Shown here: positions 1-64,000 of the stretch, piece after piece
Layout of the letters: the number at the start of each line of letters is the position of its first letter
How positions within the stretch are numbered: the first letter of the stretch is position 1
Source: Alphaproteobacteria bacterium
GTDB taxonomy: Bacteria > Pseudomonadota > Alphaproteobacteria > Sphingomonadales > Sphingomonadaceae
Assembly: GCA_005883305.1 (NCBI GenBank)
Contig: VBAC01000002.1
Location: 304,527-368,526, forward strand
Reading direction: 5' to 3'
Length of the DNA stretch: 64,000 nt
Translations under genes and position numbers: made by a program
Notes under the pieces: generated by a model
Told to the model about the DNA's origin: nothing
The model's input: only the letters and a program-made list of their open reading frames with translations
The model's database searches: none

Positions 1-532
1 AATCGCTCTCGTAGTTCGAGTAGCGATACTCGGCCCGAAGGAACATGTTGCGGCCGAGCGCGATGTCCGCGCCGGCGCCGGCGCGGATGCCGTCCGCATT
101 CGCGCCGTCGCTGACGACGGTCGTGCCGTTGTCATAGACCGCGCCGACGCGGGCGTTGGTGTAGCCGAGCTTGGCATAGAGCAGGACGCCGTTGCTCACC
201 ACGCCGCCGAGGCGGGCGCCGACGTAGAAATCGCGGCGCGCTTCGGCGCAAGCCCGGTCGCCGGCGACGATGACATTGGCCTGGCACTCTTCGGCGGTCG
301 ATTCGGCCGCTTCCAGCTCGAGGCCGGCGCGCATGTTCGTGCCCAGCGCGAAATCATAGCCGCCGGCGATGCCGTAGGCGATGCCGCCGTCGCTGTCGCC
401 GTCCACGGAAAGGCTGTCATAGCCGGCGATCGCTTCGATGTGGCCGCCGACGAAAGGTGCCGGGGCCGCGTGCGCGAACGCAGGCGCAGCAGAAGCAGCC
501 GCGAGAACAGCCGCGGCGTAAACGATACGCAT
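1..532 (-). CDS. Outer-membrane beta-barrel protein, 3' end beyond window
   Basis: This frame reads leftward from ATG at 532-530 for 177 codons and leaves the window without a stop. It starts with a Sec signal peptide (MRIVYAAAVLAAASAAPAFA) and continues as alternating aromatic/glycine beta-strand sequence, with strands such as GIAYGIAGGYDF, DFYVGARLGG, GVLLYAKLGYTNA and MFLRAEYRYSNYES. This is typical of the 8-stranded OmpA-like/opacity barrel proteins (porin-family annotation). A good ribosome site (AAGGAGA) lies 7-8 bases before the start. Two cysteines about 16 residues apart lie in what would be an outer loop and may form a disulphide. Probable role: small outer-membrane or surface protein. 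The exact subfamily cannot be fixed from the fragment. Confidence 0.8.
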   Translation of the reverse strand, partial: MRIVYAAAVLAAASAAPAFAHAAPAPFVGGHIEAIAGYDSLSVDGDSDGGIAYGIAGGYDFALGTNMRAGLELEAAESTAEECQANVIVAGDRACAEARRDFYVGARLGGVVSNGVLLYAKLGYTNARVGAVYDNGTTVVSDGANADGIRAGAGADIALGRNMFLRAEYRYSNYESD

Positions 533-575
533 TATTGTTATCTCCTTGAAACAATGTCCAGATAAGGACCACAAC

Positions 576-605
576 CAGATAGGGGCGACTTTGTTGCAGT
601 GCAAC
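576..605 (-). promoter_or_regulatory. Probable promoter of the outer-membrane protein gene
   Basis: On the minus strand TTGCAC (599-604) and TATCTG (576-581) are separated by 17 bases, a sigma70-like pair about 45 bases upstream of the ATG. The -35 hexamer lies inside a perfect palindrome, GTTGCA-N-TGCAAC (593-605). The heptamer CCAGATA occurs twice on the plus strand (558-564 and 575-581). A repressor binding the palindrome is possible. This is inferred from sequence pattern only. Confidence 0.4.
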
Positions 606-751
606 ACAGACCCACCGCCTTTTGATCAGGAGTGTTACCTCACTACCACAGTCGCCGGGGAGAATCCTGGGTGTCTGGGGCCAAGGTCGCCCGGCCTCCC
701 CGCGCATTTCCTGTTGCCACCGCGCCGCCCGAGCGGCGACAAAGGGTGGAA

Positions 752-1240
752 ATGCCCCGAGGCCGGACCTTCCTGCTCGTCTTCGCCGCCCTGGCCTCCG
801 CCGCGGCGGCTCAGCCGCGACCGTTGGGAGTCTTCGGCGGCTGGGGCGCCTTCGCCGGCGACGGACGCTGCTATGCGATCAGCCAGCCTGCTGAAGTCCC
901 GGCGGCGGCTCCCTGGCGTCCCTTCGCCGCCGTCGGCCACTGGCCGGGACGAAGCGCCGGCGGCCAGCTCCATGTTCGCCTCAGCCGGGAGAAGCGCCAG
1001 GGCTCTGCGGTGCTTCTGAAGATCGACGGAGTCAGCTTCCAGCTCGCCGGCGGCGGGCGGGAGGCATGGGCGCCGGACGCCCGCGCCGACCGGGAAATCC
1101 AGTCGGCGATGCGCACCGGCATCGACATGGTCGTAGAGACCCGCGCGACGGACGGCGCCGCGGTGCACGACCGCTACGGCCTGCGCGGCGCTGCGACGGC
1201 GATGGACGCCGCAGCGATCGCGTGCATCCCCCGCCGCTAG
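752..1240 (+). CDS. Secreted IalB-like protein
   Basis: A 162-residue protein with a signal peptide ending in ASAAAA. The mature part begins with a [16 protein letters not shown] segment and ends with a [15 protein letters not shown] stretch. This layout (tryptophan-rich start, paired cysteines, [14 protein letters not shown] core) resembles the invasion-associated locus B (IalB) family as found beside rlmN in sphingomonads; the assignment is from memory of the family. The start at 752 was chosen because it begins a proper signal peptide and has AAAGGGTGGA just upstream. The same frame is open further upstream but without signal-like sequence. It is followed after 34 bases by rlmN and may be cotranscribed. 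Role unknown, probably periplasmic. Confidence 0.7.
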
Positions 1241-1274
1241 AAAAGCGGCCGCCGAGCGCCTACATGGCGCGCTC

Positions 1275-2471
1275 ATGACAGCGCCGATGCCTATTCCCGG
1301 TCTCATCGATCCGGTTCCGGTCCCGCGCCCCGAGGTGGCGGGCGCGGGCGCGCGCGTGAACCTGATCGGCCTTTCCAAGGCGCAGATCCGCCAGGCCCTG
1401 ATGGATGCCGGGCTCGACGAGAAGCAGGCCAAGCTTCGCGCCAAGCAGCTCTGGCACCAGATCTACAACCGGGGCGCGACCGCCTTCGATGCGATGAGCG
1501 ACATCGCCAAGCCCCAGCGCGCCTGGCTGGCCGAGCGGTTCGAGGTCGCGCGGCCCGAGGTGGTGGTCGAGCAGGTCTCCACCGACGGCACCCGCAAGTG
1601 GCTGCTGCGCACTCCGGACGGCCACGATTTCGAGATGGTCTTCATCCCGGATGCCGACCGCGGCACGCTCTGCGTCTCGAGCCAGGTCGGCTGCACGCTC
1701 AATTGCCGCTTCTGCCATACCGGCACGATGCGGCTCGTTCGCAACCTCAATGCCGGCGAGATCGTCGGCCAGGTCATGCTCGCCCGCGACAGCCTCGGCG
1801 AATGGCCCTCCCAACCCGAAGGCCGCATGCTCTCCAACATCGTGATGATGGGCATGGGAGAGCCGCTCTACAATTTCGACAATGTCCGCGACGCGCTGAA
1901 GATCGTGATGGACGGCGACGGGCTCGGCCTGTCGCGGCGCCGGATCACGCTGTCCACCTCCGGCGTGGTGCCGATGATGGCGCGGGCGGGGGAGGAGATA
2001 GGAGTCAACTTAGCCGTCAGCCTTCATGCGGTGACCAAGGAGGTGCGCGACGAGATCGTGCCGCTCAACCGCAAGTTCGGCATCGAGCAGCTGCTGGAAG
2101 CCTGCGCCGCCTACCCCGGCGCCAACAATGCGCGCCGGATCACGTTCGAATATGTTATGCTGAAGGACAGGAACGACAGCGACGAGGACGCGCGCGAGCT
2201 CGTTCGCCTGATCAAGCGCTACAAGCTTCCGGCCAAGGTCAATCTGATCCCGTTCAACCCCTGGCCCGGCAGCGATTACGAATGTTCGGACGAGGAGCGC
2301 ATCCGCAGCTTCTCCAACATCGTGTTCGAGGCCGGGATCAGCGCCCCCATCCGCCGCCCGCGCGGGCGCGACATCATGGCCGCCTGCGGGCAGCTGAAAT
2401 CCGCGGCGGAGAAGAAAAGCCGCGCCGAACTCGACCGTATTGCCGCAGAGAAACAGGCCGCGCTCGCGTAG
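1275..2471 (+). CDS. rlmN: Dual-specificity rRNA/tRNA adenine-C2 methyltransferase RlmN
   Basis: A 398-residue radical-SAM enzyme that methylates C2 of A2503 in 23S rRNA and A37 in some tRNAs, in the cytoplasm. The iron-sulphur motif CTLNCRFC (CxxxCxxC) lies at about residues 140-147. [13 protein letters not shown] motif follows, and the catalytic methyl-carrying cysteine is near the C terminus in IMAACGQL. The length is normal for the family. A second ATG 15 bases downstream is a possible alternative start. The gene follows the IalB-like gene and precedes two cyclopropane synthase-like genes on the same strand. Confidence 0.97.
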
Positions 2472-2528
2472 AAACCGCCGCCGCCGTTACGATTGCCATC
2501 CGCCGTCATCCGGCTATTCTGCGCGGCC

Positions 2529-3800
2529 ATGCGGTTACTCGACAAGATGCTGGCTCGGCACGTCCGCAAGGGCGAGCTCACGATCATCGACCATAAGGGC
2601 CGTAAGCGCCGCTACGGAGCGCCGGACCCGGAGCTTCGGCCGGTCACCGTAAGGATCGCCGATCGGATGACTCCGCTGCGCGTCGCCCGCGATCCGGCGG
2701 TCGGCACCGCAGAGGCCTATATGGACGGGCGGCTGGTGCTCGAGCAGGGCGAGATCCTCGATCTGGTGCTGATCATCCGGCGCAACCGCCGGTGGGAGGA
2801 TCGCGAAGGCCCGGGCAAGTTCCTGCGCAAGGGCAGCAAGCTGGGCCGGCCGCTCGCCCATCTCAACTGGCGGCGCCAGGCGCGGCGCAACGTCGCCCAC
2901 CATTACGACATCGGCAACGATTTCTATCGGCTGTGGATGGAAGCCGACATGCAATATAGCTGCGGTTATTTCACCGATCCGGGCAACAGCCTGGAGCAGG
3001 CGCAGCTCGACAAGAAGGCGCATCTCGCCTCGAAGCTGTATCTGAAGCCAGGCCAGCGCGTGCTCGACATCGGCTGCGGCTGGGGCGGTCTGGCGCTCTA
3101 CCTGAACCGCGTCGCCGACGTGGACGTTCTCGGGGTGACGCTGTCGACAGAGCAGCTTGCGCTGGCGCGCGAGCGCGCCGAGGCCGCCGGCGTAGCGGAC
3201 CGCGTCAAGTTCGAGCTGACGGACTATCGCGATCTGACCGGCACGTTCGACCGGATCGTCTCGGTCGGCATGTTCGAGCATGTCGGGCCGCCTTTCTACC
3301 GCGGATTCTTCCGCAAGTGCCGCGAGCTGCTCGCGCCCGACGGGGTCATGCTCCTCCACACGATGGGGCGGATGGGCAAGCCCGGCACCACCGACAAGTT
3401 CATCCAGAAATATATCTGGCCCGGCGGATACATCCCCGCGCTGTCGGAGATCGTCTCGGCGAGCGAGGTCAATCGGCTGATCATGGCCGATTGCGAGGCG
3501 CTTCGGCTCCATTATCCGCCGACGGTCCTCCACTGGTACGAGCGCTTCAAGGCGTGCCGCGAAGAGGTGATCCGCCGCTACGACGAGCGTTTCTACCGGC
3601 TCTGGCTGTTCTACCTCGCAGCCGGCCTGTCGATGTTCAGCGACGGCGGGATGACCGTCTATCAGCTCCAATATCTGAGGCGCCGGGACGCGGCGCCGAT
3701 GATCCGCAACTATATGTTCGAAGCGGAGGAGCGCCTTCACGCGGCCGCGCTTGACCCGGCCGGGCCAGCCATGCTCAGTGGCGCCGAAATCAGGGAATAG
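2529..3800 (+). CDS. cfa: Cyclopropane-fatty-acyl-phospholipid synthase
   Basis: A 423-residue SAM-dependent enzyme that adds a methylene bridge to cis double bonds of membrane phospholipid acyl chains. The SAM-binding loop VLDIGCGWGG is central. Family landmarks are intact: HHYDIGNDFY, YSCGYF (the cysteine matches the E. coli Cys139 region), VGMFEHVG (active-site glutamate) and LLHTMG (histidine). The start at 2529 (MRLLDKML) was preferred over an in-frame TTG at 2493 because it aligns residue for residue with the start of the downstream paralogue. A TATTCT element close to the ATG and the lack of a Shine-Dalgarno sequence suggest a leaderless or short-leader message. The paralogue follows after 10 bases. 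Confidence 0.93.
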   Translation: MRLLDKMLARHVRKGELTIIDHKGRKRRYGAPDPELRPVTVRIADRMTPLRVARDPAVGTAEAYMDGRLVLEQGEILDLVLIIRRNRRWEDREGPGKFLRKGSKLGRPLAHLNWRRQARRNVAHHYDIGNDFYRLWMEADMQYSCGYFTDPGNSLEQAQLDKKAHLASKLYLKPGQRVLDIGCGWGGLALYLNRVADVDVLGVTLSTEQLALARERAEAAGVADRVKFELTDYRDLTGTFDRIVSVGMFEHVGPPFYRGFFRKCRELLAPDGVMLLHTMGRMGKPGTTDKFIQKYIWPGGYIPALSEIVSASEVNRLIMADCEALRLHYPPTVLHWYERFKACREEVIRRYDERFYRLWLFYLAAGLSMFSDGGMTVYQLQYLRRRDAAPMIRNYMFEAEERLHAAALDPAGPAMLSGAEIRE

Positions 3801-3810
3801 GGACCCTTCT

Positions 3811-5082
3811 ATGTGGCTTTTGAACAAGATGCTTCGCCCGCTGATCAAGAAGGGCGAACTCATCGTCATCGATCATGACGGCAAGGAATATCGCTACGGC
3901 GCGCCCGATCCGAACCACGGCCCGATCACCGCCCGGCTGACCGACAGGCGCGCCGCGTTCCACATCGCCAAGGATCCGCGCGTCGGCGCGGGCGAAGCCT
4001 ATATGAACGGCTGGCTGACGATCGATCCGCCCAGGGACATCCGCGATCTCGTCCTGTTCATCCGCTACAACGCGCCGGTCGAGAAGGGCGGCGCGCTGAA
4101 GCCCAAGGGGCCGATCCGCAAGACGCTCAACCAGGCGCTGGGCCGGCTCGACCAGATCAACTGGAAGACCCGCTCGCGGCGCAATGCCGAGCACACCTAC
4201 AACCTCACCCGCCGCCTCTACGAGCTGTTCCTCGACGAGGACCGGCAATATACGATGGCGTATTATCGCGATCCTTCGAACAGCCTGGAAAAGGCCCAGC
4301 TCGACAAGAAGGCGCACATCGCCGCCAAGCTGAATCTCAAGCCCGGCATGAAGGTGCTCGACATCGGCTGCGGCTGGGGCGGCCTCGCGCTCTATCTCAA
4401 CCGCCATTACGGCGTCGAAGTGCTGGGCGTGGCGCTGGCGCCGGACCAGATCCAGTTCTCCAACGAGCGCGCGGCCGAGCTCGGCGTCTCCGACAAGGTG
4501 AAGTTCGAGCTCAAGGATTATCGCGACGTCGAGGGCCAGTTCGACCGGATCACCAGCGTCGGCCTGATCGAGCATCTCGGAACGCCGCATTATCCGGGCT
4601 TCTTCGCCCACATGCACCGTCTGCTGAAGGACGACGGCGTGATGTTCTCGCATTGCTGCGGGCGGATGGGCGAGCCGGGCGTCACCGACAAATGGACCCG
4701 CAAGTACATCTTCCCGGGCGGCTACATCCCGGCCCTTTCGGAGCTCGTGACCCAGGCCGAAAAGCACCGGCTGATCGTGACCGACGTCGAGGCGATGCGC
4801 TATCACTACGCCTATACGCTCGCCGAATGGTACAACCGGACGATGATCCACCAGGAAGAGATCACGGCGCTTTACGACGAGCGCTTCTTCCGCATGTGGC
4901 AATTCTACCTCGCCGGCGCCGAGGCCGCGTTCAGCTATGGCGGCCTGGTCAACTGGCAGCTTCAATATGTGAAGCGGCGCGGCTCTCTCCCGATCACCCG
5001 CGACTTCATGTTCGAGGAGGAGGAGCGGCTGCGCGCGAACGACGTGCCGCCCGAATGGCATTTGAGCCGCGCCGCCGAATAG
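3811..5082 (+). CDS. Divergent cyclopropane synthase-like SAM methyltransferase
   Basis: Tandem paralogue of the preceding gene with exactly the same length, 423 residues, and the same opening (MWLLNKMLRPLIKKGELIVI). The SAM loop VLDIGCGWGG, the glutamate in VGLIEHLG and the histidine in FSHCCGRMG are kept. The HYDxGNDFY motif has become HTYNLTRRLY, and the conserved active-site cysteine of YSCGY is replaced (YTMAYY). In the E. coli enzyme that cysteine helps bind the bicarbonate used as general base, so this copy may act on a different lipid, catalyse a different methylation, or be inactive. It is probably in one transcription unit with the first copy. Confidence 0.88.
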   Translation: MWLLNKMLRPLIKKGELIVIDHDGKEYRYGAPDPNHGPITARLTDRRAAFHIAKDPRVGAGEAYMNGWLTIDPPRDIRDLVLFIRYNAPVEKGGALKPKGPIRKTLNQALGRLDQINWKTRSRRNAEHTYNLTRRLYELFLDEDRQYTMAYYRDPSNSLEKAQLDKKAHIAAKLNLKPGMKVLDIGCGWGGLALYLNRHYGVEVLGVALAPDQIQFSNERAAELGVSDKVKFELKDYRDVEGQFDRITSVGLIEHLGTPHYPGFFAHMHRLLKDDGVMFSHCCGRMGEPGVTDKWTRKYIFPGGYIPALSELVTQAEKHRLIVTDVEAMRYHYAYTLAEWYNRTMIHQEEITALYDERFFRMWQFYLAGAEAAFSYGGLVNWQLQYVKRRGSLPITRDFMFEEEERLRANDVPPEWHLSRAAE

Positions 5083-5135
5083 CGGGCGGCAGCGGAAGGG
5101 ATGAACGTGGGGCAATTGGAGGGTAAGGCAGCGCC

Positions 5136-6731
5136 ATGACCCTCACCTCGGGCCCTGCCGACGCTCCCCAACATCCGCTCCAATGGTGGGAGAAAAGATG
5201 GACCGTCGCGGCTTTGATGCTGCTGTCGGTCTTGCCCCTGCTCTGGCCCGATATCCCGCCTTTGCTCGATCTGCCCGGCCACATGGGGCGATACCGGGTT
5301 CAGCTCGATCTCGCGACTTCGCCCGATCTCCAGCAATATTTCGGCTTTCACTGGCAGGTGATCGGCAACCTCGGCGTCGACCTGCTCGTCCAGATCCTCG
5401 CGCCCATCATCGGCCTCGAGCCCGCCGTGAAGCTGATCGTCTGCACCATCCCGGTGCTCACGGTCGGAGGCATGCTCTGGGTCGCACGCGAGGTTCACGG
5501 GCGCGTGCCGCCGACGGCCCTGTTCGCAATTCCGCTGGCCTACAACTTCCCGTTCCTCTTCGGCTTCGTGAACTTCGCGCTGTCGATGGCGCTCGCCTTG
5601 CTCGCCTTCGCATTGTGGCTGAGGCTCGCCCGGCTCGGCCACCTGCGCCTCAGGGCAGTGGTGTTCGTGCCCATCTCCTTCGCGCTGTGGATCTGCCATG
5701 CCTTCGGCTGGGGCACGCTCGGCGTTCTCGCTTTCTCGGCCGAGCTGGTGCGCCAGCACGATCGCGGCCATAATTTCGTCGTCGCCGGCGCGCGTGCCGC
5801 CTTCCACTGCCTCTCGCTCGCGCCGCCGGTCGCGCTGATGCTGCTCTGGCGCAGCAACGCGGCCGGGGTCACCGCCGACTGGTTCAACTGGACCGCCAAA
5901 ATGGACTGGCTGCGAATGGCGCTGCGTGACCGCTGGGCGACGTTCGATCTTGCCTCGCTCGGCCTCCTGCTGGCGCTGATCGGCTGGGCAGTGATCAGCC
6001 GCAAGCTGACTTACTCGCGCAACCTGCTCGCCTCGGCCCTGTTCCTTTCGATCGTCTTCGTCCTGCTGCCCAGGATCGTCTTCGGATCGGCTTACGCCGA
6101 CATGCGGCTCGCGCCCTACCTGTTCATGATCGCGGTCATCGCCATCCGCTACCCGGAGCGAAGCGGCCTGATCTTCGCGCGCACTCTGGCGATCGCAGGG
6201 CTTGCCTTCACGCTGGCGAGGACCGGAGCGACCACGGTCAGCATGTCGCTCTACGGCCGGACCTACGACCGCGAGCTTGCCGCCCTCGATCATGTGCCGC
6301 GCGGCGCCCGAATGGTGAGCTTCGTCGGCCGTCCCTGCATCGAGAATTGGGCGATGACCCGCCTGCTCCACCTTCCTGGCATCGGCATCGTTCGCAAGCA
6401 CGCGTTCTCAAATGACCAGTGGACAATGGCCGGCGCTCAGTTGCTCGAGGTCCACTACCGGCCGGGCTGGCCGTTCATCCGCGACGCCACCCAGATCGTC
6501 ACCGCGCGCCGATGCCCGTACGAATATTGGCGGAGTCTCGATATGGCCCTGGCGGTCTTCCCGCGCGACGCATTCGATTATGTCTGGCTGATCGATCCGC
6601 CGCGTTACGATCCGCGCCTGACCGAAGGGCTGCGCCCGATCTGGCGCAGCGGGACGAGCGTGCTCTACCGGGTCGAAAGCAAGGCGTACAACGAGACCCC
6701 GGCGGGAAGCGGCACCCTGCCGATCATGTGA
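5136..6731 (+). CDS. Polytopic membrane protein, possible GT-C-type glycosyltransferase
   Basis: A 531-residue protein with about 9-11 hydrophobic segments up to residue ~375, then a soluble C-terminal domain of about 150 residues. An early luminal-type loop (PDIPPLLDLPGHMGRY) with acidic residues after the first membrane helix is reminiscent of GT-C lipid-linked sugar transferases. No specific family is recognised, so the function is only a suggestion supported by the neighbouring GtrA/GtrB-like genes. GGAGGG lies about 12 bases before the ATG. The 3' end overlaps the convergent methyltransferase gene by 67 bases. Confidence 0.75.
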   Translation: MTLTSGPADAPQHPLQWWEKRWTVAALMLLSVLPLLWPDIPPLLDLPGHMGRYRVQLDLATSPDLQQYFGFHWQVIGNLGVDLLVQILAPIIGLEPAVKLIVCTIPVLTVGGMLWVAREVHGRVPPTALFAIPLAYNFPFLFGFVNFALSMALALLAFALWLRLARLGHLRLRAVVFVPISFALWICHAFGWGTLGVLAFSAELVRQHDRGHNFVVAGARAAFHCLSLAPPVALMLLWRSNAAGVTADWFNWTAKMDWLRMALRDRWATFDLASLGLLLALIGWAVISRKLTYSRNLLASALFLSIVFVLLPRIVFGSAYADMRLAPYLFMIAVIAIRYPERSGLIFARTLAIAGLAFTLARTGATTVSMSLYGRTYDRELAALDHVPRGARMVSFVGRPCIENWAMTRLLHLPGIGIVRKHAFSNDQWTMAGAQLLEVHYRPGWPFIRDATQIVTARRCPYEYWRSLDMALAVFPRDAFDYVWLIDPPRYDPRLTEGLRPIWRSGTSVLYRVESKAYNETPAGSGTLPIM

Positions 6732-7393
6732 CGCTCCAGCGCGAAGATGCGCTCGAATAGCGCGTTGAGCGCTCGCGGCGGGAGCGTGTCGTCGCTTGAC
6801 GATTTCCCCGCGATATTCCCCGCGATCCGGACCATCGCCGCGAGCGGGAAGAGCAGACTGTTGAAATAGCCGATGTCTTCGACACTGAGTCCCGCTGCTT
6901 CCGCGACGCGCCGCAAGCCGCGTTTCGAGTAGCGCCGCTTGTGATGATGGGCGAGGTCGTGCGCGCTCCACATCCACCGATAGGCCGGAACGGTGACCAG
7001 GATCCGGCCGCCCGGCGCAAGCTTCCTCGCGATGCTCGCGAGCGCAGCCTGGTCGCCGTCGACATGCTCCAGCACGTCGAGCAAGGCGATCAGATGATAG
7101 GTCCGGTCCGGAACGCCCGTCAGTTCGGGCAGCGGGGCGTCGCCGACCGCGTGGCCGAGCCGCTTGCTCGCGAACGCCCGCGCCTCGCCGTCTATTTCGA
7201 GCGCGTCGAGCCGGCCGAAGGAACGAAGCATCTCGAAATTGTGGCCGGTGCCGCACCCGATCTCGAGGATCCGCGCGCCTTCGGGCAGGTTCGCCTCCCG
7301 TGCGATCAGCTCGGCGAGGATCTTGCGGCGGGCGACGTACCACCAGTGGACCTGGTCGTGCTCGGCCATGCGATCGAAGACGGCGCGCTCCAT
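6665..7393 (-). CDS. Class I SAM-dependent methyltransferase
   Basis: A 242-residue cytoplasmic methyltransferase. Motif I is ILEIGCGTGHN, motif II contains DALEID, and the post-catalytic segment is LLDVLEHVDGD followed by LAPGGRILVTVPAY, the usual pattern of type-11/12 methyltransferases. It is the last gene of a minus-strand operon after gtrA-like and glycosyltransferase genes, with its ATG overlapping the upstream stop by one base (TGATG). The substrate is not deducible; context suggests a polyprenyl-linked sugar or other envelope glycan intermediate. Its C-terminal coding region overlaps the end of the opposite-strand membrane gene by 67 bases. Confidence 0.88.
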   Translation of the reverse strand: MERAVFDRMAEHDQVHWWYVARRKILAELIAREANLPEGARILEIGCGTGHNFEMLRSFGRLDALEIDGEARAFASKRLGHAVGDAPLPELTGVPDRTYHLIALLDVLEHVDGDQAALASIARKLAPGGRILVTVPAYRWMWSAHDLAHHHKRRYSKRGLRRVAEAAGLSVEDIGYFNSLLFPLAAMVRIAGNIAGKSSSDDTLPPRALNALFERIFALERHMIGRVPLPAGVSLYALLSTR

Positions 7394-8358
7394 CAGCCGC
7401 CGTCCTCGCCGAAGCCGACCTTCTTGCGGACCACGTAGAGCGGCCTGCGCTTGGTCTCGATCAGAATCCGGCCGACATATTCGCCGAGCACGCCCAGCGA
7501 GATGAGCTGGACGGAGCCGAAGAAGAGGATGGCGACGATCAGCGAGGGATAGCCGGCGACGTCGCTGCCCCACAGGATCGTCTTGATCACCACCCAAACC
7601 GCGTAGAGCAGGGTGAGGCCGGCGATGACGACGCCGACATAGGACCATATCCTGAGCGGCATGGTCGAGGCGGAGGTGATTCCGTCGAGCGCCAGAGTCC
7701 ACAATTTCCAGTAGCGGAACTTGGTCTTGCCGTGCTCGCGCTCGGCGCGCGCATATTCGACCGCCGCCTGACGAAAGCCCGACCAGGCGAACAGGCCCTT
7801 CATGAACCGGTTGCGCTCGGGCATCGCCTTGATGACCTCGACCACCGACCGGTCGAGCAGCCGGAAATCGCCGGCATGCTCTGGGATCTTGTCCGACGAG
7901 AGATAATTGTGGGCGCGGTAGTAGAGGTCGGCGGTGAGCCTTTTGGGCAGGCTGTCGGTCTCGCGGTTGGTCCGGACGCCGTAGACGACCTCGTAGCCGT
8001 CGCGCCACTTGGCCAGCATCGCGCCGATCACCTCGGGCGGGTCCTGCAGGTCGACGTCGATCGGGATCACCGCCTGGCCCTCGGCATGGTCGAGCCCGGC
8101 GGTCAGCGCCGCTTCCTTGCCGAAATTGCGGGAGAGCGAGAGCGCGCGGATTCGCGCGTCCTTTTGGTGGGCGGCGAGGATCGCGGCCATCGTGCCGTCC
8201 TCGCTGCCGTCGTCGACGAACACTATCTCCCACGACGGAGCGCCCGCATCGGGGAACAGCCCGTCGAGAATGGGGGCGACGCGCGCGATGAAGGGGCCGA
8301 TCGCCGCCTCCTCGTCCTTGACCGGCGCGATCAGAGAGAGGACCGGGGCGCGGTTCAC
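7393..8358 (-). CDS. Family 2 glycosyltransferase, GtrB/DPM1-like
   Basis: A 321-residue protein with an N-terminal GT-A domain (LSLIAPVKDEE start, FVDDGSEDGT, and the metal-binding IPIDVDLQDPP) and two C-terminal membrane helices, as in GtrB and dolichol/undecaprenyl-phosphate sugar synthases. Such enzymes transfer a sugar from an NDP-sugar to the lipid carrier on the cytoplasmic face. The start is GTG at 8358, sharing GTGA with the stop of the upstream gtrA-like gene, so translation is coupled. With the flippase-like GtrA protein and a GT-C-like protein encoded divergently, it suggests modification of O-antigen, exopolysaccharide or a cell-wall glycan. Confidence 0.9.
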   Translation of the reverse strand: MNRAPVLSLIAPVKDEEAAIGPFIARVAPILDGLFPDAGAPSWEIVFVDDGSEDGTMAAILAAHQKDARIRALSLSRNFGKEAALTAGLDHAEGQAVIPIDVDLQDPPEVIGAMLAKWRDGYEVVYGVRTNRETDSLPKRLTADLYYRAHNYLSSDKIPEHAGDFRLLDRSVVEVIKAMPERNRFMKGLFAWSGFRQAAVEYARAEREHGKTKFRYWKLWTLALDGITSASTMPLRIWSYVGVVIAGLTLLYAVWVVIKTILWGSDVAGYPSLIVAILFFGSVQLISLGVLGEYVGRILIETKRRPLYVVRKKVGFGEDGG

Positions 8359-8759
8359 GCGAACACCCAGCGGCGATTGAGCGAGAAGACGATCAGCGGC
8401 GTGACTCCGAGCACGAGCGGGAGGGGCGCCCAGAGCGGCAGGCCGAAATATCGGACGAGTATCCCGACCCACAGCTGGTTGATGGCGAAGCTGATCAAGG
8501 CGACGACGAAGAACCGGCCCCCCGTGCGCGCGAGATTGTCGCGGCGGCCGTGGCCCTGGAAGCTCCATCGGCTGTGGATGACATAGCCGACCGCGACCGC
8601 GGCGAGGAAGCCGGCCGTCCAAGCGAGGTTCGGATCCATGCCGCCGGCGCCCAGCGCCCAATAGACGCCGAAGTTGACGAAGCTCGCCAGCCCGCCGGTC
8701 AGCGCATAGCGCACCAGCTGCCCCAATATCTCGCGATGTTCGTCCAAAACCTGCTTCAT
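8355..8759 (-). CDS. GtrA family membrane protein
   Basis: A 134-residue protein with four membrane helices. It opens with LVRYALTGGLASFVNFGVYW and has the conserved HSRWSFQG and SLNRRWVFA segments that define the GtrA family, which is thought to flip undecaprenyl-phosphate-linked sugars. It is the first gene of a three-gene operon and overlaps the glycosyltransferase by four bases. The start at 8759 was chosen as the first Met of the GtrA domain; the longer open frame upstream is antisense to the divergent gene. Confidence 0.9.
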   Translation of the reverse strand: MKQVLDEHREILGQLVRYALTGGLASFVNFGVYWALGAGGMDPNLAWTAGFLAAVAVGYVIHSRWSFQGHGRRDNLARTGGRFFVVALISFAINQLWVGILVRYFGLPLWAPLPLVLGVTPLIVFSLNRRWVFA

Positions 8760-8843
8760 CCGCCCGGCGTCCGGCCCCCGCTTGCCCTTTGGGGAGGAGC
8801 GACTAATGCCCGAGGCTGGGCTTGGGAAGAAAAGAAAACGCTT

Positions 8844-10616
8844 ATGCCGTCCGCCGGGGGATCTCCGTTCCAGCTTCTCGACCGGTATTGGCGCTGGTGG
8901 CTGGCCGTCCTTTGGCTGCTGGTCGGCGGATTGATGCTCGCCGACCGCTGGGGCGCGATCCACATCTTCGCGCTCGGCGACACCGACGACAATATGCGGA
9001 TGATGCAGGTCCGCGGCCTCCTGAGCGGACAGGGCTGGTACGACCTCGCCCAGCATCGCCTGGCCGGCTCCAACATCCACTGGTCGCGCCTCGTCGACCT
9101 GCCGATCGCCGCGCTGAAGCTGCTGTTCACGCCGCTGATCGGGGGCCGGCTTGCCGAGCAGGTCGCGGTCGCCGTGGCTCCGCTGCTGCCGATGCTGGCG
9201 GCGATGGCCGCGGTGGCGGTGGTCGCTAAGCGGATGATCGGCGGCGGCGCCTTCTTCCTCGCGATCGTTTTGCTCTCCTGCGCCGGATCGGCCAAGGGCA
9301 TGTGGCAGCCGCTGCGCATCGATCACCACGGCTGGCAGCTTGCCATGCTCGCCTGGGCGATGGCCTCGTTCACCGATCCCGAGCGCGCGCGGGGCGGAGC
9401 GACGCTCGGGCTTGCCACGGCGCTGTCGCTGGTCATCGGCCTGGAGATGATCCCCTATCTCGCGCTCGGCGGAGTGCTCGCGGCCTTGATGTGGGTGCGC
9501 GATCGCGCGGAGGCGAGGCGCCTGCTGGCCTACGGAGTCAGCCTCGGCGGCGGCGTGGCGGTCGGCTTCCTCGTCTTCACCTCAGAGGCGAACATGGCGC
9601 CGCTCTGCGACGCGCTGACGCCGGTCTGGCTCGCGGCGATGCTCGGCGCCGGCGCCGCGGCAACCGGCCTCGCGCTGCTCACTCCCGAAAAGCCGCTCGC
9701 CCGCCTCGCATTGGCCGCGGCTGCCGGCGCGATCCTCGGCGCCGCCTTCGCCTACGGCGCGCCCCAATGCCTCGGCAGGCTCGAGCAAAGCTCGCCCGAG
9801 CTCGAGCGGCTGTGGCTTTCCCGGGTGCGAGAGGCAATGCCGATCTGGCGCCACGGGGCGAGCATCACGATCCAGACGGTGGTGCTGCCGGTCTTCGGCC
9901 TGATCGGCTACGGCCTGATGCTCTGGCGCAGCCGGCGCGATCCCCAGGCGCTGGTCCGCTGGGCTGCGATCGCCACGCTCGCCGCCTTGGCCGCGGGCCT
10001 GCTTTGCTGGCAGACCCGCGCCGGCCCCGCGGCGCAGATGCTTTCGATTCCGGGAGTCGCCGCGCTCGCCTGGCTGGCGATCGCCTGGCTGCTTTCGTGG
10101 CAGAGCCTGGCCAGGCAGGTGGCCGCCGGGCTGGCCGCCTTGCTGCTCGTTTTCCTTCTCGCCAACGGCAACATCGCCGCTTTGTTCGACAAGCCGCTGA
10201 GCGAATTCCGCCGGACGATCAACGTCGCCAACAATCGCTGCCCAACGCTCTGGGCCCTGACTCCGGTGAACAGGCAGCCCGCGGGCATGGTGCTGACGTT
10301 CGTCGATCTTGGGCCCCGGCTGATCACGGTCACCCATCACGACGCGATCACCGGCCCCTATCACCGCAACGCCCGGCAGATCATCGACGTCATGCACGCC
10401 TGGCGCGGCACCGAGGCCAATGCGCTGGCGACGGTTCGACGCTATCGCGTGAATTACGTCCTGATCTGCCCGAACCTGTCGGAATCGACGCTCTACCGGG
10501 CCGAGGCGCCCGGCGGGTTCTACGCCCAATTGCTGCGCGGCAAGGTGCCCGCCTGGCTCGCGCCGGTACCCTTGCCGGCCAATTCGCCCTACCGGATGTG
10601 GCGGGTGGTCAAGTAA
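8844..10616 (+). CDS. Large polytopic protein, likely GT-C glycosyltransferase
   Basis: A 590-residue membrane protein with about 10-12 helices. After the first helix comes GDTDDNMRMMQVR, a DD-containing luminal motif, followed by WYDLAQHRL and IHWSRLVD. Paired acidic residues in the first external loop are the usual sign of GT-C enzymes that use lipid-linked sugar donors. A soluble stretch of about 100 residues closes the protein. It is divergent from the gtrA-gtrB-like-methyltransferase operon with an 84-base gap, so the two units may share regulation. The substrate is unknown. The 3' end overlaps the convergent marC-family gene by 8 bases. Confidence 0.75.
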   Translation: MPSAGGSPFQLLDRYWRWWLAVLWLLVGGLMLADRWGAIHIFALGDTDDNMRMMQVRGLLSGQGWYDLAQHRLAGSNIHWSRLVDLPIAALKLLFTPLIGGRLAEQVAVAVAPLLPMLAAMAAVAVVAKRMIGGGAFFLAIVLLSCAGSAKGMWQPLRIDHHGWQLAMLAWAMASFTDPERARGGATLGLATALSLVIGLEMIPYLALGGVLAALMWVRDRAEARRLLAYGVSLGGGVAVGFLVFTSEANMAPLCDALTPVWLAAMLGAGAAATGLALLTPEKPLARLALAAAAGAILGAAFAYGAPQCLGRLEQSSPELERLWLSRVREAMPIWRHGASITIQTVVLPVFGLIGYGLMLWRSRRDPQALVRWAAIATLAALAAGLLCWQTRAGPAAQMLSIPGVAALAWLAIAWLLSWQSLARQVAAGLAALLLVFLLANGNIAALFDKPLSEFRRTINVANNRCPTLWALTPVNRQPAGMVLTFVDLGPRLITVTHHDAITGPYHRNARQIIDVMHAWRGTEANALATVRRYRVNYVLICPNLSESTLYRAEAPGGFYAQLLRGKVPAWLAPVPLPANSPYRMWRVVK

Positions 10617-11226
10617 AGAACTGCTTGATCCCGTCGATCACGAACTGGGCGGCGAGCGCGGCGAGAATGACCCCGAGCAAGCGGGTCAGCATCGCTTCCA
10701 TCCTGTGGCCGAGCAGGCGCATCATCGGCCCCGCGAGCAGCAAGGCGACGAGCGTGAGCAGCAGGGTCAGCAGCAATGCCCCCAGCACCAGCAAAGAGGG
10801 CAGGAGCCCGTCGATCCGCGCCATCAGCAGCATCACCGAGGCGATCGAGCCCGGGCCGGCGATCATCGGGATCGCCATCGGGAAGATCGAGACGTCCTCG
10901 ACATGGGCCGCGCTGAGCTCCTCGGCCCGGTTCTCGCGCCGCTCGGTGCGCTTTTCGAACACCATGTCGATCGCGATCAGGAAGAGGAGGATTCCGCCGG
11001 CGATTCGGAAGGCGCTGAGCGAAACGCCGAGCGCGTGGAGCAGGTCTTCGCCGAGCAGGCCGAAGAAGACGAGGATTCCGGTCGCCACGAGAACGGCGCG
11101 GATCGCCATCGCCCGCCGGTGAGCTGCCGTGGCCCCGCTGGTCAGGCCAGCAAAGATCGGCGCGCAGCCGGGCGGATCGATCACCACCAGGAAGGTGACG
11201 AAGGCCGAGACGAACAGCTCGATCAC
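10609..11226 (-). CDS. MarC family integral membrane protein
   Basis: A 205-residue protein with six hydrophobic segments. Family signatures are visible in [31 protein letters not shown] and [15 protein letters not shown]. MarC/UPF0056 proteins are inner-membrane proteins of uncertain transport function; the original link to multiple antibiotic resistance has not held up. It is the last gene of the yggT-folD-marC unit, and its ATG overlaps the folD stop (ATGA). Confidence 0.92.
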
Positions 11227-12095
11227 AGGCCCTCGGGCGGGGCGAGGCCGGCGCGGGCATGCGCGGCGGCGAGCGTGTTGCGAAGCAGCACGGCGATGGT
11301 CATCGGCCCGACCCCGCCGGGCACCGGCGTAATCGCCGCGGCAACCTGGCGCGCGCCGTCGAAATCCACGTCGCCGGTCAGCCGCCCGTCGAGGCGGTTC
11401 ATGCCGACGTCGATCACCGTCGCGCCGGGCTTCAGCCAGTCGCCCCTTATCAGCTCCGCCTGACCGACGGCGGCGACGAGGATGTCGGCGCGGCGAATAA
11501 CGGCCGGAAGGTCGCGGGTGCGGCTATGGGCGATGGTGATCGTGCAATTCTCGCGCAGCAGAAGCTGGGCCATCGGCTTTCCGACGATGTTCGAGCGGCC
11601 GACGACGACCGCCTCGAGCCCGGAAAGATCGCCGAGCCGGTCCTTGAGCAGCATCAGGCAGCCCAAGGGCGTGCAGGGCACGATCCCCTGCTCCCCGACG
11701 GCGAGGCGGCCGGCATTTTCGACATGGAAGCCGTCGACGTCCTTGGCCGGATCGATCGCCGCGATCACCGCCTTCTCGTCGATCTGCTTCGGGAGCGGGA
11801 GCTGGACGAGGATTCCGTCGACCCGCTCGTCGCCGTTGAGGCGCCCGATCAGGTAGAGCAGCTCGTCCTGGCTGACGGTGTCGGGCAACCGATGCTCGAA
11901 GCTCGCCATTCCCGCGGCCTCGGTCGCCTTGCCCTTGTTGCGGACGTAGATCCCGCTCGCCGGATCCTCGCCGACCAGCACCACGACGAGGCCGGGCGCG
12001 CGGCCGGCCTGCTCCGCGAAGGCGGGGACTGCGTCGGCGATCCGCTCGCGCAAGGCGGAGGCGAAGGCCTTGCCGTCGATGATCGCCGCGCTCAT
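11223..12095 (-). CDS. folD: Bifunctional methylenetetrahydrofolate dehydrogenase/cyclohydrolase
   Basis: A 290-residue cytoplasmic enzyme that interconverts 5,10-methylene-, 5,10-methenyl- and 10-formyl-tetrahydrofolate using NADP. The YVRNKGKA segment carries the catalytic lysine region. [14 protein letters not shown] and the C-terminal [12 protein letters not shown] signature are intact, and [11 protein letters not shown] is the nucleotide-binding loop. Length is normal. It lies between yggT (10-base gap) and marC (4-base overlap). Confidence 0.97.
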
Positions 12096-12105
12096 GGCTT
12101 CCCCG

Positions 12106-12405
12106 TCACCCGGCCATGGCGACGTCCATCGCCACCCCCGAAAGAAGGATACGAAGGACGTAGATCAGGAGCAGGACGACGATCGGCGAGAAATCGAGCC
12201 CCCCGAAGTCGGGCAGGATCCTTCGAATCGGCCGATAGAGCGGGGCCGTCATCCGATCGAGCGCGTAGAGCAGCTGGCGGACGAAATCGTTGTGGGTGTT
12301 GATGACGTTGAAAGCCACCAGCCAGGAGATGATCGCCTGGGCGATGATCACCCAGCTCGCGACCTGAAGCAGAAAGTCGACGATCGAAAACAAGGAAAGC
12401 AGCAT
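12106..12405 (-). CDS. YggT family membrane protein
   Basis: A 99-residue protein with two membrane helices separated by a loop containing [17 protein letters not shown], the family hallmark. YggT proteins are inner-membrane proteins implicated in osmotic adaptation and, in relatives, division or photosystem assembly. The start at 12405 is the first Met of the YggT domain. It heads the yggT-folD-marC operon. Confidence 0.9.
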
Positions 12406-12719
12406 GACCCCTCCGCGCGGCTGGAGCCGACCTCTAGCCGGGCCGGCTAAGGCGGGCAATGGACCCATCCGGGCTGCGCGTAACCGGCCATCTGAGTGGT
12501 GACCGGCCCGCCGAACGAGCAGGTGAGATAACCCGAAGCCAGGGCTTTGGCGATCCCCGACGAGCGGCCTGGGTGCTGGCATGACCTCGATCGCCGTCGC
12601 ACGGCTCTGTTCGATCTCGATCAGGCAAGATGGGCGGCTTGGCTGACAGCCGAGCCCGGGTAGATTCGACTTGTTTCTGCCCACTAGCGACGGCCCGCGA
12701 ACTGGGCCAGTTTGTGCCG
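12406..12719. other. Intergenic region between divergent genes, no gene seen
   Basis: This 314-base stretch separates yggT (minus) from a small membrane-protein gene (plus). It should hold promoters for both. No convincing ORF, RNA gene, repeat or clear -35/-10 pair was identified. Confidence 0.5.
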
Positions 12720-13085
12720 ATGGCTCGAACGCTTCGTATCGTGAACGCCTTCTTCGCGGCTTTGCTGGTGGTGATGATGATCGTCTCCGCCGCATTCCTC
12801 AGCGCCGGCCGCGACGGCTTCACCGGCGCGCCGGACGCTTCGGCCTCGCTGCGCTGGATTCTGCTCTTCGCGATGCTGACGATGCTTGCCTTCGTCAATC
12901 TGCGCCGGGCCGGCGGGGAGCGGTCGCCCGGCCTCGCGTTTCTCAATCTCGCCGCCGCCATCCCTTTGCTGGCCGGAGCGGTCGCCGCCGACGGGATCCG
13001 CTTCCTGTGCGGCGCGGCGGCCTTCCCCTTCGCGGTCACCGCCGTCCTGCTGATCGCCGCCCGCAAGACGCAAGACCCTGCTTAA
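12720..13085 (+). CDS. Small four-helix membrane protein of unknown function
   Basis: A 121-residue protein with four predicted membrane helices spaced through its whole length and short charged loops (RRAGGERSPG in the middle). The start at 12720 begins directly with MARTLRIVNAFFAALLVV, a normal first helix; no strong Shine-Dalgarno sequence is visible. No family is recognised. Its stop codon TAA is part of the first CtrA box upstream of the pilus operon, so the end of this gene and the regulatory region overlap. Confidence 0.65.
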   Translation: MARTLRIVNAFFAALLVVMMIVSAAFLSAGRDGFTGAPDASASLRWILLFAMLTMLAFVNLRRAGGERSPGLAFLNLAAAIPLLAGAVAADGIRFLCGAAAFPFAVTAVLLIAARKTQDPA

Positions 13086-13097
13086 GCAGACTTTAAC
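13082..13097 (+). promoter_or_regulatory. CtrA box, distal
   Basis: A perfect match to the CtrA consensus TTAA-N7-TTAAC: TTAA at 13082-13085, seven bases, then TTAAC at 13093-13097. It lies 248 bases upstream of the pilin start. CtrA is the cell-cycle and motility/pilus response regulator of alphaproteobacteria. Confidence 0.6.
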
Positions 13098-13218
13098 CCG
13101 CCGCCGGTAATCGCCCCAGCACGGGACCCGTCAGCCATTCACCACATCGACGAATTTCGCAGCCGGTTCAGGCCGAATTCGCCGTGACGGAACTCCCGAT
13201 CAAGACCAACGAGCGTCC

Positions 13219-13234
13219 TTAACCGGTCTTTAAC
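13219..13234 (+). promoter_or_regulatory. CtrA box, proximal
   Basis: A second perfect TTAA-N7-TTAAC (TTAA 13219-13222, TTAAC 13230-13234), 111 bases before the pilin ATG. With the distal box this gives two full sites in a 259-base intergenic region, which supports CtrA control of the pilus operon. Confidence 0.68.
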
Positions 13235-13259
13235 CGACCCACCGTAAAAACCGCAGGAT

Positions 13260-13316
13260 CGGAGAGACCCCAGCCTCTCCGTGACACGGCAAGGGCGCCA
13301 GGCCTTCGGGCCTGGC
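13260..13316 (+). promoter_or_regulatory. Two leader hairpins upstream of the pilus operon
   Basis: Hairpin 1: CGGAGAG (13260-13266) pairs with CTCTCCG (13275-13281). Hairpin 2: GCCAGGCC (13297-13304), loop TTCG, GGCCTGGC (13309-13316), an 8-bp GC-rich stem with the very stable UUCG tetraloop. It ends 28 bases before the ATG. There is no T-run, so it is not an ordinary terminator. It may stabilise the mRNA or form part of a translational control element. Confidence 0.5.
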
Positions 13317-13344
13317 CCCAATTCGGGAAGAAGGATCGTATCCA

Positions 13345-13860
13345 ATGTTCAAGACACTGATTTCCGGGGCGGCTGCCTCGGGGACGGCCCTGATTGCGGC
13401 CGGCTTGCTTGCAGCCAGCCCCGCCGCGGCGGCGACCGCCACCGGCACCCTCGCGGTCAGCGCGACCGTCACCGCCAACTGCACCGTTTCGACCAGCGCT
13501 CTCGCCTTCGGCAACGTCGATGTGACCGCCGGCACGAACGTGGACAGCACCGGCGGCCTTTCGGTCACCTGCACCAACGGCACCGCCTGGGCGGCCTCGG
13601 CCGGAGTCGGCACGGGCACGGGCGCGACCTTCGCCAACCGCAAGATGGCGAACGGCAGCAACCTGCTCAACTACAACATCTACACGACGAGCGCCCGGAC
13701 CACCGTCTGGGGCGACGGCACCGCCAGCACGGCGACGATCGGCGGCACCGGAAGCGGCTCCGCGCAGAGCGTCACCGTCTACGGCCGCGTCGGCTCGGGC
13801 CAGACGTCGCTTCCGGCCGGCGCCTATGCCGACACGGTCGCCGTCACGGTCACCTACTAA
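13345..13860 (+). CDS. Csu-type major pilin (spore coat U domain)
   Basis: A 171-residue secreted protein. Signal peptide of about 29 residues (ending SPAAAA), then one spore-coat-U/SCPU domain with the early cysteine in VTANCTVS, its partner in LSVTCTNG, the central NLLNYNIYT strand and VWGDGTAS, and a C-terminal donor/acceptor strand (YADTVAVTVTY). This matches the CsuA/B class of archaic chaperone-usher pilins used in surface attachment and biofilm formation. It is the first gene of a four-gene operon preceded by two CtrA boxes and leader hairpins. Confidence 0.92.
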   Translation: MFKTLISGAAASGTALIAAGLLAASPAAAATATGTLAVSATVTANCTVSTSALAFGNVDVTAGTNVDSTGGLSVTCTNGTAWAASAGVGTGTGATFANRKMANGSNLLNYNIYTTSARTTVWGDGTASTATIGGTGSGSAQSVTVYGRVGSGQTSLPAGAYADTVAVTVTY

Positions 13861-13877
13861 GCGAGCGGCAGGCCGAG

Positions 13878-14591
13878 ATGCGGCGAATCCTCCCCCTTTT
13901 CGTCCGTTTCGGGCTGACGCTTGGTGCGGCGGCCGGGCTGTCCCCGGCCGCCGCAGGCACCCTCACGGTCAATCCCGTGCTGGTCGAGATCGGGACGGCG
14001 CGCCGCGCCGGATCGGTCACCGTCCAGAATGTCGAGAACGTGCCGGTGACGATCCGCGCCTATTCCCTGGCCTGGAGCCAGACGGATGGCGCGGACCGCT
14101 ACGACGAGACCTCGGCGGTGATCGTCTCCCCGCCGGTCTTCACCATTCCCGCGGGCGGCACCCAGATCGTCCGCGTCGGGCTTCGGCAGCCTTCCGCGGC
14201 GCCGCAATCCTATCGCCTGATCATCGAGGAGGTGCCCGCGGCGCAGCCCGGAAACGGCATCCGCGTCGCGCTCAGGCTCAACCTCCCGCTCTACTGGAAC
14301 TTGGCGGCCGGGCCGCAGAGCGACATCGCCTGGAGCGCCGCCCGGCTGGCCGACGGCCAGTGGGCGCTCGAGGCGCGCAACGGCGGCGCCGGCTGGGTCA
14401 GGATCGACCCGGCCGCGGCGCAGCGCGCCACAGGAATCACCCTCGAAAGCGGCTTCGGATTCGGCACCGTTCTGCCGGGCTCCGTCCGCCGCTGGCCGAT
14501 CGGGGCCAATCCGCGTATCGGCGACGACGCCCGGTTCCAGCAAATAGTGTCCGGGACCAATGGCGCAGCGCCTCCTCCGCACGCCCGCTAG
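13878..14591 (+). CDS. Periplasmic pilus chaperone, CsuC-like
   Basis: A 237-residue secreted PapD-like chaperone of the archaic (sigma) type. Signal peptide ending in SPAAAG; the first immunoglobulin-like domain contains RAGSVTVQNVENVPVTIRAY and the subunit-binding IPAGGTQIVRVGLR strand, followed by SYRLIIEEVP and RVALRLNLPLY. It holds pilin subunits in the periplasm by donor-strand complementation and delivers them to the usher. The start at 13878 was chosen because it begins the signal peptide 17 bases after the pilin stop. The end overlaps the usher gene by 32 bases. Confidence 0.92.
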   Translation: MRRILPLFVRFGLTLGAAAGLSPAAAGTLTVNPVLVEIGTARRAGSVTVQNVENVPVTIRAYSLAWSQTDGADRYDETSAVIVSPPVFTIPAGGTQIVRVGLRQPSAAPQSYRLIIEEVPAAQPGNGIRVALRLNLPLYWNLAAGPQSDIAWSAARLADGQWALEARNGGAGWVRIDPAAAQRATGITLESGFGFGTVLPGSVRRWPIGANPRIGDDARFQQIVSGTNGAAPPPHAR

Positions 14592-16917
14592 GCTTGGCCT
14601 CAGCCTTCTGCTCCTTGCCGGCCACAACGCTGCCAAAGGCGAGACGCCGGGCTCGGGCCCGGCGATCGGCGCGGCCGCGGCGATGCAACCCGCCTTGCTC
14701 GACGTGTCGGTGAACGGGCAGCGGGGCGACGCGCCCGAATCCTTCCTGCGCGACGGCGACGGCCGGCTGCTGATCGGGGCCGCGACCCTGCGCGCCTGGC
14801 GAATCCGCGTGCCGGCCTCCGGAGCCGTGACCTATCAGGGCGAGGCCTATTACCCCGCTTCCGCTTTGCCCGCGCTGCGCATCACCGTGGCCGAGGCCGA
14901 GCAGAGCGTGGCGATCGACGCCGACCCCGGCGCTTTCGAAACGCAGTCGGCAGCGCTCGGCGCGGGCGAGCAGATGGCGATGACCGCGCCGGCGTTCGGC
15001 GCTTATGTGAATTACGACCTGTTCGTCGAGCATGTGCGCGGCGAGACCCAGGGCGCCGGCGCCTTCGAGGCCGGCCTGTTCACCAGCCACGGAGTGGGCT
15101 TTACGACCTTCATCGCCTCGGCCGGAGGCGGCCAGGCGCGCGTGACGCGTCTGGAAACGACCTGGACAATCGACCGGCCGGATCACCTCAGCAGCATCCG
15201 GATCGGCGATTCGGTCTCGGCCGCAGGGCCGGGCGCGGCGCCGGTGCGCTTCGCCGGAATCCAGTTCGCGCGCAACTTCGCGGTTCAGCCGGGCTATTTA
15301 ACCATGCCGCTGCCGGTGGCGAGCGGAAGCGCGGCGGTGCCCTCTGTCGTCGACGTCTACGTCAACAACGTCCTGCAGGGCCAGCAACAGGTCGCTCCGG
15401 GGCCATTCGAGCTCAGCAACGTGCCGGTGCCGTCGGGTAACGGCACCGTCCAGATCGTCGTCCGCGACCTGCTCGGGCGCGAAATCGTGTCCGAGCAGAA
15501 TTATTATGCCTCGACCCTGCTGCTTCGCCGCGGCCTTCACGATTTCTCCTACGAGGCCGGATTCCTGCGCCGGCGCTTCGGGATCGAAAGCAATCGATAC
15601 GGCGCGTTTTTCGTATCGACGACGCATCGCTACGGCTTCACCGACCGCCTTACCGGCGAAGCGACCGCGCAAGTAAGCGAGCATCGCCAGATGGCCGGCG
15701 CGACGGTCACCGCCATCGCCTTCGACGTCGCCCAGGTCGCGTTCTCGGCCTCCGCGAGCCACACCGAGCGCGGCTCGGGCTATCGTGCCGCGGCGGCTAT
15801 CGAGCGGCGCACGTCCGGCCTCTCCTTCGGCCTCCTCTCCGAATATGCCAGCCGCGACTATGCGACGCTCGGCCTGGCGAGGATCGTTCCGCCCCACCTG
15901 ATGGTCCAGGGCTTCGCCAATCTCGGCCTCCGATGGGGCGGGATCGGCGCGAACCTGGTCTACCGCGACCTGCGCGGCGCGCTCCCGGACGAGACTCTGG
16001 CCTCCACCTTCGTCTCGTGGCGCGTTGCCCCGCGAATGTCGCTTCAGCTCTATGCCCGCCGCTCGGTGATCGGCCGCAGCCAGACCGATTTCGGCGCTCA
16101 CCTCGCGATCGCGCTCGACGGGCGCCGCAGCGCCTCGGCCAGCTTCGATCAGTCGCGCGGCGGCAGCGCGGGCTACATCTCCTATCAGGACGATCCGCCG
16201 CCGGGCCCCGGCGACGGGTTCCGCGCGACGGCGCGGATCGGGGAGCAGGGCGGCGCCGAGGCGGCCTATGTCCGCAACTTTTCGAGCGCGAGCGTGAGCG
16301 CCCAGGCGAGCTACGCCCGCGGCGCCGGCGCCGTGCGGCTCACCGCCGGCGGCGGCCTCGGCTGGATCGACGGCCGCGCCTTCGCCTCGCGGCGCCTGGG
16401 CGACAGCTTCGCCGCGGTCCGAATCGACGGCTACCCCAACGTGCGGGTCTATGCCGACGACCAGCCGGTCGGCACCACCGACAGCAAGGGCCGGATCATC
16501 GTCACCGGGCTCCATCCGTTCGAGCGCAACACGATCCGCCTCGATCCGGCGGACCTCCCGCTCGAGGCTTCACTCACCAGCGAGGAAATGCCGGTCCGCC
16601 CCTTCGCCCGCTCGGGCAGCGTCGTCCGCTTCGCCGTGCAGAGCGAGCGCGGAGTGCTGCTGACCGTGCGGCTCGAGGACGGCAGTCCCCTTCCCACCGG
16701 CGCCGAAGTGCGGATCGAGGAGAGCGAGGCCAGGGCCGTCGCCGTTACCGGCGGCGAGGTTTATTTGCCGTCAGCCCCAGCCGGGCGCTTGCGCCTTCAG
16801 GCGAGCTGGCCGGGCGGCGCCTGCGCGCTGACCGCGCTCGTCCCCGACGACGGCGACCCGCAGCCCCGTCTCGGCGGCCTGATCTGCCGCTCGGGAGGCG
16901 ATTATGCGGCGCGCTGA
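14560..16917 (+). CDS. Outer-membrane pilus usher, CsuD-like
   Basis: A 785-residue outer-membrane usher that threads pilin subunits through its 24-stranded barrel. An N-terminal chaperone-binding domain follows a signal-like start. The plug region has DVYVNNVLQGQQQV and the family motif LLLRRGLHDFSYEAGFLR. C-terminal domains carry VRIDGYPNVRVYADDQPVGTTDSKG and the CSLTAL-like end (GGACALTALVPDD). Length fits the archaic usher class. The start overlaps the chaperone end by 32 bases, and the stop overlaps the next pilin by 14 bases, so the operon is translationally coupled. Confidence 0.92.
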   Translation: MAQRLLRTPARLGLSLLLLAGHNAAKGETPGSGPAIGAAAAMQPALLDVSVNGQRGDAPESFLRDGDGRLLIGAATLRAWRIRVPASGAVTYQGEAYYPASALPALRITVAEAEQSVAIDADPGAFETQSAALGAGEQMAMTAPAFGAYVNYDLFVEHVRGETQGAGAFEAGLFTSHGVGFTTFIASAGGGQARVTRLETTWTIDRPDHLSSIRIGDSVSAAGPGAAPVRFAGIQFARNFAVQPGYLTMPLPVASGSAAVPSVVDVYVNNVLQGQQQVAPGPFELSNVPVPSGNGTVQIVVRDLLGREIVSEQNYYASTLLLRRGLHDFSYEAGFLRRRFGIESNRYGAFFVSTTHRYGFTDRLTGEATAQVSEHRQMAGATVTAIAFDVAQVAFSASASHTERGSGYRAAAAIERRTSGLSFGLLSEYASRDYATLGLARIVPPHLMVQGFANLGLRWGGIGANLVYRDLRGALPDETLASTFVSWRVAPRMSLQLYARRSVIGRSQTDFGAHLAIALDGRRSASASFDQSRGGSAGYISYQDDPPPGPGDGFRATARIGEQGGAEAAYVRNFSSASVSAQASYARGAGAVRLTAGGGLGWIDGRAFASRRLGDSFAAVRIDGYPNVRVYADDQPVGTTDSKGRIIVTGLHPFERNTIRLDPADLPLEASLTSEEMPVRPFARSGSVVRFAVQSERGVLLTVRLEDGSPLPTGAEVRIEESEARAVAVTGGEVYLPSAPAGRLRLQASWPGGACALTALVPDDGDPQPRLGGLICRSGGDYAAR

Positions 16918-17368
16918 TCTCCGCGTGCTCGCGGCCGCTTTCGGGCTGGTCCTTGCGCCGGACGCGGCGCGCGCGGCATGCACGGTCAGCAGCACGGGCG
17001 TCGCCTTCGGCGCCTACGACCCGCGAAGCGCGACGCCCGACGACAGCAGCGGCACGGTCCAGGCCGACTGTCACCCTTCCGACAACGCGCCGAACGTCGA
17101 AATCGGCGCCGGCCTGTACGGCACCATCGCCACGCGCCGGATGAGCAACGGCGCGGCGACGCTGAGCTACCTGCTCTACACCAGCGCCGCCCGCAGCATC
17201 GTCTGGGGCGACGGCACCCTGGGCTCGATCACCCAGACTCTGATTGGGGGGACCGTCTCCGGCGGCACGCGGCATTTCTCCGGGACCATCTACGGCCGAA
17301 TCCTCGCCGGCCAGAACGTGCCGGCCGGCACCTACAACGACACGCTGATGGTGACGATCTCCTTCTAG
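16904..17368 (+). CDS. Csu-type minor/tip pilin (spore coat U domain)
   Basis: A 154-residue secreted protein with signal peptide ending ARAA and a single SCPU domain beginning CTVSSTGVAFGAYDP, with a second cysteine in VQADCHPS, then LSYLLYTSAARSIVWGDGT and a final YNDTLMVTISF strand. It is shorter than the first pilin and placed after the usher, as for tip adhesin subunits in Csu operons, although true CsuE tip proteins have two domains. It could be a minor pilin or simplified tip. The end overlaps the convergent VOC gene by four bases. Confidence 0.88.
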   Translation: MRRADLRVLAAAFGLVLAPDAARAACTVSSTGVAFGAYDPRSATPDDSSGTVQADCHPSDNAPNVEIGAGLYGTIATRRMSNGAATLSYLLYTSAARSIVWGDGTLGSITQTLIGGTVSGGTRHFSGTIYGRILAGQNVPAGTYNDTLMVTISF

Positions 17369-17865
17369 CCGACCGGTGCTTCGGCTCCCTCGCGGGCCCG
17401 CTCGATCGTCGCGATGTCGATCTTGCGCATCGTCATCATCGCCTCCATCGCCCGCCTGGCGGCGTCCCGATCGGGATCGGCCATCGCCTCGAGCAGGATT
17501 CGCGGCGTGATCTGCCAGGAAAAGCCCCAGCGATCCTTGCACCAGCCGCACGCGCTCTCGCTCCCGCCGTTCCCGACGATCGCGTCCCAATAGCGGTCCG
17601 TCTCCTCCTGGTCCTCGGTCAGGACCATGAAGCTCACCGCTTCGTTGGGCGTGAAATTGGGTCCGCCGTTCAGGCCGACGAAGGCGCGCCCGAGCAATGT
17701 GAACTCGACGGTGAGCTCTTCGCCCTGATGGCCGCCGGGATAATCGGTCGCGGCCTCGTGCGCCGGGCCCACGTGGCTGTCCGGGAAGGTCGCGGCGTAG
17801 AATTCCGCCGCCTCGCGCGCCTTGCCCTTGTCGAACCAAAGGCAGGTGATCATCTTGTCGGCCAT
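17365..17865 (-). CDS. VOC-superfamily protein (PhnB/3-dmu-9_3-mt type)
   Basis: A 166-residue protein of the vicinal-oxygen-chelate fold: MITCLWFDKGKAREAAEFYA start, FVGLNGGPNFTPNEAVSFMV core, and the typical CGWCKDRWGFSWQITP segment with a tail of helix-forming sequence. Pfam calls this group 3-demethylubiquinone-9 3-methyltransferase-like, but most members are of unknown activity. GGAGAGAGA precedes the ATG. It is the last gene of a six-gene minus-strand operon that ends against the pilus operon. Confidence 0.88.
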   Translation of the reverse strand: MADKMITCLWFDKGKAREAAEFYAATFPDSHVGPAHEAATDYPGGHQGEELTVEFTLLGRAFVGLNGGPNFTPNEAVSFMVLTEDQEETDRYWDAIVGNGGSESACGWCKDRWGFSWQITPRILLEAMADPDRDAARRAMEAMMTMRKIDIATIERAREGAEAPVG

Positions 17866-17886
17866 CGTCTCTCTCCTTCGATCTCT

Positions 17887-18714
17887 TCAGCGGTGCGGCG
17901 CGACGAGCGCGAAATGGGCGCCCTGCGGATCCAGGCCCTGGAGCACCCACATGCCGTTCGGCACCTCCATCGGGCCCATGACGACCTTGCCGCCCGCGGC
18001 TGCGACGCGCTCCGCCGCGGCGTCGATCGCATCGACGTTGAAATAATATTGCCAGGCCCCGGCGGGCATCTGCGCCGGCTTGTCCATCATCCCGCCGACG
18101 GCTTCATCGCCGCCGGTGGCGAACAGCCGGTATGTGCCCATCTCGCCCATGTCCACCGCGCCGGCCGTCGTCCAGCCGAACAGGCCGCCGTAGAATCCGA
18201 TCGCCGCCGCTTCCCCGGCGGCGGCGTAGAGCTCGTGCCAGCCGACATTGCCCGGCGCATATTGGGCGAGCGGCGGAGGCGCGTCGTCGCGCGGAAACGG
18301 CGCCATCACGTAGAAAGCGGCGCCGCCTGGGTCGGTGACCAGGGCGAAGCGGCCGACGTCGGGAATGTCGGCGGGTCCCATCAGCACCGTGCCGCCGGCC
18401 TCGCCGATCGCCTTGGCCGCCGCATCGGCGTCCGCGACATGCACATAGCCGAGCCAGGCCGGAACGGCGCCTCCCGCCTTCATCTCCTCGGTGATCTGCA
18501 TCATTCCCCCGACGCCGCGGCCGCCGGCATTCATGATCGTGTAGCGGCCGTCGCCGCCCGGCATCGGCATGTCGGAGGATTCCCAGCCGACGACTTTGGT
18601 GTAGAAGGCGGTTGCGGCGTCGGAATCGGACGTCATCAGCTCGTACCAGAAGAACTCGCCGGTCCTGCCCTTCGCTTCGGATGTCGCGGCGTCCGCGGTT
18701 GCCAAGTCCGGCAT
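17887..18714 (-). CDS. Two-domain glyoxalase/bleomycin-resistance-like (VOC) protein
   Basis: A 275-residue protein made of two VOC domains: domain 1 from FFWYELMTSDSDAATAFYT to VTDPGGAAFYVM, domain 2 from WHELYAAAGEAAAIGFYGGLFGW to LDPQGAHFALVA. Similar proteins are widespread in actinobacteria and alphaproteobacteria as possible resistance or small-molecule-binding proteins. Strong AGGAGGAAC ribosome site. Part of the HxlR-linked operon. Confidence 0.88.
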   Translation of the reverse strand: MPDLATADAATSEAKGRTGEFFWYELMTSDSDAATAFYTKVVGWESSDMPMPGGDGRYTIMNAGGRGVGGMMQITEEMKAGGAVPAWLGYVHVADADAAAKAIGEAGGTVLMGPADIPDVGRFALVTDPGGAAFYVMAPFPRDDAPPPLAQYAPGNVGWHELYAAAGEAAAIGFYGGLFGWTTAGAVDMGEMGTYRLFATGGDEAVGGMMDKPAQMPAGAWQYYFNVDAIDAAAERVAAAGGKVVMGPMEVPNGMWVLQGLDPQGAHFALVAPHR

Positions 18715-18742
18715 GTCGTGTTCCTCCTGAAAAAGCCTGTGC

Positions 18743-19456
18743 CTATTGATCGACGATCGGGCGGAAGCCGCCCCAGAACATGCGCTTGCCGTCGAACGGC
18801 ATGTCGCCGCCGGGCTGCACGTCGGGATCGGCCATCATCTTCTGCCAGGCCTGGTCGCGGACCTCCTTGTCGGGCCATTCGACGTAGGAATAGACGACAT
18901 TCTCGCCCTCCTCGGCCTTCACCGCGCGGCGGAAATCGGTGACCTTGCCGTCGGGCAGATCGTCGCCCCAGGCTTCGACGACGCGCAGCGCGCCGAGCTC
19001 GCGGAACTTGCCGGCCATCTTCTGCGCCAGCTCTCGATACGCCTCGCGCTTGTCGCTCGGTACCGGCACCAGATAGCCGTCGGTATAGCCGGTCGTGCCT
19101 TCCGCCTTCTCGTCGACGATCGCCTCGAAGCCGCCGTAGATCATCCTCTTGGCGTCGAACGGCATGGGCTCGCCCGGCTGCATGCGCGGGTCGTTCATCA
19201 TCTTCTCGTTGGATGAATCGCGGGCCGCCTTGTCGGGATATTCGAACCAGGAGAAGACGATCGTCTCGTCCTCCTTCGCCTGGACCGCCCCGTAGAAATC
19301 GGTGATCTTGCCCCTCGGCACGTCGTCGCCCCAATTCTCCACCACCCGCTCGATGCCGCACTCCTTGAACAGCGGCAAAAAATCGGCGGCATGTTGGCGA
19401 TAGGCCTCCTCGTTCCCGGTCGGCACAGCCACCACGAAGCCTGTGACATAGGTCAT
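18743..19456 (-). CDS. Tandem DUF1428 protein
   Basis: A 237-residue cytoplasmic protein containing two copies of the roughly 115-residue DUF1428 (dimeric alpha-beta barrel) fold in one chain. Repeat 1 runs from MTYVTGFVVAVP to MIYGGFEAIVDE, repeat 2 from YTDGYLVPVPSDK to MFWGGFRPIVDQ. Both carry the MPFDxKRM(I/F) signature. Usual family members have a single domain, so this looks like an internal duplication that makes a covalent dimer. Function of the family is unknown. AGGAGAG precedes the ATG at 19456. Confidence 0.88.
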   Translation of the reverse strand: MTYVTGFVVAVPTGNEEAYRQHAADFLPLFKECGIERVVENWGDDVPRGKITDFYGAVQAKEDETIVFSWFEYPDKAARDSSNEKMMNDPRMQPGEPMPFDAKRMIYGGFEAIVDEKAEGTTGYTDGYLVPVPSDKREAYRELAQKMAGKFRELGALRVVEAWGDDLPDGKVTDFRRAVKAEEGENVVYSYVEWPDKEVRDQAWQKMMADPDVQPGGDMPFDGKRMFWGGFRPIVDQ

Positions 19457-19473
19457 TTGCGCTCTCCTGTTCG

Positions 19474-20139
19474 TCAGTAGGGCCAGTCGGCGGGCGGCTT
19501 GCCGGTCAGGCCCGCCCGCAGCGACTCGAGCGCGCGGCCGAAGGCGGGCCGCGCCTCGCCCCGCTCGACATAGGCGGCGAGATTGGGCCAGTCGTCGAGC
19601 ATCCCCGAAACCTTCACGTTGCGCAGCACCTGGATCATCAGCAGGTCGCCGGCGCTGAACGCGCCGTCCAGCCATTCGCTCTCGCCAAGCCGGGCGGACA
19701 GCTCGTCCAGCCGAACGCGCAGGCGCCCCAGCACGCTCGGCATCCGCGCCTCAGCCCAATCCTCCTTGGCGTCGATATACTTGGCGATGATCAGGTCCAA
19801 TATGCCCGGCTCAACGCTGTTGAGCGCGGCGAACATCCATTCGATCGCCCGCGCCCGGGCAGCCGGATCGGCGGGGAGCAGGCCCGGCCACTTCTCCGCA
19901 ATGTGAAGGACGATCGCGCCGGATTCGAACAGGACGAGCCCGTCCTCCTCATAGGTCGGGACCTGCCCGAAGGGATTGCGGGCGCGATGCGGCGGCTCCT
20001 TCTGCTCTCCCCAGTCGAGAAGGCGCACGTCATAGGCCTGGCCGACCTCCTCCAGCGCCCAGCGCACGCGCATGTCGCGCACCAGGCCGGCGCCCTTGTC
20101 CGGCGACCAGTTGTAGGCGGTGACGAGTGGCCTGGTCAT
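19474..20139 (-). CDS. Glutathione S-transferase family protein
   Basis: A 221-residue protein with an N-terminal thioredoxin-like domain (NPFGQVPTYEEDGLVLFESGAIVLHIAE, containing the cis-proline and ESGAI glutathione contacts) and an all-helical C-terminal domain. The first strand is followed by GAGLVRDMRVRWALEE, so the catalytic Ser/Cys near the N terminus is not obvious. It probably conjugates or binds glutathione adducts. It lies four bases after the stop of the upstream VOC gene. Confidence 0.9.
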   Translation of the reverse strand: MTRPLVTAYNWSPDKGAGLVRDMRVRWALEEVGQAYDVRLLDWGEQKEPPHRARNPFGQVPTYEEDGLVLFESGAIVLHIAEKWPGLLPADPAARARAIEWMFAALNSVEPGILDLIIAKYIDAKEDWAEARMPSVLGRLRVRLDELSARLGESEWLDGAFSAGDLLMIQVLRNVKVSGMLDDWPNLAAYVERGEARPAFGRALESLRAGLTGKPPADWPY

Positions 20140-20143
20140 GGGT

Positions 20144-20587
20144 TCAAGCGTCCGCAGTCTGGGCCTGCTGCGCCGCCGCAGCCTCGAAGCCGGCCATGTC
20201 CATCCACATCGGCTCCCAGATGTGGCCGTCCGGATCCTCGAAGCTGCGGCCGTACATGAAGCCGTGGTCCTGCTTCTCGCGCGGCTCGCGGCCTCCGGCG
20301 GCGATCGCCTTGTCGGTGATCGAATCGACCGCCTCGCGGCTCTCGGCCGAGATGCAGATCAACACCTCGCTCGTCTCGCGCGCGTCGGCGATCCGCTTCG
20401 GCGTGAACTGGGCGAACTTCTCGTGGGTCAGAAGCATGACGTGGATCGTGTCCGAAAAGACCATGCAGGCGGCGGTCTCGTCGGTGAAGGCCGGGTTGTT
20501 CACCGCGCCGATCGCCTCGTAGAAAGCCTTGGCGGCGGCGAGATCCGCGACGGGCAGGTTGATGAAGATCATCTGCGGCATCGTCAT
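20144..20587 (-). CDS. VOC-superfamily protein (glyoxalase-like)
   Basis: A 147-residue single-domain VOC protein: MIFINLPVADLAAAKAFYEAIG start, MLLTHEKFAQF middle and GRSFEDPDGHIWEPMWMD end, which is the characteristic pattern of the lactoylglutathione-lyase-like YaeR/PhnB relatives. ATG at 20587 shares ATGA with the upstream DUF899 stop. Exact substrate unknown. Confidence 0.88.
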   Translation of the reverse strand: MTMPQMIFINLPVADLAAAKAFYEAIGAVNNPAFTDETAACMVFSDTIHVMLLTHEKFAQFTPKRIADARETSEVLICISAESREAVDSITDKAIAAGGREPREKQDHGFMYGRSFEDPDGHIWEPMWMDMAGFEAAAAQQAQTADA

Positions 20588-21309
20588 TCTCCATAGGTCA
20601 GCTTGGGGTACCAGTCCTTGCCCCGCCCCTCGGGCGTCCAATCGAGGACGTTCCACAGCGGCGTCGGATCGGGGGCCAAGTGCGGATCGAAGCCGGCATC
20701 GGCGGTCTCGGCGCCGCCCTCCGCGGCCCAGAACAGGCGGACCTCGTCGCCGTCGCGCCTCCAGACGGTCACCGCCGCGCCCTCGCCGTCATCGGTCAGC
20801 GCGTGGACGTCGCGGGCGAAGGCGTCGCCCACAATCTGGTAGAATTTGAGATTCCGCCAGCCGCGCTCGCGGGCGAAGGCGAGCTGTCGTGCGACCGGCG
20901 AGCGGCCGACGATCGCCAATGCGAGGCGCTGCTCAATGTCGGGCGCAGGGATGTCGAGCGAGCCGACGAAGGACGTGCACATCGGGCAGGGCCGATCGCG
21001 CTGAGGCCCGTACATCCAGAAATAGGTGAAGAGCGTTTCGTGCCGGCCGAACAGGTCGGCCAGGCCGATCTCGTTGCCCTGCTCGTCGAGGAATCGATAG
21101 TCCTTCGCGACCGGACCGGGCGGGAGCGCGCGGCGTTGCTCGGCGACGCGCTGGATCCGGCGACGAAGCGCGATCTCTTCGGCGAGCAGCGCCGTACGAG
21201 CCCGCCGGTATTCGGCGCTTTCGCCCTCCCAGCGGATCGGCAGCGCCTCGGCCATCAGGCGGGCGTCCTTCAGCTTTCCTTCGGGCGGCAGAGTTGCGGT
21301 GTCGCTCAT
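20584..21309 (-). CDS. DUF899 thioredoxin-like protein
   Basis: A 241-residue protein of the DUF899 family, which has a thioredoxin-like fold. Visible landmarks are LFGRHETLFTYFWMYGPQ and a CPMC motif in DRPCPMCTSFVGSLD, resembling a redox CxxC, and a C-terminal DWTPEGRGKDWYPKL. It heads the minus-strand operon and is divergent from the HxlR regulator with 66 bases between the starts. A redox or stress role is inferred from the motif and neighbours. Confidence 0.88.
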   Translation of the reverse strand: MSDTATLPPEGKLKDARLMAEALPIRWEGESAEYRRARTALLAEEIALRRRIQRVAEQRRALPPGPVAKDYRFLDEQGNEIGLADLFGRHETLFTYFWMYGPQRDRPCPMCTSFVGSLDIPAPDIEQRLALAIVGRSPVARQLAFARERGWRNLKFYQIVGDAFARDVHALTDDGEGAAVTVWRRDGDEVRLFWAAEGGAETADAGFDPHLAPDPTPLWNVLDWTPEGRGKDWYPKLTYGE

Positions 21310-21375
21310 CTTTCTGCTCCGGATTTGCGACTCGGGGTTTGACCTTGATGCCCATTTTCGTTAGAAAAGACAACT

Positions 21376-22077
21376 GTGGAGTTAGATAATGTAACCGATC
21401 CCGCGCACGGCCCGCCGCGGCGGCGCTACGGGGACGGCTGCGGCACTGCCCATGCCCTGGAGCTGATCGGCGAGCGCTGGGCCCTGCTCGTCATGCGCGA
21501 GCTCATGCTCGGTCCAAAGCGGTTCAGCGACATTCGCACCGACCTGCCCGGGATCAGCGCCAACGTGCTGACCCAGCGGCTTGAGGGTTTGGAACGGGAC
21601 GGAATCGTCGTCCGGCGCCGTCTCCCCCCGCCCGCCTCGGGCCAGGTCTACGAGCTCAGCGAATGGGGCTACCAGTCGCTGCCGATCATGGGCGCCCTCG
21701 GCCGCTGGGCGACCCGCTCGCCGGGGCACGATCCCGGGCAGCATTTCAGCGCCGTCTCGCTGATGCTCTCGTTCATGGCCATGGGCCAGCCGGGCCTTCC
21801 GAAGGACATCGACGCCGAAATCGGCTTCCGCCTCGGCCGCGAAACCTACCGGGCGACAATCCGGAACGGCGCCGTCGTAAGCGCGCGCAGCCCCGCCGAG
21901 GGCGCGGACGCGGTCTTTACCGGCACCCCTGCCGCGATCGCCGCGGCGGTCTACGGCGGCGTTCCGCTCCCCGAGCTGGAGCGCGAGGGGGCGCTTTCCA
22001 TCCAAGGCGACCGCGCGCTGGCCGAGCGCTTCGTCACCCTGTTCCCCTTGCCGGCGAAGGCCGCGGCGCCCGCCTAG
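21376..22077 (+). CDS. HxlR-family regulator with SCP2-like C-terminal domain
   Basis: A 233-residue regulator. Residues about 15-110 form the HxlR winged helix (CGTAHALELIGERWALLVMRELMLGPKRF, then LPGISANVLTQRLEGLERDGIVVRR). The C-terminal part resembles an SCP2 sterol-carrier-like domain, often found fused in this group and probably a ligand sensor. The start is GTG. Its divergent position next to the DUF899-led operon makes it the likely regulator of that operon. The cysteine in the first helix is where redox-sensing HxlR/HypR proteins carry a sensing cysteine. The stop overlaps the convergent transporter gene by four bases. Confidence 0.88.
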   Translation: MELDNVTDPAHGPPRRRYGDGCGTAHALELIGERWALLVMRELMLGPKRFSDIRTDLPGISANVLTQRLEGLERDGIVVRRRLPPPASGQVYELSEWGYQSLPIMGALGRWATRSPGHDPGQHFSAVSLMLSFMAMGQPGLPKDIDAEIGFRLGRETYRATIRNGAVVSARSPAEGADAVFTGTPAAIAAAVYGGVPLPELEREGALSIQGDRALAERFVTLFPLPAKAAAPA

Positions 22078-23483
22078 GAGGCGGGCTCGGGCTCCGGGTG
22101 GGCCAGGATCCGGGCGACGATCGGCCGGACGAGCAGCAAGCCGAGGCCGCCCGCCGCGACGAGAGCGGCGTGCATCAGCCAGAATTGGCTCCCGCTCATC
22201 GTCTCGAGGAAGCCGCCAAGCCTCCCGACGAGCACGTTGCAGGCGAAGAGGTGGAGGTAATAGACGCCGATCATCGTTCCCGCGACGGCCTTGGGGGAAG
22301 CGCGGGAGTAGAGCGCGAGGCCGACGGGGAAGACGTTGGCGAAACCGATGTCGTTGACGATGTGGAAGGCGAAGCCCCAGACGATTCCGACCTTTAGGCC
22401 GCTGGCCGCCGCCTGCCAGGAGGCAAGCGCAAGCGCCAGCGGCGCCAGGGCCGAGATCAGGGCGCCGATGGTGAGCTTGGTGATTTCCTGAGGTTCGCGC
22501 CACCTCTTCGCCCACCAGCGCCAGAACAGGATCGAAAGCAGGATCGTCGTCGTCGAGATGATCGCGTCCAGCGAAACCAGCCAGGTCACCGGCATGCTTT
22601 CGCCGAAGAAGACGAGATCGTAATTGGCTTCTCCCCAGAGGAGATAGGAGCCGAAGATCGTCTGGTTGCCGACCGCCGACAGGACGAGCAGGGGCAGGAT
22701 GAGGACGAGAACCGCGATCCTCGCGCCGTCGCCCTTCACCAGGGGCACGCGCTCGGCCTTGCCGGCACGGCCCGCCGGCGCCTCTCTCGGCAGCCAGCGC
22801 CGACCCCACAAATAGATGCCGAGGCCGATCACCATTATCACCCCGGCCGCGCCGAAGCCGTAATGCCAGCCGACCTTCTCGCCGAGCGTACCGCAGACCA
22901 GAGGCGCGACGATCACGGCGATGTTCACGGCGAGCAGGTAGATCTGGAAGGCGTCGGCGCGGCGCAAATCGTCCGGCCCGTAAAGCTCGCCGACCTGGGT
23001 GGCGATGTTGCCCTTGAAGGCGCCGACGCCCAGCAGGAGGCAGAGCATGGCGATGAGGAAGCTGACCTCGAAGGCCATCAGGAAATGGCCCGCGGCCATC
23101 AGCACCGCGCCGACCGTGATCGTGCGCGTCCGGCCGAGCAGGCGGTCGGCGAGGATTCCGCCGAGGATCGGCGTCAGATAGACGAGGCCCGAATAGAGGC
23201 CGCCGATCGTGGTCGCCAGCGCGAGCGGGCTGAGCGGCCCAAAAATGCCCTCGACGATGCTTCGAAAGGGCTCAAAGAATGCGACGTTGTCGACATGTCC
23301 CGGCAGCAACAGTTGGTGCGTCATGTAGAGGACGAGCAGCGCCTGCATGCCGTAATAGGAGAAGCGCTCGCAGCCTTCGGCGAAGGCGAGGAAGCCGAGG
23401 CCCCTGGGATGGCCGAGGAAGGCGATGTCGCTGCGGTCGGTCGCTGCGAGCTCGACCTCGGCGTTGGGATCGGCGGCGGTCAT
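22074..23483 (-). CDS. Proton-dependent oligopeptide transporter (POT/PTR2 family)
   Basis: A 469-residue inner-membrane protein with 12-14 helices. The PTR2 signature is present near the N terminus (FAEGCERFSYYGMQALLVLYM, with the ExxERFxYYG motif), followed by GGLYSGLVYLTPILGGILADRLLG. It imports di- and tripeptides with protons. The start at 23483 has AGAAAGGA upstream. It is divergent from a DUF885 peptidase-like gene, which fits uptake and use of peptides. Confidence 0.93.
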   Translation of the reverse strand: MTAADPNAEVELAATDRSDIAFLGHPRGLGFLAFAEGCERFSYYGMQALLVLYMTHQLLLPGHVDNVAFFEPFRSIVEGIFGPLSPLALATTIGGLYSGLVYLTPILGGILADRLLGRTRTITVGAVLMAAGHFLMAFEVSFLIAMLCLLLGVGAFKGNIATQVGELYGPDDLRRADAFQIYLLAVNIAVIVAPLVCGTLGEKVGWHYGFGAAGVIMVIGLGIYLWGRRWLPREAPAGRAGKAERVPLVKGDGARIAVLVLILPLLVLSAVGNQTIFGSYLLWGEANYDLVFFGESMPVTWLVSLDAIISTTTILLSILFWRWWAKRWREPQEITKLTIGALISALAPLALALASWQAAASGLKVGIVWGFAFHIVNDIGFANVFPVGLALYSRASPKAVAGTMIGVYYLHLFACNVLVGRLGGFLETMSGSQFWLMHAALVAAGGLGLLLVRPIVARILAHPEPEPAS

Positions 23484-23610
23484 GCGCGGTCCTTTCTGGC
23501 GGCGGCGGGATGCTAGCGTTTGAGGCGAGCCGCACCAGCGCTTTTTCGACGAAGCGCCATTTGCGGCAACGAACAGCCGCGATAGGGTGTCCGCGACAGG
23601 GGAGACCATC

Positions 23611-25362
23611 ATGCGCCTGACCATATTGACCGCGGCTCTGCTGGCGACCGCCGCGCCGGCCCTGGCGACGCCCGCCGACGATTTTCACCGACTGCTGGAC
23701 GAGCATTACCAGTGGCTGCTGCGCGAGAACCCGACCGACGCGACCGCGCTCGGAGTCCACGATTATGACGACCGCATCCGCGACATCAGCTCCGCGGCGC
23801 GCGACCGCCGCGCGCGCGAGGCGCAGGCTTTCCTGGCCCGGCTCGAGGCGATCCCGGCCGACCAGCTTGCCGGCCGGGACCGGGTCAACCGCGCGATCCT
23901 CCGCCGCCAGCTTTCCGAGCAGATCGAGGAGAACGGCTTCCCCCAGCGCGACATGCTGTTCACGACCTATTACGGCTGGCACCAGGGCTTCGCCGGCCTC
24001 GCGCGCGGCCTCCCCTTTCGCACCCGCGCCGATTACGAATCCTATTTGACCCGAATCGCCCAATATCCCCGGCTCAACGACGAGGCGCTTGCGATCACCG
24101 CCAACGCCGTTCGCGGCGGCCACGTTTTGCCGTGCTCGGTGCTCGGCGGCTATGAGCGGACGATCTCCGGCGTGATCGCGGCCGATCCGGCGCAATCCCG
24201 CTTCTACGAGCCCTTCGCCGCGACCCGCCCGGCGACCATATCGGAGGCCGACTGGGCTGCGCTCCAGGCGCGGGCGCGGACGATCATCACCGACGTCATC
24301 AATCCCGCCTATGCCAGGCATCTCGATTTCTATCAGCACCAGTATCTGCCGCATTGCGCGCGCGCCGACAGCATCTCGGCCCAGCCGCGCGGCGCCGAAT
24401 ATTATGCGCTGCAGGTGCGCGAGAACACGACCACCGACCTCACCCCGCGGCAGATCCACGACATCGGCCTCGGGGAGGTGGCGCGCATCCGCGCCGAGAT
24501 GGAGCGGGTCGCGCGCGAGGCCGGCTATCCGAGCCGCGAGGCCTTCATCCAGGAGCTGCGCACCAACCCGCGTTACTATCCGACGACGCCCGAGCAGCTG
24601 ATCCAGGCCTCGGCGGCGCTCAACAAGGAGGTCGACGGCTGGCTGCCGCGCCTGTTCGGAACGCTCCCGCGCCTAACCTTCACCATCCGAACCATCCCGG
24701 CCGAGACGGCGGAAGGCACGACCACCGCTTATTACAGCCAGGGCTCGCCCGAGAGCGGCATCGCCGGCACCTACTACGTCAACACCTCGCGGCTCAACCA
24801 GCGGCCGCTCTGGGAGATTCCGGCGCTCTCGCTGCACGAGTCCGTGCCCGGCCACCACCTGCAGATCGCGCTCCAGCAGGAGATGGACATCGCGCCCTTT
24901 CGCCGCAACTTCACCAGCTACACCGCCTTCACCGAAGGCTGGGCGCTCTATGCTGAGAGCCTCGGCGAGGACATGGGCCTCTACGACACCCCCGAGCGGC
25001 GGATGGGCGAGCTCTCCTACCAGATGTGGCGCGCCTGCCGGCTGGTGGTCGATACAGGAATCCACGCCTTCGGCTGGGACAAGGCGCGGGCCATCGCCTA
25101 CATGCGCGAGAATACCGCGCTGACCGACACCAACATCGAGGCGGAGGTGAACCGCTACATCTCCTGGCCGGGCCAGGCGCTCGGCTACATGATCGGGCGC
25201 TTGAAGATCATCGAGCTGCGCCACCGCGCGGAGGCGGCGCTCGGCGACCGCTTCGATCTGCGCCGCTTCCACGACGCCGTGCTGCGCAACGGATCGGTGC
25301 CGCTCGACGTGCTCGAAGGCGAGATCGACGCGTGGATCGCGGCGGAGAGGGCGCGGGGATAG
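23611..25362 (+). CDS. Secreted DUF885 metallopeptidase-like protein
   Basis: A 583-residue protein with a signal peptide (ends APALA) and a DUF885 domain over the rest. The HESVPGHH motif at about residues 408-415 and the downstream TEGWALYAESLGE supply the metal ligands and catalytic glutamate expected of this gluzincin-like family. Probably a periplasmic peptidase or carboxypeptidase. GGGGAGA lies 8 bases before the ATG. Divergent from the POT transporter with 127 bases between the starts. Confidence 0.92.
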   Translation: MRLTILTAALLATAAPALATPADDFHRLLDEHYQWLLRENPTDATALGVHDYDDRIRDISSAARDRRAREAQAFLARLEAIPADQLAGRDRVNRAILRRQLSEQIEENGFPQRDMLFTTYYGWHQGFAGLARGLPFRTRADYESYLTRIAQYPRLNDEALAITANAVRGGHVLPCSVLGGYERTISGVIAADPAQSRFYEPFAATRPATISEADWAALQARARTIITDVINPAYARHLDFYQHQYLPHCARADSISAQPRGAEYYALQVRENTTTDLTPRQIHDIGLGEVARIRAEMERVAREAGYPSREAFIQELRTNPRYYPTTPEQLIQASAALNKEVDGWLPRLFGTLPRLTFTIRTIPAETAEGTTTAYYSQGSPESGIAGTYYVNTSRLNQRPLWEIPALSLHESVPGHHLQIALQQEMDIAPFRRNFTSYTAFTEGWALYAESLGEDMGLYDTPERRMGELSYQMWRACRLVVDTGIHAFGWDKARAIAYMRENTALTDTNIEAEVNRYISWPGQALGYMIGRLKIIELRHRAEAALGDRFDLRRFHDAVLRNGSVPLDVLEGEIDAWIAAERARG

Positions 25363-25387
25363 GCCGGCTTCCGTTCAAAGGAGGACC

Positions 25388-25915
25388 CTAGCTGAAGCTT
25401 AGCCTGCGCCAGACGCGTCCAGCGCGCGCGCTGAGGCTGCGTCGGGCTCTGGACCGCTCGGGCGTCGGTAGCAGCGCAGGCGCGGCTGCCGCCGCCGCGG
25501 CCGCTTCCTCGGCGTAGAGGCGCAGATTGCCGGGACGGCTCGGCCGGACGCGCTGGCGGTCGCGGAGAATGTCCTCGGCGGCCTTGAGAGCGCGGACGAG
25601 ATCATCCTCGCTGAACGGCTTGACCAGGCAGCCCAGCGCGAGATCGGGCAGCGGGAAATCCGGAGCGCTTCCGGTGGTGAAGAGGCAGGGAATGCCGAGA
25701 TCGTTGAGCTTCGCGGCGACTGCGAAGCCGGTATTGCCGTGGGCCAGCTTAAGATCGACCAAGGCAAGATCGGGCCGGCGCTCCGCAACGGCGGAAAGCG
25801 CGCCGACCCGATCCTCGGCCACGGCCGTCACCGCATAAAACGGGTTCAGCTCGACCAGATGCCTGAGCGTCTCGGCGAACAACGGCTCGTCCTCGACGAT
25901 CAGGATACGCAACAT
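25388..25915 (-). CDS. Single-domain response regulator with Ala/Arg-rich tail
   Basis: A 175-residue protein with a receiver domain over residues 1-120 (ILIVEDEPLF acidic pocket, LALVDLKLAHG phospho-aspartate, TTGSAP, CLVKPF lysine). The C-terminal 50 residues are low-complexity, alanine- and arginine-rich, without a DNA-binding output. It is similar in design to the small orphan receivers common in sphingomonads. The start at 25915 has GGGAGGG upstream. Divergent from a secreted repeat protein; no kinase is adjacent. Confidence 0.88.
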   Translation of the reverse strand: MLRILIVEDEPLFAETLRHLVELNPFYAVTAVAEDRVGALSAVAERRPDLALVDLKLAHGNTGFAVAAKLNDLGIPCLFTTGSAPDFPLPDLALGCLVKPFSEDDLVRALKAAEDILRDRQRVRPSRPGNLRLYAEEAAAAAAAAPALLPTPERSRARRSLSARAGRVWRRLSFS

Positions 25916-26158
25916 GGACTGGCACCCTCCCCAACCGCTTCGATTCTTTCCCGAAAGGGACCGCGATGGAATCCCCCGGCGCCGAATTTGCGGCGAACGA
26001 TTCCTGGCAAGCGACAGGCCGAAACGGACGAGCCTTCGGCTTGTGTGACGGGAAGAACAAGGTTCTACTCTTTTGGACGTCGGGCCTGTTGCGTCGAGTC
26101 GGCGGCATGTTGACCTCGCCATTCGCGGGGAATTCACACCAACAGGGGGGATCACGCG

Positions 26159-26962
26159 ATGATTCAACATATGGGTAAAGGCGCACGCCGGACGTGCGTC
26201 TGCTTCGTTTCTTCGATCATGATCTGCCTGGGATCGGCGAGTCCGGCCTGGGCTCAAGACGATCTGGAGGGCTCCGGCGACCTCATTCGCCAGGATTTCT
26301 CCGATTGCGGCAACAGCAACGTCCCCGCCGATCCCACGCGGGACGGGGGCAATATCTCGATCACCCAAACGCCGGCAGGCGCGACGACCGCGACCGTGGA
26401 GGTCACTCGGGGGACTCCCAACACGACCTACGATTTCTACTGGAAGTGCCAGCGCCAGCTCGGCTCGATCAGGACCGACGGCAACGGCTTCGGCCAGGGC
26501 CATTTCGAATTCCAGGCCCCGCCCAACCAGATCCTGACCTTCGACATGTATCCGGACGGAGCGCCGGCGGGAAACAAGTTCCAGAGCACCCCGATCCCGC
26601 TCAATTACGAGGGCTTCGGGCCGCTCATCCGCCAGGATTTTTCGGATTGCGGCAACAGCAACGTCAGCGGCGCGGATCCCTCGCGGATCGGCGGCAACGC
26701 GATCGCTCTTCAGACTGCGGCCGGCGCGACCACGGTGAACATGTCGCTGCTCGCCGGGACGCCGAACACGAGCTACAACGTCTATTGGAAGTGCCACAAC
26801 CAGATCGGCACCATCCGGACCGGCGCGGACGGCACCGGGAGCGGCAGCTTCTCCCTGCAGACGACCCCCGGGACGGTGCTGACCTTCGACATCTATCCGA
26901 CCGGCGCGCCGGCCGGCAACAAATTCCAGAGCGTGCGTCTGCTTCCAGCGCCGGCTCACTGA
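26159..26962 (+). CDS. Secreted protein with two about 100-residue repeats
   Basis: A 267-residue protein of unknown function. A signal peptide ends in SPAWAQ. The mature part consists of two tandem repeats, each opening LIRQDFSDCGNSNV, passing through GTPNT(T/S)Y and YWKC and ending LTFD(M/I)YP then GAPAGNKFQS. Each repeat has two cysteines that could form a disulphide, and each looks like a beta-sandwich. The start could also be the ATG four codons downstream. A GGGGGG ribosome site lies 8 bases upstream of 26159. No family recognised. Confidence 0.82.
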   Translation: MIQHMGKGARRTCVCFVSSIMICLGSASPAWAQDDLEGSGDLIRQDFSDCGNSNVPADPTRDGGNISITQTPAGATTATVEVTRGTPNTTYDFYWKCQRQLGSIRTDGNGFGQGHFEFQAPPNQILTFDMYPDGAPAGNKFQSTPIPLNYEGFGPLIRQDFSDCGNSNVSGADPSRIGGNAIALQTAAGATTVNMSLLAGTPNTSYNVYWKCHNQIGTIRTGADGTGSGSFSLQTTPGTVLTFDIYPTGAPAGNKFQSVRLLPAPAH

Positions 26963-26992
26963 GCCGGGCAACGAGTCCGAGGCGTCGCCGGA

Positions 26993-27847
26993 TCAGGGAA
27001 TGCGCATGGTTCCTTCGATCACGGTGACGCAGCGGCCTTCGAGAATGACCCGATCGCCCTCGAGGCGTCCCGTCAGGTGGCCGCCCCGCCTGCTCGCCTG
27101 GAAGAAGCGGATCGCGTCACCGCACTGGAGCCTATCGTTCCAGAAGGGAACGAGCGCGGAATGGGCCGAGCCCGTGACCGGGTCCTCGTCCACCCCCCAT
27201 GCCGGGACGAAGACCCGGCTGACGATTTCATAGTCCGCCCCCGGATCGGCCCGGGCGGTGACGATGGCCATCCGGTCGATCTCGCGCAGCCGGCCCATGT
27301 CCGGCCGGCAGCGGCGGACGGCCGCCTCGTCGCCCATCAGCAGGATCGCCTTCTGGTCGGCGCCGGACCGGTCGAGATAGAGCTGGGGCGCCGCATCGCT
27401 CGCCCCGTCGTGGATGATGATGTCGACGATGCCCGCGCCGTCGCGGGCGATCACGTCGCGCATGTCCGCCTCGGTCGCCGGGCGCATCGGAGTCGCCGGA
27501 AGATCGAGCGCGTAGCCCTCGCCGCTGCGGGAGACGGCGAGGATGCCCGACTTGCGGGTCCGGAAGCGCACCGTCTCACGCTCGCCGATAAGGACGTGAC
27601 CGCTGGCGAGCGTGGCGTGGCCGCAGAGCACCACCTCGCTGGTGGGCGTGAACCAGCGCAGCTCGTAATCGGCCTCGCCGCTCGAGTCCGGGATCGTGAA
27701 GGCGGTCTCGCTGAGATTGTTTTCAAGCGCGATCGCCTGGAGAATCTCGTCGGACAGCCAGGCGTCGAGCGGCATCACGGCGGCGGGATTGCCGGTGAAC
27801 GGACGGTCGGCAAAGGCGTCGACCTGGATGAGTCGCAGCTCGGTCAC
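26993..27847 (-). CDS. PhzF-family isomerase/epimerase
   Basis: A 284-residue enzyme with a diaminopimelate-epimerase-like fold. The catalytic glutamate is in LENNLSETAF, and WFTPTSEVVLCGHATLASGH and DEDPVTGSAHSAL are the family signatures. There are no phenazine genes nearby, so the name reflects the fold rather than phenazine synthesis. The start is GTG at 27847, sharing GTGA with the upstream cation transporter. Last gene of pdxH-CDF-phzF. Confidence 0.9.
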   Translation of the reverse strand: MTELRLIQVDAFADRPFTGNPAAVMPLDAWLSDEILQAIALENNLSETAFTIPDSSGEADYELRWFTPTSEVVLCGHATLASGHVLIGERETVRFRTRKSGILAVSRSGEGYALDLPATPMRPATEADMRDVIARDGAGIVDIIIHDGASDAAPQLYLDRSGADQKAILLMGDEAAVRRCRPDMGRLREIDRMAIVTARADPGADYEIVSRVFVPAWGVDEDPVTGSAHSALVPFWNDRLQCGDAIRFFQASRRGGHLTGRLEGDRVILEGRCVTVIEGTMRIP

Positions 27848-28776
27848 TCCGGAATCGGCTCCTTGGTCTCGTCGACCTCGCGCAGCGGATCGTCCGGATG
27901 ATCGACCTGCCCTTCGGGATCGAGGTGGATGAGGACCTCGCAGCCCGGGAACTCGCGCTCGAGGTCGCCCTCGATCGCCTCGACCACCTCGTGCGCGTCG
28001 GCGACGCTCATCTCGGGATCGATCCAGATGTGGAACTGGGCGAAATCGCGGTTGCCGCTGCTTCGGGTGCGAAGGTCGTGAATGCCCCTCGCCTCGGGCC
28101 GGCTGGAGGCGACGGCCAGAAAATGCATGCGTTTCTCCTCGGGCCATTCGCGGTCCATCAGCTGGTCCAGCGCATGGCTCGACGCGCGCAGGGCGCCCCA
28201 AATCAGCCACAAGGCGATGGCCAGCCCGAACAGCGCGTCGGCGCCGGCGAGGCCGAGATACTGATCGAGCACCAAGGCGGCGATCACCGAGAGGTTGAGC
28301 AACAGGTCGCTCTGGTAATGGACCGCGTCGGTGCGGATCGCGACCGATCCGGTGCGCCGCACCACGGAGCGCTGATAGGCGACCAGGGCAAGCGTCGCGG
28401 CGATGGCGGCGATCGATACGGCGATGCCATATTCGGCATGGGCGGTCTGAGCGCCGTGGAGCATGCGATCGACCGCGCGCCAGCCGATGCCGATCGCGGA
28501 GACCGAGATGATCACCACCTGGGCCAGCGCCGCGAGCGCCTCGGCCTTGCCGTGGCCGAAGCGGTGGTCCCGGTCGGCGGGAATGGCCGCCACCCGCACG
28601 CCGAACAGGGTTACGAGCGACGCCAGCAGATCGAGCGCGGTATCGGCGAGCGAGCCGAGCATCGCCACCGAGCCCGTTTCAAGCGCGGCATATGCCTTGA
28701 GGCCCAGGAGGAACAGGGCCATCGCCACGCTGGCCAGCGCGGCGCGGGTGGTCAAGGCGGCGCGGCTCTCGCTCAC
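27844..28776 (-). CDS. Cation diffusion facilitator (FieF-like)
   Basis: A 310-residue inner-membrane exporter of divalent metals (Zn/Fe/Mn type). Six helices with metal sites in DTALDLL and HRFGHGKAEAL, and in DAVHYQSDLLLN, then a cytoplasmic ferredoxin-like C-terminal domain with HIWIDP. GTG start overlapping the pdxH stop (GTGA). Confidence 0.92.
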   Translation of the reverse strand: MSESRAALTTRAALASVAMALFLLGLKAYAALETGSVAMLGSLADTALDLLASLVTLFGVRVAAIPADRDHRFGHGKAEALAALAQVVIISVSAIGIGWRAVDRMLHGAQTAHAEYGIAVSIAAIAATLALVAYQRSVVRRTGSVAIRTDAVHYQSDLLLNLSVIAALVLDQYLGLAGADALFGLAIALWLIWGALRASSHALDQLMDREWPEEKRMHFLAVASSRPEARGIHDLRTRSSGNRDFAQFHIWIDPEMSVADAHEVVEAIEGDLEREFPGCEVLIHLDPEGQVDHPDDPLREVDETKEPIPE

Positions 28777-29354
28777 GGGTAGAGCAGGCCTTCGCTCCAC
28801 CCGCCGTCCTCGCCGAGCGTGAACAGGCGGCGCTCGTGGAGCCGGTGCGGCCGGTCGGTCCAGAATTCGATCCGCTCGGGCACCAGCCGGTAGCCCCACC
28901 AGTGAGAAGGGCGCGGGACCTCGCGTCCCTCATAATCCGCGGCGAGATCCTCGTAGCGCGCCTCGAACGCCGCGCGCGAGCTGAGCGGCCGCGACTGGTC
29001 CGAGGCCCAGGCGCCGAGGCGGGAATCGCGCGACCGGGTGGCGAAATAGGCATCCGCCTCGGCATCGCTCACCGGCTCGACCCGCCCCTCGATGCGAACC
29101 TGGCGGCGAAGCGACTTCCAGTGAAACAGCAGAGCGGCGCGCGGATTGGCGACGAGCTCCTCGCCCTTGCGGCTTTGGCTGTTCGTGTAGAAGGCGAAGC
29201 CGCGCTCGTCGTGCCCCTTCATCAGCACCATTCGAACCGACGGGCGTCCCTCTGCGTCGGCGGTGGCGAGGGCCATCGCGGACGGATCGTTCGGCTCGGC
29301 GGCCCCGGCTTCGGCGAACCAGCGGTCGAACAGGGCGTGCGGATCGTCGGTCAT
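28773..29354 (-). CDS. pdxH: Pyridoxamine 5'-phosphate oxidase
   Basis: A 193-residue FMN enzyme that makes pyridoxal 5'-phosphate. FMN contacts are in RMVLMKGHDERGFAFYTN and ALLFHWKSLRRQVRIEG; the C-terminal signature RPSHWWGYRLVPERIEFW is complete. Heads a three-gene operon and is divergent from the DnaJ-like gene. Confidence 0.96.
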   Translation of the reverse strand: MTDDPHALFDRWFAEAGAAEPNDPSAMALATADAEGRPSVRMVLMKGHDERGFAFYTNSQSRKGEELVANPRAALLFHWKSLRRQVRIEGRVEPVSDAEADAYFATRSRDSRLGAWASDQSRPLSSRAAFEARYEDLAADYEGREVPRPSHWWGYRLVPERIEFWTDRPHRLHERRLFTLGEDGGWSEGLLYP

Positions 29355-29408
29355 GGCCGAGGCTCTACCCGCCGCCGCGGCGCGGGCACAAGCGCCTTGC
29401 ACCGTCCC

Positions 29409-29434
29409 GGAACATGGCCCATCTCTCCGCGGTT
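29409..29434 (+). promoter_or_regulatory. Possible EcfG (general stress) promoter
   Basis: GGAAC at 29409-29413 and GGTT at 29431-29434 with 17 bases between, close to the EcfG consensus GGAAC-N16/17-cGTT of alphaproteobacteria. It sits about 30 bases before the DnaJ-like start, at the right distance. Short motif, so chance occurrence is possible. Confidence 0.35.
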
Positions 29435-29462
29435 GCACCGCGCTTGAGGATATGTTTGACGC

Positions 29463-30431
29463 ATGGCCGATCTCTATTCCGAGCTGAACGTGCCGCGCGG
29501 CGCCAGCGAGGCCGACATCAAGAAGGCCTATCGCAAGCTCGCCAAGGAGCTGCATCCGGACAAGAACAAGGACAATCCGAAGGCCACCGAGCGCTTTTCC
29601 AAGGTGACGCGCGCCTATGACATCCTGACCGACAAGGACAAGCGCGCCCGCTACGACCGCGGCGAGATCGACGAAGAAGGCAATCCGAAGATGCCGTTCG
29701 GCTACGGCGCTGGCCCCGGTGCCCGTCCGGGCGGCGGCGGCTTCCGCGGTCCCAACGGCGAGCCGTTCGAGTTCAGCGGCGGCGGCGAAGCGGCGGACAT
29801 TTCCGACCTGTTCGAAGGCCTGTTCGGCGGCATGCGCGGACGCGGCGGCGGCGCTTCCGGTGGCGGCGGGCCATTTTCCGGCTTCGGGCGCCGAAGCGCG
29901 CCGCCCCAGAAGGGCGCCGACGTCGCCTACCGGCTCGAGGTGCCCTTCGAGGACGCGGCCAGGCTGGCCGGGCAGCGGGTCACGCTCGGCAGCGGCAAGA
30001 CGCTCGACATCAAGCTTCCACCGGGCGTCGAGGACGGAACGAAGATCCGGCTGACGGGCCAGGGGCAGGCGGCGCCGGGCGGCAATGGCGATGCGCTGGT
30101 GACCATCACCATCAAGCCGCACCGCTTCTTCCGGCGGGAGGGCGACAATATCCGCCTCGACCTGCCCGTCGCTCTCGACGAGGCTGCGCTGGGCGCGAAG
30201 GTACGCGTGCCCACCGTCGACGGCCCGGTGATGCTGAGCGTCCCCAGGGGCGCGAGCTCGGGCAAGGTGCTTCGGCTCAAGGGCAAGGGCTTCACGGCCA
30301 AGGGCGGAGCGCGGGGCGATCAGCTGGTCACGCTGATGGTCGAGATACCCGACGATCCGGATCTGGCCCGCTTTCTCGAAAGCTGGAGCGGGCGCGGCAA
30401 GACGAACCCGCGGGCCTCGCTCGGCGTTTAG
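29463..30431 (+). CDS. DnaJ-like co-chaperone, CbpA type
   Basis: A 322-residue class II Hsp40. J domain at residues 1-70 with the HPD motif (ELHPDKNKD), then a Gly/Phe-rich linker (about 75-140) and a C-terminal substrate-binding domain (KTLDIKLPPGVEDGTKIRLTGQGQ, then HRFFRREGDNI). The zinc-finger of classical DnaJ is absent, as in CbpA. It stimulates DnaK ATPase. A candidate stress promoter lies upstream. Followed after 6 bases by the YihY gene. Confidence 0.92.
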   Translation: MADLYSELNVPRGASEADIKKAYRKLAKELHPDKNKDNPKATERFSKVTRAYDILTDKDKRARYDRGEIDEEGNPKMPFGYGAGPGARPGGGGFRGPNGEPFEFSGGGEAADISDLFEGLFGGMRGRGGGASGGGGPFSGFGRRSAPPQKGADVAYRLEVPFEDAARLAGQRVTLGSGKTLDIKLPPGVEDGTKIRLTGQGQAAPGGNGDALVTITIKPHRFFRREGDNIRLDLPVALDEAALGAKVRVPTVDGPVMLSVPRGASSGKVLRLKGKGFTAKGGARGDQLVTLMVEIPDDPDLARFLESWSGRGKTNPRASLGV

Positions 30432-30437
30432 GGCCGC

Positions 30438-31457
30438 GTGCGCGACATCTCCCCAGAATCGCCGGAAGCCAGGCGAAAAAGGCTCGCCAGTACGAAGGCG
30501 CATTTCGGGACGATCAGGGAGAACGTCTCGCGCTCGCGCACCTGGGAGGTGGTCAAGCGGGTCGCGATCGGAGTCTATTCGGACGGTTTCATCCACGCCG
30601 GCAATCTCGCCTATCTCGCGCTCCTTTCCATCTTTCCCTTCGTCATCGTCGCCGCGGCGATCGCCCGGCTGTTCGGCCAGACCGACGAGGGCATGGACGC
30701 GGTCAACGCGCTGCTCCAGACGATGCCCAGAAACGTCGCCGACGTGCTTCAGACTCCGATCCGCGACGTGATCGAGGCGCGATCGGGCAGCCTGCTCTGG
30801 CTCGGCGCCATCGTCGGCCTTTGGACCACCGGCAGCTTCATCGAGACGATCCGCGACATCATCCGGCGCGCTTATGGCGTGACCTTCAGCCGGCCGTTCT
30901 GGGAATACCGCCTTGGGTCCGTGGGGATGATCATCGCCGCGGTCGTGCTGGCGATGATCGCCTTCAGCGTCTCGATCCTCCTTTCGGGCGTTCAGAACTT
31001 CCTCGTCGAGCGCATTCCCGGCGCCGACGATCTCGTCAGCCTGATCACCCTGCTTCGCGTCGCTCCGGCGCTGGTCCTGTTCGGGTCGCTCTATCTGCTG
31101 TTCTACGCGCTGACCCCCAAGCGCTACAGGATTACCGGCTGCCGCAAATGGCCCGGCGCCGCCTTCGTCGCCGGCTGGTGGGTGCTGACCACCTCCCTGC
31201 TGCCGGTCGTGCTCTCGAGCCTCGCCAATTACGATCTCACCTACGGCAGCCTGGCGGGCGTGATCATCGCGCTGTTTTTCTTCTTCATAATCGGTCTCGG
31301 TCTGGTAATCGGCGCGGAGCTCAACGCGGCGCTCGCGGAAACCCCGATGCCGACCGACGAGGACGTCGAGGCGGTGGTTCACGAGGAAGCGGCCGCCCAG
31401 GCGGAGCACAAGGCCGTCGAGAAGGCGGTCAGGGGGCATGAAGAGGTGGAGCGATGA
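30438..31457 (+). CDS. YihY/BrkB-family inner-membrane protein
   Basis: A 339-residue protein with six membrane helices. Family features include YSDGFIHAGNLAYLALLSIFPF near the start, AIVGLWTTGSFIETIRDIIRRAY and the GLVIGAELNAALAE end. YihY/BrkB proteins are not ribonuclease BN despite old annotations, and their role is unknown. The N- and C-terminal cytoplasmic tails are charged, the latter Glu/Ala-rich. GTG start; the stop overlaps fabI (ATGA). Confidence 0.9.
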   Translation: MRDISPESPEARRKRLASTKAHFGTIRENVSRSRTWEVVKRVAIGVYSDGFIHAGNLAYLALLSIFPFVIVAAAIARLFGQTDEGMDAVNALLQTMPRNVADVLQTPIRDVIEARSGSLLWLGAIVGLWTTGSFIETIRDIIRRAYGVTFSRPFWEYRLGSVGMIIAAVVLAMIAFSVSILLSGVQNFLVERIPGADDLVSLITLLRVAPALVLFGSLYLLFYALTPKRYRITGCRKWPGAAFVAGWWVLTTSLLPVVLSSLANYDLTYGSLAGVIIALFFFFIIGLGLVIGAELNAALAETPMPTDEDVEAVVHEEAAAQAEHKAVEKAVRGHEEVER

Positions 31458-32257
31458 CCGGCTTGATGAAGGGCAAACGCGGGCTGATCATGGGCCTCGC
31501 CAACGACCGCTCGCTGGCCTGGGGAATCGCTCAAAAGCTTGCCGCGGCGGGCGCGGAGCTCGCCTTCTCCTACCAGGGCGAGGCGATGGAGAAGCGGGTG
31601 CGCCCGCTCGCCGATCAGCTGGGCACGGCTTTCCTGATCGATTGCGACGTCTCCGACATGGCCAATCTCGACCGCGCGTTCGAGACGCTGAAGGCGAAAT
31701 GGGAGACGATCGACTTCCTGGTCCACGCGATCGGCTTTTCCGACAAGAACGAGCTCCGCGGCCAGTTCGTCGACACCAGCCTCGACAATTTCCTGCTGAC
31801 GATGAACATCTCTGCCTACAGCTTCGTCGCCGTCGCCCAGCGGGCGCGGCCGATGATGCCCGAAGGCGGCAGCATCCTCACCCTTTCCTATTACGGCGCC
31901 GAGAAGGTGATCCCGCATTACAACGTGATGGGGGTCGCCAAGGCCGCGCTCGAGACCAGCGTCAAATATCTCGCGATGGACCTGGGGCCTGAGAATATCC
32001 GGGTCAACGCCATCTCCGCCGGTCCGATCAAGACGCTCGCGGCGAGCGGCATCGGCGACTTCCGCTACATCATGAAGTGGAACGAATATAACGCGCCGCT
32101 CAGGCGCAACGTGACGATCGAGGATGTCGGCGGCGCGGGTCTCTATCTGCTCTCCGACCTCGCCTCCGGCGTCACCGGCGAGATCCACCATGTCGACGCC
32201 GGCTACAACGTGGTCGGAATGAAGGCCGAGGACGCGCCTGACATCGCGACCACGTGA
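31454..32257 (+). CDS. fabI: Enoyl-ACP reductase (NADH)
   Basis: A 267-residue short-chain dehydrogenase of fatty-acid synthesis; the target of triclosan-type inhibitors. The divergent nucleotide loop GLANDRSLAWGIA, the catalytic Y-x6-K in YNVMGVAK with upstream SYYGAEKV, and NAISAGPIKTLAASGI are typical of FabI. The stop TGA lies within ACGTGAGC (32252-32259), the sequence that reappears at the start of aroC on the other side of the DUF559 cassette. Confidence 0.97.
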   Translation: MTGLMKGKRGLIMGLANDRSLAWGIAQKLAAAGAELAFSYQGEAMEKRVRPLADQLGTAFLIDCDVSDMANLDRAFETLKAKWETIDFLVHAIGFSDKNELRGQFVDTSLDNFLLTMNISAYSFVAVAQRARPMMPEGGSILTLSYYGAEKVIPHYNVMGVAKAALETSVKYLAMDLGPENIRVNAISAGPIKTLAASGIGDFRYIMKWNEYNAPLRRNVTIEDVGGAGLYLLSDLASGVTGEIHHVDAGYNVVGMKAEDAPDIATT

Positions 32258-32263
32258 GCCTTG

Positions 32264-32328
32264 ACCCCTCTCCCGTTCAGGGAGAGGGAGGGGCCCATTG
32301 CCGAAGGCAATGGGAGGGTGAGGGCACG
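32264..32328 (+). repeat. Left terminal repeat of the DUF559 cassette
   Basis: About 65 bases made of two hairpins. Hairpin 1: CCCTCTCCC, loop GTTCA, GGGAGAGGG. Hairpin 2: ATTGCC, loop GAA, GGCAAT. It ends with GGGAGGGTGAGGGCACG. Apart from the hairpin 2 stem and one base, it is identical to the reverse complement of the right repeat. Confidence 0.85.
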
Positions 32329-32331
32329 ACC

Positions 32332-32754
32332 GTGAGAAAGATCGACGGCACCGAAGCCTTGGCTCGAGTCCGCCAACTCCACCGTGAAATGACTCCGGCA
32401 GAGAAGCTGCTCTGGAGCCGGTTGCGGAACCGTCGCCTGGACGGCTTCAAGTTCAGATCCCAGGTCTGGCTCGGCTTTTTCATCGCTGACTTCTTCTGCT
32501 GGGAAGCCAAGCTGGTCGTCGAGGTCGATGGATCGCAGCATGCCGACCGGATTGGCCATGATCGCGCCCGGTCGGAGCAGCTAGGCCGGCAAGGCTACAA
32601 GATTCTCCGCTTCTGGAACAATCAGGTGCTTGGCGAGCTGGAGGCCGTGCTTGCCGCCATCCGTGTCCAGCTCCAGGCCCGCGTGCCCTCACCCTCCCGT
32701 CCTGCTGCGCAGGCCGGGCCCCTCCCTCTCCCTGAAAGGGAGAGGGGTACGTGA
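32332..32754 (+). CDS. DUF559 domain endonuclease-like protein
   Basis: A 140-residue protein of the DUF559 family, which shares the PD-(D/E)XK/Vsr-like nuclease fold. Expected active-site residues are present: MTPAEKLLW (Glu24), FIADFF (Asp53), VVEVDGSQH (Glu64, Asp66, His70), then [14 protein letters not shown]. The start is GTG at 32332, directly inside the left repeat; an in-frame GTG at 32254 would need the repeat to be translated. The last ~24 residues are encoded by the right repeat, and the stop TGA lies in the right direct repeat, overlapping the aroC GTG (GTGA). It is likely a DNA-cleaving enzyme; whether it moves its own cassette is unproven. Confidence 0.85.
32682..32749 (-). repeat. 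Right terminal repeat of the DUF559 cassette
   Basis: Inverted partner of the left repeat. Read on the minus strand it has the same hairpin 1 (CCCTCTCCC, loop TTTCA, GGGAGAGGG) and a hairpin 2 with a different but still paired stem: CCTGC, loop GCA, GCAGG. The flanks GAGGGGCCC and GGGAGGGTGAGGGCACG are unchanged. Confidence 0.85.
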
Positions 32755-33680
32755 GCGTGAACAGCTTCGGCCATGTCCTGCGAGTCACCACCTGGGGCGA
32801 GAGTCACGGGCCGGCGATCGGGGCGGTGATCGACGGCTGCCCTCCCGGGCTGGCGCTCGGCGAGGGCGACATCCAGCTTTGGCTAGACAAGAGACGCCCC
32901 GGCCTCTCGCGCCATACCAGCCCGCGCGCCGAGCCGGACCGGGTGCGCATCCTCTCCGGAACCTATGAAGGACGAACGACGGGAACTTCAATCAGCCTGA
33001 TGATCGACAATGTCGATGCGCGCTCCGCCGACTATGAAGACATGCCGCCCCGCCCGGGCCATGCCGACGCCGCCTATCAGGCCAAATACGGCGTGCGCGA
33101 CCCGCGCGGCGGCGGCCGGGCTTCGGCGCGCGAGACGGCGGCGCGGGTCGCTGCGGGCGCGGTGGCGCGGCTGGTCGTCCCGGAAGTGGCCATTGAGGCG
33201 AGGCCGATCGAGATCGGCGGCTCGACGGACGATTGGGAGGCGCTGCTCGACGAGGCGCGAGAGGCGGGAAGCTCGCTCGGAGCGGTGGTCGAATGCGTCG
33301 CGCGCGGCGTGCCCGCGGGCTGGGGCGCGCCGGTCTACGCAAAACTCGACGCCGAGCTGGCGGCGGCATTGATGTCGATCAACGCCGTCAAGGGCGTCGA
33401 GATCGGCGCAGGCTTCGATGCCGCGCGGGCGCGCGGCGAGGACAATGCCGATCCCGCGCTTGCCGGCGGCATCACCGGAGGGATCGCGACCGGGGAGCCC
33501 ATCGTCCTTCGCGCCGCCTTCAAGCCGACCTCCTCCGTCCCCGCGCTCGGCGTGAAAGGGCGACACGACCCCTGCGTGGCCTTGCGCGGCGCCCCGGTGG
33601 TCGAGGCGATGGTGGCGCTCGTCCTCGCGGACCACAAGTTGCTTCACCGCGCCCAATGCGGCCAAGGGAGGGGCGAATGA
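32751..33680 (+). CDS. aroC: Chorismate synthase, unusually short
   Basis: Converts EPSP to chorismate using reduced FMN, last step of the shikimate pathway. [57 protein letters not shown] and KGRHDPC identify it. It has only 309 residues, compared with about 350-365 in the family. Three segments are missing or much shortened: the loop after RPIEIGG, the stretch before GGITGG that normally contains the FMN-contacting (N/H)AGG motif, and the stretch between FKPTSS and KGRHDPC. The reading frame is intact. It is either a compact functional form or a decayed copy. GTG start overlapping the DUF559 stop. Confidence 0.88.
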
Positions 33681-34153
33681 TCGCGACGATGATTGCGCTC
33701 GCCCTGGCCGCCGAACCGCCCGTCACCTTGCACGGGATCGGCGACCTCAGGATCGGCATGCCGGCCGCCGAGCTTCGCCGGCGCGGCGGCATCAAGGATC
33801 CGAACCCGCTTGAGGAGGGCGACTGCGACTTCTGGCACCTGCCCGGCCGCGACGGGCTCGACTTCATGGTGGTCGGCGGGCGGGTGGTGCGGATCGACGT
33901 CCAGAGCCCCGCCTACCGCACCCAATCCGGCGCCCGTGTCGGGATGAGCGAGGCCGAGGTGCGTGCGCTCTACGGGACGGCGATGCGGGTCGAGCCCCAC
34001 CCCTATACCGGGCCGGAGGGCCACTATCTCGTCTATCGCGCCCGCTCCGAGCCCTATGGAATGATCTTCGAGACCCATTACGAGACCCGGCGCGCGGAGA
34101 CGATGCGAGTCGGCCTGTGGGATTATGTGCAGCTGATCGAGGGATGCGCCTGA
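33677..34153 (+). CDS. Hypothetical periplasmic protein
   Basis: A 158-residue protein with a short hydrophobic start ([15 protein letters not shown]) that may be a minimal signal peptide. The body has [18 protein letters not shown] and a second [15 protein letters not shown], a pattern of two SmpA/BLIP-like half-repeats (RxGM..EV). The ATG overlaps the aroC stop (ATGA), and its end overlaps the acylphosphatase start by 10 bases. Function unknown. Confidence 0.8.
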
Positions 34154-34422
34154 CCCGCCGCCTCGTCATCCACGGCCAGGTCCAGGGCGTGTTCTATCGC
34201 GGCTGGAGCGTGGAGCAGGCGCGTGCCCTGGCGCTCGCGGGCTGGGTCAGAAACCGGCGGGACGGGACCGTCGAGATGCTGGTCTCGGGCGAGGAGGAGG
34301 CGGTGAAGGAGATGATCGCCCGCTGCCCGGTGGGGCCGAGCGCCGCGCGCGTCCAGCGGATCGAGGTGGAAGAGAGCGCCGAGGAGGCGCCGGCGGGCTT
34401 CGAGAGCCGGCCGACCGTCTAG
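34144..34422 (+). CDS. Acylphosphatase
   Basis: A 92-residue enzyme hydrolysing acyl phosphates. The signature VIHGQVQGVFYRGWSVEQA contains the catalytic arginine (FYR), and GWVRNRRDGTVEMLVSG contains the catalytic asparagine (VRN) and the second family pattern. Start at 34144 gives the canonical short N terminus; the gene overlaps the previous one by 10 bases. Confidence 0.93.
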   Translation: MRLTRRLVIHGQVQGVFYRGWSVEQARALALAGWVRNRRDGTVEMLVSGEEEAVKEMIARCPVGPSAARVQRIEVEESAEEAPAGFESRPTV

Positions 34423-34436
34423 CGCCAATTCCTGCC

Positions 34437-34549
34437 CGCTCGTCCTGAGTAGCCGCTGAGCGACGTCGAAGCGGCGTATCGAAGGACGCACGGAATCGGT
34501 CCTTCGATACGGGCCTTCGCCAAGCTCAGTCCCTACTCAGGATGAGCGG
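34437..34549. repeat. Inverted-repeat element between convergent genes
   Basis: A long imperfect palindrome: left arm from CTCGTCCTGAGTAGC to TATCGAAGGAC, right arm from GTCCTTCGATAC to CTACTCAGGATGAGCG. It is the same family as 61085-61188. It lies between the convergent acylphosphatase and methyltransferase genes and could terminate transcription from both sides. Confidence 0.85.
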
Positions 34550-34565
34550 ATAGGCTGATACGCCC

Positions 34566-35312
34566 CTAGCCCCGCCTGCGCCCGATCAGCGTGCCCTTGG
34601 TGCCAGTCTTGGCCAGCTCGAAATCGAAGTCCGGCCGCATCCGGCGCCAGCGGCGGGCGACGAAGCGCTCGCCCGGGCGCGCGCCGTCGTCGAGCATCAC
34701 CGTTCCGCCCGCAGAGACGTGATCGAACAGAGCGGAGGCCCCGCCGCGGGTCAGCGGGTGGATCGACCAGGGCGGCCCATCGATCAGCATCAGGTCGATT
34801 CCGTGGGGCAGCGGGCCGTGATCGTACCACAGGCCCGGCCAGTCCTCGGACGGGCGCAGCGCCACCGCGCGCAGATCGGCCTTCAGACCGTAATCGGCCA
34901 GCCAGTCGCGGGTCGCGTCGACGAAATCCTCATGCTGGTCGAAACTGATCAGCCGCCCGCCGCCCGCCTTCTGAAGCGCGCGCGCAAGAACCAGCGTCGA
35001 CGCGCCGGTTCCGAACTCGACGACCAGTTGCGGCTTGCGCGCGAAGATATGGTCGACGACCAGCGTGAGCAGCCCGGTGTCCGCCTTCCAGCTGCCGAGA
35101 TAAGGCAAGGCGTCGTAGGGGAGATCGAGCCGGTCGAGAAGTGCATGCTTATCCCGCAGGCGGCCGCCATGAAGGCTGCGAAGCAGCCAGGGCCACTGGA
35201 TGGCGCCAAAGGCGAGCACTGCCGCCCAATCCGCCAGGCGCTTGCCTTCCGATCCGATCACCGGGGTGTCGCCGACGCGCGCCAGGAGCGAGGTGGCCTC
35301 CCGAGTAGTCAT
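34566..35312 (-). CDS. SAM-dependent methyltransferase-like protein
   Basis: A 248-residue protein with a Rossmann core: LVVEFGTGASTLVLARAL (SAM loop), LISFDQHEDFV, LMLIDGPPWSIHP and GGTVMLDDGARPGERF. The pattern resembles methyltransferase-24-like enzymes. Residues 1-75 form a helical extension. Substrate unknown. It follows purA on the same strand with a 24-base gap. Confidence 0.8.
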   Translation of the reverse strand: MTTREATSLLARVGDTPVIGSEGKRLADWAAVLAFGAIQWPWLLRSLHGGRLRDKHALLDRLDLPYDALPYLGSWKADTGLLTLVVDHIFARKPQLVVEFGTGASTLVLARALQKAGGGRLISFDQHEDFVDATRDWLADYGLKADLRAVALRPSEDWPGLWYDHGPLPHGIDLMLIDGPPWSIHPLTRGGASALFDHVSAGGTVMLDDGARPGERFVARRWRRMRPDFDFELAKTGTKGTLIGRRRG

Positions 35313-35336
35313 TCACACGCCTGCATAATCATACAC

Positions 35337-36626
<1,290 letters not shown>

Positions 36627-36792
36627 TCTGAAGCTTTCCTGGGGGGTGCGCGCCCGCCTCTACGCGGCGGCGCCGTCTCCGTCCAGCCACGCCTTGCCGC
36701 AGGGTGACCCGCTCGTTGTTTCAGGTTCATGCAACTCCCCGCATCCCGGGGGCGTTGGAGAACATAGATCGATTTCAAAGGGAGTAGAAATC

Positions 36793-37125
36793 ATGCGTAA
36801 GCTCATTCTCGCCGTCTCCGCGACGGCCATGGCGGTTCCCGCCACTTTCGCGCTGCCGATGGCGCCGGCGCAGGCGCAGAGCCGCTATTACGACCGCAAC
36901 GGCAATTATGTCGGCCCGACGTGGCGCGGGCGTGACGGCCGCTATTATTGCCGCCGCTCGAACGGCACGACCGGCCTCGTCGTCGGCGGCGCCGCCGGCG
37001 CTCTGATCGGCCATTCGCTCGACGGCGGACGTCATCATGCCACCGGCACGATCCTCGGCGCCGCCGCCGGTGCGCTGATCGGCCGCGAAGTGCAGAGGAG
37101 CCACAGCAGCCGCCACTGCCGCTAG
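36793..37125 (+). CDS. Glycine-zipper envelope protein
   Basis: A 110-residue protein with a signal peptide ending AQAQ, a Tyr/Arg-rich segment with WRGRDGRYYCRRSNG, then two glycine-zipper helices (GLVVGGAAGALIGHSL and GTILGAAAGALIGREV). Glycine-zipper 2TM proteins of this kind associate with the outer membrane and are often stress-induced. GGGAG lies 9 bases before the ATG. A strong terminator follows. Confidence 0.88.
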   Translation: MRKLILAVSATAMAVPATFALPMAPAQAQSRYYDRNGNYVGPTWRGRDGRYYCRRSNGTTGLVVGGAAGALIGHSLDGGRHHATGTILGAAAGALIGREVQRSHSSRHCR

Positions 37126-37140
37126 TCGGTCGCCATCGAA

Positions 37141-37180
37141 CAAAGAAGGGCGCTCCCTCGCGGGAGCGCCCCTTTCTTTG
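37141..37180. terminator. Bidirectional intrinsic terminator
   Basis: Stem GGGCGCTCCC (37148-37157), loop TCGC, GGGAGCGCCC (37162-37171), flanked by CAAAGAA on the left and CTTTCTTTG on the right, so either strand gives a T-rich tail. It serves the convergent glycine-zipper and histone-like genes. Confidence 0.88.
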
Positions 37181-37193
37181 CAGGTTGCGCGGA

Positions 37194-37751
37194 TCAGGGC
37201 GCGCCGGCTGGGGTGTCGCCGCCCGACTTGCGCGAAGCGGGCTTGCGGGCCGGGGCGCGCTTGGCGCTCGAGCGCGAACTCTTGGCGGCTGTCGATCGAG
37301 CCTTTGCCGGCTTCGCCGCAGCGGGCTTGGCAGCAGCTGGTTTGGCCGCCGACTTGGCGCCTCCGCGCTTGCCCGCCTTCTTCGCTCCGCCCTTGCGTCC
37401 CGAAGGGGCGCTTGCGGCGCCCGCGGCCGTGGGCTGCGCCGTGTCGAGATCGCCCATCATCCGGCGCACCGCCTCGGTCGCGGCGTTGATCATCGCCGCG
37501 CCGATCTTGTTGGCGCTCTCGGCGGCGGCGTCGGCGGCGGCCTCGGCCGCCTCCTGCGCCGAACGGGCGGTCTTGCGCGCGGTGTCGCGCACATTCTTGT
37601 TGGCGGCGAGCGCGGCGGCCGCGGTCACCAGGCCGGCCGCGAGCAGGCTGCGGGCATAGGGGTTCTGGGCAAGCTCGGCCGCGCGCCGGCCGGCTTCGCG
37701 CAGCGCGTCCGGAATGCGGTCAGAGCCTTGGGTGTCTTTCTTCTGGGCCAT
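37194..37751 (-). CDS. Protein with H1-like Lys/Ala/Pro-rich tail
   Basis: A 185-residue protein. Residues about 15-100 form an alanine-rich amphipathic helical region (AAGLVTAAAALAANKNVRD, then RKTARSAQEAAEAAADAAAES), and residues 110-185 are a basic tail with repeated AAKPAAAKPA and KAGKRGGAKS, like histone H1 or the tails of PHA-granule proteins of the PhaM type. A nucleoid- or granule-associated role is plausible but not shown. AAAGGAG lies upstream of the ATG. Confidence 0.75.
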   Translation of the reverse strand: MAQKKDTQGSDRIPDALREAGRRAAELAQNPYARSLLAAGLVTAAAALAANKNVRDTARKTARSAQEAAEAAADAAAESANKIGAAMINAATEAVRRMMGDLDTAQPTAAGAASAPSGRKGGAKKAGKRGGAKSAAKPAAAKPAAAKPAKARSTAAKSSRSSAKRAPARKPASRKSGGDTPAGAP

Positions 37752-37813
37752 GGAAGACGCTCCTTTGTTCGTATCTTCACCGTAACAGACACGCCAGGCC
37801 GGGAACAGTTCCC

Positions 37814-38068
37814 TTACGCCCCTTCGTCGTCCTGCTCGATCCAGCCCTGGCCGCGATCCTGGTGCGCCGCCTGGTCGCGCTTCAGCCCGTACGCCTCGCC
37901 GTCAGGGCCGACCAGATCGCTCTGCGACTGTGCGGGCTCGGCGGAGTCGTCGCCTCGGCCCTTCTCGCGGACCAGATGCTCGGAAACCTCGTCGATCTTC
38001 GCTTCGGGGCTGTGCGGCAGCGGGTGACCCGTTTCGCTGCGGCCTTCGCCCTCTTTCCGGTCGTCCAT
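37814..38068 (-). CDS. Small charged protein of unknown function
   Basis: An 84-residue hydrophilic protein, rich in Asp/Glu/Lys/Gln, without hydrophobic segments and probably disordered. It resembles small stress-associated hydrophilic proteins in composition only. GAGGAG lies about 8 bases before the ATG. It lies downstream of an 18-codon ORF and a hairpin on the same strand, which may control it. Confidence 0.55.
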   Translation of the reverse strand: MDDRKEGEGRSETGHPLPHSPEAKIDEVSEHLVREKGRGDDSAEPAQSQSDLVGPDGEAYGLKRDQAAHQDRGQGWIEQDDEGA

Positions 38069-38096
38069 CGCTGCGCTCCTCGCCGGACAAGCGAAA

Positions 38097-38123
38097 GGCC
38101 GCCACGAAGGTTCCGCGGCGGCC
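38097..38123 (-). terminator. Hairpin between the 18-codon ORF and the 84-residue gene
   Basis: On the minus strand GGCCGCC(GCGGAA)/(TTCGT)GGCGGCC folds into a stem of about 12 pairs with a two-base loop and one bulge, followed by TTTCGC. The short T-run suggests a weak terminator or attenuator rather than a full stop. Confidence 0.5.
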
Positions 38124-38175
38124 TCTCGACATGGTCAGCGGCCGGAAGCCGACTGCCCGGAAGCAACTGGAAAGC

Positions 38176-38232
38176 TTAGGCTTTCGGCTCCCGAACGGAC
38201 TTGACCGACCTCTCTGCTGAACCATGAGACAT
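38176..38232 (-). CDS. 18-residue peptide with a maximal Shine-Dalgarno sequence
   Basis: ATG at 38232-38230, stop TAA at 38178-38176, product MSHGSAERSVKSVREPKA. The 14 bases at 38247-38234 on the minus strand (AAAGGAGGTGATCC) are fully complementary to the 3' end of 16S rRNA, a far stronger site than any other gene here has. The peptide is basic and hydrophilic. It may be a leader peptide for the downstream hairpin and 84-residue gene, or a small protein in its own right. Confidence 0.5.
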   Translation of the reverse strand: MSHGSAERSVKSVREPKA

Positions 38233-38262
38233 CGGATCACCTCCTTTCGCTGTGTTGAACAG

Positions 38263-38297
38263 GACTCATGTATGAGTCGCGCCGAATCGACGATCAA
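38263..38297 (-). promoter_or_regulatory. Promoter-like sites with operator palindrome
   Basis: The palindrome GACTCAT-N2-ATGAGTC occupies 38263-38278. On the minus strand it covers a -10-like CATACA (38269-38274), with TTGATC (38292-38297) 17 bases upstream. This would drive the 18-codon ORF and allow repression by a dimeric regulator. Confidence 0.4.
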
Positions 38298-38341
38298 GTC
38301 TTGATTTCAAATATTTTGGGGCTAGGATTCCATGCTTCGCG

Positions 38342-38366
38342 CCGGTCCTGAGGGCCGGTTTTTTAT
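38342..38366 (+). terminator. Plus-strand intrinsic terminator without an obvious gene
   Basis: CCGGTCC, loop TGA, GGGCCGG followed by TTTTTT on the plus strand (38343-38364). No annotated plus-strand gene ends here. A 27-codon ORF (ATG 38268-38270, stop 38349-38351) runs into the stem, and an antisense or small RNA is another option. Confidence 0.6.
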
Positions 38367-38878
38367 TGCCCGCGGCATTCCTCGATCACCCGCGCCGGCT
38401 CCGGCCAGGTGGGAACGACGATATCCGCCGCTCCGTCCAGATGGACCAGGAAGCGGCCGCGGCTGAACGCGATCTGGTCGAGCAACGGATCGTCGGGCGC
38501 GAGGCTCGCTGAGACGGCGCGCTCCCCTGCCGAAGCCGGCAGGGCGCGGTCGCCGAACGTGGTGCGGACGACGAGCGCGGTTCCCGCCGAGGCACCCTGG
38601 CGGACAAGCTCGATACGCCGGCCCGCCGCGCACTGGAAAGCCAGGACAGGCGCGCCGTCGCCGAACGTCGCTCGCGGCGAGGGTTCCTGGACATAGGTCC
38701 AGTCCCCGTTCGTCAGCGTGCCCCCCTCCCACGATGCGGGCGCCGGCGGCGGCGGCTCGGGGGCCGGCGGAGGGGCAGGCGCAGGCGGAGGCGGGGCGGG
38801 CGGCGCGGGCCGCGAAACGCAGCCCCCCAGCGCGGCAAAACCCGCGAGGACCGCACCGATACGCATCATGCGCTTCAT
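38363..38878 (-). CDS. Proline-rich lipoprotein
   Basis: A 171-residue lipoprotein: signal peptide with lipobox LGGC (Cys about 20), a linker of about 30 residues that is almost entirely Pro/Ala, then a beta-rich domain of about 120 residues (WEGGTLTNGDWTYVQEP start). The linker is suited to spanning from the membrane. Four bases separate it from the upstream lipoprotein gene's stop. Function unknown. Confidence 0.8.
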   Translation of the reverse strand: MKRMMRIGAVLAGFAALGGCVSRPAPPAPPPPAPAPPPAPEPPPPAPASWEGGTLTNGDWTYVQEPSPRATFGDGAPVLAFQCAAGRRIELVRQGASAGTALVVRTTFGDRALPASAGERAVSASLAPDDPLLDQIAFSRGRFLVHLDGAADIVVPTWPEPARVIEECRGQ

Positions 38879-38882
38879 CGGC

Positions 38883-39494
38883 TCAATCGCCGGCGTCGAC
38901 GGCGTTGGCGGTCGCCTGACCGGCGGCGGCGGGGGCGCTCGTATTGGCCTGCGCCGCCGCCGGAGCCGGCAGCTCGCCGCCGGAGCAGCGGGCGACGTAG
39001 GTTCCGACCAAGGGGCTGGGGGGCAGGATGAGGGGCGGAGAATCGCCGATCCTGACGGTGATCGGCGCGGCGGCCCGGCCCATGTTCGCCGCCAGCGGAT
39101 CGGCCCCGTTCAGGGTCGCGCGGAGCATCGGGATCGGCCCGTCGCCCCCGGTTACCGCGAGCCGCCTCGTCTCGCTGCCGGCGGTCACCAGCATGACCGG
39201 CAGATCGCCGGTCGGCTCGAGGCCGTGCCGCTGGACGAGCAGGCCGCGCCTCGAGTCGCAGCCGATGCTGAACAGAGGCGGGGCGCCGGTGGGCCCGAAC
39301 TCGATGACGTGCTGCTCGCCCTGCAACGCCTCGCGCCACTGGCCGAGCGCCGGCTCCTCGTCGTCGCGCTCGGGGCGAACCTGCTCGACGGTGCGCGCGC
39401 TCTGGTTGGAGTCCGTGGCGACCAGGGTCGCGTCTTCGGACCGCGCGCAGCCGGCGGCGAGAAGGATGAGGATGGGCAGAAAGCGGCGGAGCAT
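38883..39494 (-). CDS. Lipoprotein of unknown function
   Basis: A 203-residue lipoprotein with lipobox LAAGC (Cys about 16) and a beta-rich body containing IEFGPTGAPPLFSIGCDSRRG and LPPSPLVGTYVARCSGGELP; the latter cysteines may pair. The C terminus is Ala-rich and low in complexity. It forms a two-gene unit with the proline-rich lipoprotein; both contain the same kind of domain (FGDGAPVLAFQC versus FGPTGAPPLFSIGC), so they may be distant paralogues. Confidence 0.8.
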   Translation of the reverse strand: MLRRFLPILILLAAGCARSEDATLVATDSNQSARTVEQVRPERDDEEPALGQWREALQGEQHVIEFGPTGAPPLFSIGCDSRRGLLVQRHGLEPTGDLPVMLVTAGSETRRLAVTGGDGPIPMLRATLNGADPLAANMGRAAAPITVRIGDSPPLILPPSPLVGTYVARCSGGELPAPAAAQANTSAPAAAGQATANAVDAGD

Positions 39495-39676
39495 CAGCGA
39501 ATCCTTCTTTTTGGCTTCGCCAAGCCTTTAGCGTTTTTCCCGGCCGCCACCAGACGGGGCGTCGACCCCGCGCGAGCCGTCTCCGCGTCGGGCGGGGAAA
39601 ATGCCGCCGCGCCACGGTCACGAAATGCCCGGCCGTTCGACAAATAAGAGGTCGTCATCGCTTGAGGAGACCGATC

Positions 39677-40159
39677 ATGAAGCGCATCCTGCTGACCGCG
39701 ACCTGCCTGTTGATGAGCACGGCGGCGCCGGCGGACGTCACCGTCTATCGTGCGACGACTTACAAGAACGGCACCTTCGCATTGGTCAACGACGCCCAGT
39801 GGCGGATCGACGCGGACGGCCTGTCGACCTTCGAACTGGCGAATTTCGCCGTGACGAACAAAAGATGCCAGGTGGCGTTCGTCATCGAGGGTGTGCAGTC
39901 CCAGCCCGACGCCGGCACGCAGGGCCCGGTGGACGGCCTGCCCGACGGCTATGTCGGCGAATATACGCCGCTACATGGCGGCGAGGGTCATTGGAGCATC
40001 CACGGGCCGGCCGAGACCCTGCCGGCCACCTTGAAGGCGCTGATCACGGCCAACGTCATTGCCCGCCGGTCCGCGGCCCGGAACCAAGGCTATGCCGGCA
40101 GGTCGCAGTCCCTGTGCGAAACCCCATTGCAGCCGAACCTCGGGCGCCGCCGGCGCTAG
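39677..40159 (+). CDS. Small secreted protein of unknown function
   Basis: A 160-residue protein with signal peptide MKRILLTATCLLMSTAAPAD and a hydrophilic body (VTVYRATTYKNGTF start) with two cysteines, KRCQVAF and SLCETP, ending in RRRR. GAGGAGA precedes the ATG. No family recognised. Convergent with uvrB. Confidence 0.7.
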   Translation: MKRILLTATCLLMSTAAPADVTVYRATTYKNGTFALVNDAQWRIDADGLSTFELANFAVTNKRCQVAFVIEGVQSQPDAGTQGPVDGLPDGYVGEYTPLHGGEGHWSIHGPAETLPATLKALITANVIARRSAARNQGYAGRSQSLCETPLQPNLGRRRR

Positions 40160-40199
40160 CCGGGCGTCTTGCCTGGTCGATCCGGACGACCGACGGACA

Positions 40200-42395
40200 C
40201 TATTGCGTCCGCCGCCCCATCCTGATCGATTTCTGCTTGCCGTAGCGGGTCTTGCGCGTCCCGGGCTTGCCCTCGGTGGAATGGCCCAGCGCCGGCGCCC
40301 GGCTCTGCTCGGTGGCGAGGCCCAGCTCGCCGGCCTCAAGCCGCCTGATCTCGTCGCGCAACCGCCCGGCCTCCTCGAATTCGAGATCCGCGGCGGCCTT
40401 GCGCATGCGCTTTTCCAGATCCTCGAGATAGGCGCGAAGGTTATGGCCGACGAGGTTGGGCGCGTCCTCGTCGCCGGTCTCGATCGTCACGCTGTCGCGG
40501 TTGGAGACGTCGGCGAGGATGTCGGCGATGTTGCGCTTGATCGTCGTCGGCGTGATTCCGTGCTCGGCGTTGTATGCCTCCTGCTTCTCGCGGCGCCGGT
40601 TGGTTTCGTTCAGCGCGCGCTCCATCGACCCCGTCATCCGGTCCGCGTAGAGGATCACCTTGCCCTCGACGTTGCGGGCGGCGCGGCCGATCGTCTGGAT
40701 CAGGCTGGTCTCGGAGCGCAGGAAGCCCTCCTTGTCGGCGTCGAGGATCGCGACCAGGCCGCATTCCGGAATGTCGAGCCCCTCGCGCAGCAGGTTGATC
40801 CCGACGAGCACGTCGTAGACGCCGAGGCGAAGATCGCGGATCAGCTCGATTCGTTCCAGGGTCTCGACGTCGGAATGCATGTAGCGCACCCGAAGGCCCG
40901 CCTCGTGGAGGAACTCGGTGAGGTCCTCGGCCATCCGCTTGGTGAGCGTGGTGACCAGCGTGCGATAGCCCTTCGCCGCGGTCGCCTTGGCCTCGACGAT
41001 CAGGTCGTCGACCTGATCCTCGACCGGCTTGATCTCCACCGGCGGGTCGATCAGCCCGGTCGGGCGGATCACCTGCTCGACGAAGACGCCGCTGGTCTGC
41101 TCGAGCTCCCAGGGGCCGGGCGTGGCCGAGACGGCGACGGTCTGCGGTCGCATCACGTCCCATTCGTTGAAGCGAAGCGGCCGGTTGTCGATGCACGAAG
41201 GAAGGCGGAAGCCATATTCGGCCAGGGTCAGCTTACGCCGGTGGTCGCCTCGCGCCATCGCGCCGATCTGCGGCACCGTCTGGTGGCTCTCGTCGACGAA
41301 CAGAAGCGCGTTCTCGGGCAGATATTCGAACAGGGTCGGCGGCGGCTCTCCGGGCAGGCGCCCGGTGAGGAAGCGCGAATAATTCTCGATCCCCGCGCAG
41401 GAGCCGGTGGCTGCGATCATCTCCAGGTCGAAATTGGTCCGCTGCTCGAGCCTTTGCGCCTCCAGCAACCGCCCTTCCGCCTGCAATTCCTTCAAGCGCT
41501 CGGCGAGCTCGAAGCGGATCGCCTCCATCGCCTGTTTCAGCGTCGGACCGGGCGTGACGTAGTGCGAGTTGGCGTAGACCCGGACATAGTCGAGTGCCGC
41601 GGCCTTCTTGCCGGTCAGCGGATCGAACTCGACGATCTGCTCGATCTCGTCGCCGAAGAAGGTGACCCGCCAGGCGCTGTCCTCATAATGCGAGGGGAAG
41701 ATCTCCAGATTGTCGCCCTTCACCCGGAAATTGCCGCGGGCGAAGCCTTGGTCGTTGCGCTTGTACTGGAGGGCGACGAGCTTCCTGACGATCTCGCGCT
41801 GGTCGACGCTCTGGCCCTTCTTGAGGTCGAAGATCATCGCCGAATAGGTCTCGACCGAGCCGATACCGTAGATGCAGGAGACCGAAGCGACGATGATCAC
41901 GTCGTCGCGCTCGAGCAGCGAGCGAGTCGCCGAATGCCGCATCCGGTCGATCGCCTCGTTCACCGAGCTTTCCTTCTCGATGTAGGTGTCGGACCGCGGC
42001 ACATAGGCTTCGGGCTGGTAATAATCGTAGTAGCTGACGAAGAACTCGACCGCATTGTCGGGAAAGAAGCTCTTGAACTCCCCGTAGAGCTGGGCGGCGA
42101 GGATCTTGTTTGGGGCGAGCACGAGCGCTGGCCGCTGCAAAGTCTCGATCACCTGGGCCGCGGTGTAGGTCTTGCCCGAGCCTGTGACTCCGAGCAGCAC
42201 CTGGGTCTTTTCGCCGTCGCGAATCTGCTCGACCAGCTCGGCGATCGCCTGCGGCTGATCGCCCGCCGGCCGATAGTCGGAAACGAGCCTGAACGCCTTG
42301 CCGCCCTCGGCCTTGTCGGGCCGGTTGGGACGATGGGGCACGAACGTCTGTCCGGTCTCGGGCTCTTCAAGGCTGGTGCGGATGGTGATCGCCAT
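40200..42395 (-). CDS. uvrB: Excinuclease ABC subunit B
   Basis: A 731-residue DNA-repair helicase that loads UvrC on damage after UvrA hands over. Walker A GVTGSGKT at about 69-76; the damage-probing beta-hairpin in [13 protein letters not shown]; helicase motifs [13 protein letters not shown] and [10 protein letters not shown]; and the C-terminal UVR domain ([27 protein letters not shown]). The start at 42395 begins the normal N terminus. No LexA box was found directly upstream. Confidence 0.97.
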
Positions 42396-42514
42396 GGCTC
42401 GCCGGATATGGTCGCGCGGGCCGCGCTCCGCAACTTCGATTGCCTCGGCCGCCCGATTGGGACACACTCCACGCAGGTGGCGATTCCCCGGCCACCGGAA
42501 CAGGGGAGAGAATT

Positions 42515-43030
42515 ATGAACAAGCTTGCCGTCGTCGCTCCGACGCTTGTGCTGTGCGCCGCCTGCTCGGGGAGCGCCGTCTCCCTCCAGCCGGGCCAGTG
42601 GGAGACGACCATCCAGTTCAGCTCGATCGAGGTTCCCGGCGCGCCCGAAGCCCAGCTCGCGCCGATGCGGGCGATGATGGGGCAGCCGCAGACCAGCTCC
42701 GCGTGCATGACGCCCGAGGAAGCGGCGCATCCGACCAACAAGATGATGAACTCGGAGGGCGGAAGCCAGGGCTGCCAGTTCAGCGAGAACACCTTCACAG
42801 GCGGCACGATTCGAGTCCACGCGTCCTGCCAGACTCCGCGCGGCACGATGACGATGAACATGGACGGCAGCTATACGGCAACGACCATGCAGGCGCGGAT
42901 CAACCAGGAGATCCACGCGCCGCCGAACACGCCCGGGCCGCAGACGGTTCGTCTGACCGGCAATCTCAGCGGGCGGCGCACGGGCGATTGCACGTCCGCG
43001 CCCACTCCTTCGGGGAATAGCGCCGGCTGA
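42515..43030 (+). CDS. DUF3617-type lipoprotein
   Basis: A 171-residue lipoprotein: lipobox LCAAC, then SLQPGQWETTIQFSSIEVPG and closing GNLSGRRTGDCTS, which are the opening and closing patterns of DUF3617 proteins common in sphingomonads. Four cysteines. GGGGAGAG precedes the ATG. Function unknown; periplasmic face of a membrane. A paralogue follows after 67 bases. Confidence 0.86.
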   Translation: MNKLAVVAPTLVLCAACSGSAVSLQPGQWETTIQFSSIEVPGAPEAQLAPMRAMMGQPQTSSACMTPEEAAHPTNKMMNSEGGSQGCQFSENTFTGGTIRVHASCQTPRGTMTMNMDGSYTATTMQARINQEIHAPPNTPGPQTVRLTGNLSGRRTGDCTSAPTPSGNSAG

Positions 43031-43097
43031 GAGTCCCCGCTTCAAATCCGTCCCGCCGCCCGCTAGGATAGATTTCAAATAACGGGGGAGACGGGGG

Positions 43098-43610
43098 ATG
43101 CGTGTACTGGCAGTGATTCCGATCATCCTCGCCGCGTCGTGCGGCGAGACGCCGGCCGAAAACAAGGCGGAGCCTGCCGCCGCCCAGCTTCCGGCCGGAC
43201 AGTGGGAGCTGAGCTCCGAGGTCACCAGCCTGGCCAAGGTCGATACGGAAGCGCCCCGGCTCAACACGCCGGCCGGCACTCGGGCGACGAACAGCGTCTG
43301 CGTCGCGGAGGGCCACCAAGTGCCGAGCGCCTTCTTCGCCGGCGAGGGCTTTCGCTGCACCTACGGCAATTATTACGCCCGCAACGGCCGGGTGAACGTG
43401 ACCCTGACCTGCCACCGCGACGGGCTCGCCGGCGACATCATGATGTCCGCCGACGGCACCTTCCAGGGCGACAGCGTCGAATTCAGCCGCAACGTTCGCA
43501 CCAATCTGACCACCGAGGGGGATTCGGTGATCGACGCGCGCGTGACGGGCCGAAGGACCGGCGACTGTCCGGCCGGCGCCGCAGCGCCCGAAGGGACCAA
43601 CGCGCAATGA
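43098..43610 (+). CDS. DUF3617-type lipoprotein, second copy
   Basis: A 170-residue paralogue of the preceding gene: lipobox LAASC, LPAGQWELSSEVTSL opening, and ARVTGRRTGDCPAG ending. Sequence between these marks has diverged strongly. The stop overlaps the next ATG (ATGA). A GGGGGAGACGGGGG ribosome region precedes the ATG. Confidence 0.85.
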   Translation: MRVLAVIPIILAASCGETPAENKAEPAAAQLPAGQWELSSEVTSLAKVDTEAPRLNTPAGTRATNSVCVAEGHQVPSAFFAGEGFRCTYGNYYARNGRVNVTLTCHRDGLAGDIMMSADGTFQGDSVEFSRNVRTNLTTEGDSVIDARVTGRRTGDCPAGAAAPEGTNAQ

Positions 43611-43996
43611 TCGGCTACGTGACGCTGGGCAGCAACGACCTCGACAAGTCCCGCGTTTATTACGACGCTCTGTTCGGGTCGATCGGCGCGGGCCGGCTGA
43701 TGGAGTTCGGCGACAATTTCACCATGTACGGCACCGCCTGGGGCCGTCCGGCGGTGGCCGTCACCAAGCCCTATAATGGCGAGCCGGCAAGCCCCGGGAA
43801 CGGCAACATGACCGCGCTCGTCCTCGACAGCCGCGACAAGGTCGACGCCTTCTACGCCACGGCGATCGCGCTCGGCGGAAGCGACGAGGGACCGCCCGGC
43901 CTTCGCGGGGAGGAAGGCGATCAGGCCTTTTACGGCGCCTATTTCCGCGATCCCGAGGGGAACAAGTTCTGCGCCTTCCGGATTGGCCCCGCTTAA
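43607..43996 (+). CDS. VOC-superfamily protein
   Basis: A 129-residue glyoxalase-fold protein: MIGYVTLGSNDLDKSRVYYDALF start, VDAFYATAIALGGSDEG middle, GAYFRDPEGNKFCAF end. Such proteins are usually annotated as lactoylglutathione-lyase-like; the activity is unknown. Confidence 0.9.
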   Translation: MIGYVTLGSNDLDKSRVYYDALFGSIGAGRLMEFGDNFTMYGTAWGRPAVAVTKPYNGEPASPGNGNMTALVLDSRDKVDAFYATAIALGGSDEGPPGLRGEEGDQAFYGAYFRDPEGNKFCAFRIGPA

Positions 43997-44014
43997 CCGG
44001 CAAGGGTCGTCTCG

Positions 44015-44935
44015 ATGAAAATAAGGGTGATCGTCAACCGGCACGGCGGCACCCTGAAGGCCGGCGGCGAGGACGCCGAAGCGAAGATCAACGCCGCGTT
44101 CGAGAAGGCCGGCGTCGATGCCGACGTCCGGATGACGGATCCCGACGATATTTTCGACGCGCTGAGCGAGGGCGCGCGCGCTCCGGGGCTCGATGCTTTG
44201 GTCGCCGGCGGGGGCGACGGCACCCTGAGCTGCGCCGCCGGCCATCTCGCCGACAGCGGACGCCCGCTCGGCATCCTGCCTTTGGGCACGCTCAACCATC
44301 TCGCGCGCGATGCCGGGATCCCCGCGGGCCTGGGCGAGGCGGCCGCGGTGATCGCGGCCGGGCACATGCAGGCGATCGACCTCGCCGAGGTGAACGGGCG
44401 CATCTTCGTCAACAACAGCTCGGTCGGCCTCTACCCGGACATGGTGCGGCTGCGCGAGGTGGAGCAAGGGCGGCTCGGAAGGTCGAAGCGGATGGCGATG
44501 CTCTCCGCCAGTCTCGATACGCTGCGTTCCTTCCGCCGGCTTCGGCTGTGGGTCAGCGCCGAGGGGCTGGAAGCGCCGGTGCGAACGCCTTTGCTGTTCG
44601 TCGGCAACAACCGCTACCAGGTGAACCTGTTCGCTCTGGGCCAGCGCGAGACTCTCGACGACGGCGAGCTGTGCCTCTACGCGATCCGAGCCCGCGGCCG
44701 CATCCACCTCTTCTGGGCCGGAATCCGCGGCATATTCGGCAAGCTCGACCAGCAGCGCGACTTCGTCACCGCTTATGTGAAGGAGGCGGAGGTCTCCTCC
44801 AGCCGCGAGACCCTGACCATCGCCGTCGACGGCGAGACCGTGCGGATGGAGCTGCCGCTGCGCTACCGAATCCGGCCGGGGGCGCTGAAGCTCATCGTTC
44901 CGGCACCCGAAAGCTCCGGCCCGGCTCCGTCGTAA
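44015..44935 (+). CDS. Diacylglycerol kinase-family lipid kinase
   Basis: A 306-residue protein with the DAGK catalytic domain: VIVNRHGG start, AGGGDGTLSCAAGHLA nucleotide loop and LGILPLGTLNHLARDAGIP. C-terminal beta-sandwich domain with VDGETVRMELP. It probably phosphorylates diacylglycerol or a related lipid. Its last 44 bases overlap the convergent metallo-hydrolase gene. Confidence 0.92.
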   Translation: MKIRVIVNRHGGTLKAGGEDAEAKINAAFEKAGVDADVRMTDPDDIFDALSEGARAPGLDALVAGGGDGTLSCAAGHLADSGRPLGILPLGTLNHLARDAGIPAGLGEAAAVIAAGHMQAIDLAEVNGRIFVNNSSVGLYPDMVRLREVEQGRLGRSKRMAMLSASLDTLRSFRRLRLWVSAEGLEAPVRTPLLFVGNNRYQVNLFALGQRETLDDGELCLYAIRARGRIHLFWAGIRGIFGKLDQQRDFVTAYVKEAEVSSSRETLTIAVDGETVRMELPLRYRIRPGALKLIVPAPESSGPAPS

Positions 44936-45965
44936 CGAAGCGGGCCGGATCGGCGCCACGGGCGCGATTCAGCGCCGCGATTTCGCGCGGCGGGTCGTTC
45001 GGCCCTTCGAAGCTCAGCTGGAACGTGCCCCAATGCACGCCGAGCGCGCGGACGGGATCCAGCATCTCGAACACGCGGAAGGCCTCCTGCGGATCGATGT
45101 GGCTCTCCCGCATCATCTCGCGCGGGCGGTACGCGCCGATCGGGAGGATGGCGAGCCGGTAGGGGCCGCGCCCCGCCGCCTCGCGCGCCCAGGCGCCCGT
45201 TCCCCAGCCGGTATCGCCGGCGAAGAAGATAGCCCCCGACGGCGTTCGGATGGTGAAGGCCGACCAGAGCGCCCGGTTGCGGTCCGAGCCCCAGCGCGAG
45301 CCCCAGTGGTGGTTGCGTTCGACGACGACCTCGACTCCGGGGCGGATCGCGACCGCGCCGCCCCAGTCGCGCGCGACCGAGTCGATCCCGGCGTCCCGCA
45401 GGATGGTGTCGTTGCCGAGGCTGGTGACGATCGCCGGCCGGCCGCGGTCCCACAGGCGCTTCAGCGTCGGCAGGTCCATATGGTCGTAATGGTTGTGGCT
45501 GACCACGACGAGGTCGATCTTCGGCAAATCCTCGAAGCGCACGCCCGGCGCGCGGACGCGCACGGGTCCGATGAAGGAGAAAGGCGAGACGCGGTCCGAC
45601 CAGATCGGATCGGTGAGGATGTTGATGCCGGCTGTCTGGATGAGGACGGTCGAATGGCCGATCCACGTCACCAGCATCTCGCGCCCGTAGACTCGGCGCG
45701 GCAGGACGGTGGGCGTGACCGGAATATGGTCGGGCCAGGGTGAGCGGTCGCCGCTCGCCCAGCGGTTCAGGAAGCGCTGCGGATCGAGGCGGCCGGCGAT
45801 TGGACGGTCGGGATTGAAGAAGTGCCGCCCGTCGAAATGGCCGCTGGCCGGGCCGCGATAATAGATGCGGTCGAGGAAGGGCGGAACCAGCGCCGGGGCG
45901 AAGCAGAGGGCGACGAGCGCGAAGAGCAGCCCCCTGCCCAGCCAGCGCAGCGCCGCCCGCAGCAT
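44892..45965 (-). CDS. MBL-fold metallo-hydrolase, NAPE-PLD/UlaG-like
   Basis: A 357-residue membrane-anchored hydrolase. One N-terminal helix (GRGLLFALVALCFAPALVPP), then the beta-lactamase-like domain: TWIGHSTVLIQTAG, VSHNHYDHMDLPTL (HxHxDH zinc motif), HHWGSRW and FFAGDTGWG. The pattern fits lipid-phosphodiesterase-like (NAPE-PLD) members. Start 45965 was preferred to an in-frame ATG at 46019 because the latter overlaps the upstream gene and adds no signal. The 3' end overlaps the lipid-kinase gene by 44 bases. Confidence 0.88.
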   Translation of the reverse strand: MLRAALRWLGRGLLFALVALCFAPALVPPFLDRIYYRGPASGHFDGRHFFNPDRPIAGRLDPQRFLNRWASGDRSPWPDHIPVTPTVLPRRVYGREMLVTWIGHSTVLIQTAGINILTDPIWSDRVSPFSFIGPVRVRAPGVRFEDLPKIDLVVVSHNHYDHMDLPTLKRLWDRGRPAIVTSLGNDTILRDAGIDSVARDWGGAVAIRPGVEVVVERNHHWGSRWGSDRNRALWSAFTIRTPSGAIFFAGDTGWGTGAWAREAAGRGPYRLAILPIGAYRPREMMRESHIDPQEAFRVFEMLDPVRALGVHWGTFQLSFEGPNDPPREIAALNRARGADPARFVTTEPGRSFRVPER

Positions 45966-45975
45966 TCGGGCGTCC

Positions 45976-46398
45976 CTAGGGAACGTAGCTGAAGCCCGCG
46001 GGCGCGCGGGTTTCGACATGCTCTTCCTGATAGATGTCGAAAAGCAGTCGGCTCACGGCGTTGCCGCAGGAAAGCTCGTAGGCCGAAACGACCGAGCCAT
46101 AGGCGCCGACGCCGCCCTCGCCGCGCGGGCCAATGCGCGGCGCGGCCCCGCCTGGGCAGCGAAGCCGCGCGAGATAGGCGCGCTCGCCCTGGGGGCCGGC
46201 GACCCGGATGGGATTTTGGGCCGAGCCGAGCGGGTGCGCTTCGGCGGCGGCGATCAGCGCCAGCGTTTCGTCTTCGGGCGACGCCGGGTTCATCTGCGCG
46301 ACCATCGCCTCGGGCGAGGTGGTGCGCTGGCCGAGCCTGGGCTGTTGCTGGGCTGCCGCCGGGGCGGCGATCGCGGCGGCGAGAATGAGGATACGCAT
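45976..46398 (-). CDS. Small secreted protein of unknown function
   Basis: A 140-residue protein with signal peptide MRILILAAAIAAPAAAQ and a mature domain with VRVAG-like IRVAGPQGERAYLARLRCPGG and SAYELSCGNAVSRLLFDIYQ; two cysteines are likely paired. It lies between dnaE2 and the metallo-hydrolase on the same strand, 10 bases before the latter. No family recognised. Confidence 0.75.
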   Translation of the reverse strand: MRILILAAAIAAPAAAQQQPRLGQRTTSPEAMVAQMNPASPEDETLALIAAAEAHPLGSAQNPIRVAGPQGERAYLARLRCPGGAAPRIGPRGEGGVGAYGSVVSAYELSCGNAVSRLLFDIYQEEHVETRAPAGFSYVP

Positions 46399-46461
46399 GA
46401 ACGAGACTCCGCTGGGACCGCCCGGTTTAGGGTCCGCGCCTTATGCCCGCAATGCCGCGCC

Positions 46462-49400
46462 TCAATGGAAATTGCGCGATTTGATGCGCAGCCCGCCATC
46501 GGGCGAAGGCGGCAAGGCGGGGCGCGGCGGCGGATCGCGGTGATCGCGGCCGCCGCCCCGCGCGGCGTCGGCCGGCCCGGGCCGGTGCGGGAAGTCCATC
46601 GCGCCCACTCGGTGCAGCAGGGGCGTCAGGTCGTCGAGCCTTTCGGCGACGATGTGGACGACCTGCCCTTCCCGCTGCAAAATGCCGTGCACGCCGACCA
46701 TCGCCGAGGCGAGAACCGTGCGGCGGTGGGCATCGAAGACGCGCTGCCACAGGATCGCGTTGGCGATCCCGGTCTCGTCCTCCAGCGTCAGGAAGGTGAC
46801 ATTCCCCTTGCCCGGCCGCTGGCGGACGAGGACGATGCCGGCGACATGGACCCTTGCTCCGTCCCGGAGGCGGCCCAGCTGTCCGGCGGGAGTCACGCCA
46901 TGCCGCTCCAGCTCGGGGCGAAGGAAGGCGAGCGGATGGCTTCGCAGCGACAGCTGGAGCGCGCGATAATCCTCGACCACCTCGCGCCCGTCGCTCATCG
47001 GCGCGAGCGACACCGCCGGCTCGTTGGCCCGTGCCTCGGCCGCGGCGAACAATGGCAGCGGCGCGCCGCCGAGGCCCCGCACCCGCCACAGGGCCTGCCG
47101 CCGGTCGAGCCCGAAGCATCGGAAGGCGTCGGCATCGGTCAGCTTCTCCAGCGCCGCAGCCGGCACGCCGGTGCGCGCCATCACGTCCTCGATCGAGGCG
47201 AAGGGACGGTCCTGAGCCGCCGCGGCGATCCTGGCGCCGTGCGCGTTGGAAAGGCCTTTCACCATGCGCAGGCCGAGGCGGAGGGGCAATAAATCCCTTA
47301 AGCCCTCCCCCTTGATGGGGGAGGATTGGGTGGGGGTGGCGTCGATGCAGGGCAGTGTCTTTCCGGAGACTCCACCCCACCCCAACCCCTCCCCATCAAG
47401 GGGAGGGGCTTTATCCTCCAAAGTGCAATCCCAGCGGCTGGCATTCACACAAACCGGCCGCACCTCCACCCCGTGTTCGCGCGCGTCGCGGACGAGCTGG
47501 GCGGGGGCATAGAAGCCCATCGGCTGGGCGTTGAGGATCGCCGCGCAGAAGACGTCGGGATGGCGGCATTTCATCCAGGACGAAGCGTAGGCGATCTTGG
47601 CGAAGCTCGCTGCGTGGCTTTCGGGAAAGCCGTAGCTGCCGAAGCCTTCGATCTGCTTGAACGTCCGCTCGGCGAAGTCGTGCGTGTAGCCGTTGGCGAT
47701 CATGCCATCGATCATCGGCGCGCGAAACCTGCTGACCCCCCCGGTCGACTTGAACGTGGCCATCGAGCGGCGCAACGCGTCGGCCTCGGCTGCGGTGAAG
47801 CCGGCGCCGACGATGGCCACGTTCATCGCCTGCTCCTGGAACAGCGGCACGCCGAGCGTCTTTTTCAGCACCGCCTTGAGCTCGGGCTTGGGATATTCGG
47901 GCTTCTCCTTCCCCTCGCGCCGCCGAAGATAGGGATGGACCATGTCGCCCTGGATCGGGCCGGGCCGGACGATCGCGACCTGGATGACGATGTCGTAGAA
48001 TTCTTTCGGCTTGAGCCGCGGCAACATCGACATCTGCGCCCGGCTTTCGATCTGGAACGTGCCGAGCGTGTCGGCCTTCTGGATCATTGCATAGACTTCG
48101 GGATCGTCCCGTTGCAGCGCGTCAGACCAGAGATTCATGTCGACCGATTTGTGCGCCCGCAGCAGGTCGAACGCGCGGCGCATGCAGCCGAGCATGCCGA
48201 GACCGAGCACGTCGAGCTTCATGATCCGGAGTTCCTCGAGGTCGTCCTTTTCCCACTGGATCACGCGGCGGTCCTCCATCGCCGCGGGCTCGATCGGGAC
48301 GAGATCGTCGAGCCGGTCGTGGGTGAGGACGAAGCCGCCCGGATGCTGGCTGAGGTGACGCGGCGTACCGATCAGCTGGCGGGTAAGCTCCAGGGTCAGC
48401 GCCAGACGCGGATCGTCCTTGTCGAGCCCCAGATCCTCGACATGCTGCTCGGCCACCCCGTCGTTCGACCAGCCCCAAACCTGGCCCGAGAGGCTTGCGG
48501 TGACGTCCTCCGAAAGGCCGAGCGCCTTGCCGACCTCGCGCACCGCGCCGCGCGTGCGGTAGCGGCTGACAACCGCGGTAATGGCCGCGTGCTCATGCCC
48601 ATAATTCTCATAGATCCACTGGATCACTTCCTCGCGCCGCTCATGCTCGAAATCGACGTCGATATCGGGCGGCTCGTTCCGGTTCTCGGAGATGAAACGT
48701 TCGAACAGGAGCGTATGCCTGACCGGGTCGATCGAGGTGATCCCGAGCAGGTAGCAGATCATGGAATTGGCCGCAGAGCCGCGCCCCTGGCAGAGAATCT
48801 CCTGACTGCGGGCGAACTGGACGACCGAATTGACGGTGAGGAAATAAGGCGCGTAGCCGAGCTTGCCGACCAGCCTGAGCTCGTGATCGAGCAAATCGGC
48901 ATAGGCTTTGGGAGCGCCCTCGGGGAATTTGGAGCGAAGCGCGTCGCGGGTCAGCCGCTCGAGCGCCTGTTGCGGCGTCCGGCCCGACATCACCACCTCG
49001 GCGGGGTATTGGTAGCTGAGCTCGCGAAGCGAGAAGGTGCAGCGTTCTGCGATGTCCGCGGTGGCCTGGACCGCGTCTGGAAAGGCGCGGAAGCGGCGCT
49101 CCATCTCCCAGGGCGCCTTGAGATGGCGATCGGCGAAGCGCTCGCGGCGGAAACCCAGTTCATCGATCGTACAATGCGCGCGAATCGCGGTGACGACGTC
49201 GTGGAGCATGCGCCTGCCGGGGCTGTCGTAGAGTACGTCGCCGGTGGCGAGGCTGCGCAGGCCATGGCGGCGGGCAAGCCCGTCGAGGTCGTGGAGCCGC
49301 TTCGCCTCGCCGGGGCGGCGGCGGTGGGTCAGCGCGAGATGGCCGCTCGCGCCGAAGATGTCCGCCATCTGGGCGAGCGCGATTTCGGTCACTTGATCGG

Positions 49401-49794
49401 CCTCGTCGGGGACGAGCGCCGCGACCAAGCCCTGGCTCCAGGCGGCGACGTCCTCCCAGTGGAGAAAACATTGGCCCTTCTCGTCCTTCTTGCGGTCGAT
49501 CCGGCTCTTGCCGGTGGTGAGCAAACGGGTGAGGCGCGACCAGCCGGCGCGATCCTCGGGCCAGACCAAAAGCGCGGACCCATCCATCAGGTCGAGCCGG
49601 CAGCCGGCGACGAGGCGGACGCCGGTCTCGCGCCCGGCCTTCAGCGCCTTGACCAGCCCACCGACACTGTTGCGGTCGGCGACGCCGAGCGCCGGATAGC
49701 CGAGCATCGCCGCCGCCGCGAACAGCTCTTCGGCGCTGGAGACCCCGCGCAGGAAGCTGAAATGGGTCGCGGCCTGGAGCTCGACATAGGTCAT
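46462..49794 (-). CDS. dnaE2: Error-prone DNA polymerase DnaE2 with in-frame repeat insertion
   Basis: A 1110-residue C-family polymerase of SOS mutagenesis. PHP domain at the start ([16 protein letters not shown]), the polymerase active site in [31 protein letters not shown], and the C-terminal OB fold ([24 protein letters not shown]). Residues about 796-831 are not protein-family sequence: they come from an inverted repeat element at 47302-47409 read in frame, between WDCTLE and LRLGLRM. Its start overlaps the imuB stop (ATGA). It acts with ImuA and ImuB. Confidence 0.95.
47302..47409. repeat. GC-rich inverted doublet inside dnaE2
   Basis: Two inverted copies separated by a short spacer. 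Left: CCTCCCCC, loop TTGAT, GGGGGAGG, then ATTGGGTGGGGGTGG. Right, read on the minus strand: CCCCTCCCC, loop TTGAT, GGGGAGGGG, then TTGGGGTGGGGTGG. It keeps the dnaE2 reading frame open. Confidence 0.88.
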
Positions 49795-51431
49795 GCGAAC
49801 AGCCCGTGCAGGTGCCAGCTTGAGTCGCCGGTCACGGGATCCTCGCCGTCGCCCTGGCGGAACAACCAGAAGCGGGCCCCCGCTTCGTCCTCGACCTGGA
49901 AATAGTCGCGGACGGCGGCGTGCTCAGCCTTGCTCCGCCACCATTCGCCATAGACTCGTTCGGGGCCGTCGGCGGCGGCAACCTGATGGACTCGGCCGCG
50001 CCAGCGGAAGCGGCGCGGCGGGCCGTCGGGGACGGTCGAAAGCACCTGCTCGACCGGCTCCGGCGGGGACAGGAGGCGGATTGGGCGCGGCCAATCGGGC
50101 CAGTTCGCGGTCTCGCCGAGCACGTGCGAGCGGGTGACGCTGCGCTCCGGAAGGTCGCTTTCTCGAGCCGTGAGGCGGAACAGGCGGCGCTCGCCAAGGC
50201 GGACGGCGAGGCGGTCGACCAAAGCGGCGAGATCGGGGACGGGCTTCTCCCCGGTCATCTCGCCCGCGATCGGCTCGGCGCTAAGCGGCTCGACGCGCGC
50301 GGCGGTCAGGAGGAGGCGCTCGATGCCGAAGCCGGGATCGATCTTTTCGATCTTCGCGTGAAGAAGCCGCCGCAGGTGATCGTCGTCTCGGGTTGCTCGA
50401 GAGAGGCTAATGACCTGATATTGCTTGCTATTATCGACCAACTGGCAAGCGAGGACGAGGCTGCGGGCGCCGAGGCCGGATTCGGCGAGCATTGGCACGA
50501 GACGGCGGACGGCTTCGGCGGTGGCTTCGGCGATCGCCTCGGCGCCGGCGATCGGTTCCTGGAAGCGGAGCAGGACGCCCGGCGGCTCTTGCGGGACGAT
50601 CGGGTCGAACGGCTCGCCCGCCCGGCCGAGCGCCTGATCGAGGCGCAGGAGCAGGCCGCTTCCGAAGCGGCGCTGGAGCGGCGCTCGGGGCATGGCGACG
50701 AGCTCGCCGATCCGCTCGAGGCCGAGGCGGCGGGCGGCGCCGAGCGCTTTCTCGTCGAGGCGCAAGGTGGCGAGCGGCATGGCGGCCAAAGCGTCGCCTT
50801 CCCGGCCGCCTGGGCAGAGCATGATCCGGTCCGGGCCGAAGCGCGCCAAAGCGTGGGCGGCGCCGGCCGTTCCGGCGACGGCGATGCGGGCGGTGAAGCC
50901 CAGGCGGCGGCAGAAGGCGAGGATTCGCGCGCACATCGCCTGCTCGCCGCCGAACAGGTGGGCGACTCCGCTCAGGTCCAGCCACAGGCCGTCCGGGTCC
51001 GAGACGGCGACGCGCGGAGTCCAGCGGCGGGCGGCGAACAGGCCGAGGCGGTGCAGCCAGGCCAAGTCGCCTTCATGATCGGCGCCGCGCACGTCGAGGC
51101 CGGAGACGAGGATCCGCGCCTTGGCGAGCGGCATGCCGGCCTCGAGCCCCAGCGCGCGCGCCCGCGGGCAGAGCGCCGCGAGCACGTTCTGATTGCCCTG
51201 CCTGTGCGCGGTGACCAGCGCGCCTTCCGCCTCGCGCGGCACGAAGCCCTGCGGCTGCGCCTCGCGAGCCCAGCGCGCGCCGGGGCGCCAATGGCCGCCG
51301 CGCGCCGGCAGAACGCGGTTGGCGTCAGGCAGCCTGGGGGCGGACGTCGGCGACGAGGGGGTGCGGCGCTCCGCCCGCCTGATCCGGTCGATCGCCAGAT
51401 CGGGCAGCCAGAGCGAGGCGAGCCTCGGCAT
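49791..51431 (-). CDS. imuB: Y-family polymerase-like protein ImuB
   Basis: A 546-residue protein related to Y-family polymerases but without the catalytic acidic motif; where DinB has a DxD start, this has [14 protein letters not shown]. Thus it serves as a scaffold that links DnaE2 and ImuA to the sliding clamp. It has the palm/finger regions ([34 protein letters not shown]) and a little-finger and C-terminal region ending [11 protein letters not shown]. The start at 51431 is the conserved MPRLASLWL. It overlaps imuA by 107 bases. Confidence 0.93.
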
Positions 51432-52143
51432 CGGGGGCCTCCAGAAGCCATTGGTGGGGCGGGCCGCCACGCTGGCGGACCAGGGCGACTTGCCAGCGGG
51501 CGCGGCCGATGCCGCCGCCGATCTCCGCCGCGAACGGCAGGGGCGCGGAGGGCGCGCAGGCGATCCGCCAGCGGGTCGTCGCCGGCGAAGGAAGGGCGAG
51601 CGGATCGGCGGCGGCCTTGCGCCAGCGCCGCAGCAGCAGGGCCGCGGTTCCGCCCTCCTCGGCGGCGAGCTGGAGGCGGCGGAGCGCGGCCATTTCGACG
51701 CGGCCCGTTTCGCCGATCACCGCGGCGAGCGAGCCGTGGCGAAGTCCCTCCTCCATCACCGCCAGCACTTCCTCGTCATTGCGGCATTCGGCGTAGAGCA
51801 CGCGATCGGGCGTCAGGCCGGCTGCGGCGAGGCCGGGCGCGAACAGGTCCCGCCGCGCCAGCGCCCAGAGTATTTGGCCCGCGCCGGCGTCCCGCCGCGA
51901 GAAGCGCGCGGCAATCGCAGCGAGAAACAAAGTCGCGGCCGCTTCGTCCCCCAGCGAAGGCGCGGCCGCGGCCGCCTCGTGAAGCCCCGCCGCCAGCCCG
52001 CCGCCGGCCAGCCGCCGATCGACCTCGCCGATGCCGAAGGTCAGGCACGGCCGCTCGGCCCGGGCGAAGCCGGGGCGTTCGATCGCGCCTATCTCGGCGC
52101 GCAGGGCGGCGAGACGCGCGTCACGGGCGGACGAAGCGTTCAT
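51325..52143 (-). CDS. imuA: SOS mutagenesis protein ImuA
   Basis: A 272-residue RecA/SulA-like protein, first gene of imuA-imuB-dnaE2. FGIGEVDRRLAGGGLAAGLHEAAA is the family opening, followed by ILWALARRDLFAPGLAAAGL and VLYAECRNDEEVLAVMEEGLR. The start at 52143 was chosen because an in-frame ATG at 52158 lies only three bases from the LexA box; either is possible. The cassette is expected to be induced by DNA damage. Confidence 0.9.
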   Translation of the reverse strand: MNASSARDARLAALRAEIGAIERPGFARAERPCLTFGIGEVDRRLAGGGLAAGLHEAAAAAPSLGDEAAATLFLAAIAARFSRRDAGAGQILWALARRDLFAPGLAAAGLTPDRVLYAECRNDEEVLAVMEEGLRHGSLAAVIGETGRVEMAALRRLQLAAEEGGTAALLLRRWRKAAADPLALPSPATTRWRIACAPSAPLPFAAEIGGGIGRARWQVALVRQRGGPPHQWLLEAPDAEARLALAARSGDRPDQAGGAPHPLVADVRPQAA

Positions 52144-52160
52144 GCGACTCGGACTCATAT

Positions 52161-52175
52161 GTTCGCTTTATGTTC
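52161..52175 (-). promoter_or_regulatory. LexA (SOS) box
   Basis: GTTC at 52161-52164, seven bases, GTTC at 52172-52175: a perfect alphaproteobacterial LexA site GTTC-N7-GTTC directly upstream of imuA. It lies between imuA and the divergent toxin gene, about 80 bases from the toxin start. Confidence 0.88.
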
Positions 52176-52219
52176 CAACGTTTTCCAACGGAGTCAAGGT
52201 AGGGAAGAAATCCACCTCA

Positions 52220-52254
52220 TTGCGCATTCACGGCTTGTCGGTTATATCCGACAA
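52220..52254 (+). promoter_or_regulatory. Toxin-antitoxin promoter and operator
   Basis: A perfect inverted repeat TTGTCGG (52235-52241), TTATAT (52242-52247), CCGACAA (52248-52254) surrounds a -10-like TTATAT. A -35-like TTGCGC at 52220-52225 is 16 bases upstream. The palindrome ends at the toxin ATG, so the message would be leaderless or nearly so, and antitoxin or complex binding would block the -10. Confidence 0.6.
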
Positions 52255-52545
52255 ATGTTCTCGGTCCTGCAAACTGAGACGTTCGAACGCTGGCTGGACG
52301 ATTTGCGCGACCGAAAGGCTCGGGCGGCGATTAGAAATCGACTGTTGCAGATCGAGGGCGGTTTGCTCGGCGACATAAGGCCGCTGGGCGGAAAGGTGAG
52401 CGAGATACGGATCCATCAGGGCCCCGGCTACCGCCTTTACTTCACCAAGAAGGGCCTCTTCGTAATCGTCCTGCTCTGCGGCGGAGACAAGGGTTCACAA
52501 AGCCGGGACCTGAAGAAGGCAAAAGAAATGGCCGCCCAGGTCTAA
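52255..52545 (+). CDS. RelE/ParE-family toxin (addiction module killer type)
   Basis: A 96-residue protein: FSVLQTETFERWLDDLRDRKARAAIRNRLLQIEGG, then IRPLGGKVSEIRIHQGPGYRLYFTKKG and LLCGGDKGSQSRDLKKAKEMA. This is the putative-addiction-module killer (HigB-like) group of small RNases. The start at 52255 follows the operator palindrome directly. Paired with the downstream antitoxin after 30 bases; toxin-first order is usual for this group. Confidence 0.9.
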   Translation: MFSVLQTETFERWLDDLRDRKARAAIRNRLLQIEGGLLGDIRPLGGKVSEIRIHQGPGYRLYFTKKGLFVIVLLCGGDKGSQSRDLKKAKEMAAQV

Positions 52546-52575
52546 TGGCGGCACAATGCGACAGGAAGGACAGGC

Positions 52576-52920
52576 ATGGCACTCAAGCTGACGCCCTTTG
52601 ACGCTGCAAAATATATCGAAACCCTCGAGGACCAGGCGGATTTGCTCAATGACGCCTTCCAATCGGGCCATGCCGGATACATCGCGATGGCGCTGGGCGC
52701 CGTCGCGCGAGCCCGCGGCATGACCGAGCTGGCGGAGAAGACGGGACTGAACCGCCAGGCCCTGTACGAGGCGCTCTCCACGAACGGCAACCCCACGCTC
52801 GACACGATCCTGCGCGTGTCCGCTGCGCTAGGCTTTGGATTGCAGGCCATTCCCGCCAACGAAGATGGATCTTCACATGAAGACGCCCCGCCGAAAAAGC
52901 CCCGTCGAGCGAGAGCTTGA
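52576..52920 (+). CDS. HigA-like antitoxin
   Basis: A 114-residue DNA-binding antitoxin. A helix-turn-helix spans about residues 40-90 (IAMALGAVARARGMTELAEKTG, NRQALYEALSTNGNPTLDTILRV). The N terminus (LTPFDAAKYIETLEDQADLL) matches the addiction module antidote family. The basic tail (PPKKPRRARA) is extra. It neutralises the preceding toxin and probably represses the operon through the palindrome at 52235-52254. Confidence 0.92.
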   Translation: MALKLTPFDAAKYIETLEDQADLLNDAFQSGHAGYIAMALGAVARARGMTELAEKTGLNRQALYEALSTNGNPTLDTILRVSAALGFGLQAIPANEDGSSHEDAPPKKPRRARA

Positions 52921-52983
52921 GAGGGGAGCCGGACGAGCACTGGCCCCCGCCGCCCTCCCCCGCTAGAGAGCCCTTCGGTAAAC

Positions 52984-54156
52984 ATGGCGAGCAACAGCGC
53001 AGTCCCGATCGCGGAGAATGTTCCGCTGCCGCAGGCGCCGAAGCGGCGAGGCTGGAAGCCCTTCGGCCTGCGCGAGCAACCCTTTTTCGAGGACAAGGAC
53101 CGGGCCTTCTGGATCCTGCAATCGGCCGGCTGGGCGGGCTATTTCTTGCTCCGGATCCTGTCCCTTCTCTCCAACGTGCCGGGCGACAGGGTGTGGAGCT
53201 ACGTCCTCCACACGGCGCTGCTGACCGCCACCGGCTATTCGATCACCCTCCTCATGGCCTCGGCCTTCCGCCGGCTGATCAAGATGAAGCCGGTCTACAC
53301 CTGGGTCGGATCGATCATGCTCGTCGGAGTGGCCGCCGCCGGCTTCTCGGCGATCGAAACATGGAGCATCGCCACCTTCGTCAACTCCGAGGTCCGCCCC
53401 GAGGGCCTGCGCCTGCTCGGCGCGATCCTGTTCACCGTCTCGCTGCTGATCGCCTGGTCGGCGCTCTATTACAGCATCAACTTCTTCCTTCTGCTCGAGG
53501 AGCAGACGGACCGGCTGCTCCGGCTCGAAAGCCAGGCCTCCAACGCCCAGCTGGCGATGCTTCGCTACCAGCTCAACCCGCATTTCCTGTTCAACACGCT
53601 GAACTCGATCTCGACCCTGGTGCTTCTGAAGCAGACCGACCGCGCCAACGCGATGCTCTCACGCCTGTCCTCGTTTCTGCGCTATACGCTGGTCAACGAA
53701 TCCACCGGCATGGTCACGGTGACTCAGGAGATCGAGACCCTGAAGCTCTATCTCGAGATCGAGAAGATGCGCTTCGAGGAGCGGCTGCGGACCCATTTCG
53801 ACGTCGACAAATCGGCGATGCGCGCGCACCTTCCCTCGCTTCTGCTCCAGCCCCTGATCGAGAATGCGATCAAATATGCGGTGACCCCGCAGGAGGAGGG
53901 CGCGGACATTTCGGTCGAGGTGCGCCGCGACGCCGGCCGCGTGCTGATCAACGTTTCCGACACCGGGCCGGGCGCCGACGCCCAATATCAGGTGCGCGCC
54001 GCGCAATCGACCGGAGTCGGCCTGGCGAACATTCGCGACCGTCTGGCGCAGGCCTATGGCGACAACCACCGCTTCGAGACACAGTCGGACATCACAGGGG
54101 GCTTCCGCGTTTTCATCGAAATCCCGTATCAAATCGAAGCCGAGGAGCCGAAATGA
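52984..54156 (+). CDS. LytS-type sensor histidine kinase
   Basis: A 390-residue membrane kinase. About four helices lie between residues 45 and 170, then a short coiled region (LLLEEQTDRLLRLESQASNAQ) and the His_kinase domain: AMLRYQLNPHFLFNTLNS with phospho-His near residue 200, then LLLQPLIENAIKYAV (N box) and VSDTGPGAD with GVGLANIRDRL (ATP lid). No extracytoplasmic sensor domain is obvious. ATGA overlap with the response regulator gene. Confidence 0.94.
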   Translation: MASNSAVPIAENVPLPQAPKRRGWKPFGLREQPFFEDKDRAFWILQSAGWAGYFLLRILSLLSNVPGDRVWSYVLHTALLTATGYSITLLMASAFRRLIKMKPVYTWVGSIMLVGVAAAGFSAIETWSIATFVNSEVRPEGLRLLGAILFTVSLLIAWSALYYSINFFLLLEEQTDRLLRLESQASNAQLAMLRYQLNPHFLFNTLNSISTLVLLKQTDRANAMLSRLSSFLRYTLVNESTGMVTVTQEIETLKLYLEIEKMRFEERLRTHFDVDKSAMRAHLPSLLLQPLIENAIKYAVTPQEEGADISVEVRRDAGRVLINVSDTGPGADAQYQVRAAQSTGVGLANIRDRLAQAYGDNHRFETQSDITGGFRVFIEIPYQIEAEEPK

Positions 54157-54953
54157 CCATCCGCACCATCCTGGTCGACGACGAGCCGCTGGCCATCCAG
54201 GGCCTTCAGCTTCGTCTCGAGAAGTTCGACGACGTCGACATCGTCGACACCTGCTCGAACGGGCGCGAGGCGATCAGGAGCATCAAGACCCACAAGCCGG
54301 ATCTCGTCTTCCTCGACATCCAGATGCCGGGCTTCGACGGCTTCTCGGTGATCCAGGGGCTGATGGAGGTCGAGCCGCCCTTGTTCGTCTTCGTCACCGC
54401 TTATTCGGACCATGCGCTTCGCGCCTTCGAGGCCGACGCGGTCGACTATCTGATGAAGCCGGTCGATGAATCCCGCCTCGCCGACACGCTCGAGCGGGTC
54501 CGCGTCCGGCTCGCCGAGAAGCGCGGGGTCGAGGAGGTGGCGGCGCTCAAGGAGGTGCTGGCCGAGGTCGCCCCCGAGGCGGCGGAGAATGTCGACGGAG
54601 TCGAGGACGCGCACAGCTCGAACCGCTACGAGAAGATGATCAACATCAAGGATCGCGGCCAGATCTTCCGGGTCGACGTCGACAGCATCGAGAAGATCGA
54701 CGCCGCCGGCGATTACATGTGCATCTACACCGGCGACAACACCTTGATCCTGCGCGAGACGATGAAGGACCTGGAAAAGCGCCTCGATCCGCGCCGCTTC
54801 CAGCGCGTCCACCGCTCGACTATCGTCAATCTCGACCAGGTGAAGCAGGTCAAGCCGCACACCAACGGCGAATGCTTCCTCGTGCTCGGATCGGGATCGC
54901 AAGTGAAGGTCAGCCGTTCCTATCGCGACGTGGTGGCGCGGTTCGTCCACTAG
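54153..54953 (+). CDS. LytTR-family response regulator
   Basis: A 266-residue regulator. Receiver domain 1-120 (TILVDDEPLAI, LVFLDIQMPGFDG with phospho-Asp about 55, FVTAYSDHALRAF, DYLMKPVD). The LytTR DNA-binding domain covers about residues 160-266 (IEKIDAAGDYMCIYTGD, RFQRVHRSTIVNLDQV, VSRSYRDVV). It forms a two-component system with the adjacent kinase; targets are unknown. Confidence 0.95.
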   Translation: MTIRTILVDDEPLAIQGLQLRLEKFDDVDIVDTCSNGREAIRSIKTHKPDLVFLDIQMPGFDGFSVIQGLMEVEPPLFVFVTAYSDHALRAFEADAVDYLMKPVDESRLADTLERVRVRLAEKRGVEEVAALKEVLAEVAPEAAENVDGVEDAHSSNRYEKMINIKDRGQIFRVDVDSIEKIDAAGDYMCIYTGDNTLILRETMKDLEKRLDPRRFQRVHRSTIVNLDQVKQVKPHTNGECFLVLGSGSQVKVSRSYRDVVARFVH

Positions 54954-54961
54954 GAGGCGCG

Positions 54962-55231
54962 ATGCTTTTCCTGTTGCTCATCCAGGCGGCGGCCCAGGCG
55001 CCGGACATCCAGCTCGACGCGCGGGTTCATGCCCGGGAGGTGCGGATCGAGCGGCGGGGAGAGGCCACCCTCCAGGTGACCGGCGGGCCCGGCAGCGACG
55101 TCCGCACCGTGAAGCCCGACACGCAGGGGCGGAACCGGCTGCGCAACGTGGACGTGGAGGTCCATGCCGAGGCGCGGATAGCCGACCCCGCGCAAAATCC
55201 CCCGGAGCCGGAAACCCCCGCTCCGCAATGA
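54962..55231 (+). CDS. Small possibly secreted protein
   Basis: An 89-residue protein beginning MLFLLLIQAAAQAPD, a short hydrophobic leader with a possible cleavage after AQA. The rest is charged, with IQLDARVHAREVRIERRGEATLQVTG and a proline-rich end. AGGAGGCG precedes the ATG directly after the regulator stop, so it is probably in the same operon as the two-component system. Function unknown. Confidence 0.65.
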   Translation: MLFLLLIQAAAQAPDIQLDARVHAREVRIERRGEATLQVTGGPGSDVRTVKPDTQGRNRLRNVDVEVHAEARIADPAQNPPEPETPAPQ

Positions 55232-55264
55232 CGTTACACCCCCCGTAAAAACAGGGAGTGTCAC

Positions 55265-55951
55265 ATGCGCCGTCCGAAGACCTCAGCCGCGCTCGCCGCG
55301 GCCGCAGCCGCCTTGATCGTCGCCACGCCAGCCGCAGCGCAGCAGCGCAATCGCGATGCGCAGGCGCCGTCCCAGCCTTCGCCGCTCGCCCAGCAGGCCA
55401 TGGCCTCCGGGGACCAGCCCGACGTGCTGCTGGACGTGCCGAACCTTTCGGTCGAGCAGCTCACGATCGAGGTCAACAATCTCGACGCCAACCTCTCGCT
55501 CGACGCGCGGCTGGCCAACATCCTCCACCTGACAGCGGGCGCCAGCGCCCATATCGACAATGTGAAGATCGACATTCGCGGAGTCAGGGCGCAGGCGACG
55601 TTGATCGTCCGGCTCGACAATGTCCGGGCGATCATCGAGCGGACGCTGCAGACGCTCGACAACAACCCGCAGCTCGTGACCCAGCTGCTGTCCAGCGTCG
55701 ACAATACGGTCAACACCGTCGGAGGAGTCGCCAACAATACGGTGAGGACGGTCGGCGGCGTGGCCGGCGGGCTGCTCCAGAACGGCCAGGTGCTCGACCT
55801 CGCCCGGGCGGGCCTGACCGAGGTCTCCCAGACGGTCAACACGGCCGGCCAGACGGTTCGGCGGGTGACCGACCGCAGCGGCAATTTGCTCGAGGTCGTG
55901 ACCGACACGGCCAACCGGGTCGTCTCTTCGCGGCGGCTGCAGGGGCAATAG
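55265..55951 (+). CDS. Secreted protein with Val/Asn/Thr-rich repeats
   Basis: A 228-residue protein with a signal peptide ending PAAAQ. A proline/glutamine-rich stretch is followed by LSVEQLTIEVNNLDANLSLDARLANI and a series of short imperfect repeats (VDNTVNTVGGVANN, TVRTVGGVAGG, then VSQTVNTAGQTVRRVTD). Periodicity suggests a long amphipathic helix or coiled structure. GGGAG lies upstream. No family recognised. Confidence 0.75.
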   Translation: MRRPKTSAALAAAAAALIVATPAAAQQRNRDAQAPSQPSPLAQQAMASGDQPDVLLDVPNLSVEQLTIEVNNLDANLSLDARLANILHLTAGASAHIDNVKIDIRGVRAQATLIVRLDNVRAIIERTLQTLDNNPQLVTQLLSSVDNTVNTVGGVANNTVRTVGGVAGGLLQNGQVLDLARAGLTEVSQTVNTAGQTVRRVTDRSGNLLEVVTDTANRVVSSRRLQGQ

Positions 55952-55988
55952 CTTCGGTATCGCGGCGCGGGGTGCTACACTCCGCGCC

Positions 55989-56747
55989 ATGACCGCTTCC
56001 GACAAGGCCCGCGCCTTCGCCGCGCTACACGTGCCCGGCGATCCGGTGATTCTCTACAACATCTGGGACGCGGGCAGCGCGAAGGTGGTGGCGGAGGCGG
56101 GCGCCAAGGCGATCGCCACCGGCAGCCATCCGGTTGCCGACGCGAACGGCTTTCCCGACGGCCAGCAGATGCCGATCGCGCTCGTCCTCGCCAATGCGGA
56201 GCGCGTGGTGCGCGCCGTGGAGCTTCCGGTGACGGTCGATTTCGAGGGCGCCTATGCGGTCGAGCCCGAAGCGGCGGCGGCCAATGTTGCGCGGCTTGCG
56301 GAGACCGGCGCGGTCGGCTGCAATTTCGAGGATCAGGTGGTCGGGGGCGAAGGCCTTCATCCGATCGCGCTGCAGGCGGCGCGGATCCGCGCGATCCGTT
56401 CAGCGGTCGGGCCGGATTTTTTCATCAACGCGCGCACCGACCTGTTTTTAAAGGCCGGACTCGACAAGCATGACGAGGCCCTCGTCGATTAGGGGCTGGA
56501 GCGCGCCCGAGCCTTCGCCGATGCGGGCGCGAGCGGCGTCTTCGTGCCCCTGCTCGCCGATCTCGCCTTGCTCGAGCGCTTCTGCAGGGCCTCGCCGCTG
56601 CCGGTCAATTTCATCGCCTTCCCCGGCGCGCCGCCCAATGCCGAGGCGGCGGCCGCGGGCGTCGCGCGGATCAGCTACGGGCCCTATCCGCTGCGCCGGA
56701 TGATGAAGGCGCTCGGCGACGCAGCGCGCGAGGCGTTCAGCGGCTGA
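55989..56747 (+). pseudogene. PEP mutase/isocitrate lyase-family protein with in-frame TAG
   Basis: The frame starts at 55989 (DPVILYNIWDAGSAKVVAEAG) and follows the PEP-mutase family through NFEDQVVGGEG and FFINARTDLF. It meets TAG at 56490-56492 and then continues in the same frame with GLERARAFADAGASGVFVPLL to a normal end at 56747. A full product would be about 252 residues, the normal family size. A single base change explains the break (for example from CAG, GAG or TGG). Without it the gene would act on C-C or C-P bonds of small acids. There is no visible Shine-Dalgarno sequence; a perfect hairpin (55964-55988) ends at the ATG. Confidence 0.8.
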
Positions 56748-56762
56748 CGCCGACGCCGCGGC

Positions 56763-58004
56763 CTAGCGGGCTGCCTTGCGCTTCAGGAAGGCGAAGAAGG
56801 AGCCGCCCGAGGAGGACTTCAGCACGGTCCGGCGGAACAAGCGCGACGACACCCGGATGATCAGCACGACCCACAAAGCCTGCCACGCCAAAGCGAGCAG
56901 ATGGGGCCAGAGGCTGGCCGACTGGGCGCCGAAAGCGACCATCGCCAGCGGCGAGCTGAACGGAACGAGATAGGCGGCCCAGGCAAGCGCTCCGCCCTCG
57001 CTGCTGACGACGTTCACCGCCAGCATGAACATCATGAGCTGCAGAAGCACCACCGGCATCGAGATGGTCTGGATCTCGCGCATCGTGCTCGCCTGAGCGC
57101 CGATGCCGAGCAGGAGCGCTCCGAGCACCATGAAGTTCATCGCATAATAAAGCAGGATCAGCACGATCCACAGCGGCCAGCCAATTGCCGGCGACACGTC
57201 CGGCATCTCCGCCCAGTTCGTCGCCAGCCCGAAATAGGTGTAGCCCAGTCCGGCCATGCCCGCCCACACGCCGATCCCGACCATGGAAGCGCCCAGCATG
57301 GCCAGCAACTTGCCGAGAAAGATCGAGTCGAGCGGAAGGGCGGCGGCCAGCACCTCGATGATCTTGTTCGATTTTTCTTCGACCAATGTCGAGAGCGACA
57401 GGGTTGCGAGCAGGATCGTCGCCATGAAGATCAAGGTCTGCCCGATCCTGGCGAGCAGGCGGCGAAGCATCTGGAGGTTGCCGGCCGCATTGGCGGTCAC
57501 TTCCCGGGCGACCGGCGCTGCCGACGCCCGCGCGCCCGCCGCGTCGAGCGCCGCGCTTCGCCGCGCCTCGTCGACGACCAGCTGGAGCCGCCGCCCCGCG
57601 AAATCGTCGATCCTCGCCGGCCCCGTAAGCACGGGCGCATCGAGCGTTCCACTGAGGACGGCCGAATAGGATTCCTCCTGATCGGCGAGCAATGCGCGCG
57701 CCTGGACCCGGACATTCTGCGCCGGCCCCACCGTCCGGAGCTTTGGAAACGACATTTCGGAGGTCTGGGCCGCGAGCCTCGATCGCGCCGCATTGAGCGC
57801 GTCGGCCGTTGCGCTGTCGGTGACGAGCGCGACGACGGGCTGATTGGCGCCGCGCTCGGCCTGTTCCGAAGCTCCGGCGACGAAAAAGGAGAGGCCGAAC
57901 ATGATGACCGGCGCGAGCAGAAACAGAATGAAGCTTCGCGAATAGACGGTGGCGACGAAATCGCGCCTGGCGATAACCCAGGCGGCCTCGAACGGGCTCA
58001 TCAT
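56763..58004 (-). CDS. ABC-2 type transporter permease, NatB-like
   Basis: A 413-residue membrane protein: first helix RSFILFLLAPVIMFGLSFFV, a large extracytoplasmic domain (about residues 45-180), then five helices with the EEKSNKIIEVLAAALPLDSIFLGKLLAM motif characteristic of NatB/YhaP sodium or drug exporters. ATGA overlap with the ATPase gene. Exports an unidentified substrate. Confidence 0.9.
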   Translation of the reverse strand: MMSPFEAAWVIARRDFVATVYSRSFILFLLAPVIMFGLSFFVAGASEQAERGANQPVVALVTDSATADALNAARSRLAAQTSEMSFPKLRTVGPAQNVRVQARALLADQEESYSAVLSGTLDAPVLTGPARIDDFAGRRLQLVVDEARRSAALDAAGARASAAPVAREVTANAAGNLQMLRRLLARIGQTLIFMATILLATLSLSTLVEEKSNKIIEVLAAALPLDSIFLGKLLAMLGASMVGIGVWAGMAGLGYTYFGLATNWAEMPDVSPAIGWPLWIVLILLYYAMNFMVLGALLLGIGAQASTMREIQTISMPVVLLQLMMFMLAVNVVSSEGGALAWAAYLVPFSSPLAMVAFGAQSASLWPHLLALAWQALWVVLIIRVSSRLFRRTVLKSSSGGSFFAFLKRKAAR

Positions 58005-58951
58005 GCCGCCTCTCCGAAATCTGCCTGGGCGCTTTGCTCCATCTCCCGCGCCGCGCTTTCGCCGGCGATCGCGACGAAAGCGTCGTGGAGGCCGCTGCGC
58101 TCGATCGAAAGCTCCTCGATTCCGGCCCCGCCGTCGAGCAGGGATCTGAGCAAGGGCTCGACGCCGCCCTTGGGGAGCTCGAACTGCCAGTGGCCGCCGC
58201 TCTCGCGCGCGTCGCGCGGCAGCGCCTGGCGCCACGGGCCGTCGGCATTGCGGGTCTTGAGCCGGACCTGCGGGCGGAGCCGGTCGCGGGCTTCCGAAAC
58301 CAGCCCCTCGAAGCGGATCTTGCCGCCGGCGATGATCGCGATCCGCTCGCACAGGCGCTCGGCATGGTGGATGACGTGGGTCGAGAAGATCACCGTCGTG
58401 CCCGCCGCCGCCTCGTCGCGGATCAGGCTTTCGAGCCGGCCCTGGTTGATCGCGTCGAGGCCGGAGAAAGGCTCGTCGAGCACGACCAGCTTCGGCTTGT
58501 GGACGATCGTTCCGAACAGCTGGATCGTCTGCGCCATCCCCTTGGAAAGGCTCTTGATCGGCTTGTCGACATAGTCGCCGAGCCCGTTCTGCTCGAGCAG
58601 GATGGCGGCCCGCTTGCGCCCGACCTCGAGCGGCAGGCCGCGCAGAGCGCCCATGAAGGCGATCGCCTCGCGCGTGGCCATCGCCGGATAGAGGCCTCGC
58701 TCCTCGGGCAAATAGCCGACGATCGCCGCCGCCTCGAGCGGCCGCTCATGCCCCAGCAGGGTCCGCCGGCCGGCGTCGGGCTCGATGATCCCGAGCAGCA
58801 TTCGAAGCGTGGTGGTTTTCCCGGCGCCGTTCGGCCCCAATATACCGTAGATGGCGCCCTGGGGGACGGCGAGGTCGATCCCGCTCACCGCCGCCTTGCC
58901 GTCGAAGGATTTGACGAGGCCTTTGGCCTCGATCGCTGGACCTGCTTGCAC
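58001..58951 (-). CDS. ABC transporter ATP-binding protein, NatA-like
   Basis: A 316-residue ATPase with Walker A GPNGAGKTT, Q-loop region (YLPEERGLYP), signature LSKGMAQ, Walker B LVVLDEPFSGLD and H-loop STHVIHHAE. The YLPEERGLYP sequence is typical of NatA/YhaQ. C-terminal about 90 residues form an accessory domain. Heads the two-gene export operon and is divergent from queG. Confidence 0.93.
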   Translation of the reverse strand: MQAGPAIEAKGLVKSFDGKAAVSGIDLAVPQGAIYGILGPNGAGKTTTLRMLLGIIEPDAGRRTLLGHERPLEAAAIVGYLPEERGLYPAMATREAIAFMGALRGLPLEVGRKRAAILLEQNGLGDYVDKPIKSLSKGMAQTIQLFGTIVHKPKLVVLDEPFSGLDAINQGRLESLIRDEAAAGTTVIFSTHVIHHAERLCERIAIIAGGKIRFEGLVSEARDRLRPQVRLKTRNADGPWRQALPRDARESGGHWQFELPKGGVEPLLRSLLDGGAGIEELSIERSGLHDAFVAIAGESAAREMEQSAQADFGEAA

Positions 58952-58995
58952 TTGACTTCATGTCCCCGAAGAGAACTGGTTCGTAACGGTAGAAG

Positions 58996-60111
58996 ATGTT
59001 GACAGGCAAGACAAAGCTTCGCTCCGAATTCGAGGAGAAGGCGCGCGCGCTGGGCTTTTGCGCGTTCGGCGTGGCCCGCGCCGACTCCGCGCCGCTGACC
59101 GCCGAGCGGCTGCGCGCCTGGCTTGAATCGGGCGCCCACGGCGACATGATCTGGATGGAGGAGAGCGCGGAGCGGCGCGGCTCGCCGGCCGGCTTGTGGC
59201 CCGAAGCGAAGAGCGTGATCGCGCTTGGCATGAGCTATGCGCCGCAGGGCGATCCGCTGGCGCTCGCCGCCGCTGCGGACCGGGGGCGGATCTCCGTCTA
59301 CGCCCAGGGCTCGGACTATCATGACCTGATCAAGAAGGCGCTGAAGGCGCTGGCGCGCTGGCTGGTCGATCAATCCGGCTGTGACCTAAAGGTCTTCGTC
59401 GACACCGCGCCGGTAATGGAAAAGCCGCTCGCCGAAGCGGCGGGGCTGGGCTGGCAGGGCAAGCACACCAACCTGGTCAGCCGCGCCGACGGCAGCTGGC
59501 TGTTTCTCGGCGCGATCTACACCACCCTGGAGCTGGGCGAGGACCTGCCGCCGGACGCGCCCCACGCGCCGCGCTGCGGCTCGTGCCGGGCGTGCCTCGA
59601 TGCCTGTCCGACCAACGCCTTTCCGGCGCCCTTCCAGCTCGATGCGCGGCGCTGCATCTCCTACCTGACGATCGAGCATAAGGGGCCGATCCCGGAGGAA
59701 TTCCGGGCCGCGATGGGCAACCGGATCTACGGCTGCGACGATTGCCTGGCCGTCTGCCCCTGGAACCGCTTCGCCGACGCCGCCCGGGCGAACCGGGCCT
59801 TCCTGCCCCGCGCCGAACTCGCCGCCCCCGCGCTCGCCGACCTTCTCCAGCTCGACGATTCCGGCTTCCGCCGGGTCTTCGCGGGCTCTCCGATCAAGCG
59901 GATCGGGCGGAACCGGATGGTGCGCAACGCGGCGATCGCCGCGGGGAATAGCGGGCTCCCCGAGCTGGCGCCGATCCTGGAGCGGCTCGTCAAGGACGAG
60001 GACGAAGTGGTGGCCGAAGCGGCGCGCTGGGCGCTGGGCCGTCTGGGACAATCCTCCCCTGCATTTGCAGGGGAGGGGGACCATGCGCAGCATGGTGGAG
60101 GGGCTTTTTGA
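58996..60111 (+). CDS. queG: Epoxyqueuosine reductase
   Basis: A 371-residue cobalamin- and iron-sulphur-dependent enzyme, last step of queuosine synthesis on t[30 protein letters not shown] carries the catalytic region; two 4Fe-4S clusters bind at [12 protein letters not shown] and [11 protein letters not shown]; a HEAT-like C-terminal part follows. The last ~20 residues (from about 352) and the stop are encoded by an inverted-repeat element at 60050-60175, replacing the native end. Confidence 0.95.
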
Positions 60112-60175
60112 GCAAAGAAGGCCCCTCCACCGCTCTTCGAGCGGTCCCCCTCCCCTCGACATCGAGGGGAGGATT
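60050..60175. repeat. Two-hairpin inverted doublet at the end of queG
   Basis: Left copy: CCTCCCCTGCA/TGCAGGGGAGG hairpin, then CCATGC, loop GCA, GCATGG, then TGGAGGGGC. Right copy (minus strand): CCTCCCCTCGA/TCGAGGGGAGG hairpin, then CCGCTC, loop GAA, GAGCGG, then TGGAGGGGC. Outer ends AATCC/GGATT. The copies are separated by about 16 bases, with no gene. The design is the same as for the DUF559 cassette ends. Confidence 0.88.
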
Positions 60176-60180
60176 CAGCC

Positions 60181-60552
60181 TCACCGCGCCTGCGGCCGGC
60201 GGTTGAGCGCGGCGACGCAGGACGCGCGGTCCATATCGCGCCCGTCGGGCAGCCGGGCGTCGACATGGGTCACGACCGGCTCCGCTCCAGCGCGGGGCGG
60301 ATAGAGATAGGCGTCGAGCACGCAGACGGGCCCGAGGAACTGGAGCTTGCGCGCCGGCCCTTCGCGGGCGTCGAGGTCGGCGGGGCCGAACTCGGCGATC
60401 AGGGCGCGCGCGTTGGCGCCCATCACGCCTTCCAGCCCGAGCGCGCTGTAGGTGGGTGCCACCGGTTCGGCCGGCGGCGCGGTGGTCGGAGTCGCGCAGG
60501 CGGCGAGGAGGGCGGTGAGTGCGATCGCCGCGAACAGGGACCTGGCTTGCAT
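60181..60552 (-). CDS. Small lipoprotein
   Basis: A 123-residue protein with lipobox LLAAC (Cys about 19), a short Thr/Pro linker and a domain GVMGANARALIAEFGPADLDAREGPARKLQFLGPVCVLDAYLYP. This resembles the SmpA/OmlA-like pattern of small envelope lipoproteins. Its stop lies six bases from the repeat element. Function unknown. Confidence 0.8.
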   Translation of the reverse strand: MQARSLFAAIALTALLAACATPTTAPPAEPVAPTYSALGLEGVMGANARALIAEFGPADLDAREGPARKLQFLGPVCVLDAYLYPPRAGAEPVVTHVDARLPDGRDMDRASCVAALNRRPQAR

Positions 60553-60645
60553 CGCGCCCACGGAATCACGTTCCGCGCGGCTCGGCAAGCGGCAAAACGC
60601 CCGACGTGCCTCCCCTCGCGCCAGGAAGCGCGCTAGAAGCGCCGT

Positions 60646-61059
60646 ATGCCGCCCTTCCACCTCGCCTTCCCCGTCCACGACCTCGCCGCCGCCCGCGCCT
60701 TCTACGGCGGCCTGCTCGGCTGCCCGGAGGGGCGCAGCTCGGACGAATGGATCGACTTCAACTTCTTCGGCCACCAAATCGTCGCCCATCTCGTGCCGGG
60801 GACGGTCGGCGAGCGGGCAAGCAATGCGGTCGACGGCCACGACGTGCCGGTGCCGCATTTCGGCGCTGTGCTTGGGATGGCCGAATGGGAGGCGCTGGCG
60901 GAGCGGCTCGAAGCGGCGGGCGTCGATTTCGCCATGGCGCCGACGGTGCGCTTCCGCGGTCAGCCGGGAGAACAGGCGACGATGTTCTTCAAGGATCCCA
61001 GCGGCAACGCGCTGGAGATCAAGGCGATGGCCGACCCCGAAAACCTGTTCGCCCGCTAG
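60646..61059 (+). CDS. VOC-superfamily protein
   Basis: A 137-residue glyoxalase-like protein: [27 protein letters not shown] with the first metal-ligand histidine, [22 protein letters not shown] (second His), and [17 protein letters not shown] (glutamate). This set of ligands is like that of catechol-dioxygenase-like/glyoxalase VOC enzymes, so metal-dependent activity is plausible. Confidence 0.9.
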
Positions 61060-61084
61060 AGCATGAGCGTTTGACGGCCTCGCT

Positions 61085-61188
61085 CCGCTCATCCTGAGGA
61101 GCCGCTGAGCGAAGTCGAAGCGGCGTCTCGAAGGACGGTCCTTCGAGACGGGCCCTCGACAAGCTCGGTCCCTCCTCAGGATGAGCGG
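61085..61188. repeat. Inverted-repeat element between convergent genes
   Basis: Perfect outer arms CCGCTCATCCTGAGGAG (61085-61101) and its complement at 61172-61188, with an inner pair around GTCTCGAAGGAC/GTCCTTCGAGAC. Same family as 34437-34549. It lies between the VOC gene and the convergent flavin reductase gene. Confidence 0.88.
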
Positions 61189-61210
61189 CTCAACATAAGC
61201 CGATCATGTC

Positions 61211-61702
61211 CTAGTCCGCGCAACCGCCGAACTTGCCGTCGAGATAGACGAGTGGTGCGACTTCCTCGCGCATCACCACCTCCTCGACCACGCCGATGAA
61301 GATCGAATGGGTGCCGAAGCGGTGATGGTCGATCCGCCGGCAGAGGATCGAGGCCTGGGCGTTCCTGAGCCGCGGCGGAGTCACGCAATCATTGTCCCAG
61401 CCGCGCACGAAGCGCTGAGCCTCCAGCCGCCGGTCGGCGAAGATCGTCGCCACCTCGGCCTGGTCGCGGTGCAGGACGTTGACGTTGAAGTGAACCACGT
61501 TCTCGATCTTGGGGTGGACCGAGGCCGCCTGGTTGACGCAGACGAGAAGGCTCGGCGGGTCCATCGAAACGACCGAGACCGCGGTGGCGGTGATTCCCAG
61601 CGGCTTGCCATCGACGCAGATCGAGATGACGTTCACCGTCGCGGCGACCCGGCGCATCGCCTGCTTGAACGCCTCGACAAGGGCGGGCTCGGTCTCGTTC
61701 AT
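61211..61702 (-). CDS. Flavin reductase-like protein
   Basis: A 163-residue FMN-binding protein of the flavin reductase/HpaC family: [17 protein letters not shown] start, [22 protein letters not shown] (flavin site), [19 protein letters not shown], and [10 protein letters not shown] end. It could supply reduced flavin to an oxygenase. Its ATG overlaps the stop of the arginase-family gene (ATGA). Confidence 0.9.
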
Positions 61703-62577
61703 CGGGCGCGCGCCTTGAAGCCGGCGAGGATCTCGCAGACCCAGCGGCCCGCGGTCAAGGCGCTGATGTCCGAAAGGTCGAGGCTCGGGTCGAACTCGGT
61801 GAGGTCGACCAGGCGCACCCGGGGTTCGGCGGCGAGGCGCCTCGCGAAGTCGAAGAACATCCGAACCGGCATTCCGCCCGGGCGGGCGCCGGGAGCGCCG
61901 GGAAGCTGGGCGCGGTCGATCACGTCGATGTCGAAATCGACGGCGATGGCCTCGACATGGGCGAGCCGCTCCCAGACGGAGTCGAGGAGCATCAGCCCGT
62001 CCTCGATGCATTGGTGGATTGTGAAGGTGCTTGCCTCCGCGGCGAGCGCGTCGTCGTGCATCTTCTTGGTATTGGCGAAGGGGGCGAGGCCGATCTGGAC
62101 GAGGTTGCGCCCGGGCAGCCCATCCTCGAGCAGGCAGCGCACCGGATTGCCGTTCATCGGCCCGCGATCGGTGTCGCGCATGTCGAAATGGGCGTCGAGG
62201 GTGATCAGGCCGACCTGGCTCAGCGGCAGGCCGAGGCCGCGGACGGCCGGGCGGGTCACCGCATTGTTGCCGCCGAGCAGGATGGTGAGCGCGTGCGACG
62301 CGGTCGCGCCGAGCACGGCGTTGCGGATCGGATCGAATCCATCCGAGGGCGAGACGCCGCGGACGGGCACCTCGCCCAGGTCGCGGACGGCGAGGTCGAG
62401 CTCGTCACCGGTCTCCAGATCGTAGGTGCTGAACCGCCTCAGCGTCCGCCGCACGATTTCCGGCGCGAGATCGCAGCGGCCCGGCGTGACCGACCCCTTC
62501 TCCATTGGCGCGCCTAGCAGGGCGATCGGCGCGCCCGGATCGTCGGTCAGAAGGTCGGCGACGGATTTCCAGCTCAT
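61699..62577 (-). CDS. Arginase-family hydrolase, HutG-like
   Basis: A 292-residue ureohydrolase-fold protein. Metal motifs DAHFD and DFDIDVID are present, but the first motif, usually GGDHS or GGGHE, is GGNNAVT, so one manganese-ligand histidine is replaced by asparagine. It lies beside hutI, so formimidoylglutamate or N-formylglutamate hydrolysis is the most likely role; agmatinase-like activity cannot be excluded. Start 62577 ([10 protein letters not shown]) was preferred to 62604. Divergent from hutI with 39 bases between. Confidence 0.82.
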
Positions 62578-62616
62578 CCTTTGCTCATATACGCGCCCTC
62601 GCATAGAAGGCGAGCC

Positions 62617-63828
62617 ATGTGGGACAGGCTACTGGTCGACTGCAACATCGCGACGATGGACCCGGCGGTCGCGGGGCCGTTCGGGGCGATCGAGAACGGC
62701 GCGATCGGAATGGCCGACGGGCGGATCGTCCGCGTCGGCCGGCGCACCGAGCTCGCCGGCTATCAGGCGAAGCGCGTCGAGACCCTGAAAGGCGCGTGGA
62801 TCACGCCGGGCCTGGTCGATTGCCACACGCACCTGGTGTTCGGCGGCGACCGGGCGGGCGAGTTCGAGCAAAGGCTGGAGGGCGCGACCTACGAGGAGAT
62901 CGCCCGCGCCGGCGGCGGCATCGCCTCGACGGTGAAGGCGACCCGCGCGGCAAGTCTGGAGGAACTGGTCGAAGCTTCGCGGCCGCGCCTCAGGGCGCTG
63001 ATGGCGGGGGGCGTGACCACGGTCGAGATCAAGTCGGGCTACGGCCTCGACATCGAGACCGAGCTCAAGATGCTGAAGGCCGCCAAGGCCCTCGGCGAGA
63101 GCGAGACGGTGCGCGTAGAGCGGACGTTGCTCGCGCTCCACGCCTTGCCGCCCGAGCTTGCCGACCGGCGCGCGGAGTTCGTGCAGCTGGCGATCCAGTC
63201 TATCCTGCCCGCCGCGGCGGCGCAGGGCCTGGCGAGCGCGGTCGATGCCTATTGCGAGACGATCGGCTTCACCCCCGATGAGGTCGCCAGCCTGTTCGAA
63301 GCGGCGAAGGCCCACGGCCTTGCCGTCAAGCTCCATGCCGAGCAGCTCTCCAACCTCCACGGCGCCGCGCTCGCCGCCGAATATGGCGCGCTTTCGGCCG
63401 ACCATGTCGAATATCTCGACGAGGACGGGGTGAAGGCGATGGCGCAGGCCGGAACGGTGGCCGTGCTGCTGCCCGGGGCCTTCTATGCACTGAGGGAGAC
63501 GAGGAAGCCGCCGGTCGATCTCTTCCGCAAGCACGGGGTGCCGATGGCGGTGGCGACCGACTGCAACCCGGGCACCTCGCCGACCCTGTCGCCGACCCTG
63601 ATGCTGTCGATGGCGTGCACCCTCTTCGACCTCACGCCCGAGGAGGCTCTGGCCGGGATGACCCGCGTCGGCGCGCAGGCGCTGGGCCTTCAGGACGAGA
63701 CCGGCACGATCAGCGCCGGCAAGGCCGCGGACCTTTGCATCTGGCGCATCGGCCGGCCCGCGGAGCTTTGCTACTGGATCGGGATGCCGGGGCCGGAGCG
63801 AAGGATCGTGGCGGGGGAGGATGCATGA
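62617..63828 (+). CDS. hutI: Imidazolonepropionase
   Basis: A 403-residue amidohydrolase, third step of histidine degradation (imidazolonepropionate to formimidoylglutamate). [17 protein letters not shown] (metal HxH at about 70-72), [19 protein letters not shown] and [11 protein letters not shown] are complete. The start at 62617 has AAGGCGAG upstream. Confidence 0.97.
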
Positions 63829-63908
63829 GCATCCTCGCCGCTCGCCGGCCCATCCCCGTTCGTGTCGAGCGAAGTCGAGACACCATTTCGAGCGGAGCCG
63901 AGAAATGA
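63825..63908 (+). other. 27-codon frame coupled to hutI and running into a repeat
   Basis: An ATG overlaps the hutI stop (ATGA, as in real operon seams) and reads [20 protein letters not shown] before ending inside the repeat at 63852-63962. It may be the remnant of the next hut gene's start, cut by the repeat, or a chance frame. Confidence 0.3.
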
Positions 63909-63962
63909 AGAGCCTCGGCTTCGCTCGGCGGGGTCCCTCGACTTCGCTCGGGACGAACGGAT
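63852..63962. repeat. Inverted-repeat element between hutI and the next hut gene
   Basis: Arms ATCCCCGTTCGTGTCGAGCG and, at the right end, GCTCGGGACGAACGGAT, with inner segments GAGCGAAGTCGAG on both arms. A third family, distinct from the C-rich doublets and from 34437/61085, although it shares the GAGCGAAGTCGA core with the latter. Confidence 0.82.
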
Positions 63963-63972
63963 AGGAGGGGGC

Positions 63973-64000
63973 ATGCATTCCAGACGCGACAACAGCCGGC
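63973..64000 (+). CDS. hutU: Start of a probable urocanate hydratase gene, cut by window end
   Basis: ATG at 63973 with a strong AGGAGGGGG site reads MHSRRDNSR. Urocanate hydratases commonly start with a short stretch ending in RxDNSR followed by VIRAPRG, and hutU next to hutI is usual. Only nine residues are visible, so the call rests mainly on context. Confidence 0.5.

What the first reader, a model, noticed from the sequence alone, without database searches (positions are those of the whole stretch)
32252..32756. A DUF559 nuclease gene forms a self-contained cassette with inverted repeats and a target-site duplication
Seen directly: an 8-bp direct repeat ACGTGAGC flanks 489 bases that hold two inverted ~65-bp repeats and one DUF559 ORF. 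The upstream copy contains the fabI stop, the downstream copy contains the aroC start and the DUF559 stop. Removing the insert gives a GTGA fabI/aroC overlap, like the other tight seams in this window. Because the target was duplicated, DUF559 ends on the same ACG TGA codons as fabI did, so coupling to aroC is retained. DUF559 proteins have a PD-(D/E)XK/Vsr-like nuclease fold, and the catalytic residues look intact. No transposase is present. I infer that the nuclease and its palindromic ends form a minimal mobile unit, analogous to REP/RAYT pairs but with an unrelated enzyme. I do not know of a description of such a system.
Basis: partly seen in the sequence, partly recalled or inferred. Interest (0 to 1): 0.9.

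Follow-up and report, generated by a model that had tools for sequence, protein, structure and literature searches.

The report
Nuclease gene with its mobile palindromes
A small DNA-cutting enzyme gene sits between two matching hairpin repeats, and across its bacterial relatives this enzyme family travels with its own kinds of repeats, which also occur as many gene-less copies; it looks like an unrecognised kind of jumping DNA, although the jumping itself has not been tested.

Summary
In detail: a DUF559 gene lies between two ~65-nt double-hairpin inverted repeats at the fabI/aroC seam, bounded by ACGTGAGC. Relatives G014 and G020 carry the empty seam.

The pattern is general. DUF559 is in 25 of 26 genus genomes. 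Of 111 evaluable loci (110 genus, one outside) 99 have flanking inverted repeats above the 99th percentile of same-locus controls, at 43 of 49 site groups. Nine end types follow the gene tree (15 changes, shuffled mean 62.7). The ends recur without the gene as head-to-head pairs, with up to 210 type-A half-sites per genome. RAYT-type transposases were not found in 15 of 26 genomes, including the richest. Profile and fold match homing endonuclease I-Bth0305I.

Units also sit in frame inside hsdM and probably metG; the window holds a gene-less pair in frame inside dnaE2.

Best reading: a REPIN/RAYT-like system built on a homing-endonuclease-related nuclease.

The parts
32252..32259 (.). left copy of the 8-bp direct repeat ACGTGAGC; holds the fabI stop and the first DUF559 GTG
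   Evidence: matches the empty site in L131 and L144
32264..32328 (+). left end: two hairpins, type B (CCCCTCTCCC-loop-GGGAGAGGG, then CCCATTGCC-GAA-GGCAATGGG, then GGGTGAGGGCACG)
32254..32754 (+). DUF559 (PF04480) nuclease ORF, 166 aa from the GTG that overlaps fabI; an inner GTG start lies at 32332 (140 aa)
32682..32748 (-). right end: inverted copy of the type-B double hairpin
32749..32756 (.). right copy of ACGTGAGC; holds the DUF559 stop and the aroC start
60050..60175 (.). gene-less head-to-head pair of type-A ends in the same window, at the end of queG; the queG stop lies inside it
47300..47411 (.). gene-less pair resembling type E, in frame inside the error-prone polymerase ORF dnaE2 (46462..49794, minus strand)
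   Evidence: edges set by eye

Best explanation
The cassette is one member of a family of mobile elements made of a single DUF559 nuclease gene (a Vsr / PD-(D/E)XK-like fold, nearest among characterised enzymes to the homing endonuclease I-Bth0305I) between two cognate double-hairpin ends. I propose that the nuclease recognises its own end type, probably as a hairpin in single-stranded or cruciform DNA, cuts there, and that repair or replication copies the unit, or gene-less derivatives made of the two ends alone, into new sites, mostly just behind stop codons. Shown here: unit structure, gene-end pairing, gene-less copies, filled and empty sites, fold, purifying selection. Inferred: that this enzyme makes the cut, and how insertion happens.
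For: Inverted repeats flank 99 of 111 evaluable DUF559 loci, median score 28 against 9 in 1312 control windows; 43 of 49 site groups. The two arms of a unit get the same end type separately in 86 of 99 (shuffled mean 14.5). End type on the gene tree: 15 changes against 62.7 shuffled. Gene-less head-to-head pairs exist; in G005, 25 type-A half-sites = 2 gene units + 8 pairs + 5 singles (read off). Genomes with the clade-A or clade-B gene have more repeats of that type (p 0.005 and 0.0007; 0.012 and 0.022 after subtracting two ends per unit; clades assigned by hand). Empty and filled states at fabI/aroC, pdhC/lpd (9 filled, 2 empty of 24 readable) and hsdM. Inner hairpin shows compensatory changes (29 cells, shuffled 7.7, 0 of 500). 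dN/dS 0.09-0.24 in 14 of 15 chosen pairs, one saturated. Invariant E24, Q44, D53, E64, D66, D77 among 8 invariant columns in 78 sequences. Profile to 3r3p E 1.7e-5; Foldseek to 3r3p E 4.5e-4, TM 0.81 on the target. Left ends lie within 30 nt of a co-directional stop codon at 33 of 43 sites against 20 of 162 control positions.
Against: No activity was tested. No general target-site duplication. Many copies sit at orthologous sites across species, so part of the gene-end agreement is vertical inheritance, and the repeat-gene counts were not corrected for phylogeny. For types D and E the gene-repeat association disappears once the units' own ends are subtracted. G017 and G019 hold 23 and 35 type-A repeats without a clade-A gene found. 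Type-B ends occur with at least three separate gene clades. In the covariation test the number of further pair types was not above shuffles (8 against 8.9). Outside the genus 16 of 31 loci pass the same score and only four pass that call's own stricter control. E. coli ycjD has no such ends.
Confidence: 0.6

Rival explanations
1. The nuclease is a homing-type passenger: the palindromes are spread by something else, and DUF559 genes home into existing palindrome pairs by cutting their spacer, with repair copying the gene in.
For: Nearest characterised relative is a homing endonuclease. A gene-less pair looks like a unit without the gene. Units occur in both orientations at one site (L096 and L119 against L097, L099, L107, L110, L118), as recombination at inverted ends would give. 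Repeats occur without a found gene in G017 and G019.
Against: Four of the six genomes without a clade-A gene have 0-1 type-A half-sites. The one other candidate tested, Y1/RAYT, was not found in the genome with 210 half-sites. No other mobiliser was looked for.
Confidence: 0.2
2. Classical cut-and-paste or replicative transposition with an 8-bp target duplication.
For: This copy has the 8-mer on both sides and the empty site holds it once.
Against: In 99 units flanking direct repeats match shuffled pairs; of the two units with 8 nt or more, the other (L108, 10 nt) has it overlapping its palindrome. Four extra bases lie between the left copy and the palindrome. No transposase fold among the matches.
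Confidence: 0.07
3. A host DNA-repair nuclease (Vsr-like, as VsrA of Caulobacter) kept for a cellular job, with the flanking palindromes acting only as transcription terminators or mRNA stabilisers.
For: Purifying selection, long persistence at the same sites, and VsrA, a DUF559 protein with a DNA-damage phenotype (PMC12907096, passages read).
Against: Nine gene-matched end types, gene-less pairs, in-frame insertions in coding genes, empty sites.
Confidence: 0.1
4. Chance inverted repeats around a small gene in GC-rich DNA.
For: G-rich repeats are common here, so some local alignment is always found.
Against: Same-locus controls score far lower; reversed-pattern controls give 0 matches in each of the 26 genomes.
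Confidence: 0.01

Closest known systems
REP/REPIN with RAYT (TnpA_REP) tyrosine transposases
   Same: One enzyme gene between palindromic repeats, gene-less paired repeats, gene and repeat types matched, units shared across species at the same site, mostly behind stop codons.
   Different: The enzyme is a Vsr/PD-(D/E)XK-like nuclease, not an HUH Y1 transposase; Y1_Tnp was not found in 15 of 26 genomes. The GTAG tag of REPs (PMC3733652, passages read) was not looked for.
Vsr-like homing endonuclease I-Bth0305I (3r3p)
   Same: Profile and fold match to its catalytic domain.
   Different: That enzyme is deposited as a mobile intron protein; here I saw no intron or intein (none was searched for), and the gene is framed by palindromes found at many unrelated sites.
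Rickettsia palindromic elements and other MITEs
   Same: Palindromes inserted in frame in coding genes (review PMC10969869, passages read).
   Different: In that review's passages MITEs are non-autonomous; here a matched nuclease gene accompanies the palindromes.
VsrA of Caulobacter crescentus (DUF559)
   Same: Same Pfam domain (PMC12907096, passages read).
   Different: Predicted there to be a mismatch-repair endonuclease, linked in function to a methyltransferase; the passages I read mention no flanking palindromes or mobility, and I did not inspect that locus.
Rhizobium-specific intergenic mosaic elements (RIME) and Sinorhizobium AB/C palindromes
   Same: Abundant intergenic repeats of unknown function in rhizobia (PMC2573895, passages read). 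A 3.3-kb query holding a Sinorhizobium DUF559 unit matched 93 plasmid records; in 20 of the 25 listed only its end region matched.
   Different: Identity of those ends with named RIME or AB/C motifs was not tested; the link is a lead.

Membership tests
REP/RAYT system | HUH/Y1 tyrosine transposase (PF01797) as the enzyme | tested here: not met
   The window protein matches DUF559, and MTES_1575 below cut-off, in Pfam; Y1_Tnp not found in 15 of 26 genomes
REP/RAYT system | enzyme gene flanked by the same palindromes that occur gene-less elsewhere | tested here: met
REP/RAYT system | paired inverted gene-less repeats (REPIN-like) | tested here: met
   (exact pairs without the gene in 7 of 30 type-A loci); G005 rows
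REP/RAYT system | GTAG tetranucleotide tag and its cleavage | not tested
   no motif search was made
DUF559 (PF04480) | Pfam profile above cut-off | tested here: met
   122.4 bits against 20.6
Vsr-like (EDxHD, name recalled) homing endonucleases | homology to the catalytic domain | tested here: met
Vsr-like (EDxHD, name recalled) homing endonucleases | gene inside an intron or intein, homing to one cognate allele | tested here: inconclusive
   Stand-alone or in-frame at 49 site groups, which speaks against one cognate allele; no intron or intein search was run
Insertion sequence with TIRs | constant-length target-site duplication | tested here: not met
Insertion sequence with TIRs | DDE, HUH or serine/tyrosine transposase | tested here: not met
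   window protein in Pfam, NCBIfam and Foldseek
Any transposable element | filled and empty sites | tested here: met
   fabI/aroC, pdhC/lpd, hsdM; all between species, none between near-identical strains
Any transposable element | element-encoded enzyme catalyses movement | not testable with these tools
   needs an assay

The most novel reading that the evidence does not exclude
DUF559 nucleases are the mobilising enzymes of a separate class of bacterial transposable element, an independent counterpart of RAYT/REPIN that uses a homing-endonuclease-related fold. They are the parents of the G-rich hairpin repeats, often read in frame as SPLPxGEGxGEG-like peptides, that accompany them in Pseudomonadota and Deinococcus, possibly including long-known orphan palindromes such as those of Sinorhizobium.
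Probability: 0.5. Interest if true: 0.92.

Novelty: categorically new. Interest (0 to 1): 0.82.

Why it matters
Some families of bacterial palindromes have no known mobiliser; the 2013 survey PMC3733652 says so for CGTC repeats (passages read). If DUF559 nucleases move the palindromes they travel with, such orphan repeats may gain an enzyme, a common domain of unknown function gains a role, and there would be a second, unrelated solution to the REPIN/RAYT way of life, so that its long persistence can be compared across two origins. In-frame landing in hsdM, dnaE2 and probably metG also makes it a source of new protein sequence. The claim is testable with one protein and one pair of ends.

Tried and rejected
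Target-site duplication as a family trait: rejected. Arms kept stop-free in the DUF559 frame so that insertion is not polar: rejected, other frames are about as open (left 67 of 99 against 52 and 68; right 80 against 87 and 81). RAYT as mobiliser: disfavoured. Known RNA family: in the window only sub-threshold matches (whalefall-1, 18.2 and 15.8 bits against 37, and one microRNA model); 0 matches at gathering score in nine loci; a laxer scan of seven loci gave sub-threshold microRNA and riboswitch matches, taken as chance. Defence system: 0 PADLOC matches; PHROGs gave one weak family of unknown function. A clean strain-level filled/empty pair in Sinorhizobium meliloti: the one site tried is a mosaic of repeats and gave none. 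Azospirillum: same site in all seven records that hold the locus, so uninformative. The exact hsdM junction could not be placed because the linker varies in length; six plasmid records with 80% or more of that query covered were not looked at. The PDB profile search also listed enterotoxin B chains at E 0.28 and above, taken as chance and not followed.

Rows dropped: of the DUF559 matches, six were not fetched (short fragments or hits at contig ends: G013:C229, G019:C37, G019:C11, G020:C7, G008:C2, G000:C2:152347). Of the 113 loci examined (112 of the genus plus L050), L077 and L120 could not be scored; L008 is a duplicate of L007. Tree and direct-repeat tests use the 99 loci that passed, so loci without ends are not in them. 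The nine end-type consensus strings were drawn by eye from these same units. The covariation test used 22 of 30 fetched type-A loci, those with the 34-nt core. The dN/dS pairs were 15 close pairs of my choice. The 12 plasmid loci L275-L286 were scored without controls and are in none of these counts.
Full report
WHAT IS THERE. Between fabI and aroC the window holds ACGTGAGC (32252-32259), a left double hairpin (32264-32328), a DUF559 ORF (32254..32754), an inverted right double hairpin (32682-32748) and ACGTGAGC again (32749-32756). The domain is PF04480 at 122 bits. Both ends fold far better than shuffled sequence (z -5.1 and -4.2, against -0.1 for one mid-gene control). The ORF's GTG overlaps the fabI stop and its stop overlaps the aroC start.

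EMPTY SITES. Of 24 fabI loci found in 26 genus genomes, 11 have aroC downstream within 0.6 kb. G014 and G020 have fabI running straight into aroC as ACGTGAGCTTCAAC, and G002 has 19 nt between. G018 and G010 have a lone half of the same end type at this seam (G010 with more sequence). Among the 11, only the window's genome has the full unit. At pdhC/lpd, 25 genomes have the pdhC locus and 24 can be read to lpd: nine carry a DUF559 unit (G007's lies further along), G011 (TAATG overlap) and G006 (15 nt) are empty, G013 keeps a hairpin remnant, and 12 hold 243-1301 nt of other sequence that I did not analyse.

THE FAMILY. DUF559 occurs in 25 of 26 genus genomes. I examined 112 genus loci plus one Nitrosomonadales locus, L050 (six short or contig-end rows left out). 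With 250 nt on each side, 99 of 111 evaluable loci (L050 among the 99) have an inverted repeat scoring above 13, the 99th percentile of 1312 control windows from the same loci; the median is 28 against 9. In the window's own genome 6 of 7 DUF559 loci pass, L004 does not, and one of the six (L007) is a broken gene. Merging loci that share even one flank gives 49 site groups, 43 with such ends.

GENE AND ENDS MATCH. I drew nine end-type consensus strings by eye from these units and assigned each arm separately. Left and right agree in 86 of 99 units (shuffled mean 14.5, maximum 27 of 1000). On the gene tree the types need 15 changes (minimum 8, shuffled mean 62.7, none of 200 as low). The tree is a quick one on 108 columns with 43 of 96 inner branches open, and orthologous copies make part of the agreement; type A, however, covers 16 site groups. 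Type B appears with at least three gene clades, and at the pdhC site group types H and B occur within one gene lineage, so pairing can switch.

GENE-LESS COPIES. The ends recur without the gene as head-to-head pairs (for example L010, L012, L013, L015, L018). Type-A half-sites, ends of gene units included, occur in 24 of 26 genomes, up to 210, with none for the reversed pattern; in the 20 genomes with a clade-A gene at least one remains after subtracting two per gene. Of 30 type-A loci inspected, 7 show an exact gene-less pair, and many more show one exact half. Type B is in 20 of 26 genomes, E in 14 and D in 15 (exact patterns, so undercounts). Genomes holding the clade-A or clade-B gene have more repeats of that type (p 0.005 and 0.0007; 0.012 and 0.022 after removing the units' own ends). 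Clades were assigned by hand. For D and E the association is present only before that subtraction (0.019 and 0.023, or 0.052 and 0.036 with the narrower gene sets; 0.29-0.49 after). In the cross-table the matching clade has the lowest p for A, B and D and is level with clade B for E. Phylogeny was not corrected for. Exceptions: G017 and G019 have 23 and 35 type-A half-sites and no clade-A gene found; G019 is 82% complete.

ENZYME. Across 78 sequences E24, Q44, D53, E64, D66, G67, D77 and R80 are invariant. dN/dS is 0.09-0.24 in 14 of 15 chosen pairs; one was saturated. The AlphaFold model is confident (pLDDT 88.9, pTM 0.77). Best solved matches are 3hrl, an endonuclease-like protein of Neisseria, and 3r3p, the catalytic domain of homing endonuclease I-Bth0305I (profile E 1.7e-5; Foldseek E 4.5e-4, TM 0.81 on the target); these two alone reach Foldseek E 0.001. 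Mitochondrial ribosomal proteins, PvuRts1I and Vsr follow at weaker scores. The name EDxHD for that homing-endonuclease group is recalled.

RAYT AS A RIVAL MOBILISER. Y1_Tnp is found in 11 of 26 genomes. It was not found in G010, which has 210 type-A half-sites, nor in G011, G018, G007 and G005. The single Y1_Tnp of this genome is flanked by a different palindrome, GGGGACAGTTACTAGTAACTGTCCCC. Other possible mobilisers were not searched for.

STRUCTURE OF THE ENDS. In 22 type-A ends the inner hairpin has four pairs with changes on both sides, 29 such cells against 7.7 in shuffles (0 of 500), covariation score 0.273 against 0.104 (0 of 500); the number of further pair types is not raised (8 against 8.9). 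The hairpin itself is therefore kept, whether through selection or through copying of one arm from the other.

WHERE THEY LAND. At 33 of 43 sites the left end lies within 30 nt of the stop codon of a co-directional upstream ORF, against 20 of 162 control positions. In L002, as at fabI, the unit's start codon overlaps the upstream stop. Flanking direct repeats are not longer than in shuffled pairings. The window's 8-mer matches the empty site on both sides and is probably a real duplication at this copy, but it is not a family rule.

BEYOND THE GENUS. DUF559 is in 108 of 299 sampled genomes of the phylum (70 of 154 genera). Of 30 fetched loci plus E. coli ycjD, 16 of 31 exceed the score of 13; controls in that call reached 32-34 in their top 1%, and only four loci exceed that. 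Among 12 plasmid loci, scored without controls, two Deinococcus and two Sinorhizobium loci have clear matching ends. In-frame units: in an HsdM ORF (L200), where the seven homologues that I could read across the place have a plain linker; and, identified by eye only, in MetG (L050), asparagine synthetase (L197) and at the start of a CbiG-like ORF (L183, L184, L186). Deinococcus plasmids carry the gene at two different junctions of an hpa operon.

SAME WINDOW. A type-A gene-less pair lies at the end of queG (60050-60175), and a pair resembling type E sits in frame inside dnaE2 (47300-47411, edges by eye).

MECHANISM. Most likely (0.6) the nuclease cuts its cognate hairpins and repair or replication copies units and gene-less pairs elsewhere; the cut and the insertion are inferred. 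The main rival is a homing passenger in palindromes moved by something else (0.2). Units in opposite orientation at one site suit either.

LITERATURE. The held library has 14 papers naming DUF559 (listing read) and 4 naming COG2852 (listing read). Further searches: DUF559 with inverted repeats and transposable, 0 papers; Vsr-type endonuclease with palindromic, 0; REP with Sphingomonas, 0; REPIN/RAYT with endonuclease, 5; I-Bth0305I with Vsr, 1; Rickettsia palindromic elements, 7; mosaic elements in Sinorhizobium, 3; homing endonuclease with REP, 3. No title or abstract opening in these listings describes such a system. I read passages of four papers and no paper whole. Preprints and most subscription papers are not held, so prior description cannot be excluded.

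NOVELTY. It works like REPIN/RAYT but fails that family's defining enzyme, and it is related to homing endonucleases but shows many unrelated sites instead of one cognate allele. I rate it categorically new on the condition that the enzyme is shown to act; if it is only a passenger it would be a new variant of homing genes.

Noticed in passing
window 47300-47411 inside ORF 46462..49794 (-): A gene-less palindrome pair resembling type E lies in frame inside the error-prone DNA polymerase gene dnaE2 and adds about 40 residues ([41 protein letters not shown]; edges by eye).
   Followed up: partly
window 60050-60175: A type-A gene-less pair lies at the end of queG; the gene's stop codon lies inside the repeat, so the protein ends in repeat-encoded residues.
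   Followed up: partly
window 32751-33677: The aroC product is 309 aa and matches the chorismate synthase models in two stretches (models of 344 and 351 positions), as if some internal residues were missing.
   Followed up: no
L247 (G000:C1:2019659-2019979): The genome's only Y1/RAYT-type transposase hit is flanked by its own palindrome GGGGACAGTTACTAGTAACTGTCCCC, unrelated to the DUF559 ends.
   Followed up: partly
L181, E. coli K-12: ycjD, the E. coli DUF559 gene, also sits next to fabI, without palindromic ends; probably coincidence.
   Followed up: partly
L007 (G000:C1:951599-951911): A seventh DUF559 copy in this genome is split between two reading frames but keeps palindromes on both sides.
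   Followed up: no
L096, L119 against L097, L099, L107, L110, L118; L085 against L065, L076: Units at the same genomic site occur in opposite orientations in different species, suggesting inversion between the ends or repeated insertion.
   Followed up: no
L284, L285 and NC_003078.1 (Sinorhizobium): A 3.3-kb query holding a Sinorhizobium DUF559 unit matched 93 plasmid records at 255 places, in most listed rows through its ends alone; these may correspond to known orphan palindromes of that genus.
   Followed up: partly
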